33,976 nt of DNA from Klebsiella pneumoniae (GTDB lineage Bacteria; Pseudomonadota; Gammaproteobacteria; Pseudomonadales; Pseudohongiellaceae), in NCBI GenBank assembly GCA_945902215.1, contig CAMDML010000031.1, positions 1 to 33,976 on the forward strand, given 5' to 3'. The notes beneath the pieces were generated by a model. The model had not been told where the DNA came from. It saw only the letters and a list, made by a program, of their open reading frames with translations, and did no database searches. Both the position numbers and the translations under genes were made by a program. Within the stretch, counting starts at the first letter, position 1. The number at the start of each line of letters is the position of its first letter. This document shows positions 1-33,976 of this stretch, in pieces.

Positions 1-2065
1 GCGGATCTTTGACGAAAGTGCGCGACAGGGCGGAGATATGCACCAGACCATCCTGATGTACACCGATGTCAACGAAGGCGCCGAAGTTGGTCACGTTGGT
101 TACGCTGCCTTCGAGCAGCATGCCGGGTTTCAGATCCTTGATTTCTTCCACGCCTTCCATGAAGTCAGCAGATTTGAATTCGGGGCGCGGATCGCGGCCC
201 GGCTTTTCCAGTTCGGCGATGATGTCCTTCACCGTCGGAATACCGAACTTGGCACTGACATAGTCGGTTGGCTTCAAACTGCGTAGAAAACCACTGTCGC
301 CGATCAACTGCTGCACGCTCCTGCCATTCGCTTTGAGAATTTTCTCGACGACTTCATACGATTCCGGATGCACGGCTGAGGCATCCAGCGGATTGTCGCC
401 GTTCATGATGCGCAAAAAGCCGGCGGCTTGCTCAAAACATTTTTCGCCGAGGCGCGGCACCTTCAATAATTCCTTGCGCGATTTGAACGCGCCGTTCTGG
501 TTGCGGTGGGCGACGATGTTGGTGGCGATCGACGGTGTCAGCCCTGACACGCGCCGCAGTAGCGCAACGGACGCCATGTTCACATCGACACCAACCGCAT
601 TCACGCAATCCTCAACCACGGCATCGAGACTTTGTCCGAGCCGGGTCTGGCTGACGTCATGTTGGTACTGGCCAACGCCGATGGCTTTCGGTTCGATCTT
701 GACGAGTTCGGCGAGCGGGTCCTGCAAGCGGCGTGCAATCGAGATTGCGCCGCGTATCGTCACATCGAGGTCCGGAAATTCTTCACGGGCAATGTCTGAA
801 GCGGAATACACCGATGCACCTGCTTCATTCACCACCATCTTTTTCAGTTTAAGTTCGGGATGCTTCTTCATCACCTCGCCCGCGAGCTTGTCGGTTTCGC
901 GCGAGGCGGTGCCGTTACCGATGCTGACGAGTTCCACTGCATGCAATTTGCACAGGTGCGCGAGAACCGCTACAGAACGGTCCCAATCGTTGCGCGGCTG
1001 GTGCGGATAGATCGTGGTGTTTTCGAGATACTTGCCGGTGCGGTCGACAATCGCCACTTTCACGCCCGTGCGCAAACCCGGATCGAGACCCAGAATTGCT
1101 TTGGGGCCGGCCGGCGCTGCGAGCAGAATCGCTTTCATGTTCGCCGCGAATACGCGTATCGCTTCTTCTTCACTCTGTTCGCGCAAGCTGCCGAGCAAAT
1201 CAGTTTCCATGCGCGACTGCAATTTTACTTTCCAGGTCCAGCGTACTACTTCCTGCAGCCAGGCATCGGCGGGGCGTTTTTTGTCGCGCACGTTGGTGTG
1301 AACGGCAATCATGCCTTCGCAAGGATCAGGTTGCCCTTCTTCCACGCCCTTCACGCCGAGACTCGAAGACAGAAAGCCTTCGTTGCGGCCACGGAATACG
1401 GCGAGGGCGCGGTGCGAAGGCACTTTGTGCAACTGCTCAGCATAGTCAAAGTAGTCACGAAATTTTTCGGCTTCGGCTTCTTTTCCTACAAGCACCTTGC
1501 TGCGCAGTTCGCCCTGCTCCGACAGAAACGCGCGCAACTTGCCGGCGAGCGCCGCGTCTTCGCTGAACTTCTCCATCAAAATATATTTCGCACCTTCGAG
1601 TGCGGCTTTGATATCGGCAATACCCTTCTCTTCACTGACAAAAGTTGCGGCGAGCACTTGCGGATCGAGGGTGGGATCGGCGTACAACTGGTCGGCCAGC
1701 GGTTCCAGGCCGGCTTCGATTGCGATCATCGCTTTGGTACGACGCTTGGGTTTGTACGGCAGGTACAAATCTTCGAGTTCGGTCTTGGTATCCACCGCGC
1801 GGATTTGGCGTTCGAGTTCCGGTGTCAGTTTCTCTTGCTCACCAATGCTGGCGAGTATGGCCTCGCGTCTTTCTTCAAGTTCACGCAGATAACGTAGCCG
1901 CACTTCCAGATCGCGCAGTTGCAAATCGTCGAGACCACCGGTGGCCTCTTTACGGTAACGCGAGATGAAGGGAACCGTGGAGCCTTCATCCAGCAAGGCA
2001 ACAGCCGCCACGACCTGTTCGAGTTTAACAGAAAGTTCGAGCGCAATTTTTTGGGTGATGTTCAT
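1..2065 (-). CDS. tex: Tex-family transcription accessory protein, 3' end outside window
   Basis: Tex is an RNA-binding cytoplasmic protein linked to transcription, with helical, YqgF-like and HhH domains and a C-terminal S1 domain. Reading the minus strand from ATG at 2065 gives [17 protein letters not shown], followed by [17 protein letters not shown] and [16 protein letters not shown], which are hallmark N-terminal Tex sequences. Near the window edge the frame encodes the start of the S1 domain ([20 protein letters not shown], then [10 protein letters not shown]). About 688 codons are present. Family members are usually 770-790 residues, so roughly 80-100 residues are missing only because the window ends. 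The short leader holds a 36-bp palindrome, and an AGG lies a few bases before the ATG. The frame is intact throughout. Identification is firm; the cellular role is from family knowledge. Confidence 0.95.
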
Positions 2066-2098
2066 GATGCCTATGGCGGCCCTTGTTTTGGTTGAAAC

Positions 2099-2134
2099 GA
2101 CACTGGCTTCCCGCAGAGGCGGGAATCCAGTGTC
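2099..2134. repeat. 36-bp interspersed-type palindrome with dRS3-like core
   Basis: Two 16-base arms, GACACTGGCTTCCCGC (2099-2114) and its near-perfect inverted partner (2119-2134), flank an AGAG loop; 15 of 16 positions pair. The core has the form TTCCC-N8-GGGAA, reminiscent of small dispersed palindromes such as neisserial dRS3. It lies about 34 bases upstream of the tex start and next to the terminator of the preceding gene, so it would be in the tex leader or promoter. Whether it is repeated in the genome cannot be seen from this window. Confidence 0.7.
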
Positions 2135-2143
2135 TTTAATAGC

Positions 2144-2170
2144 AAAAAGCCCGGCAATCGCCGGGCTTTT
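2144..2170 (-). terminator. Rho-independent terminator after the LigM-like gene
   Basis: Perfect 11-bp arms AAAAGCCCGGC (2145-2155) and GCCGGGCTTTT (2160-2170) surround a 4-base loop, and on the minus strand the stem ends in a run of T. It starts about 35 bases after the stop codon of the 2205-3599 gene and separates that gene from tex. Confidence 0.85.
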
Positions 2171-2204
2171 CGTACTGCTTGTCTTGCTCAGCAAGCCTGT
2201 CGGC

Positions 2205-3605
<1,401 letters not shown>

Positions 3606-3649
3606 TTACATCCTCTTTGATCTTGAACGCGGGAAAATTTGAAGGCCGC

Positions 3650-3678
3650 ACTCTACACGGTAGAGAAAGCCATTGCAA
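3650..3678 (-). promoter_or_regulatory. Candidate sigma70 promoter of the LigM-like gene
   Basis: On the minus strand TTGCAA (3673-3678) and TAGAGT (3650-3655) are separated by exactly 17 bases, about 50 bases upstream of the start codon at 3599. The rest of the 241-base gap (3600-3840) holds only a small GGCG/CGCC stem near 3770 and no gene. Confidence 0.4.
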
Positions 3679-3840
3679 TCAGCCCATACTTGTCTTCAAC
3701 CTATTGAAAAACAAGCACTTTACTGAGCCCGCGAAGGTTTATTTTGTGGTGATTCGTTACGCCTTTCGGCGCCGTCACCGTTCCGTTTTCACCCCTGAAA
3801 CCGAGTACTTCCAAAACAGCCCTGCTTCTAAAACAGTTGT

Positions 3841-5271
3841 CTAGGCCGCCGGAGAAAAGCCCACCATGGACTTGTACTCCAGAAACTCACCAAAGGCCTG
3901 ATCGCCGAACTCACGGCCGTTGCCGGAGTGCTTGTAGCCTCCAAATGGCACGTTCAGGTCAAGGCCGGCATTATTCAAACTGATGTAACCGGCGCGGATT
4001 TGCGCGGCTATGTCTCTGGCGTGTGCGATGTTCTTGCTATGAACATATCCGCCGAGACCATATTCAGTATCGTTGGCCAACTCTACTGCTTCTTGTTCAG
4101 TATCGTAGCCGATGATACTGAGCACGGGACCAAAGATTTCCTCTCTGGCGATCTCCATATTATTGTTCACATCCCGGAAAACGGTGGGTTTGACGTAGTA
4201 GCCCTGTTCCAAGCCTTCCGGCTTGCCGGGACCACCCGTGACGAGCTTGGCACCTTCTTTGATGCCGCTTTGGATCAAACCCTGAATTTTGTTCCACTGC
4301 GTTTCGGAAATCACCGGACCCATGCGGCTGTCTGCCTTGGGATCGCCCGGTTTCCAGTTTTCAACGGCTTCCTTCGCCAACACGCAGACTTCATCGAGCA
4401 ACTTGTTCGGCACCAGCATGCGCGTTGGCGCACGGCAGGACTGGCCGGAATTCATCATGATGCCGTTGATGCCGCCGGTGACGGCCGCTTTCAGATCCGC
4501 ATCTTCCAGAATGATGTTGGGGGATTTGCCGCCGAGTTCCTGATGCACACGTTTTACGGTCTTGGCCGCCGCTTGCGCAACGAGAATGCCAGCGCGGGTT
4601 GAACCGGTGATCGACACCATATCAATCTGCGGATGTTCGGCAAGCGCCTGACCAACGATGGGGCCTTCGCCCTGCACGAGGTTGAACACACCTGCGGGTA
4701 CGCCTGCAGCGTGAATAATTTCAGCAAAGATCTTGGCGGAGAATGGCGCAATTTCAGAAGGCTTTAATACCACAGTGCACCCAGTGGCCAGCGCGGGCGC
4801 GACCTTCGCGCAGATCTGGTGGATCGGCCAGTTCCACGGTGTGATAAAACCGCATACGCCGATCGGTTCCTGCACCACACGGCTGGTGCCACGGTCTTCT
4901 TCAAATTGGTAGGTTTCGAGAATCTTGCGTGCGGTCTTGAAATGGTTGACGCCGATCGCGGCTTGCGTGCCGTGGGCCAGCCATTTGGGGGCGCCCATCT
5001 CTTCGGTGATCGCGTCGCCTAGTTCGGGTACACGCTTGGTGAATTCTTCGATGATGCGGTCAAGGACTGCGAGACGTTGTTCGCGGGTAGTGCGGGACCA
5101 GGTGCGGAAAGCTTTGGCGGCGGCTTTGACGGCATTATCGACATCGGCAGCACTGCCGAGGCTGATGTGGCCACAAACCTGGGCGGTGGCAGGGTCAGTG
5201 ACAGCAAGCGTCTTCGGGGTGGCCGGGTCAACCCACGCGCCATTGATGTAAAACTGCAGGTAATTCCGCAT
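3841..5271 (-). CDS. NAD(P)-dependent aldehyde dehydrogenase
   Basis: This 476-residue protein is a full-length member of the aldehyde dehydrogenase superfamily, oxidising an aldehyde to a carboxylic acid with NAD(P). The catalytic set is complete: Asn147 in TPWNWP, the cofactor-binding loop ITGSTRAG (221-228), general-base Glu245 in HQELGGKSPN, nucleophile Cys279 in NSGQSCRAPTR, and the EEIFGPVL motif (377-384). There is no signal peptide, so it is cytoplasmic. It lies 241 bases upstream of the LigM-like gene on the same strand. A role as a vanillin- or other aromatic-aldehyde dehydrogenase feeding the demethylase is attractive but only inferred, because substrate specificity in this family cannot be read from motifs. 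The leader carries a near-perfect -10 box and an 18-bp palindrome. Confidence 0.93.
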   Translation of the reverse strand: MRNYLQFYINGAWVDPATPKTLAVTDPATAQVCGHISLGSAADVDNAVKAAAKAFRTWSRTTREQRLAVLDRIIEEFTKRVPELGDAITEEMGAPKWLAHGTQAAIGVNHFKTARKILETYQFEEDRGTSRVVQEPIGVCGFITPWNWPIHQICAKVAPALATGCTVVLKPSEIAPFSAKIFAEIIHAAGVPAGVFNLVQGEGPIVGQALAEHPQIDMVSITGSTRAGILVAQAAAKTVKRVHQELGGKSPNIILEDADLKAAVTGGINGIMMNSGQSCRAPTRMLVPNKLLDEVCVLAKEAVENWKPGDPKADSRMGPVISETQWNKIQGLIQSGIKEGAKLVTGGPGKPEGLEQGYYVKPTVFRDVNNNMEIAREEIFGPVLSIIGYDTEQEAVELANDTEYGLGGYVHSKNIAHARDIAAQIRAGYISLNNAGLDLNVPFGGYKHSGNGREFGDQAFGEFLEYKSMVGFSPAA

Positions 5272-5320
5272 GTTAAGCCTGTTATCGATGAGCTTTTGAA
5301 CTGCGGCAGAGGCCGGAAGT

Positions 5321-5338
5321 GCGTTGGGAGCCCAACGC
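5321..5338. promoter_or_regulatory. 18-bp palindrome in the aldehyde dehydrogenase leader
   Basis: GCGTTGGG (5321-5328) and CCCAACGC (5331-5338) form a perfect inverted repeat around AG. It lies between the candidate -10 box (5355-5360) and the start codon at 5271, within the first 30 bases of the likely transcript. It could be a repressor operator or an mRNA hairpin. Confidence 0.4.
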
Positions 5339-5354
5339 CAAAAAGCGGGGCGCG

Positions 5355-5360
5355 ATTATA
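5355..5360 (-). promoter_or_regulatory. Consensus -10 box upstream of the aldehyde dehydrogenase
   Basis: The minus strand reads TATAAT exactly here, 84 bases before the start at 5271. No good -35 element is seen at 16-18 bases, so use of this promoter may need an activator or the match may be chance. Confidence 0.35.
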
Positions 5361-5449
5361 TACGCAGAGCGTGACAGAAGACCACCCGGTTTGGCTGTAA
5401 CGGTGCACGGGCATCCGCGAACGACTCACACGGCAGTAAAACGCAGCGT

Positions 5450-6040
5450 TTACCGGGCCAACGGGCTGGCTTGTCCTGCTGTAAAACGGTTTGGATTATT
5501 TTCGTTGTAGATTTTGTGGCGCTTGAATAGCCACTCACCGTTTATTTTCACCAGCTCATCATCCCAACTGCCGTAGCTCAGCCACTCGATTTTGCGGCGG
5601 TCAGCGGCGTTGGAGTAGTTCATCCAGTAGGAGACGACCCGCGCCGTGTCGCCATTGATCTCGATAACTTGATTGGTAACCAAGTGGCGAACGGCGGGTG
5701 GCCATTCCTTGCCATCCGGGGTTTGCGCTGGCTGGAAATTCAATTTACGCAGATCGTAGGTGCCTGTGGCCATGAACTCACGAATGGCAGGGCGGCCAAT
5801 CACTTCGCCGCGTGCCCAGTCCAGAATCCCATCCTCGGCAAACACGGCGGCATACGCATCGGCATCGAAAAAGTCCATTGCCACAACGTAGCGATTCTGC
5901 ATCTCAAGGATAGCCAGTCGATCTTCTGCTTCTGAGGATTGTTGCTGAGAGCAGGCAGCCAACAAAAGCGTGGCGGACAACAGCAAGGCACTGTTGATGC
6001 CACTGATGAATTTGCCGGAGGTGCGTTGTGTGATGTTCAT
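5450..6040 (-). CDS. SnoaL-like (NTF2-fold) lipoprotein
   Basis: The 196-residue protein starts at ATG 6040 (MNITQRTSGKF), preceded by AGGGA at a proper distance. A longer frame reaching 6106 would run into a REP repeat and is rejected. Residues 13-30 form a hydrophobic signal segment ending in the lipobox LAAC, so Cys30 is the predicted lipidated residue. The next residue is Ser, which favours the outer membrane. The mature part reads LAILEMQNRYVVAMDFFDAD and then FAEDGILDWARGEVIGRPAI, typical of SnoaL-like NTF2-fold domains that often act as small-molecule isomerases, dehydratases or hydroxylases. The catalytic activity is not predictable. It lies upstream of the aldehyde dehydrogenase on the same strand, 178 bases away. 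An exported, lipid-anchored SnoaL domain is less usual than a cytoplasmic one. Confidence 0.85.
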   Translation of the reverse strand: MNITQRTSGKFISGINSALLLSATLLLAACSQQQSSEAEDRLAILEMQNRYVVAMDFFDADAYAAVFAEDGILDWARGEVIGRPAIREFMATGTYDLRKLNFQPAQTPDGKEWPPAVRHLVTNQVIEINGDTARVVSYWMNYSNAADRRKIEWLSYGSWDDELVKINGEWLFKRHKIYNENNPNRFTAGQASPLAR

Positions 6041-6072
6041 CGTTTTATCCCTGAGTGTCGGTGTATTTTGAT

Positions 6073-6159
6073 CATAAATGGGGACACATAAATGGGGACA
6101 GACCACATTTAATTAATTCTTTAGTTTGAACTGAAAATTTAATGTGGTCTGTCCCCATT
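6073..6159. repeat. Inverted pair of REP elements with a 14-bp tandem duplication
   Basis: AATGGGGACAGACCACATT (6091-6109) and its exact reverse complement (6141-6159) face each other across a 31-base AT-rich spacer, giving 19-bp perfect arms. The left element is preceded by a perfect tandem duplication of CATAAATGGGGACA (6073-6086 and 6087-6100). Degenerate fragments (CCATTAAAT, TTGTCCCATTTAATT) continue to about 6195. The pair fills the space between the stop of the 6190-7644 gene and the start of the lipoprotein gene. It matches the other copies at 7.7, 8.5, 9.5 and 32.9 kb. Confidence 0.9.
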
Positions 6160-6189
6160 AAATTTTAAATTCCATTAAATTTGTCCCAT

Positions 6190-7644
6190 TTAATTCTGGT
6201 CAAAGTTGAAGATGTCGTCGGACTTGGGCTCGGGCTCGCCTTGCATGCCCTGCTCATGATATTTGCGCCAGTTCTCGGCCCAAGGGCGGCCGTAGATGTC
6301 TGGTACGTCATACTCAAGTGTATTCCCCGGCGCAACCGGCGTCGCCACGCCATCGATATTGAATATGGACTGTACGCATTCGATGAACTGGTAAGGTTCG
6401 CCCTCACTCAGTGCGCTCTGGCGCTGCAGGTTGCGAATGATGCGAATCGGCTGCACGAGAGCTTCCGGGTCGTAGAAGATGCCTTCCTGGTTCAGCCCGT
6501 AAATCGCGCCATTTTCATCGCGATTGGCCGTATAGATTTCTATTACCTGCAGCTTGCTGGAAAACTCCATGCCGCCATGCACTTTCCAGCCTTGAATGTT
6601 GGAGGTCCAGGTGATTAGCGCGTCACCATCCCAGAAGCCAATCGTTTCGCCATACCACTGCGGCACATCGGCGCCCAGCCGCGGGATGGCGCCTGAGGTG
6701 TCGAACTCGCGGCCGATATGAATGTGGGTAATGAAGTTGTCCGCATCGCCGGCCAGGATCTGCACCAGTTCCGGCGTCACTATCACTTGGTGCGGCTGAT
6801 TGGTCACACCATGGTAGTGCCAGCGGCGCATGAAGCCCTCGGGCCAGCAGAACTGCGCCGGCCATTGTGGGGCATTGCTGTGGCCGTGGTGATAGGCCTC
6901 CTGCACAAAGCGCGTCTGGTATTCCGGCGTGAGGAGAGACAGCACTGTTGGCACCTGGTTCCACAACAGCTCGGCCATCCAGTTTTGCCCGCGTGGCCAC
7001 ACATAACGTCCGTTCCAGTCGCCAGGCACCGTGGCATAGGTATGTTGGGTGGGGCCGCCGCGCTCCCGCGCTTCCGCCATTAATGCTGCGTAGTGCGCTT
7101 CGGCAGTGGCGAATTCATAGGGACTCACCATCGCATCACGCGGGTAGTCGCGGCTGCAGTAGCCCCAGGCGGCCGTACGCGGTGGATTGTCGCCAATCAG
7201 GGCATTCCCCCATTGCGCCTGGATGGCCTCGGAACTGTTACAGCGAAAATAGCGTGGGTCGTTCCAATACTGACGGTCAGCATAAAAGTCTTGTGAGGTG
7301 AACAGATCAACTGGCAAAGGCTCGATGCCGTCCGGCGTTGCGCCATTTGTGGCAGAGGCTTGCAACGTGCCCGTGCCGTTAGCGCCTGGGCCCAAGGGTC
7401 CGCTGCGGAAAGGTCCTACCAGCCAGTACTGCTCGGGATAGTCAGCAATGGTGACAGGCGGGTAGTCCTCCAGATTTTCTGTCGGTGTCAGCACTGGACC
7501 GGGAATGGCGGTGGCAAGCGGTGCGCCGCGTCCCGCACTGGGCCAGGGCGGATCGGCAATGTGTTGTGCAAAGGCCGGCAACGAAGCCATTGCAACGCAG
7601 AGGGCTGTAGCAAGTAGCGGAGCAATCAAAGGGGTGGGAGTCAT
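6190..7644 (-). CDS. Secreted protein of unknown function
   Basis: The 484-residue protein starts at ATG 7644, preceded by AGGAAG at eight bases. Residues 1-26 form a clear Sec signal peptide with cleavage likely after AFA, so the protein is periplasmic or secreted. I do not recognise a characterised family. The half around FITHIHIGREFDTSGAIPR, then YGETIGFWDGDALITWTSN and LQVIEIYTANRD, resembles a widespread uncharacterised exported family in Proteobacteria and Acidobacteria with a 'G.W.GD.L' strand and a following 'E.....R' segment. The mature protein is rich in Trp, Tyr and Pro and has several cysteines (FRCNSSE, GYCSRDYPRD, QFCWPEG, FIECVQS) that could form disulfides in the periplasm. 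Its stop codon lies in degenerate REP sequence. An upstream in-frame extension encodes KCGLSPF from a REP and is not real. Confidence 0.8.
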   Translation of the reverse strand: MTPTPLIAPLLATALCVAMASLPAFAQHIADPPWPSAGRGAPLATAIPGPVLTPTENLEDYPPVTIADYPEQYWLVGPFRSGPLGPGANGTGTLQASATNGATPDGIEPLPVDLFTSQDFYADRQYWNDPRYFRCNSSEAIQAQWGNALIGDNPPRTAAWGYCSRDYPRDAMVSPYEFATAEAHYAALMAEARERGGPTQHTYATVPGDWNGRYVWPRGQNWMAELLWNQVPTVLSLLTPEYQTRFVQEAYHHGHSNAPQWPAQFCWPEGFMRRWHYHGVTNQPHQVIVTPELVQILAGDADNFITHIHIGREFDTSGAIPRLGADVPQWYGETIGFWDGDALITWTSNIQGWKVHGGMEFSSKLQVIEIYTANRDENGAIYGLNQEGIFYDPEALVQPIRIIRNLQRQSALSEGEPYQFIECVQSIFNIDGVATPVAPGNTLEYDVPDIYGRPWAENWRKYHEQGMQGEPEPKSDDIFNFDQN

Positions 7645-7693
7645 TGATCGGCTTCCTGAGCAATGGCAACGCGGGAACCGGGAGAATAAACGG

Positions 7694-7720
7694 ATAAATG
7701 GGGACAGACCACATTTAATC
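7694..7720. repeat. Single REP element abutting the RAYT stop codon
   Basis: A single copy (ATAAATGGGGACAGACCACA and onward) ends one base before the stop codon of the RAYT gene (7721-7723). It lies between that gene and the secreted-protein gene, and forms the downstream flank of the transposase. Confidence 0.9.
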
Positions 7721-8413
7721 CTAATTCGCTGTCTTGAAAGGTCTCCCTCTCCGCCCGCGGCTCGCCCTGCGCCCAAGAGTCGCGCTTAGCTCCGCCTGAA
7801 ATTGCGCACTGCCCAGTGCGGTATTTCCTGTGGTCGCCTGCCGAATCCCGGCTGTTTCGGTCGGGTCTACTCGAGCTGCCAAAAACTCCCTATACACGCA
7901 TGCCCGCTCACTTGCGGTAGCTCCCATTCCAAGGTAATGCTGGTGCGGCGTTAACATCGGATCGAACTGCTCACCACCATTCCTACCGTAACTGGACCAG
8001 GGATACTTGTCAGGATGGGTCACCATGCCCGCACGCACGGGGTTGAGCTCGATGTAGCGATAACAGGTCAGGATGTAGGATTCCTCACGGCTCAAGCAGG
8101 ACTTGAAGCGACCTTCCCACAGCGTGCCGCTCCTCTCATACGTCCTGTTGATGTACTGCGTGTGGTGCTGAGCCACCAGCTTCATCATATTGGCTGTGCT
8201 TTCCCGCTGCGCGGGCGTGATGAGCAAGTGCACATGATTGGTCATCAACACATAGGCGTGGATTGCACAGGCATGCAGGATGGCCTGCTCGGACAGGATG
8301 CGAAGGTAGTGGCGGTAATCGTCCGGCCGGAAAAAGCAGGGGCTGCGATTGTTCCCCCTGTGCATGATGTGCCAGGGAATACCGGCGATGGACAGACGCG
8401 CGCGTCTGGGCAT
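7721..8413 (-). CDS. REP-associated tyrosine transposase (RAYT, Y1/HUH family)
   Basis: The protein belongs to the IS200-like Y1 HUH endonuclease group that nicks single-stranded DNA at REP hairpins. I chose ATG 8413 because it gives the classic RAYT N-terminus MPRRARLSIAGIPWHIMHRG and follows AAGGA at a good distance; the product is 230 residues. The metal-binding HUH motif is His60-Val-His62 in MTNHVHLLIT. The likely nucleophile is Tyr120 in CYRYIELNPVRAG. WEGRFKSCL (99-107) and the basic tail ending in RRASRGRRGRPFK are also typical. All key residues are present, so it may be active. It is flanked on both sides by copies of the same REP and has no IS-type terminal repeats, which is the known arrangement of a domesticated, non-self-mobilising REP/RAYT unit. 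Confidence 0.93.
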   Translation of the reverse strand: MPRRARLSIAGIPWHIMHRGNNRSPCFFRPDDYRHYLRILSEQAILHACAIHAYVLMTNHVHLLITPAQRESTANMMKLVAQHHTQYINRTYERSGTLWEGRFKSCLSREESYILTCYRYIELNPVRAGMVTHPDKYPWSSYGRNGGEQFDPMLTPHQHYLGMGATASERACVYREFLAARVDPTETAGIRQATTGNTALGSAQFQAELSATLGRRASRGRRGRPFKTAN

Positions 8414-8474
8414 GTAGTACATCCTTGTTCTGAAGAAGATTGTTGGTTTGCAATTTAGCGGAGTTTTGGAATCT

Positions 8475-8587
8475 TGCAAAAATTAAATGTGGTCTGTCCC
8501 CATTTACATGTGCAAAAATTAAATGTGGTCTGTCCCCATTTACATGTGGTCTGTCCCCATTTACACCCCATTTACACCCATTTACAC
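8475..8587 (+). repeat. Nested tandem array of REP copies upstream of the RAYT
   Basis: Two perfect 36-bp tandem copies (8475-8510 and 8511-8546) each contain TGTGGTCTGTCCCCATTTACA. Three progressively 5'-truncated copies follow: 19 bp (8547-8565), 11 bp (8566-8576) and 10 bp (8577-8586). All five contain CCCATTTACA at or near the 3' end. The array begins about 60 bases upstream of the RAYT start and ends three bases before the stop codon of the beta-barrel gene. There is no unique spacer between units, so it is not a CRISPR array. Confidence 0.92.
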
Positions 8588-8589
8588 GC

Positions 8590-9468
8590 TCAGAAACTAT
8601 AAATGAGGCCGGTGCGAATGATGGTTACACCATAATCAATATCGGAGGTCCCTCGCGTTTCCTGCTGTTCGATGCCGATATACACCGTTCCTGCTTCACC
8701 CATTACCCGGTTGTAATCGACGGCAATGCCATGCGTACGCGCATCAATCCGGTAAGCAACCGCATGCGGGCCGAACACCGTGTCGAGAGTAATGGCTTTG
8801 GAAGCACCGGCTATCAACCCATACGGCAATCCGGTGGATACGATGTCGCCGCTGCGGAAATCATAGCGGGCGCTGAGCCAGCTCACTGCGCTCAGCTCCA
8901 GCTCGGAGTACAGCGCTAAATTCCAGGAACGCTGGTCCCAGGCGTTGCCCGGTTTCCCGGTAGTTGGCTTGGGGATGTCATGTTCGGCATCGCTGGTGGT
9001 ATGGCCCACGCTGGCATTCAGACTCAGCGTATCAGTGATGCGTTTGCCAAGCGTAATGCTGATGCCGCGATTCCAGGCGTCGCGAATATCGTTGTTGAAC
9101 GTAGCGCGACTTAAATCAGCAGCAACGGTAAGCACTGACACCCGGTCGCCGAGGCCAAACTTATGGTTGATACTCGACGCAATCCCAAGCTCAGAATTAC
9201 TCATGCCGCTGTGCTGGACAAACTGGCGCCGGGCAACAGAAGCCCCAACGATAACTCCGGTGTAGATGCCTGGCTGCCAGTGGTGACCGCCTACGGCACT
9301 TGCGCTCAAACCGGTATCGTCAAATTTATCGGAGCTCTGCTGGGCACGCGGCAAATTATCAGTGAACAGTCCCTCCATGGTGACTTCACCAAACCATTGG
9401 GCCTGGGCAACCAGTGGCGTTTGCACCAGCAGTAACAATGCAGAAAGGCGCAACACTGCATGGAACAT
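8590..9468 (-). CDS. Outer-membrane beta-barrel protein, function unknown
   Basis: The 292-residue product begins with a signal peptide (MFHAVLRLSALLLLVQTPLV, cleavage likely after AQA at residue 23). The rest consists of alternating amphipathic strands such as GISITLGKRITDTLSLNASV and WNLALYSELELSAVSWLSAR. It ends in GLIYSF; a C-terminal phenylalanine after an aromatic/hydrophobic pattern is the Bam-recognition signature of outer-membrane barrels. GAGG lies just upstream of ATG 9468. I cannot assign a ligand; an autotransporter-barrel-like or surface-structure protein is possible. Both ends of the gene touch REP repeats: the array at 8587 on the 3' side and the imperfect pair at 9497-9549 on the 5' side. 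Confidence 0.78.
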   Translation of the reverse strand: MFHAVLRLSALLLLVQTPLVAQAQWFGEVTMEGLFTDNLPRAQQSSDKFDDTGLSASAVGGHHWQPGIYTGVIVGASVARRQFVQHSGMSNSELGIASSINHKFGLGDRVSVLTVAADLSRATFNNDIRDAWNRGISITLGKRITDTLSLNASVGHTTSDAEHDIPKPTTGKPGNAWDQRSWNLALYSELELSAVSWLSARYDFRSGDIVSTGLPYGLIAGASKAITLDTVFGPHAVAYRIDARTHGIAVDYNRVMGEAGTVYIGIEQQETRGTSDIDYGVTIIRTGLIYSF

Positions 9469-9496
9469 TCACTACCTCACACAAATAAGCACACAA

Positions 9497-9549
9497 ATAG
9501 GGACAGACCACATTTAAAGCAAATTTTAAGCTAAATATAGTCTGTCCCA
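9497..9549. repeat. Imperfect inverted REP pair overlapping the 3' end of pgpA
   Basis: AGGGACAGACCACATTTA on the left faces TAAATATAGTCTGTCCC on the right. The two arms pair except for two G-to-A type differences in the right arm. The right arm (9533-9549) lies inside the pgpA reading frame and includes its stop codon, so the repeat has been absorbed into coding sequence. Confidence 0.85.
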
Positions 9550-10010
9550 ATCACGAGCAGCTGCAAACACAACCACGCAAAAGTTCCGGCCACGGCATCA
9601 TCCAGCATAATGCCAATGCCGCCCTTCACGTTTTTGTCGAGCCACGAAATCGGAAAGGGTTTGACGATATCAAAGAAGCGGAACAGCATGAAGCCAACTA
9701 CTATCCACCACCACTCCGGCGGTGCCGCCAGTAGCGTGATCCACAAACCGACAAACTCGTCCCACACAATACCGCCGTGGTCGTGCACTCCGAGATCTTT
9801 CGCGGTCTTGTCGCAAATCCATATGCCGAAACCGAACAGTGCAATCACAGCCAGCGCATAACCCGCGAGCGGCAACTGGTTCAGCAGCAGATATAAAGGT
9901 ACAGCAGCGAGTGTGCCGCAAGTGCCAGGGGCTTTGGGCGCGAGACCACTGCCCAGACCGAAGGCCAGGAAGTGAATGGGATTACGCAGTACCTTAGCTG
10001 AAATGCTCAT
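9531..10010 (-). CDS. pgpA: Phosphatidylglycerophosphatase A
   Basis: PgpA is an inner-membrane enzyme that dephosphorylates phosphatidylglycerophosphate to phosphatidylglycerol. The 159-residue protein shows the family landmarks LAPKAPGTCGTL (23-34), HDHGGIVWDEFVGLW, the FRFFDIVKPFPI segment and GIGIMLDDAVAG, plus hydrophobic membrane segments around PLAGYALAVIALFGFGIWI and WWWIVVGFMLF. Its start overlaps the end of thiL by 17 bases, indicating translational coupling at the end of the operon. The last residues (about IGTDYI) and the stop are encoded by a REP arm, so the native C-terminus has probably been replaced by a few repeat-derived residues. The catalytic region is untouched. Confidence 0.95.
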   Translation of the reverse strand: MSISAKVLRNPIHFLAFGLGSGLAPKAPGTCGTLAAVPLYLLLNQLPLAGYALAVIALFGFGIWICDKTAKDLGVHDHGGIVWDEFVGLWITLLAAPPEWWWIVVGFMLFRFFDIVKPFPISWLDKNVKGGIGIMLDDAVAGTFAWLCLQLLVIGTDYI

Positions 10011-10980
10011 AACCCTGTGACTTGAAGTCCATCGGTCTGCCAGACAAATCGATCACTGCCACACCTTCGCCTTTGGCGACCTTGCCGATTCGAGTGACAC
10101 GTACGCCGGCTTTCTTCGCTGCTGCGGCAACTGCCCGTTTCTTGCCTGCCGGTGCGGTGAAGACCAGTTCGTAATCATCGCCAGAGGTGAGCGCGAGTCG
10201 GAATACGTCGGTGGAGGTACACAGCGCCATAAGCACGCCAGCCAGAGGGATGGCGGCAATGTCTACGGTGATTTGTACTTTGCTGCTGCGTGCCATATGC
10301 GCGAGGTCGGCCAGCAGGCCGTCGGACACATCCTGCGCCGAGCTGGCAATGCCGCGCAGTGCCTGGCCAAGCTTCAGGCGTGGTTCCGGTCGATAGTAGG
10401 CAGTGAGTAATTCATCGCGTTGTGCGTCTGAAGCGATGGCGCATTTCCCTTGCCAGTAATCAAGCGTCAGCCCGGCGCGGCCAGTGATGCCTGATACATA
10501 CACATCGTGTCCTGCCTTCGCGCCGCTGCGCAACAAGGCCGTGCCGGTGGGTACCAGGCCCTGTACCTGAATCGCGATTTGCAGCGGACCGCGCGTGAGA
10601 TTGCCGCCAGCCAGCGGGCAGCCATATTGCATGGCACACTCGCGCAAGCCTTCAGAGAAAGCGGCGAGCCAGGTTGCGTCGGCCTTCGGCATGGTCAGCC
10701 CAAGAGTGAAACACAAAGGTTCGGCACCCATTGCGGCAAGATCACTGAGATTAACCGCGAGTGCACGGTAGCCGATACGCGCAGGATCAGCGCCAGCGGG
10801 GAAATGCACGCCGGAGACCAGCACATCCATGGATACTGCCAGTTGCTTGCCGCGCGGCACATTCAACAGTGCACAGTCGTCGCCGATGCCGAGGGGGATA
10901 TTGCGATTCAAGGTGGGATCAGAACATAGGCCAGGTTGCTGGAAGTAGCGGGAGATGATGTCGAATTCACTGAGAGGCAT
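9994..10980 (-). CDS. thiL: Thiamine-monophosphate kinase
   Basis: ThiL phosphorylates thiamine monophosphate to thiamine diphosphate with ATP. The 328-residue protein has the expected N-terminus (MPLSEFDIISRYF), the metal/phosphate motif GIGDDCALL, SMDVLVSGVHF, LAAMGAEPLCFTLGL, and the C-terminal-domain motifs DVSDGLLADLAHM and SGDDYELVFT. It starts 33 bases after nusB and overlaps pgpA, in the nusB-thiL-pgpA order common in gammaproteobacteria. Confidence 0.97.
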   Translation of the reverse strand: MPLSEFDIISRYFQQPGLCSDPTLNRNIPLGIGDDCALLNVPRGKQLAVSMDVLVSGVHFPAGADPARIGYRALAVNLSDLAAMGAEPLCFTLGLTMPKADATWLAAFSEGLRECAMQYGCPLAGGNLTRGPLQIAIQVQGLVPTGTALLRSGAKAGHDVYVSGITGRAGLTLDYWQGKCAIASDAQRDELLTAYYRPEPRLKLGQALRGIASSAQDVSDGLLADLAHMARSSKVQITVDIAAIPLAGVLMALCTSTDVFRLALTSGDDYELVFTAPAGKKRAVAAAAKKAGVRVTRIGKVAKGEGVAVIDLSGRPMDFKSQGYEHFS

Positions 10981-11013
10981 ATCGTTTGCTCAGGCGTCAC
11001 CCCAGCGACAGTT

Positions 11014-11496
11014 TCACGGTTTTGCTAATTCAGTTGTGCGTAACTGCCGCGCGGTTTTGTCGAGTACTCCATTGATGTACTTATGACTCTCGGCAGAACC
11101 GTATTTCTTCGCGAGCTCGACGTACTCGTTGATGACAACCTTGTACGGCACATCTATGCGCTGGCTAAGTTCAAACATGCCCAGTTGCAGAATACCGGTT
11201 TCGATCGGATCGAGCTGGCTGGCCGGTCGGTCGAGGTGTGCCGCGTACAGCGCATTCAATTCGGCAGCGTGCTCAGTGATATGGGACAGCGCATGATGGA
11301 AAAAATCCCAGTCAGTCTTTTTGCCGTTATCAGCGCGGAATTCTGCTTCTATTACTTCTGCTTCGCTACCGGAGAGTTTCCATTGGTACAGCGCTTGCAC
11401 CAGGAGGTCGCGTGCGCGTTTACGGTGGGATATCGGAATCTTCCCTCTGTCTTTATTGCTTCCTTTATTGCTTCCTTTATTACCTTCGTCTGCCAT
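11014..11496 (-). CDS. nusB: Transcription antitermination factor NusB
   Basis: NusB binds boxA RNA with NusE (S10) in rRNA antitermination. The 160-residue protein has the core start SHRKRARDLLVQALYQWKLS, the middle section LDPIETGILQLGMFELSQ and the closing VPYKVVINEYVELAKKYGS followed by HKYINGVLDKTA. The first 20 or so residues are an added hydrophilic tail (GNKGSNKGSNKDRGK) encoded by a 12-bp tandem repeat. The start lies 11 bases after the ribH stop, with no strong ribosome site of its own, suggesting coupling to ribH. Confidence 0.96.
   Translation of the reverse strand: MADEGNKGSNKGSNKDRGKIPISHRKRARDLLVQALYQWKLSGSEAEVIEAEFRADNGKKTDWDFFHHALSHITEHAAELNALYAAHLDRPASQLDPIETGILQLGMFELSQRIDVPYKVVINEYVELAKKYGSAESHKYINGVLDKTARQLRTTELAKP
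11451..11484. repeat. 12-bp tandem repeat in the nusB N-terminal coding region
   Basis: CTTTATTGCTTC occurs twice in a row (11451-11462 and 11463-11474) and a third, diverged copy follows. The unit length is a multiple of three, so changes in copy number would alter the number of GNKGS-like residues without shifting the nusB frame. Confidence 0.8.
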
Positions 11497-11507
11497 GGGT
11501 TCTGTGC

Positions 11508-11984
11508 TCAGCCCTGCAACTTGCGGAGCAAGCTAACGAGCTCAAGCGCGGTCATCGCCGCATCGGCGCCCTTGTTGCCGGCCTTGGTGCCAGCGCGTTC
11601 AATCGCCTGTTCGATGGTGTCCGTCGTCAACACGCCGAACACAACAGGCAGGTCCTGCGCCATACCGACCTGACCAAGTCCCTTGGCACATTCACCGGCA
11701 ACGTAATCGAAATGCGGGGTGCTACCCCTGATCACTGCGCCAAGCGCGATGATTGCATCGTATTTTCCGGAAGCCGCAACCCGTTTCGCAACGAGCGGCA
11801 GTTCAAACGCGCCCGGCACTTTGATCACGGTGATGTTCTTGTCAGACACGCCGTGGCGGGTCAGCGCGTCAATGGCACCGCTTAACAAGCTGTCCACAAT
11901 GAAGCTGTTGAAGCGCGCTGCGACAATCACGTAGTTCGCATTCGGCGCAGTGTAATCGCCTTCGATGATTTTGACGTTGCTCAT
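11508..11984 (-). CDS. ribH: 6,7-dimethyl-8-ribityllumazine synthase
   Basis: RibH condenses 3,4-dihydroxy-2-butanone 4-phosphate with the ribitylaminouracil intermediate to make lumazine, the penultimate riboflavin step. Start ATG 11984 gives [14 protein letters not shown] and 158 residues, the family length. An in-frame start further upstream (12017) would translate a hairpin and is rejected. Motifs present are [35 protein letters not shown] and [11 protein letters not shown], including the catalytic His of the TPHFDYV loop. It follows ribB by 49 bases, with a palindrome in the gap. Confidence 0.97.
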
Positions 11985-12000
11985 AGAGGTCTCTTTGTCC

Positions 12001-12030
12001 GGGGACAGACTCCGCACGGAGCCTATCCCC
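12001..12030. repeat. REP-like palindrome inside the rib operon
   Basis: GGGGACAGACTCCG (12001-12014) and CGGAGCCTATCCCC (12017-12030) pair at 12 of 14 positions around a two-base loop. The first half shares GGGGACAGAC with the REP family elsewhere in the window, but the inner half differs (TCCG instead of CACATT), so it looks like a separate subfamily. It lies between ribB and ribH, where a stable hairpin could protect mRNA ends or tune downstream translation. Confidence 0.7.
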
Positions 12031-12033
12031 CTT

Positions 12034-13152
12034 TCATAGCTCGTTCGGGATAAATTCTACGACTTCCAGGTCGAAACCGGAGATCGCGTACTTGGTCGGA
12101 TAACTCAGCAGCCGCATCTTGCCAACCCCGACATCACGCAAAATCTGCGAGCCGGTACCAACCATCAGATACGAGCCCGGCGGCACCGGCACAAGCCGGT
12201 CGGTATCGCTCTGTTCGTGGAATTGTTCGAGCTGCTCGGCCACTTCGCCGCTGCCTCTTTCGTTGGCCAATACTACCACAACGCCCTTGCCTTCCTGGCT
12301 GATGCGCGCCATCGACTGGTGTAACGACCAGGACGGCCGCCGCGGATTGGCAACACCCAGCAAGTCGCGAATCGTGTCAGTAACCAGCACGCGCGCGAGT
12401 ACAGGTTCGTCCGCTGTAATCTTGCCTTTGACGAGCGCCAGATGAGTCTGGTTGCTATCCTTGTAAAGGTCGCGGTAGCAGTACACATCGAAGTCGCCGT
12501 GTTCGGTCGGCAGATGGTACTGGTGCGTGCGCTCGACAGTTTTTTCGGTGGCGATGCGATAGTGGATCAGGTCCATGATCGTGCCGATTTTCAGGTTGTG
12601 TTCGAGTGCAAATTTTTCAAGATCAACCCGGCGGGCCATCGAGCCGTCGACATTCATCACTTCGCAGATCGCGGCAGCTGGCGTAAAGCCCGCGAGTCTT
12701 GCCAGATCGCAGCCGGCTTCAGTATGCCCCGCACGGCGCAGCACGCCACCATCTTTTGCCATCACCGGAAAGATGTGACCGGGAGTAATGACATCGCTGG
12801 GCTTGGCATTTTTGGCGACAGCTGCCTGAATCGTGCGGGCACGGTCGGCGGCGGAGATGCCAGTCGACACGCCGGCAGCAGCTTCGATTGAAATCGTGAA
12901 GTTGCAACCGAACAGCGTCTGGTTGGACTGCACCATTGGCGCCAAATTGAGCTGCTTGCACCGATCCTGCGTCAGTGTAAGACAGATCAGTCCCCGTGCA
13001 TGCGTAGCCATGAAGTTGATGTCTTCGGCGCGCACCTTGTCCGCGGCGATAACAAGGTCGCCTTCGTTTTCACGATCTTCATCGTCCATCAGGATGACCA
13101 TCTTGCCTTGACGGAAGTCGTCAAGAATTTCCTGGATCGTGTTCAACTGCAT
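12034..13152 (-). CDS. ribB: 3,4-dihydroxy-2-butanone 4-phosphate synthase with degenerate GTP cyclohydrolase II domain (RibBX type)
   Basis: The N-terminal half (about residues 1-205) is a complete RibB. It has the metal-binding [10 protein letters not shown] (23-32), [11 protein letters not shown] (51-61), [11 protein letters not shown] and [13 protein letters not shown] (143-155), so it should convert ribulose 5-phosphate to 3,4-dihydroxybutanone phosphate. The C-terminal half resembles GTP cyclohydrolase II, ending with [14 protein letters not shown] and GFDLEVVEF. It lacks the zinc-binding cysteine cluster expected near residues 255-275, where [19 protein letters not shown] is found instead. 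It should therefore not be a working RibA; this matches the RibBX class described in Shewanella and relatives. A separate ribA must exist elsewhere. The gene starts two bases after the ribE stop. No FMN riboswitch is seen upstream. Confidence 0.93.
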
Positions 13153-13154
13153 GG

Positions 13155-13808
13155 TTATTTTCCTGCGAATCCGGCTTTGGCCAGTTTGTCGAGAGTCAGT
13201 CCCGTAGCTGTTTCCGCCTTGCCTTCAAGCAAACGTTCAAGATAGCGACTGATTACATCCACTTCCACATTCACTTTCTGCCCTGGTTGGCACTGCTGAA
13301 GTGTGGTGCGTTCTGCGGTGTGCGGAATGATGTTGACGCCGAAAGTATTGCCGCTGACTTCATTCACCGTCAGGCTCACGCCGTCGAGACACACCGAGCC
13401 CTTGTGTGCAATGTACCGCGCCAGTGCCGGCGGCACCCGGAACACGAGGCGCTGACTGCGTCCATCTGGTTTGTGGCTGACAAGCTCAGCGATACCGTCG
13501 ACATGGCCGCTGACGATATGGCCGCCGAGCCGGCTCTGCGGCGTCAATGCCTTTTCCAGATTGACAAGGTCACCGCTGCGCAGTTCCTGCATGGTGGTAC
13601 AAGCCAGGGTCTCGCGCGAGACGTCGGCATCGAAACCATACTTGGTAATGGCGAGTGCCGTCAGGCAAACACCACTCACGGCGATGCTGTCGCCCGTGGC
13701 TACATCGCTGAAATCAAGTTGCTCGCTCTGCACGCGAATGCGCCAGTCACTGCCGGTGTCGGTAATGCTGGCGAGGGTGCCTGTGGCTGCGATGATGCCG
13801 GTAAACAT
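13155..13808 (-). CDS. ribE: Riboflavin synthase, alpha subunit
   Basis: The enzyme dismutates two lumazine molecules to riboflavin. The 217-residue protein has the tandem lumazine-binding repeats: it starts MFTGIIAATGTL, the first repeat contains GDSIAVSGVCLT, and the second contains GGHIVSGHVDG and GSVCLDGVSLTVNEV. It is called ribC in E. coli nomenclature. It starts 11 bases after ribD and is almost contiguous with ribB. Confidence 0.97.
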   Translation of the reverse strand: MFTGIIAATGTLASITDTGSDWRIRVQSEQLDFSDVATGDSIAVSGVCLTALAITKYGFDADVSRETLACTTMQELRSGDLVNLEKALTPQSRLGGHIVSGHVDGIAELVSHKPDGRSQRLVFRVPPALARYIAHKGSVCLDGVSLTVNEVSGNTFGVNIIPHTAERTTLQQCQPGQKVNVEVDVISRYLERLLEGKAETATGLTLDKLAKAGFAGK

Positions 13809-13819
13809 GGATTTCCTTC

Positions 13820-14935
13820 TTATGCGGCCGGTAAAACGCGGAGGCGCATTCTACAATCTTTTCCCACCATTGCCACATCAAGGAACTCCAGCCGAATGCC
13901 ATCAGCCAAAGTTTTTATTCCCGGCAATTTTAGCAATGGCTGCGCATCGCTACCCAGCAATTGTGGCGCGACGTAAACAATGAGTTCATCGACAAGGCCG
14001 CCGGCCATCAGCACGCCGCAGAGGGTGGCGCCAGCTTCGATCAAGACTTCATTGCAATACAGCTCTTTGGCCAAGTGGCGGAACAAGACCCGCAGATCAA
14101 CGCGTCCGTTCATATCGGCAAAGTTTTTGATGGTGAGCTCAGCACCACTAGTTGTTGCCGCTTTGTGCAACTCTTGCGCTCCGCGTTGAGCTGTCTGTGC
14201 ACAGGCCAGCAACACCCGACCGGGTGCTTGCAGAATTTTGGCTGACGCCGGGGTTTTCATGTTCGAATCCACAATCACCCGTATGGGCTGATTGCCGGCA
14301 TACTCTGGCAAGCGTACGGTCAATTGCGGATCATCTTTCAACAAAGTGCCAGCCCCGGTCAGCACCGCGCAACTGCGGGCGCGCAGCAGTTGCACATCCG
14401 CGCGCGCTTCCATACCGGTAATCCACTGGCTTTCGCCACTAGCCATTGCGGTGCGGCCGTCAAGACTCATCGCCAGTTTCAATCTGGTATAGGGCATGCC
14501 GCTGCGCATGCGTTTGTTGAAACCGGGATTGATCAGCTCTGCTTCTTCGGCGAGTAATGGACCTTCAACGGCAATGCCCGCAGCGCGTAGCAGCGCGAGC
14601 CCTTTACCATTGACGAGAGGATTCGGATCTTCGAGCGCATACACAACGCGCTCGACACCGGCTTGAATCAAGGCTTCAACACAGGGGCCTGTGCGGCCAT
14701 GATGGGCGCATGGTTCCAACGAAACGTACGCAGTCGCGCCGATGGCTCTGGAACCTGCCTGCTGCAATGCCATGATTTCCGCATGTTCCCTGCCGGCTAC
14801 CTGGGTATGCCCTTTGCCAATGACTTTTCCGGCACGCACCAACACACAACCCACCGCCGGGTTTGGCCGGCACTGTGGCAGCGCCTGGCCGGCCAGGGCG
14901 AAACAGAGACGCATGTGTTGATCGTCAAGGTTCAT
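13820..14935 (-). CDS. ribD: Bifunctional riboflavin deaminase/reductase
   Basis: RibD deaminates and then reduces the pyrimidine intermediate of riboflavin synthesis. Start ATG 14935 gives MNLDDQHMRLCFALAGQAL, the usual family beginning. A longer frame to 15061 would overlap nrdR and is not homologous. The product is 371 residues. The deaminase domain has the zinc ligands HAE (51-53) and PCAHHGRTGPC (75-85). The reductase domain follows with KLAMSLDGRTA, ITGMEARADVQLLRARS and the VLIEAGATLCG segment. The ribosome site is weak, so coupling to nrdR, 31 bases upstream, is possible. Confidence 0.96.
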   Translation of the reverse strand: MNLDDQHMRLCFALAGQALPQCRPNPAVGCVLVRAGKVIGKGHTQVAGREHAEIMALQQAGSRAIGATAYVSLEPCAHHGRTGPCVEALIQAGVERVVYALEDPNPLVNGKGLALLRAAGIAVEGPLLAEEAELINPGFNKRMRSGMPYTRLKLAMSLDGRTAMASGESQWITGMEARADVQLLRARSCAVLTGAGTLLKDDPQLTVRLPEYAGNQPIRVIVDSNMKTPASAKILQAPGRVLLACAQTAQRGAQELHKAATTSGAELTIKNFADMNGRVDLRVLFRHLAKELYCNEVLIEAGATLCGVLMAGGLVDELIVYVAPQLLGSDAQPLLKLPGIKTLADGIRLEFLDVAMVGKDCRMRLRVLPAA

Positions 14936-14966
14936 AGGAGAGAGGCACGCAGTCTGTGCACCTGCA

Positions 14967-15431
14967 TCAGCTGTTGGAATTGTCCTGCGTGATACGGTCG
15001 ATTTCCTCGCGAAACTCGTTGAGATCCTTGAAGCTGCGATAAACGGAGGCAAACCGCACATACGCCACTTCGTCGAGTTTGCGCAGTTCTTCCATTACCC
15101 GCTCACCCACAACTTTACTCGGAATTTCGCGCTCGCCCGAAGCGCGCAGTGAATGATTGATGCGCCCGATGGCTTCTTCCACTTGCTCCACGCTGACCGG
15201 GCGCTTTTCAAGCGCCTTCTGCAAGCCGGAGCGCAGCTTGTCTTCATTGAAGGGTTCGCGCATCCCGTTCTGTTTGATCAGGCGCGGCATCAACAGCTCA
15301 GCTGTCTCGAAAGTCGTGAAACGCTCCTCGCAAGTCACGCACTCACGCCGGCGCCGCACCTGGTTGCCTTCGGCCACCAGACGGGAATCGATGACTTTGG
15401 TATCCACCGCATTGCAGAACGGACAGTGCAT
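14967..15431 (-). CDS. nrdR: Transcriptional repressor NrdR
   Basis: NrdR represses ribonucleotide reductase genes in response to ATP/dATP. The 154-residue protein shows the zinc ribbon (Cys3, Cys6, Cys31, Cys34, with [17 protein letters not shown]) followed by the ATP-cone domain starting [20 protein letters not shown]. It lies 20 bases downstream of glyA and upstream of ribD, the usual gammaproteobacterial context. No NrdR box is seen in the window. Confidence 0.97.
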
Positions 15432-15452
15432 GGGTTTGCCTTTTTAGGTGAA

Positions 15453-16709
15453 TTAGCCGTAGACCGGAAATTTTTTGCAGAGCGCGAGCACTTTGGTTTT
15501 CACCTGCGCAATCAGCGCATCGTTGCTGCTGTCTTCCAGAATGTCGCAGATCCAGCCGGCCAAATCCGTCATCTCTTTGGTGCCAAACCCCCGACGCGTT
15601 GCTGCCGGCGAGCCAATGCGCAAACCGCTGGTGATGAAAGGCGGACGCGGATCGTTGGGCACAGCGTTCTTGTTCACCGTGATGTAGGCGCGACCCAACG
15701 CTTCATCAGCCTGCTTGCCAGTAATCTCGCGGCCAACCAGGCTTAACAGGAACAGATGATCGTCGGTGCCGCCCGACACGATTTCAAAACCACGCTTCAG
15801 AAATACTATCACCATTGCTTGCGCGTTCTTGATGATTTGCTTTTGATAGGCATTGAACTCGGGGCTCATCGCCTCCTTGAAACACACCGCCTTGGCCGCG
15901 ATCACGTGCATCAGCGGGCCGCCCTGGTTTTCGGGGAACACGGCGAAGTTGAGTTTCTTGCACAACTCTTCATCGTCGCCCTGCGCCAGAATCAAACCGC
16001 CGCGTGGACCGCACAGGGTCTTGTGCGTAGTAGAAGTGACCACATGCGCATGCGGGAAGGGATTCGGATAGACGCCGGCGGCAACGAGGCCAGCAACATG
16101 TGCCATATCCACCACAAACCAGGCACCAACCTGATCGGCGATTTCACGCATGCGCTTCCAGTCGATGATGCGCGAATAGGCAGAGAAGCCGGCCATGATG
16201 ACTTTGGGTTTGTGCTGCAGCGCAAGTTTTTCCACGCTGTCGTAATCGATTTCGCCGGTTTCAATATTCAGCCCGTACTGCACAGCGTGGTAGATGCGCC
16301 CGGAAAAGCTCACCGCTGCGCCGTGAGTCAGATGGCCGCCGTGCGCAAGGCTCATACCGAGCAAGGTATCGCCTGCTTTCATCAGCGCGGCATACACTGC
16401 GGTGTTGGCTTGTGAACCGGAGTGCGGCTGCACATTGGCAAACCCGCATTTAAATAACTGCTTGGCGCGTTCGATCGCCAGCGTCTCCACCACGTCAACG
16501 AACTCACAACCCCCGTAGTAACGCTTGCCCGGATAACCTTCAGCATACTTGTTGGTCAACACGCTGCCCTGCGCTTCCAGCACCCGGGGGCTCGTGTAGT
16601 TTTCGGACGCGATCAGTTCGATGTGCTCTTCCTGCCGAACGGCCTCGTTGGCAATGGCGGTGGCCAGTTCATCGTCAAAACCGGCAATGGTCATGGATTT
16701 GCTTAACAT
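15453..16709 (-). CDS. glyA: Serine hydroxymethyltransferase
   Basis: GlyA interconverts serine and glycine using pyridoxal phosphate and tetrahydrofolate. The 418-residue protein is full length and includes [37 protein letters not shown], and the Schiff-base lysine Lys230 in [13 protein letters not shown]. Start ATG 16709 has GAGGA at a good distance; the internal Met at position 6 is less well placed. It heads the minus-strand operon running to pgpA and is divergent from ettA. A TAGAAT -10 box lies about 30 bases upstream. Confidence 0.98.
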
Positions 16710-16738
16710 GGGGGTCCTCAGTAGAATTCCGGGCCTGC

Positions 16739-16744
16739 ATTCTA
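16739..16744 (-). promoter_or_regulatory. Candidate -10 box of the glyA operon
   Basis: The minus strand reads TAGAAT 30 bases upstream of glyA. The region 17 bases further upstream (CCTAAA) is a poor -35. The 94-base gap to ettA is too short to hold a glycine riboswitch. Confidence 0.33.
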
Positions 16745-16803
16745 CCTCAATCCAGCGCTTTTTTAGGCTTAACTCCCTGTTTCTGGCTCATTCTGGTTTA
16801 TTT

Positions 16804-18468
16804 ATGGCTCAGTTTGTCTACACGATGCACCGCCTCGGCAAAGTCGTGCCGCCCAAGCGCGAAATCCTCAAGGATATCTCCCTCTCCTTCTTCCCCGGCG
16901 CCAAGATTGGCGTGCTGGGCCTCAATGGCTCGGGCAAATCGAGCCTGTTGCGCATCATGGCTGGTGTCGACAAGGAATTTATTGGCGATGCGCGTGCGCA
17001 ACCGGACCTCAAGATCGGCTACCTGGAACAGGAACCGCAACTGAACGAAGCCAAGACGGTGAAGGAGAACGTCGAGGACGGCATTCGTGAAATCAAGAAC
17101 CTGATCGACGAGTTCAACGGCATCAGCGACAAGTTCGCCGAACCGATGAGCGATGACGAGATGAATGCACTGCTCGAACGTCAAGGCGTACTGCAAGGCA
17201 TGATCGATGCCTGCGGTGGTTGGGACCTCGACCGTACGCTGGAAATTGCCGCTGATGCATTAAGACTGCCGCCCTGGGATGCGGTGGTGAAGACTCTGTC
17301 CGGTGGGGAAAAGCGCCGCGTTGCCTTGTGCCGCCTCCTGGTCTCCAACCCCGACATGTTGCTGCTGGACGAACCAACCAACCATCTGGACGCCGGTAGC
17401 GTTGCATGGCTTGAGCGCTTCCTGAAAGATTTCGCCGGCACGGTTGTGGCGATCACGCATGATCGTTACTTTCTCGACAACGCCGCCGGCTGGATTCTCG
17501 AACTCGATCGCGGCCACGGCATTCCCTATGAAGGCAACTACAGCGACTGGCTGACGCAGAAAGAAGCGCGGCTGGAAACCGAAGCCAAGCAGCAGTCGTC
17601 AATGAGCAAAACCATCAAGTCCGAACTGGAATGGGTACGCCAGAATCCGAAAGGCCGCCAGGCCAAGAGCAAGGCGCGTCTCGCCCGCTTCGAAGAAATG
17701 CAGTCGAAAGAATTCCAGAGCCGCAACGAAACCATGGACTTGTATATTCCGCCGGGTCCGCGTCTCGGCGAAAAGGTTATTGAAGTGGAACATCTGTGCA
17801 AAGGTTTCGGCGATCGCATGCTGATTAACGATCTCAATTTCAGCGTTCCGCGCGGCAGCATCATTGGCATTATCGGCGGCAACGGCGCAGGCAAAACCAC
17901 CTTCCTGCGCATGTTGGTGGGCCAGGAAAAACCGGACAGCGGCAGCATCACGCTCGGCGATACCGTCGACCTCGCCTACGTGGACCAGAGCCGCGACACG
18001 CTCGAGGGCAAGAACACGGTGTGGCAGGAAGTGTCCGAAGGTCTCGACATCATGAAGATCGGCAACTATGAAGTGCCGTCGCGCGCCTATGTGGGCCGCT
18101 TCAACTTCAAGGGCAACGACCAACAGAAATTCGTGAAGGACTTGTCCGGTGGCGAACGCAACCGTTTGCACTTGGCGAAACTGTTGAAGCGCGGTGCCAA
18201 CGTGCTGCTGCTCGACGAACCGACCAACGATCTTGACGTGGAAACGCTGCGGGCGCTGGAAGAAGGCTTGCTGGCGTTCCCCGGCACCATCATTGTGGTG
18301 TCACATGATCGCTGGTTCCTTGACCGTATTGCCACCCACATTCTCGCCTTTGAAGGCGACAGCGAAGTGGTGTGGCACACCGGGAACTACACGGATTACG
18401 AAGAAGACCGCAAGAAGCGCAAGGGCGACGATGAGCCGACGCGTATCAAGTACAAGAAGCTGGCGTGA
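16804..18468 (+). CDS. ettA: ABC-F energy-dependent translational throttle protein EttA
   Basis: EttA binds the ribosomal E site and gates translation according to the ATP/ADP ratio. Start ATG 16804 (MAQFVYTMHRLGKVVPPKRE) gives 554 residues, matching E. coli EttA. An in-frame extension to 16621 runs antisense into glyA and is rejected. Both ABC cassettes are intact: Walker A GLNGSGKS (39-46), signature LSGGEKRR and LLLDEPTNHLD in the first; GGNGAGKTT, LSGGERNR and LLLDEPTNDLD in the second. There is no membrane segment. The interdomain linker (EWVRQNPKGRQAKSKARLAR) is the PtIM region. A strong terminator follows. Confidence 0.97.
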   Translation: MAQFVYTMHRLGKVVPPKREILKDISLSFFPGAKIGVLGLNGSGKSSLLRIMAGVDKEFIGDARAQPDLKIGYLEQEPQLNEAKTVKENVEDGIREIKNLIDEFNGISDKFAEPMSDDEMNALLERQGVLQGMIDACGGWDLDRTLEIAADALRLPPWDAVVKTLSGGEKRRVALCRLLVSNPDMLLLDEPTNHLDAGSVAWLERFLKDFAGTVVAITHDRYFLDNAAGWILELDRGHGIPYEGNYSDWLTQKEARLETEAKQQSSMSKTIKSELEWVRQNPKGRQAKSKARLARFEEMQSKEFQSRNETMDLYIPPGPRLGEKVIEVEHLCKGFGDRMLINDLNFSVPRGSIIGIIGGNGAGKTTFLRMLVGQEKPDSGSITLGDTVDLAYVDQSRDTLEGKNTVWQEVSEGLDIMKIGNYEVPSRAYVGRFNFKGNDQQKFVKDLSGGERNRLHLAKLLKRGANVLLLDEPTNDLDVETLRALEEGLLAFPGTIIVVSHDRWFLDRIATHILAFEGDSEVVWHTGNYTDYEEDRKKRKGDDEPTRIKYKKLA

Positions 18469-18482
18469 TTACAGCTTGAAAT

Positions 18483-18509
18483 AAAAGGGGCCGCGAGGCC
18501 CCTTTTTTT
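18483..18509. terminator. Rho-independent terminator between ettA and the zntB-like gene
   Basis: Arms AAAAGGGGCC (18483-18492) and GGCCCCTTTT (18497-18506) enclose GCGA and run into a seven-base T tract on the plus strand. Because the genes converge here and the left side is A-rich, it could stop transcription from both directions. Confidence 0.9.
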
Positions 18510-18535
18510 CGTTTTGAATTCTGGACACCCACTGC

Positions 18536-19546
18536 TCAGCTACGCCGCCCCCACGCGACCCAGGCAAGGATACCGGTCAACGCGATCAGCGACATCACCA
18601 CCACCAGAAAGCCGTGGCCGCTTTCCGCCAGCGGAATGCCGCCCACGTTCATGCCGAAGAGGCCCGCCACCAGATTGATCGGCAGCGCCATCACCGTCAC
18701 CACAGTCAACACAAACAGTGTCCGCCCGGTCTGCTCGGTGTTGATCGCGGCGAGCTCTTCCTGGATTAGCCTGACGCGCTCGACCAGTCCCGCCGAATCG
18801 CTGATCGCCGCGGAAAATTCTTCTGCAGCCTCTTGCAGCTCCTGCACATCGTCCTTTGAAATCCAGTCCAGTGGCCGGTTCAGCAAGCGGAACAGTGCCG
18901 CGGGTTCCGGTGCCAGCAAGCGTTGCAGGCGCACCAGCACACGCCGCATCGTGCCGAGCTCGGCACGCGTGGTCGAGGACCCACGATTCGCGAGCAGTTT
19001 GTCCTCGACGCCGTTCACTTGCGCGGTCGAGCGGCGCACAATGTCGGTAAGCATGTTCGCCTGTTCGTGCAGCAGATGCGCCAGCAATTCGACCGGGGAG
19101 TGAAAGGTATGGCCGCTGCGCACAACAACGCGTAACTGGTCGATTGAACGCAAGGGGCGCAGGCGCACGCTCACCAGGAAGCGGGGGCCGATACAAAGGC
19201 AGGTACTGCCGGCTCCGGTAGATTCCAGGCCCTTGCCGAACAACACATCGTGAATCACCGCGACCAACAAATCATCGTCGTGTTCGAGGCGTGTGGATTC
19301 AGCTTCGCCATGCAGGGAATCGAAAAACGCCGGGGGAAGTTTGAAATTCTGGTTCAGCCACGATTCCGTGGATGAATTAGCCAGGGAAAAGTGCAGCCAG
19401 AAAAATTCCGTCGGCCCTCCGCTGCTGTCATCGGAGAGGGCGCGCGCAGCTGCTTCAGAGCCAACCTCTTCGGCAGCGCGCCCGGATGTGAAGCGGTAAC
19501 CCCAGATCAGACCATGCTGATCGGAACCGTAACTGGTATCAACCAT
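18536..19546 (-). CDS. zntB: ZntB/CorA-family divalent cation transporter
   Basis: The 336-residue protein has the architecture of the CorA superfamily: a soluble N-terminal domain, long helices rich in charged residues (SAGLVERVRLIQEELAAINTEQTGRT), then two C-terminal membrane segments (about residues 277-296 and 311-331). The pore signature GMN is at about 298-300 in LVAGLFGMNVGGIPL. The GMN-VGG-IP form and overall similarity favour the ZntB branch, known for zinc transport, over CorA. It acts in the inner membrane. It is downstream of the lambda P-like gene on the same strand with a 50-base gap. The ion cannot be fixed from sequence. Confidence 0.88.
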   Translation of the reverse strand: MVDTSYGSDQHGLIWGYRFTSGRAAEEVGSEAAARALSDDSSGGPTEFFWLHFSLANSSTESWLNQNFKLPPAFFDSLHGEAESTRLEHDDDLLVAVIHDVLFGKGLESTGAGSTCLCIGPRFLVSVRLRPLRSIDQLRVVVRSGHTFHSPVELLAHLLHEQANMLTDIVRRSTAQVNGVEDKLLANRGSSTTRAELGTMRRVLVRLQRLLAPEPAALFRLLNRPLDWISKDDVQELQEAAEEFSAAISDSAGLVERVRLIQEELAAINTEQTGRTLFVLTVVTVMALPINLVAGLFGMNVGGIPLAESGHGFLVVVMSLIALTGILAWVAWGRRS

Positions 19547-19596
19547 TTGTCATCATCCAAACCAGCCTGCGTAATGCGATTAAGTGGCCATGTTTT

Positions 19597-20271
19597 CTAC
19601 AATTGAAATTTTTTGCGTAGATCCTGCATTCGGGCTTTGTTCTGCTCGGGGCTGAGCGGTTGCGGTATTGTCTGTGGCAGTGCCACTGGCACTTGCATAT
19701 CCAGCACCTCGCCGCGCAGCACGCGCTGGCACAACTGGTGATAGTTGTATTCGAACACCGGGAAAATTACCGACTGCGGTTCCGTGCTAAGCGCAAACCA
19801 CGACGTGGCTTGCGCCGCCCGGTACACAGCTGGATGCGACCAGTGGTATTGCGCCTTGGGTTCCGGCGCGCAGCAGGCTTCGACATAGGCAGCATGCGCC
19901 AGCGGCAAACCGAACAGCGGTAGCGCGTTTTCGCAGGCAGCAACCACCGCCGCCACCGTAGGCAAATATTCCTGTGACTTCACTACCTGCCGGGTTGCAC
20001 GGAGAATCACCTCTGGCGTGAAATCGCCCAGACAGGTCAGCCAGTATTTTTTCGCAAGATTGAGACTGCCTTCCTGGGCGTAAGCCTTGTGGAACTGGTT
20101 GTGGTAAGCGAGCTGAAGTTCAGCAAAGAGCTGGTTGATGGCATCGACATGGTCACGCCCGCCCTTCCCGGCTTTCTCAGCCTTGGCTTTTGCGCGCAAT
20201 GCGGGCTTGGCCGCAGGTTCGGAGCCGGCCACGGTCAACACGCTGGGGAGTAACTTGTCGATGGTTTTCAT
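19597..20271 (-). CDS. Phage lambda P-like replication protein
   Basis: The 224-residue protein has a disordered basic N-terminus (AAKPALRAKAKAEKAGKGG). A compact domain with INQLFAELQLAYHNQFHKAY, then NLAKKYWLTCLGDFTPEVIL and LPTVAAVVAACENALPLFGL follows. This resembles the 'replication protein P' family, whose phage member loads DnaB helicase by displacing it from its host partner. Chromosomal copies occur in several gammaproteobacteria without a prophage nearby. The C-terminus (SPEQNKARMQDLRKKF) is helical and basic. No phage genes surround it here, so it is probably a resident gene. The identification rests on pattern recall and is moderate. Confidence 0.55.
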   Translation of the reverse strand: MKTIDKLLPSVLTVAGSEPAAKPALRAKAKAEKAGKGGRDHVDAINQLFAELQLAYHNQFHKAYAQEGSLNLAKKYWLTCLGDFTPEVILRATRQVVKSQEYLPTVAAVVAACENALPLFGLPLAHAAYVEACCAPEPKAQYHWSHPAVYRAAQATSWFALSTEPQSVIFPVFEYNYHQLCQRVLRGEVLDMQVPVALPQTIPQPLSPEQNKARMQDLRKKFQL

Positions 20272-20307
20272 ACTGCTTCTTGCTTCTATATATAGTCGGT
20301 AGAGAGA

Positions 20308-21522
20308 CTACGCCACCCGGAGCGGCAAAGTGGCCAGCCCGCGCAGTGCATTATTCAGGCGTCGGGTGGGGGTTCCCGCCAGTTCGATATTCTCCACCCG
20401 CTTGAGCAACTCCGCCAGAATCAATTCTACTTCCAGTCTGGCCACCATCTGCCCAACGCAGGCATGCACACCGCCACCAAAGCCGAGATGGCCCTTGGTT
20501 TCGCGGGTGATGTCGAACTTGGCGGCATCCGGCCAGCGTTTGGGGTCGCGGTTGCCGGCCGCGAACGGCACCAGCACCTTTTCATGCTGCGGGATATGGT
20601 AACCCGCCAGGTTGACTGGGGCCGTGGTTGTGCGGAAAAAATTCATTACCGCGCCTTCGAAGCGCAGGATCTCGTCAATCGCGCTGCGTGCCAGCTCGGG
20701 TTTGGCGCGTAGCAGCCGCCACTGCTCGGGAAAGCGGGCGAAACAATAGAGCGCATTACCCAAGCCGTTGATTGTGGTGTCGACACCGGCCGACAACAGC
20801 GAGCGCACGAGCATACCGGCTTCAGCTTCGGTCACTTCACCACGCTCGACCGCCGCGAAGACGTGCGCACCCAGCCCGTCCGGCGTCAGCGCTTCCCGCT
20901 TGCACTGGCTCATGATCCACGTAATCACTTGCTCGGAGTCCTGCATGGATTTCTCAAACAGGTGGTTGAGCGGACAGGCCGCGTTGAACGCGAGCGCGCC
21001 GTAGGCCAGCAGATTTTCACGCCCCATCTTGTTCAGGCCAACAGCGTCAGGAAACACTTTCAGCGGATAGATTTCGGCGAGGTCTTTCACGCCGTCAAAT
21101 TCACCGCGCGCGACCAGTGCCTCCACCAATTCCGCTGCTTCCAATGCAAAAGTCTGCCGCATCTTTTCCATCGCCGGGCGTGACAGTACGCGGTTCAAAA
21201 CGCGCCGTGTCACGCTGTGATCCGGCGGATCGACTTCGAGGATGATGCTTTTCGGGCGCCAGGATTTGCTGTGCAGGAAGTTATCGAGGCCGACGCCGTG
21301 CGCGGAGGAAAAATGCTCCCAATCAGCCAGCACGATGCTCAGTGCATCGTAGTCGAGCACCATGTAGCACCCATAGCGCTGCAACTTGACCACCGGCGCA
21401 ATTCGGCGCAACTCTTCATACGCCGCAAAAGGCTCGTCCAGCATCGCATCGGAGAACGGATCGAAGTCGACAACCGGACACTCACTGCCTGCGGCCGCAG
21501 TAGATTCGGTAACAGGGCTCAT
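20308..21522 (-). CDS. Cytochrome P450
   Basis: A soluble bacterial class I-type P450. In the numbering used here (start ATG 21522, 404 residues) it has the oxygen-activation motif AGVDTT (245-250) in the I helix, the ExxR motif EILR (284-287) and the heme loop FGGGVHACVG with cysteine ligand Cys355. EVDPPDHSVTRRVLNRVLS is the typical C-helix region. I prefer ATG 21522 because it gives the usual length and overlaps the stop of an upstream 47-codon frame in an ATGA arrangement. GTG 21576 and ATG 21540 are in-frame alternatives, and none has a clear ribosome site. No ferredoxin or ferredoxin reductase lies nearby, so electrons must come from elsewhere. The substrate is unknown; the context suggests catabolism. 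Confidence 0.92.
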   Translation of the reverse strand: MSPVTESTAAAGSECPVVDFDPFSDAMLDEPFAAYEELRRIAPVVKLQRYGCYMVLDYDALSIVLADWEHFSSAHGVGLDNFLHSKSWRPKSIILEVDPPDHSVTRRVLNRVLSRPAMEKMRQTFALEAAELVEALVARGEFDGVKDLAEIYPLKVFPDAVGLNKMGRENLLAYGALAFNAACPLNHLFEKSMQDSEQVITWIMSQCKREALTPDGLGAHVFAAVERGEVTEAEAGMLVRSLLSAGVDTTINGLGNALYCFARFPEQWRLLRAKPELARSAIDEILRFEGAVMNFFRTTTAPVNLAGYHIPQHEKVLVPFAAGNRDPKRWPDAAKFDITRETKGHLGFGGGVHACVGQMVARLEVELILAELLKRVENIELAGTPTRRLNNALRGLATLPLRVA

Positions 21523-21662
21523 ATCAGACGGATAGAACATCGTCGCCGTACTGCATGACGCGATTGCGTCCGGCACTTGCTGAGGTAAAGGCTTGCGTTG
21601 GCCCTTTCCAGCAGCTGGGTGATATCGGCTTTGCTGGAAAGGGCTTCCAGTATATTTCTCAT
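21519..21662 (-). pseudogene. 47-codon ORF resembling the tail of a GGDEF domain, overlapping the P450 start
   Basis: ATG 21662 opens a 47-residue frame whose central part, ITQLLERANASLYLSK, resembles the conserved end of diguanylate cyclase (GGDEF) domains (LL-RAD-ALY-AK--GRNR). The upstream in-frame sequence reaches a stop within about 15 codons and shows no GG[DE]EF core. It is therefore either a remnant of a lost gene or a chance resemblance in a short leader peptide. Its TGA overlaps the preferred P450 ATG, which would allow translational coupling. Confidence 0.3.
21601..21644. repeat. 13-bp inverted repeat between the P450 and the flavin oxidase
   Basis: GCCCTTTCCAGCA (21601-21613) and its perfect reverse complement (21632-21644) flank an 18-base loop. 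It falls within the 47-codon frame, so it may be coincidental to coding, an operator, or an RNA hairpin in the P450 leader. Confidence 0.5.
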
Positions 21663-21681
21663 CTGGCGTAACCTGAGTGCC

Positions 21682-21710
21682 TTGTATCCATGGAGTCCAT
21701 TGCTTTATCT
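21682..21710 (+). promoter_or_regulatory. Weak candidate promoter of the alpha-hydroxy-acid oxidase gene
   Basis: TTGTAT and TTATCT are 17 bases apart, with an ATGGA-G-TCCAT inverted repeat inside the spacer, about 47 bases before the ATG at 21757. The hexamer match is modest. Confidence 0.28.
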
Positions 21711-21756
21711 TCGCCTGTCACCGTCACTCCTCTCACAACAATGCTGAACTGACTCA

Positions 21757-22905
21757 ATGTTGAAGAAATGTCACTCTATTGCAGACCTGCGTAGCCTAGC
21801 ACAGCGGCGCTTGCCCAAGGTAATGTTCGACTATATCGACGGCGCCGCCGAAGATGAAGTCACGCTGGCGCGCAATTCCAGTGGCTTTGGCCGCTGGCAA
21901 TTCATGCCCCGCGCGCTGGTGGATGCCTCGAAGATAGATTTGTCCACGCGTGTCCAGGGCGCGGACATTGCCCTGCCCTTCCTGCTCTCGCCCACCGGCG
22001 GCAGTCGTTTGTTTCATCATCAGGGCGAACTTGCCGTTGCCGCCGCCGCTGCTGCTGCAGGCACCATTTATTCGCTGTCGTCGATGTCCACTCACGACAT
22101 TGAAACCGTGGCCGCGCACACCCGTGGCGACAAGTGGTTTCAGATCTACGTGTGGAAGGACCGTACGGTGGTGCGTGAATTCATTCAACGCTGCAAAGCC
22201 AGCGGCTACAAGGCGCTGTGTCTCACGGTGGATGTGGCTACGCCCGGCAAACGCGAGCGCGATTTGCGCAACGGCTTCACGCTGCCGCCACGCTTTACTG
22301 CCGCATCACTGTTCGACATGGCGCTGCATCCTGCCTGGTGGTGGCACGCACTGACCGGCCCGCGCATTACGCTGGCCAACGTCATCGGCAAAGCGGGGAT
22401 CGGTTTGAACAGCGCGACGTCGCTGGGCCAGTACGCGAATTCGCAACTTGATTCCTCGGTGACCTGGGACGATATGGCCTGGATGATCCGCGAATGGGGC
22501 GGGCCCTTCCTCATCAAAGGCATTCTGTCCACCGAAGATGCCAAGCGCGCCGTCGAGCTTGGCTGTACCGGTGTGATCCTGTCGAATCATGGCGGCCGCC
22601 AGCTCGATCATTCTGCCGCGCCAATCGATGTGTTGCCCGACATTGTGGCTGCCGTGGGCGGCCTTACCGAAATCATCGTTGATGGCGGGATACGCCGCGG
22701 CAGCGATGTGGTGAAGGCGCTGGCGCTCGGTGCCACGTCTTGCATGATTGGCCGTGCTTATTTATACGGGCTTGCTGCCGGGGGTGAGAAAGGGGTGAAG
22801 CACGCACTGAATCTGCTACAGGACGAGATCAAACGCACACTGATACTGCTGGGCTGTCCGGATGTGAAGAACTTGAATCGCAGTTATCTGCGGCGTACCG
22901 ACTAG
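21757..22905 (+). CDS. FMN-dependent alpha-hydroxy-acid dehydrogenase/oxidase (LldD family)
   Basis: The 382-residue TIM-barrel flavoprotein oxidises an L-alpha-hydroxy acid to the alpha-keto acid. Family residues present are Tyr26 in FDYIDGAAEDE, FQIYVWKD (128-135), LTVDV (156-160), Lys254, catalytic His278 and Arg281 in SNHGGRQLD, and the FMN-phosphate motif DGGIRRGSD (309-317). Members include L-lactate dehydrogenase, mandelate dehydrogenase and glycolate oxidase; nothing here separates them. The FMALHPAWWWHALTG-type loop region (about 186-201) is where membrane association or substrate differences occur in the family. It is divergent from the P450 gene and convergent with the GST gene. 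No obvious ribosome site precedes the ATG. Confidence 0.9.
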   Translation: MLKKCHSIADLRSLAQRRLPKVMFDYIDGAAEDEVTLARNSSGFGRWQFMPRALVDASKIDLSTRVQGADIALPFLLSPTGGSRLFHHQGELAVAAAAAAAGTIYSLSSMSTHDIETVAAHTRGDKWFQIYVWKDRTVVREFIQRCKASGYKALCLTVDVATPGKRERDLRNGFTLPPRFTAASLFDMALHPAWWWHALTGPRITLANVIGKAGIGLNSATSLGQYANSQLDSSVTWDDMAWMIREWGGPFLIKGILSTEDAKRAVELGCTGVILSNHGGRQLDHSAAPIDVLPDIVAAVGGLTEIIVDGGIRRGSDVVKALALGATSCMIGRAYLYGLAAGGEKGVKHALNLLQDEIKRTLILLGCPDVKNLNRSYLRRTD

Positions 22906-22941
22906 CGCCTGCCCGCAGCACAGCCCGCTCTGGCCTGCACG

Positions 22942-23586
22942 TTATTTGTTGCGTGCTGCCAGCGCCTCGACCGCAGCACGATTATCAGCCATTACCCGCT
23001 GGGTGATCTCCAACTCGCCGAAACGCTGGTACCACTGCGCCAGTCCTGGCACGTCGGCCAGCATGTCCCATTGATAGACCTGCTGTGTAATGCGGTTGCT
23101 GAGCACGAAGGAATAAAACACAAAAATGTCGGCAGCGGTGATTTCACTGCCAGCAATCCAGGGTGAGAATTGCGTCAATCGCGCCAAGGCTGCTAGTCCC
23201 TTGCGCCCTTCCGGCAAACTGGCCTCTTTCACGTGTTGCGGCACTTCACGATTGAAGATGACACCAACCAGATTGTGCGCCGGTGTTTCCACGTACAGCT
23301 CCTGTACCTTCATCAGTTGCCGCACCTTGGCGCGCGCGAATGCATCTTGGGGAAACAAGCGCGGCCCGGGAAAGGCTTCGTCCAGATAATCGAGGATCGC
23401 ATCCGTCTCGCTGAGACAGCCGTGCTCCGTTTCAAGCAGCGGAACTTTGCCCATCGGACTTTTTTTCAGGTAGTCAGCTTCCTGGCTCGGCCGCGTGTTC
23501 ACAAACTCGCACGCCATGCCTTTCGCCAGCACCGCATGCTTGGCCATGTTGTAGTAGTTGCTCATGGGTCCGCCGTGCAGTTTCAT
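22942..23586 (-). CDS. Glutathione S-transferase family protein
   Basis: Start ATG 23586 gives MKLHGGPMSNYYNMAKHAV and 214 residues, with GGAG seven bases upstream. A longer frame would run through a terminator hairpin and is rejected. The N-terminal thioredoxin-like domain contains SPMGKVPLLETEHGCLSETDAILDYL, with the cis-Pro VPLL and the SE(T)DAI glutathione-binding loop. The all-helical C-terminal domain contains WIAGSEITAADIFVFY, the usual N-capping box region. It is cytoplasmic. It could conjugate, isomerise or cleave an electrophilic intermediate. It follows the TonB receptor on the same strand but beyond a terminator. Confidence 0.9.
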   Translation of the reverse strand: MKLHGGPMSNYYNMAKHAVLAKGMACEFVNTRPSQEADYLKKSPMGKVPLLETEHGCLSETDAILDYLDEAFPGPRLFPQDAFARAKVRQLMKVQELYVETPAHNLVGVIFNREVPQHVKEASLPEGRKGLAALARLTQFSPWIAGSEITAADIFVFYSFVLSNRITQQVYQWDMLADVPGLAQWYQRFGELEITQRVMADNRAAVEALAARNK

Positions 23587-23597
23587 TCTGTGTCTCC

Positions 23598-23627
23598 AAA
23601 AAAAAGGGGATAGCGTGCTATCCCCTT
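23598..23627 (-). terminator. Rho-independent terminator after the TonB receptor
   Basis: AAGGGGATAGC (23604-23614) and GCTATCCCCTT (23617-23627) form a perfect 11-bp stem. On the minus strand it is followed by eight T. It lies 28 bases after the receptor stop and 12 bases before the GST start codon, so GST transcription depends on read-through or its own promoter. Confidence 0.92.
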
Positions 23628-23654
23628 CCATGTAGCCTTCGTTAGAACTTATCC

Positions 23655-26246
23655 CTAGAAGCTCACCGCGACACTGATACCATATTCACGCGGAGCATCT
23701 ACACCAGCGAAATCAAACTGCCAGATGCTATCCATGAATCCGGAGTTGATGTAGTACTCGTTGGTGGCGTTGTTCACATAAGCCTGCACCGTGTAGTTGC
23801 CATCAGCAGGTACATAGATTGCGCGGGCGTTAACGCGCCAGATATCGCCGCTGCGGGTGTTGCCACCGTAAGCATCTTCACGATAGCTCGGTACTTGTGA
23901 GCGCCAGAAAAGTCCGGTGTAGTTGGCCTGGATGCGAGTAGTCAATGTAGCACCGCCCAGCACGCTCCAATCGTAGGAACCCCAGAAGCTGTAGCTCTTG
24001 TCCGGTGCACCACCAAATTCAGTATCAGGCGTAATCTGCGCACCTGCCTTGATGCCTTTGTATTGGGTATCCAAGGTGCCGATGTTGGCGCCCAAGGTCA
24101 GCTCAGGCGTTGCAGCGTAGGTCACTTCCAACTCCAGACCAGAAGCTTCACCGTTGGAGGCATTCTGGGTAACGGTTTCGGTTACTGGTAACTTGGTTCC
24201 ACGGTCGATCACCGACGCCGCCAACTGAATATCCAGCCAATCAGTCATGAAGTAGGTGGCATTCACGCGCAAACGGCCATCCATGAAGTCGCCACGCATC
24301 CCAATCTCAGTGTTCTCGATGGTTTCGGGAGAGAATGGTGAAATCCCCCGGCCCAGCGAATCTTCAAAGATTGAAACCCCGCCCGAGTTGAAACCTTCGC
24401 TATAGCTGACATAGGCCATCATATCTTCGTAGATGTCGTAGCTGCTCACGAAGCGGTACGTGGTTTTGCTGAAACTGAAATCGTCGGAACCGTCATCAGG
24501 CAAAATAGCCCCATTTACTGCCCGATCCAGGTTGGCAAAACCGGTGTCCCAAGTAATCGGACGTCTTTCCACCGTGCCATCCAGTTTACCAGCAGCAATG
24601 TTGAGGGCCGCAGCAGTGTTGTCCTGTTGGTGGTGACGGAAACCCCCAGTGACATCCCAGCGGTCATTGATGTCGTAGGTGAGTTCGCCGAAGATCGCGT
24701 CGCCGTCCTGGCTGTTATAGTTGCTGCGATCGGAGCCATCCAGGCCAGTGGTGCTGTTGAAGCCTACTACGGTGGCAAACAGCGGAACCCATGCCGTAAA
24801 CGCAGTACAGGGTTGTGGCCAGCCACTTACCGAGTTGGGGTTCAGGCCGGGGAAGGATAGGCCTCGCTGCGCAGGAGTCATCTTGCACGCGGCGGAATTC
24901 AACACAGTGTTGTAATCGAGGGTCTGTGGACGGCCCGAATTCCGGGTTAGGAACGTAACCGGGGGGCCACCCACCACACCGCCATTGCCATTGCCCCAGC
25001 CATTGGGGAACTTCCAGTCGGAATGCGACCACTCCACACCACGGGTCCGCGTGTTCTGTTCCCAAGTAAAGGCACCGATAACCGCGTTGATGCGGTCGAA
25101 AGTGAAGTTGAATTGCACTTCATGGCTTTCATATTCGGTTTTGTTCAGGTCGTAGTTGGTGAAGAAGTTGAATTCAGAACCTGCGTAGTCAGACCATACT
25201 TCGCTGCTTACTGTGTTGTCGCCGTAGATGTATTTGGCGGAGACGATGTCATTCAGTTCATAGTCAACGATAAGGGTGTTGGACTTGGTCCGGACTTCGT
25301 CAGGGCTGCGCTGCAATTTGGTGCTTTGATATTCGCCAAGTTGACCGCCTGCGCAGCCAGCTACTGTTGATTTGCAATTAAAGCCCCGGCCACCGGCGGC
25401 AAGACTGGCAATGTCGTGCGCTTCGGCGATGCCCACTTGCCAGCCATTGTTGTAGGCCACCTGCGGGTTGATGAAAGTTTGCACACCGGCGCTGGTTTGC
25501 AATTGATAGTCTTGCTGGTGAATGTAGCGGAAGCTCAAGGACTCCGTTGGATCCCACACCAGGTCGCCACGCGCCACGCGGTTTTCCAATTCACCATGGT
25601 TTTGACCCGTGGTGACGCTTTCTACATAACCGTCTTTATCGTAGCTGGCCACTGTCCAGCGGGATTTGAGGTTATCGCTAAGCGCGGTCAAGGGGACATC
25701 GATGGACGCAGAGACATCGCGGCGTTCGAAGGAGCCTGCGGACACATCGACTTTTCCACCAAACTCTTCAGCGGGACGCTGCGTGAAAATTTGTATGGAA
25801 CCGCCAGTGGAGTCACGCCCTACCAGGGTGCCTTGTGGTCCACGCAGCACTTCGATGCGATCGAGTTCTACAAATTGGCGCTGCAACAAGCCCGCACCGG
25901 ATACCTGCCACACCCCGTCAATATAGGTGCCAACGCGCGGAATACCGCGCATGTTGAAGTTCCCGAAAGTGGTGTTGGCCGGGCCACCGTAGATTTGTAC
26001 GTTGGGAATAATGGAGGTGAGATCTTGGGCGTTCTCAATGCTCTGAACTTGCAAGGCTTGATTGGTAATGGCCGTAACAGCGAGCGGTGTATCCTGGACG
26101 TTAGTCGAACGCCGTGTAGCAGTGATCACAACTTCTTCAAGTGCAGCTGGTTGCGCAGAGGCAGTGGTACCAAACAACAGGGCTTGTGAGGCCACTGCTG
26201 CATAGATCGCTGTATGCAAAGTGTTAATTTTGAATTTCCGGATCAT
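23655..26246 (-). CDS. TonB-dependent outer-membrane receptor
   Basis: The 863-residue protein begins with a signal peptide (cleavage near residue 31, TASAQP), then a TonB-box-like EEVVITATR (37-45). The plug domain includes IPNVQIYGG, NMRGIPRVGTYIDGVW and RIEVLRGPQGTLVGRDSTGG (130-149). A large beta-barrel follows, ending YGISVAVSF with the outer-membrane C-terminal Phe. AGAGGGAG precedes the ATG. Receptors of this IPNV/RGPQGTL type in marine and soil bacteria often import hydrophobic organics or glycans rather than siderophores. No adjacent siderophore genes are present, so the ligand is probably the substrate of the surrounding catabolic genes (inference). The 236-base upstream region holds two CGAACAAA sites. 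Confidence 0.95.
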   Translation of the reverse strand: MIRKFKINTLHTAIYAAVASQALLFGTTASAQPAALEEVVITATRRSTNVQDTPLAVTAITNQALQVQSIENAQDLTSIIPNVQIYGGPANTTFGNFNMRGIPRVGTYIDGVWQVSGAGLLQRQFVELDRIEVLRGPQGTLVGRDSTGGSIQIFTQRPAEEFGGKVDVSAGSFERRDVSASIDVPLTALSDNLKSRWTVASYDKDGYVESVTTGQNHGELENRVARGDLVWDPTESLSFRYIHQQDYQLQTSAGVQTFINPQVAYNNGWQVGIAEAHDIASLAAGGRGFNCKSTVAGCAGGQLGEYQSTKLQRSPDEVRTKSNTLIVDYELNDIVSAKYIYGDNTVSSEVWSDYAGSEFNFFTNYDLNKTEYESHEVQFNFTFDRINAVIGAFTWEQNTRTRGVEWSHSDWKFPNGWGNGNGGVVGGPPVTFLTRNSGRPQTLDYNTVLNSAACKMTPAQRGLSFPGLNPNSVSGWPQPCTAFTAWVPLFATVVGFNSTTGLDGSDRSNYNSQDGDAIFGELTYDINDRWDVTGGFRHHQQDNTAAALNIAAGKLDGTVERRPITWDTGFANLDRAVNGAILPDDGSDDFSFSKTTYRFVSSYDIYEDMMAYVSYSEGFNSGGVSIFEDSLGRGISPFSPETIENTEIGMRGDFMDGRLRVNATYFMTDWLDIQLAASVIDRGTKLPVTETVTQNASNGEASGLELEVTYAATPELTLGANIGTLDTQYKGIKAGAQITPDTEFGGAPDKSYSFWGSYDWSVLGGATLTTRIQANYTGLFWRSQVPSYREDAYGGNTRSGDIWRVNARAIYVPADGNYTVQAYVNNATNEYYINSGFMDSIWQFDFAGVDAPREYGISVAVSF

Positions 26247-26428
26247 GGTACTCCCTCTTGATTTTAATGTTTGTTTGATAACGGTGAGTGGGGTATTGCG
26301 GCCTGATCTCTGTCAGGTAGCCGGAGTATATAGCCGCAATCGCGAAAGCACCATGCTTGTGCCAATTGCCACTTAACCAAAGCCAGTCCCAAAATTGCTT
26401 GGTCGGAATCGATAAAATTTTCGCAAAC

Positions 26429-26475
26429 CGAACAAACCCCGGAACATTGGCCGGGTAGCATTCCCGGCGAACAAA
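26429..26475. promoter_or_regulatory. Two CGAACAAA sites upstream of the TonB receptor
   Basis: CGAACAAACC at 26429-26438 and CGAACAAAG at 26468-26476 are about 40 bases apart, roughly 180-230 bases upstream of the receptor start. The first decamer is identical to 26981-26990 upstream of the esterase. A small GC stem (GCCGGG/CCCGGC, 26450-26468) lies between them. They may be binding sites for a shared regulator. Apart from these, the gap 26247-26482 shows only a TATACT -10-like box near 26320 and no gene. Confidence 0.35.
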
Positions 26476-26482
26476 GAAAGTC

Positions 26483-26920
26483 TCAAGAAGATTTCAACAG
26501 CATGCGGCCACGGCGCTCGCTGAACTTCCAGCCCTCGCCTGTCAGCACAAAGCGATCACGGAATTCACCGAAGTGAATCGCGCCACCGACACGGGGCAGT
26601 GGTTGGTCGATGCCGGGCGCCATCAAAAAGGACAGCGTGCAAATGCCGCTAGCTTCAGTGGCGGAATGCACCTCAACTACGCAGTTGTTGATCTGGTGTT
26701 GCACGACGATGGGTGGACGTTTCTTGAAAGCTGCCAGAATTTCTGTGCGTCCCTTGATTTCAACATCAGGCATCGTGGGGCGGATGAACAAGCTGTTCTC
26801 GATAAACAGACCGACAATCGCTTCATAGTCGCTAACGTCGCTGTGCAGCGCGTACTGCCGGCAGAGCTTTTCGCAGGCCCACTCGATTGCCATAAGGTCG
26901 ATTGCATTCATTCGGGACAT
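26483..26920 (-). CDS. SnoaL-like (NTF2-fold) protein
   Basis: Start ATG 26920 (MSRMNAIDLMAIEWACEKL) is preceded by AAAGG at eight bases; an upstream GTG at 26929 is less likely. The 145-residue protein has the SnoaL-like order: N-terminal helix with CRQYALHSDVSDYEAIVGLF, then EIKGRTEILAAFKKR, and beta strands including FGEFRDRFVLTGEGWKFSERRG. There is no signal peptide. Such domains often catalyse dehydration, isomerisation or ring hydroxylation of small molecules; the reaction is not predictable. It is divergent from the esterase gene, sharing a 120-base control region with it. Confidence 0.85.
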   Translation of the reverse strand: MSRMNAIDLMAIEWACEKLCRQYALHSDVSDYEAIVGLFIENSLFIRPTMPDVEIKGRTEILAAFKKRPPIVVQHQINNCVVEVHSATEASGICTLSFLMAPGIDQPLPRVGGAIHFGEFRDRFVLTGEGWKFSERRGRMLLKSS

Positions 26921-26969
26921 GGGCTGCACCTTTATCTTGTTTTTATTGGGTCCCGGTCATTATGCCTTC

Positions 26970-26999
26970 TTGTTCCAGCGCGAACAAACCAAGTATGAT
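26970..26999 (+). promoter_or_regulatory. Candidate promoter and operator of the esterase gene
   Basis: TTGTTC (26970-26975) and TATGAT (26994-26999) are 18 bases apart and 41 bases upstream of ATG 27041. The -35 overlaps a perfect inverted repeat TTGTTC-N6-GAACAA (26970-26987), a typical repressor or activator site, whose right half is the CGAACAAA seen near the TonB receptor. Confidence 0.45.
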
Positions 27000-27040
27000 T
27001 CAAGGCCCCTGGGTGCAGTGAACCGGGCATAAAAACGAGA

Positions 27041-28207
27041 ATGGCACGTATGAATACTCCAACCCTGGGCCTCGATCAGGCCCGCTTGCAACACCTGCGT
27101 GACGTCATTAACGATGACATCGCCAAAGACAAATATTTTGGTGCCGTGGTTTCAGTTGCCCGCCACGGCGAACCGGGCCTGCAGGAAGCTTTTGGTTACG
27201 GAGACGGCGCCCACAAACTGAAGCTTGCGACCACCTCGGTGTTCTCGTTGTTCTCGCTGACCAAGGCCTTCACCACGGTGCTGACCTTGCGCGCCATTGA
27301 ACTCGGCCAGTTTGCCTTAACGACCCGGGTAGCAGAGATCATCCCTGAGTTTGCCGGCGGCCAGCGCGAGAAGATCAACTTCTTCCACCTCTTGACCCAT
27401 ACCTCCGGCTTGCCGGCGTTGTGGATTCCGAAACCCGGCATGCACATCGACCATCTGGACGAAATCATCGCGGCGATCTGCACCAATATCCGCTCGATCG
27501 ACCCGCCCGGCACCCGGTGCCACTACTCACCGCTGTTCAATCATGCCCTGATGGGTGAAGCGGTGCGGCGCTGCGATCCGAAACAACGCAGCTACCGCCA
27601 GCTGTTGCAAGATGAAGTGCTCACACCGCTCGGTATGAAAGACACCGCGATTGGGCAACGCCGCGATCTGGCAGAGCGCCATATGTTCCCTGACTTTCGC
27701 GGCAAGCCGCCACAGGAACATTTGAGCCGCAACAACACCGATCCGCAGGGCGCCTTCAAGGACGAACACGCAGAGATGCCCTGGGTTGGCGGCATCTCAA
27801 CCATGCCGGACCTGTTCAAGTTCTCTGAAATGTTGCGCCAGGGCGGTACCAGCAACGGCGCGCGCATTCTGTCGCCGGCGATGCTTGATCTCGCCACGCG
27901 CAACTGGACCGGCACACTGCCGAACGAACTCTACAAAGCCGTGGCGATCAACCACGGCTGGGAACCTTACCCTGCCTACATCGGTCTTGGTTTCTGTCTG
28001 AGTGGGGAAACCGTGTGCCCAAACCTGTTCGGCACGCTGACCACACCGCGCACCTTCGGCAACTACGGTTCAGGCAGCACGCTGTTCTGGGTTGACCCGG
28101 AAAGTGGTGTCAGCTTCGTGTGTGTGTCCGCCGGCATTATGCAGCAGGCGCCGAACATTGAGCGCTTCCAACGCTTGTCTGACATCGCGGCTTCGGCAGC
28201 GCTCTAA
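27041..28207 (+). CDS. Beta-lactamase-fold serine hydrolase (EstB/class C-like esterase)
   Basis: The 388-residue protein has the class C beta-lactamase/family VIII esterase layout: nucleophile motif Ser72-Leu-Thr-Lys75 in SLFSLTKAF, tyrosine motif Tyr162-Ser-Pro in CHYSPLFN, and the helix FFHLLTHTSGLPAL (114-127). There is no signal peptide, so it is cytoplasmic and unlikely to act as a periplasmic beta-lactamase; an ester- or lactone-hydrolysing role fits the context. ATG 27041 and ATG 27050 are both possible starts. It is followed 38 bases later by the GMC oxidoreductase in the same direction, likely the same transcript. Confidence 0.9.
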   Translation: MARMNTPTLGLDQARLQHLRDVINDDIAKDKYFGAVVSVARHGEPGLQEAFGYGDGAHKLKLATTSVFSLFSLTKAFTTVLTLRAIELGQFALTTRVAEIIPEFAGGQREKINFFHLLTHTSGLPALWIPKPGMHIDHLDEIIAAICTNIRSIDPPGTRCHYSPLFNHALMGEAVRRCDPKQRSYRQLLQDEVLTPLGMKDTAIGQRRDLAERHMFPDFRGKPPQEHLSRNNTDPQGAFKDEHAEMPWVGGISTMPDLFKFSEMLRQGGTSNGARILSPAMLDLATRNWTGTLPNELYKAVAINHGWEPYPAYIGLGFCLSGETVCPNLFGTLTTPRTFGNYGSGSTLFWVDPESGVSFVCVSAGIMQQAPNIERFQRLSDIAASAAL

Positions 28208-28245
28208 CCTTTTATTTAAAGCCGCTGAAGGCTCTTTATATTTAT

Positions 28246-29874
28246 ATGGACGCGCTGCAGTTCGACTACATCATTATCGGAGCCGGCACTGCCGGCTGTG
28301 TGCTGGCGAACCGACTCTCAACCGACCCTGAGGCTACTGTCTGCTTGCTCGAAGCGGGGCCTTCCGACAATACTCCACTCGCACACATCCCCTCTTTCGT
28401 CGGCACCTTGATGTTCCACAAGCAGTACGCATGGGGTTACAAGAGTGTGCCGCAGCCCCAGCTGGGTGGCCGCGAAATCCTGTTGCCGCGCGGCCGCATT
28501 CTCGGCGGCTGCAGCTCGACCAACGGCATGGCGTACTTTCGGGGCCACCCACGCGACTTCGATGAGTGGGCAGAGATGGGCAACAAGGGTTGGAGTTTTC
28601 GCGAGGTGCTGCCCTACTTCGTTCGCTCCGAAAACAACGATGACTATCGCGACTCACCGTGGCACGGCACGCAGGGCGAAATGCACATCTCACACGTGCG
28701 CAAATACAACCCGATGATCACCCCCTTTCTGGCAGCGACTGGCGCGATGGGCTACGGCCGCTGCACCGACTTCAACGGTGCTGCCGACCCAGCCGGTTTC
28801 GATGTGCGCCAGAATGCCATTCACAAGGGCCGCAGAGTATCCGGGGTCACTGCGTTTCTTGACCCGGTACGGCAGCGCCGCAATCTTGACATCACCACTG
28901 CCTGCCTCGTGCGCAAAATCATTATTGAAGACGGGCGTGCGACTGCTGTGGAAGTGGAGCGCAACGGCGCTGTGCTGCGAATCAATGCGCGCCATGAAGT
29001 GCTGTTGTGTGCCGGCACCTACGGCTCGCCCGCCATACTGCAACATTCCGGCATCGGCGATGCCACCGCGCTGCATCGTCTTGGTATTGAAGTGAAGCTG
29101 CATCTGCCTGCTGTAGGCCGCAACCTGCACGATCATCCGTCTACTGTCGTGCAGATGAAGAGCAGCAACAGCGAGTCGTACGGCATTTCGTGGAAGGCGC
29201 TGCCACGTAATGCGCTGAGCGTATTCCAGTACCTCTTGTTTCGCAGCGGCCAGATCGCCGGCAACCTGTTCGAAGTCACCGGCTTTCTGCGCACCACTTC
29301 CGGGCTTGATCGGCCTGACGTGCAGTTTGTGTTCATGCCTGCGAACCGGCCCAACCCGGGCTTTCCCTTTCCGGTTGGGCACGGCTTTGGCATCAATTCG
29401 ATCCTGTTGCGCCCCAAGAGTCGCGGCAGCGTTACTATTGCCTCGAGCGATCCGCGCGCAGCGCCACATATCGACAATGCTTTTTTGCGCGACGATGCCG
29501 ATGTGGAGCCTTTGCTGCGCGGCTTGCGCATCGCCCGCAATATTCTCGCGATGCCGCAATTGGCAAAATATCAGGCTACAGAAATATTGCCCGGCCCTGC
29601 GCTCGACAAAGATGACGAGCTGCGCGATTACATGAAACGCACCTGCACCGCTGTGCACCATCCCGGTGGCACTTGCCGCATGGGCAGCGATGCAGACGCT
29701 GTTGTCGATCCGCAATTGCGCGTGCGCGGCATTGGTGGCTTGCGCGTGGTTGACGCGGCGATCTTCCCGCGCATGGTCGGTGGCAACTCCAATGCCGGCG
29801 TGGTGATGGTTGCAGAAAAAGCCGCAGACATGATTTTGGGCAAGGCCCCGCCCCCACCGATTGATTTGATATGA
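28246..29874 (+). CDS. GMC-family FAD-dependent oxidoreductase (choline dehydrogenase-like)
   Basis: The 542-residue flavoprotein oxidises a primary or secondary alcohol. The FAD-binding motif IIGAGTAGCVLANRLS lies at about residues 10-25. The two GMC signatures are GRILGGCSSTNGMAYFRG and GTYGSPAILQHSGIG. The active-site histidine region VHHPGGTCRMG and the closing GGNSNAGVVMVAEKAADM are intact. No signal peptide is seen. It is the middle gene of a plus-strand run: esterase, GMC, and ten bases later the PYROXD2-like protein. No ribosome site is evident just before the ATG; GAAGG lies about 20 bases upstream. Choline itself is unlikely without bet genes nearby. Confidence 0.93.
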   Translation: MDALQFDYIIIGAGTAGCVLANRLSTDPEATVCLLEAGPSDNTPLAHIPSFVGTLMFHKQYAWGYKSVPQPQLGGREILLPRGRILGGCSSTNGMAYFRGHPRDFDEWAEMGNKGWSFREVLPYFVRSENNDDYRDSPWHGTQGEMHISHVRKYNPMITPFLAATGAMGYGRCTDFNGAADPAGFDVRQNAIHKGRRVSGVTAFLDPVRQRRNLDITTACLVRKIIIEDGRATAVEVERNGAVLRINARHEVLLCAGTYGSPAILQHSGIGDATALHRLGIEVKLHLPAVGRNLHDHPSTVVQMKSSNSESYGISWKALPRNALSVFQYLLFRSGQIAGNLFEVTGFLRTTSGLDRPDVQFVFMPANRPNPGFPFPVGHGFGINSILLRPKSRGSVTIASSDPRAAPHIDNAFLRDDADVEPLLRGLRIARNILAMPQLAKYQATEILPGPALDKDDELRDYMKRTCTAVHHPGGTCRMGSDADAVVDPQLRVRGIGGLRVVDAAIFPRMVGGNSNAGVVMVAEKAADMILGKAPPPPIDLI

Positions 29875-29884
29875 GGAAACATCC

Positions 29885-31459
29885 ATGAGCGAAACCTACG
29901 ACATTGTCACCATCGGCTCCGGCCACAACGGCCTCGTGGCTGCGGCTTATCTCGCTGCAGCGGGAAGAAAAGTTCTGGTCGTTGAACGCCAGCCCTGGTT
30001 CGGCGGCGGCGTAATCACCAAGGAGCTGACGCTGCCCGGCTTCAAGCACGACCAGCACAGCATGGCGCACATCTTCATTCAGGCGAACCCACTGATCAAA
30101 GATGACGAACTTGGCCTGCTGGCGAAATACGGCCTCAAGTACATCTATCCGGAAATTCCGCTGATGTCGGTGTTTCCTGACGGCCAGACGCTGGCCTTGT
30201 ACACCAACCGCGACAAGACCTATGCGGAGATAGCACGCTTCTCGCAGCGCGACGCCGAATCCTACCTGCGCTTGTCTGAACTTGGGGCAACTTATCTACC
30301 CGCTATAGTTGGCGGCATGTTCTCGCTGCCAGCGCCGACCGGCGCGATGTACGCCTTTATGGACCAGTCCAAAGAAGGTCGCCAGATGATGTCGATCATG
30401 CAAAAGAGTGCGTACGACATCGTGAAGGAATACTTCACTGACGAGCGTGTATTGCTGCACTTCACGCGTATGGTCAGCGAGAACCTGACCGGGCCTGAGG
30501 AAAAAGGCACCGGCATTGGCCTGTTTGTGTTCCTCTCGTTTCTGGAGAAGTACGGCATTGGTGTTGCGCAAGGCGGCAGCGGCATGTTGTCGGAGGCGCT
30601 GATTCGTTGCATTGAGGATCATGGCGGCAAGGTTATGGGCAATATCAGTGTCGATAAGGTGCTCACAAGCAAAGGCCGCGCTGTGGGCATCCACACCACC
30701 GACGGCCGCACCTTCAACGCGAAAGACGGTGTCATCGGTGCGATCCATCCACACGATCTCGGCAAGTTCATCGACGGCGTCGAACCTGGCATCGTCAAGG
30801 CCGCAGCAGACACAGAACTCACAGCGAACGTCGTGTTCACGATTCACGCAGCGCTGAACGAACCACTGAAGTTCAAGTGCGGTGACAAGGCACGCAGCGC
30901 GATGATGATCGAACTGTTGCCCGACCGCCTCGACACCCTGCGCGGGCATTTTGATGATCTGCGCTACGGACGCCTGCCGAAAGATGCGCTGATCGGCCTC
31001 GGCTCAGTAACCAACATCGACCCGGGCCGCGCGCCGGCCGGCAAAGCCACAATGCATGCCTGGGACTACGTGCCGTACGAACACCCGAACGGCGGTGCGA
31101 AGGCTTGGGACACCCACAAGGATGCGTTCGCTGATTCGATGCTGGAAAAAATGGGCGCGTATGTCACGAACCTGACCAAGGAAAATATCCTGGCTCGCCA
31201 CTGCGACAGCCCACTCGACATGGAGCGCCACTCCGCCAGTTTCCGCAAAGGCGACATCCATGGTGTCGCGTTCAACCTGGTCCAGAGCGGCGCACACCGC
31301 CCTACCCCAGACCTCGGCCAGAACACCGTGCCAGGCGTTGACCGCTTCTATCTCGTCGGCCCCTTCCAGCATCCGGGCGGCGGCGTGTTCGGCGCCGGCC
31401 GCGCCACCGCGATGAAGATGTTCGACGATCTCGGCCTGTCGCTCGACCAGATCAACTAA
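29885..31459 (+). CDS. PYROXD2/phytoene-desaturase-like FAD-dependent oxidoreductase
   Basis: The 524-residue protein belongs to the amine-oxidase/phytoene-desaturase flavoprotein clan. It has an N-terminal dinucleotide motif GSGHNGLVAAAYLAAAGRKV (12-31), GGVITKELTLPGF, and the C-terminal FAD loop FYLVGPFQHPGGGVFGAGRA. These family members typically desaturate or oxidise hydrophobic substrates. No carotenoid genes are nearby, so a catabolic role on the same substrate as the GMC enzyme is more likely (inference). A strong ribosome site (GAGGAAA) precedes the ATG, ten bases after the GMC stop, showing a shared operon. Confidence 0.9.
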   Translation: MSETYDIVTIGSGHNGLVAAAYLAAAGRKVLVVERQPWFGGGVITKELTLPGFKHDQHSMAHIFIQANPLIKDDELGLLAKYGLKYIYPEIPLMSVFPDGQTLALYTNRDKTYAEIARFSQRDAESYLRLSELGATYLPAIVGGMFSLPAPTGAMYAFMDQSKEGRQMMSIMQKSAYDIVKEYFTDERVLLHFTRMVSENLTGPEEKGTGIGLFVFLSFLEKYGIGVAQGGSGMLSEALIRCIEDHGGKVMGNISVDKVLTSKGRAVGIHTTDGRTFNAKDGVIGAIHPHDLGKFIDGVEPGIVKAAADTELTANVVFTIHAALNEPLKFKCGDKARSAMMIELLPDRLDTLRGHFDDLRYGRLPKDALIGLGSVTNIDPGRAPAGKATMHAWDYVPYEHPNGGAKAWDTHKDAFADSMLEKMGAYVTNLTKENILARHCDSPLDMERHSASFRKGDIHGVAFNLVQSGAHRPTPDLGQNTVPGVDRFYLVGPFQHPGGGVFGAGRATAMKMFDDLGLSLDQIN

Positions 31460-31465
31460 CTGAAT

Positions 31466-31510
31466 GGGGTCAGACCACTTTTGCGCCTTCTGCAAAAGTG
31501 CTCTGACCCC
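31466..31510. repeat. REP-like hairpin of a second subfamily
   Basis: GGGGTCAGACCACTTTTGC (31466-31484) and GCAAAAGTGCTCTGACCCC (31492-31510) pair with one mismatch across a seven-base loop. It shares the CAGACCAC core with the main REP family but has GGGGT instead of GGGGA and a different inner half. It lies seven bases after the PYROXD2-like stop and ends 15 bases before the next start, with no T tract, so it is not a canonical terminator. Confidence 0.85.
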
Positions 31511-31525
31511 GATCTTGGACATAAT

Positions 31526-31741
31526 ATGAAGTTATATGCACCAGACAACAGCGTGCTGATGGAAATCAGCGCGCTGGAACGCAAAGGCAATGAACTGATC
31601 GTCAAGGGCAAGGTGTTCGGCTCGATGCCGATGACCGCGAAGCTCCGCCCGGAAGAAGCCCGTAAAGGCCTGAAGCTGATTGGCTTCAAACTTGCATTTT
31701 TCCTGCTGACCTTCCTTTGCAGAAACACCGAGAAAAAATAA
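31526..31741 (+). CDS. Small protein of unknown function
   Basis: Start ATG 31526 gives a 71-residue protein beginning MKLYAPDNSVLMEISALERK. Two short strands (ELIVKGKVFGSMPMTAKLRP) are followed by a helix with EEARKGLKL and a hydrophobic stretch IGFKLAFFLLTFL near the C-terminus, which could associate with the membrane. I do not recognise a named family. It follows the PYROXD2-like gene after the REP hairpin, so it may be an accessory of that flavoprotein, though this is inference. An upstream TTG in the hairpin is not a credible start. Confidence 0.65.
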   Translation: MKLYAPDNSVLMEISALERKGNELIVKGKVFGSMPMTAKLRPEEARKGLKLIGFKLAFFLLTFLCRNTEKK

Positions 31742-31792
31742 CGGGGGTCCGCACCCCGAGGGCGTAAAAGCCCAATTACCCTGGCTGCCCGG

Positions 31793-32491
31793 ATGAAGTT
31801 GCACTACTTTCAACACGAACCTTTTGAAGGCCTCGGCATGATTGCCGAGTGGGCAGCCCAGCGCGGACACGCCTTGGTGCAAACAGCTTTTTTCGCAGCG
31901 GCTCCTTCCCTGCCAGCATTGAGTGACTATGACGCCCTCATCATTATGGGCGGCTCAATGGGCGTCTACGATGAGGACCAGTATCCCTGGCTCGTTGCGG
32001 AGAAAGCCCACATTCGCGCCGCGATCACCGCGGGCTTGCCGGTTCTGGGTATTTGCCTGGGCGCACAATTGATTGCAGCGAGTCTTGGCGCCAAGGTTGC
32101 GCCGCAAACGCACAAGGAAATCGGCTGGTTTCCTGTTGCCATGACAGAGGCCGGAGCGCAGCATCCCCTGCTCTCAGGCTTCAATTCCGCGATGACGGTT
32201 TACCACTGGCATGGCGACCGCTTTGAATTGCCCGCAGGCGCGGTGCATTTGATGAGCAGTGCTGCTTGCGACAATCAGGCCTTTCTTGTGGGTGCGCGGA
32301 CTGTGGGGCTGCAGTTCCATCTGGAAATGGATGCTGCCGCCGTGCAGGCTATCGTGAAAGAGTGCGGCCACGAACTCGAACATGGGCCATGGATTCAAAG
32401 CGGTGAGGAGATGCTGGAGAAGGCGCAGGGCGCTGCCACGCGCCGCGCCCTCTATTCCTTGCTGGACAGATGGATTAAAGCCCAAGCTTAG
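31793..32491 (+). CDS. Class I glutamine amidotransferase-like protein
   Basis: The 232-residue protein has the full class I amidotransferase triad: nucleophile Cys88 in GICLGAQLIA, and His176 with Glu178 in GLQFHLEMD. ALIIMGGSMGVYDED (48-62) forms the oxyanion-side loop seen in stand-alone GMP-synthase-like members. There is no attached synthetase domain, so it may act on gamma-glutamyl or similar amide bonds, or pair with an unlinked partner. Its stop overlaps the convergent SnoaL-like gene by four bases. Its ribosome site is weak (CCCGG before ATG). Confidence 0.9.
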   Translation: MKLHYFQHEPFEGLGMIAEWAAQRGHALVQTAFFAAAPSLPALSDYDALIIMGGSMGVYDEDQYPWLVAEKAHIRAAITAGLPVLGICLGAQLIAASLGAKVAPQTHKEIGWFPVAMTEAGAQHPLLSGFNSAMTVYHWHGDRFELPAGAVHLMSSAACDNQAFLVGARTVGLQFHLEMDAAAVQAIVKECGHELEHGPWIQSGEEMLEKAQGAATRRALYSLLDRWIKAQA

Positions 32492-32892
32492 GCCACTACG
32501 CCCATCACATAATGGCTGTCCATGTATTCGCGGATCTGATGGACCAGCCCGTCTTTCACTTCAATAACCCAGCAATACTGGTTGTTGTAGGTCTTGCCGT
32601 TGCGCAACTTGCCCATGCCGCGCGTTTCGGCGCACACGGTGTTGCCCTTGGAGAAAATATTGTCGACGACAGTTTTCGGGTCGCCATCTTCGAAAATGCC
32701 GCGCACCGGGGCCAGGAACTCATCGACGATCACATCACGCGGGGTATGTATGCCGGCGCCGGGAACATCCTTCACCATCGGGATCCAAGCAGCATCAGGA
32801 TGGAGCGTGGCGCGGATCTTCTCCAGATCGCCGGTGCTCAGGGTGGCGAAAAAGTTGCGGACGAGTTGTTCGTTTTGCTCTGGTGTTGCCAT
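32488..32892 (-). CDS. SnoaL-like ester-cyclase/isomerase family protein
   Basis: Start ATG 32892 (MATPEQNEQLVRNFFATLS) has AGAGGAAA upstream. A longer frame would translate the REP pair and is rejected. The 134-residue protein shows the NTF2/SnoaL order: helix, LHPDAAWIPMVKDVPGAG, strands GNTVCAETRGMGKLRNGK, and closing VIEVKDGLVHQIREYMDSHY, typical of SnoaL-like and limonene-epoxide-hydrolase-like families. There is no signal peptide. It is divergent from the metallo-hydrolase at 33050. Confidence 0.88.
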   Translation of the reverse strand: MATPEQNEQLVRNFFATLSTGDLEKIRATLHPDAAWIPMVKDVPGAGIHTPRDVIVDEFLAPVRGIFEDGDPKTVVDNIFSKGNTVCAETRGMGKLRNGKTYNNQYCWVIEVKDGLVHQIREYMDSHYVMGVVA

Positions 32893-32925
32893 GGGATTTG
32901 TTTCCTCTTTATATGGGCATTTAAA

Positions 32926-32984
32926 TGGGGACAGACCACGTTTATTCTCGATCGGTGTGTGCAAATAAACGTGGTCTGTCCCCA
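32926..32984. repeat. Inverted REP pair with perfect 21-bp arms in a divergent promoter region
   Basis: The left arm (32926-32946, beginning TGGGGACAGACCACG) is the exact reverse complement of the right arm (32964-32984), with a 17-base loop. It occupies much of the 157-base gap between two divergently transcribed genes. These copies carry CGTTTATT where the copies at 6-9 kb carry CATTTAA, and both arms share the change, showing that the arms have evolved together. Confidence 0.93.
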
Positions 32985-33049
32985 ATTAGTGTGCCGGGAT
33001 GATACAAGCCCGGCGCGACTGCGACAAATGCTTGTTGTATGATCCGGCC

Positions 33050-33838
33050 ATGAACCGCACACTTGAACCCTACGCCGTTTACGCCATCCGCTATGCCACG
33101 CTGCAGAAGCGCGCCAGCGAGAATTTCATCGGCGGCGATCCACACGACGGCCCGATGCCCATGGACTATTTCGTGTGGGTCGCGGTCAGCAAGAGCAAGA
33201 CTTGGGTCATCGACACCGGCTTCAACGCCGCCATGGCCAAGCAGCGCAAGCGCGAATTTCTGCGCTGCCCCACTGAGGGCCTGAAGCTGCTCGGCATCGA
33301 CGCGAAAAAAATCGACGATGTGCTCGTCACCCACCTGCATTACGACCACATCGGCAACTTCGACCTTTTCCCCAAAGCCCGCTTCCACCTGCAAGACAGC
33401 GAGATGGCCTACGCTACCGGTCGCCACATGGGCAACGGTTTCCTTGCTGGCGCTTATGAAGTGGAGGAAGTGATTGGCATCGTGCGGAAAGTGTATGCAG
33501 GCCGCGTGGTATTCCACGACGGTGATGTGCAGCTGGCTCCCAATCTGTCGTTGCACCACGTTGGCGGACACACCAAAGGTTTACAAGTGGTGCGGCTGTG
33601 GACCAAAAAGGGTTGGCTCGTGCTCGCATCTGATGCAAGCCACTACTATGCGAACATGCATGAAGGGCGGCCATTTCCGGTGGTGGTGGACATCGGGCAG
33701 ATGGTGGATGGCTGGAAGAAATTGCACATGCTGGCCGATGCACCCGAACTGATCATCCCCGGCCATGACCCCGCCGTGATGAAGCGCTTTCCCGCTGCCA
33801 GCAGCAAGATGAAGGGCATAGTCGCAAGACTTGCTTGA
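33050..33838 (+). CDS. Metallo-beta-lactamase-fold hydrolase (AHL-lactonase-like)
   Basis: The 262-residue protein starts at ATG 33050 (MNRTLEPYAVYAIRYA). An in-frame ATG at 32999 is less likely because it adds a Cys-rich tail not seen in the family. The metal-binding set is complete: HxHxDH at His95-Leu-His97-Tyr-Asp99-His100, His174 in VGGHTKG, Asp195 in ASDASH and His239 in IPGHDP. This layout is that of the AiiA/AttM lactonase branch, which opens lactone rings, though the AiiA tyrosine three residues after the bridging Asp is His here. No LuxI/LuxR genes are nearby, so lactone hydrolysis in catabolism is at least as likely as quorum quenching. Confidence 0.9.
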   Translation: MNRTLEPYAVYAIRYATLQKRASENFIGGDPHDGPMPMDYFVWVAVSKSKTWVIDTGFNAAMAKQRKREFLRCPTEGLKLLGIDAKKIDDVLVTHLHYDHIGNFDLFPKARFHLQDSEMAYATGRHMGNGFLAGAYEVEEVIGIVRKVYAGRVVFHDGDVQLAPNLSLHHVGGHTKGLQVVRLWTKKGWLVLASDASHYYANMHEGRPFPVVVDIGQMVDGWKKLHMLADAPELIIPGHDPAVMKRFPAASSKMKGIVARLA

Positions 33839-33906
33839 GTCTCAGGCAGAACCCCTCGCTCCACACTACTGAATAAATTGTAAATCTTGTTATGGCCGCG
33901 CGCCTC

Positions 33907-33919
33907 CCGGATAATCCGG
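33907..33919. promoter_or_regulatory. 13-bp palindrome upstream of the last partial gene
   Basis: CCGGATAATCCGG is a perfect inverted repeat around a central A, about 28 bases before the putative start at 33947. It could be an operator; no recognised consensus applies. Confidence 0.25.
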
Positions 33920-33946
33920 ATCCTGTCTTTGCGGAGTATGCTGTCA

Positions 33947-33976
33947 ATGAATTTTAAAAAATGGGCCTTTACCATA
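33947..33976 (+). CDS. Start of an unidentified gene running off the window
   Basis: ATG 33947 follows GCGGAG at about ten bases and opens MNFKKWAFTI up to the window end; ATG 33938 is in the same frame but too close to the ribosome site. The basic start followed by hydrophobic residues would suit a membrane or exported protein. Too little is visible to identify it. Confidence 0.4.
   Translation, partial: MNFKKWAFTI

Follow-up and report, generated by a model that had tools for sequence, protein, structure and literature searches.

Nested, one-sided ladders of terminal-repeat copies beside Y1 HUH transposase genes of the TIRYT type

How do copies of one repeat come to differ in length while all closing at the same point? 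The question is raised by an array at positions 8475 to 8586 of the 33,976-nucleotide stretch of DNA analyzed here (the window), where a single sequence end is present five times, in copies of 34 to 36, 34 to 36, 19 to 21, 11, and 10 bp. CCCATTTACA is the common close of all five copies; it occurs five times within 88 bp, against a base-composition expectation of 0.05 for the whole window on both strands. Any single tandem duplication resembles a 5'-truncated copy with a common 3' end. The telling features are that several copies of different lengths close at one end, and that other loci have this end in the corresponding position.

The array and its surroundings

The first copy (8475 to 8508, plus strand, like the other four) comprises a full right terminal inverted repeat (TIR) and 14 nt of inner flank; the second (8509 to 8544) consists of TG followed by 34 bp identical to the first. 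The third step, TGTGGTCTGTCCCCATTTACA, spans 8545 to 8565 and has 21 bp, or 19 bp as first counted (8547 to 8565), depending on whether the ambiguous TG in front of it is included. The fourth, CCCCATTTACA (8566 to 8576), has 11 bp, and the fifth, CCCATTTACA itself (8577 to 8586), has 10 bp. Here the array stops; CGC follows at 8587 to 8589, then TCA at 8590 to 8592, which is the stop codon of a minus-strand ORF (8590 to 9468). An earlier reading of the sequence alone had described nested copies with one 3' end, stopping three bases before a neighboring stop codon. Both statements are confirmed: exact 36-mers lie at 8475 to 8510 and 8511 to 8546, followed by copies of 19, 11, and 10 bp. A 3' end common to all copies does exist, but it is TTTACA, and the TG that closes each 36-mer falls beyond it. 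An assembly artifact, also raised in that reading, is improbable as a general cause, because ladders are found in single-contig genomes as well (L247 in G112, L333 in G218, and L366 in G416).

A spurious plus-strand ORF (8440 to 8919) reads the array as a repeated peptide, KIKCGLSPFTCAKIKCGLSPFTCGLSPFT; in annotation, false ORFs of this kind can turn such arrays into runs of a short peptide (CGLSPFT). A decayed inverted pair of CTGTCCC repeats (9494 to 9548) lies 3' of the array, and a 12-bp tandem repeat at 11451 to 11481 lies in frame near the start of a minus-strand ORF (11014 to 11496), where it reads GSNKGSNK.

The array adjoins a minus-strand gene (7721 to 8413, with the conserved MPR as its start) for a Y1 HUH transposase of the TIRYT type. 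The protein matches the Pfam family Y1_Tnp ("Transposase IS200 like") with an E value of 5.1e-12, and H63 and H65 of the HxH motif and the catalytic Y123 are invariant in an alignment with 41 relatives. A model of the protein has three C-terminal helices (170 to 216); a profile search for HTH families, made because TnpAY1 subclass 2.1 has an HTH-like extension at the C terminus, gave none at an E value of 1e-3. The inverted repeats on both sides of the gene have the sequence GGGGACAG, which fits GGGGWSAS. The left TIR (7687 to 7717, minus strand; core GGTCTGTCCCCATTTA at 7695 to 7710) has 25 bp in common with the right one (ATTAAATGTGGTCTGTCCCCATTTA) and carries no strict ladder. Because a second, inverted copy of the repeat stands on the other side of the gene, we read the array as the right TIR of an element with the gene inside it. 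This element is probably a TIRtron, in which a Y1 HUH gene lies between GGGGWSAS-type TIRs.

TIRtrons are described as Y1 genes between GGGGWSAS inverted repeats, with members that are dispersed and also occur as dimers (Di Nocera et al. 2013, PMC3733652; PMC6006769; both as far as accessible). The window gene has the same arrangement, and members of its family are likewise dispersed in the genome. According to the accessible part of PMC6006769, TIRYTs probably correspond to TnpAY1 subclass 2.1, beside whose genes REP-like sequences are not found. The TIR motif and the residues of the guide region are indirect signs that suggest this subclass for the window protein.

The sequence-only reading had seen REP copies next to a RAYT gene. 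A Y1 HUH gene does adjoin the array, but the repeat is a TIRYT-type TIR rather than a GTAG REP, so that RAYT action on REP hairpins, cited there as established, does not carry over directly. We rejected the canonical GTAG REP/RAYT reading. The window transposase scores 76.1 bits against the NCBIfam model REP_Tyr_transpos, just below the curated cutoff of 80, and the GTAG-contact residues W94, Q95, E100, H101, and R104 (numbered as in the accessible part of PMC6006769) are partly changed: W and R are kept, whereas Q has become E, E has become S, and H has become C, as judged from a weak alignment with 4er8 (E value, 0.1). GTGG does occur inside the window repeat, not clearly at the foot of a hairpin. 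REPtrons and RAYTs (E. coli TnpAREP, Pseudomonas REPINs) thus resemble the window in having a Y1 HUH enzyme beside inverted repeats, and differ from it in the repeat and in the ladder counts given below for E. coli. The IS200/IS605 elements (TnpA Y1) are of the same catalytic fold family and have terminal hairpins with a fixed place of cleavage (PMC6006769 and PMC8266576, as far as accessible); unlike them, the window element has a class 2 YxxxNP tyrosine motif, long inverted repeats, and ladders.

Ladders in the same genome and in relatives

The genome that contains the window was searched at zero and three mismatches, and 22 distinct ends had both the core and sufficient flank. A strict ladder was present on the outer side of 9 of the 22 and on the inner side of none. 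The sequence-only reading had named random ends on both sides, elsewhere in the genome, as the contrary outcome; when copy ends were tabulated here and in relatives, they proved one-sided and close to the element terminus. Within the window, a short two-TIR element has a one-step ladder at its right end (6073 to 6104, minus strand), with TGTCCCCATTTATG twice in succession and then ATC. The opposite end of this element (6146 to 6185, plus strand) has a degenerate, staircase-like outer flank that is not strict and is not among the nine; a further short two-TIR element of the family (32922 to 32988, no strand assigned) is without a strict ladder.

The terminal bases vary by locus, being ATTTACA in the array, ATTTATG at 6073 to 6104, ATTTATC at C20 (both element ends), ATTTTTG at C50:11047, TTTGTCC at C50:7108, and AATTATTC at C1:87660 and its paralog at 88661. 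Because they differ from locus to locus, the ladder steps are copies of the sequence at their own locus. This genome has a second TIRYT gene (C48:1823-2494), 42% identical to that of the window; its repeat is a different one, CTGACCCCTTTGATC, and it also has a ladder (L240). An inverted pair of GGGGTCAG-type repeats at 31461 to 31509 of the window (CTGACCC at 31467 to 31473, minus strand, and at 31503 to 31509, plus strand) probably represents the other repeat family of this genome.

A pattern scan of 84,980 species gave matches in several proteobacterial groups. The scan required a second CCCATT, and its 49 stretches are therefore ascertained; 20 come from one metagenome-assembled genome (MAG; prefix REBR01), and at least five show no ladder by eye (L094, L097, L098, L122, and L124). 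Since the scan itself demanded the pattern, relatives were picked by protein alone. The ladder rates reported here are taken from the 106 protein-picked ends described next and the 22 same-genome ends; the join statistics and the locus-by-locus ladder readings rest largely on the ascertained scan loci, the window's genome (G000), and G460.

In a protein search with the window transposase, 122 of the 369 genomes in the class had a match with an E value of 1e-30 or better. We took 88 transposase genes, 29 of them at loci L245 to L273 and 59 picked from a longer match list for their greater length and score; they are not all independent, with two or three per genome in some cases. Their 176 flanks comprised 68 without a CTG[AT]CCC core within 300 bp, 2 with too little DNA, and 106 that were analyzed. 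Among these 106, the outer side bears a strict, exact tandem duplication in 26 and the inner side in 1; of 1,025 control windows further out, 6 have one. The difference between outer sides and controls gave a Fisher P value of 5e-23, uncorrected for shared genomes. Counted by gene, 65 of the 88 have a TIR core, and 20 of these show a ladder. An earlier, looser count on 29 of the 88 genes had given 9 of 36 outer sides, 0 of 36 inner sides, and 5 of 360 controls. The one-sided, fixed-end pattern first noted in the window is a general one, and it goes with this transposase family.

The MAG G460 was chosen for its frequent scan matches and sampled via all listed exact repeats; direct repeats of length 9 or more were found there on 39 of 68 outer sides and 4 of 62 inner sides, and in 0 and 1 of 66 control windows. 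Short elements of G460 (L176, L178, L183, L185, L187, L194, L196, L197, L199, and L201) also bear the same mirror-image outer tail on both ends. These tails reach 28 nt and can include a further repeat copy; they look like the result of copying one end onto the other by way of the hairpin. Mirror tails of at least 7 nt occur at 18 of 25 elements in G460 (9.5% of 600 cross pairs) and at 2 of 8 in the window's genome (1.8% of 56 cross pairs); they are absent outside these two genomes (1 of 36, versus 4.6% of 1,260 cross pairs).

Exact-pattern searches for the element matched 10 of 95 relative genomes and 5 of 369 genomes of the class, and such rarity indicates that the repeat sequence changes fast. 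A search for the orthologous locus by the neighboring gene met relatives only 24 to 46% identical in the genus, and no empty site of the window element was found by this route. In a Pseudomonas strain comparison, 5 of 76 genomes matched, the query genome included; no empty site was found among the 76, and no other genome aligned across the whole 1.4 kb. A plasmid search returned 16 records, all below 60% identity.

Step ends, joins, and alternative explanations

The position of the common end can be compared with the element terminus in G416, a one-contig genome with five near-identical TIRtron copies that have the same ends and different flanks. The TIRtron moves as a unit with defined ends, as seen for this relative rather than for the window copy. 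Termini were placed by comparing junctions with element-free copies of the same flanks. The left terminus, AATATAAAGGGG, lies 8 nt outside CCCC (two unambiguous junctions), and the right terminus, CCCCTTTATATT, uncertain by one base, lies 7 to 8 nt outside; the same comparison in Thiohalocapsa sp. ML1 places the terminus 9 nt outside CCCC, at a C/T step. When first copies in 104 flanks were allowed to end anywhere from -6 to +60, 20 of the 30 events had that end between +6 and +11. On these comparisons, the ladder end lies at or within a few nucleotides of the element terminus, about 8 nt outside CCCC. The fixed boundary claimed for the window array holds in this form, on the G416 junctions, the first-copy ends, and the same-genome ends. 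Counting against a fixed cut site, the common end is spread over 3 to 12 nt in the 106-end sample, and the ladder end of L366, which is 2 to 3 nt inside the terminus, speaks against an exact match to the cut site.

Some paralogs differ in their number of steps. L356 and L366 of G416, alike in the left flank and not in the right, have 0 and 1 steps, the additional step of L366 being 14 bp at the left end. L112:2899 and L112:3185 of Thiohalocapsa sp. ML1 have one and three steps; their outermost step and flank are alike, and the extra steps therefore adjoin the full repeat. In the window's genome, C1:87660 and 88661 have two and one steps. Such differences may reflect a gain of steps, or possibly a loss. 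At L112 (2650 to 3700), a host segment of about 100 bp is present on either side of the element, and larger element-bearing blocks recur, as if longer duplications, too, break at the element end. At L369 and L370 (G416 C1:46000-58500 and 81000-92500), TIRtron copies lie within long arrays of ~291-bp repeats that resemble a repeat-rich coding gene, and inverted, truncated transposase sequence is found at some right flanks.

Overlap at unfilled joins averages 0.93 nt, versus 0.77 nt at random joins, and 1 to 3 extra bases are present at 20 of 60 joins; the steps appear to be joined without microhomology beyond chance. A general C/T or C/A rule was rejected, with CT at the join in 11 of 60 cases and one base inside it in 15 of 60, and C as the last common base in 26 of 60. 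The joins of the window array can all be read as C/A, but the A is part of the common tail, so they provide no independent evidence.

The sequence-only reading had offered nicking or hairpin-driven slippage. In slippage without a transposase, a polymerase that has passed the terminal hairpin would fall back and re-copy, ending at the foot, and we consider this unlikely as the explanation. It is consistent with pairing between the tail and the inner side, which exceeds that of shuffled tails (stem of at least 6 in 28%, versus 7.9%), and with a stem of at least 5 in 14 of the 26 ladders, in 11 of which the ladder ends 0 to 3 nt past the foot. The other 12 laddered ends have no stem of 5, however, and other hairpins with stems of at least 9 have a ladder at 1 of 146 feet. 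In E. coli MG1655, none of 21 matches to the REP pattern, taken from two 50-kb stretches, had a ladder on either side; at least one of the 21 (L364, minus strand, 6047) does not look REP-like. Because the overlap is near random, extra bases are present, and other hairpins hardly have ladders, breaks made by an enzyme are favored over slippage; slippage alone has become less likely, and nicking is something that we infer rather than observe.

Repeated insertion at the same end, whether of element-end fragments from elsewhere or of one-ended transposition products, is doubtful. One-ended transposition by HUH enzymes is expected to give one constant and one variable end, as in the ladders. Nested REPIN insertions beside REPINs are also reported, in the accessible part of PMC3116915. 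Against insertion, the copies carry the terminal bases of their own locus (ATTTATG, ATTTATC, ATTTTTG, and TTTGTCC) and were therefore made in place. Ordinary tandem repetition or decay, by chance duplication or by full-length copies losing 5' parts, is very improbable: full-length copies do exist (the two 36-mers of the array), and REPINs are known to form tandem clusters together with their flanks (PMC3116915, as far as accessible), but one common end on one side is not expected from it, controls and inner sides are nearly free of such duplications, first-copy ends are concentrated, and the earlier statement that random decay does not give this pattern is thereby supported.

Proposed duplication at the terminus and its meaning

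On balance, we favor serial tandem duplications in which one breakpoint is the terminus, the presumed cut site of the transposase, and the joins form without microhomology. The staircase would consist of duplications running from a breakpoint a, at varying positions inside the repeat, to a breakpoint b, at or near the terminus. This b would lie about 8 nt outside CCCC, close to where a weak terminal hairpin has its foot. The transposase would cleave an exposed single strand at the element terminus; the element end would then carry a 3'-OH, and the 5' end of the flank would be bound to the protein. Next, the 3'-OH would be linked to a 5' end within the same repeat, either on the sister strand or once the repeat had been re-copied locally. 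With each join, the array would gain one 5'-truncated copy, placed directly after the full repeat and ahead of the older copies. The full repeat would set the cutting site, and hence every new step would end alike; breakpoint a may be a second, less specific break or the start of re-copying inside the repeat. Judged from the compared loci, b is most likely the place where the transposase cleaves, and its distance from the repeat would determine that place.

We infer the transposase as the cutter, the events on each strand, and the order in which steps were added. Steps that copy their own local bases, lie on one side, and are specific to the family support duplication linked to the transposase. 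Several observations speak against a transposase cut: a strict ladder is absent at 80 of 106 ends; the best transposase match in the ladder-rich G460, a genome that may be incomplete, is 25% identical; and the ladder-bearing G463 to G466, G468, and G469, several of them Pseudomonas, have weak transposase matches only, in genomes that may also be incomplete.

Among related phenomena, tandem clusters of whole REPINs with flanks (PMC3116915, including its Figure S7), tandem REP clusters with flanking DNA (PMC3733652), and a hypothesis of RAYT-driven array dynamics (PMC2817692) are on record in the accessible parts of these papers. TnpAREP enzymes cleave single-stranded DNA 5' or 3' of the REP at C/T, one of them also at C/A (PMC8266576, as far as accessible). 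A search of the literature found no published TIRYT biochemistry in its searchable portion. Nested one-sided ladders are unmentioned in the accessible text of PMC3733652 and PMC6006769, and the string "truncat" occurs 0 times in that of PMC3733652; no description was found in the searchable literature, outside which many subscription papers lie, in agreement with the sequence-only reading, which knew of none. The element type is already known; within the searchable literature, nested one-sided end ladders are the new part.

We put at about even the chance that TIRYT transposases repeatedly cut their own element ends and rejoin them in place. The ends would then hold an ordered record of past cleavage that marks the cut position across bacteria with differing repeats, and would represent an unrecognized route by which ends multiply. 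For many enzymes together, the ladders predict cleavage some 8 nt outside CCCC, which is testable with oligonucleotides, and they indicate that transposon ends can grow in place, on one side.
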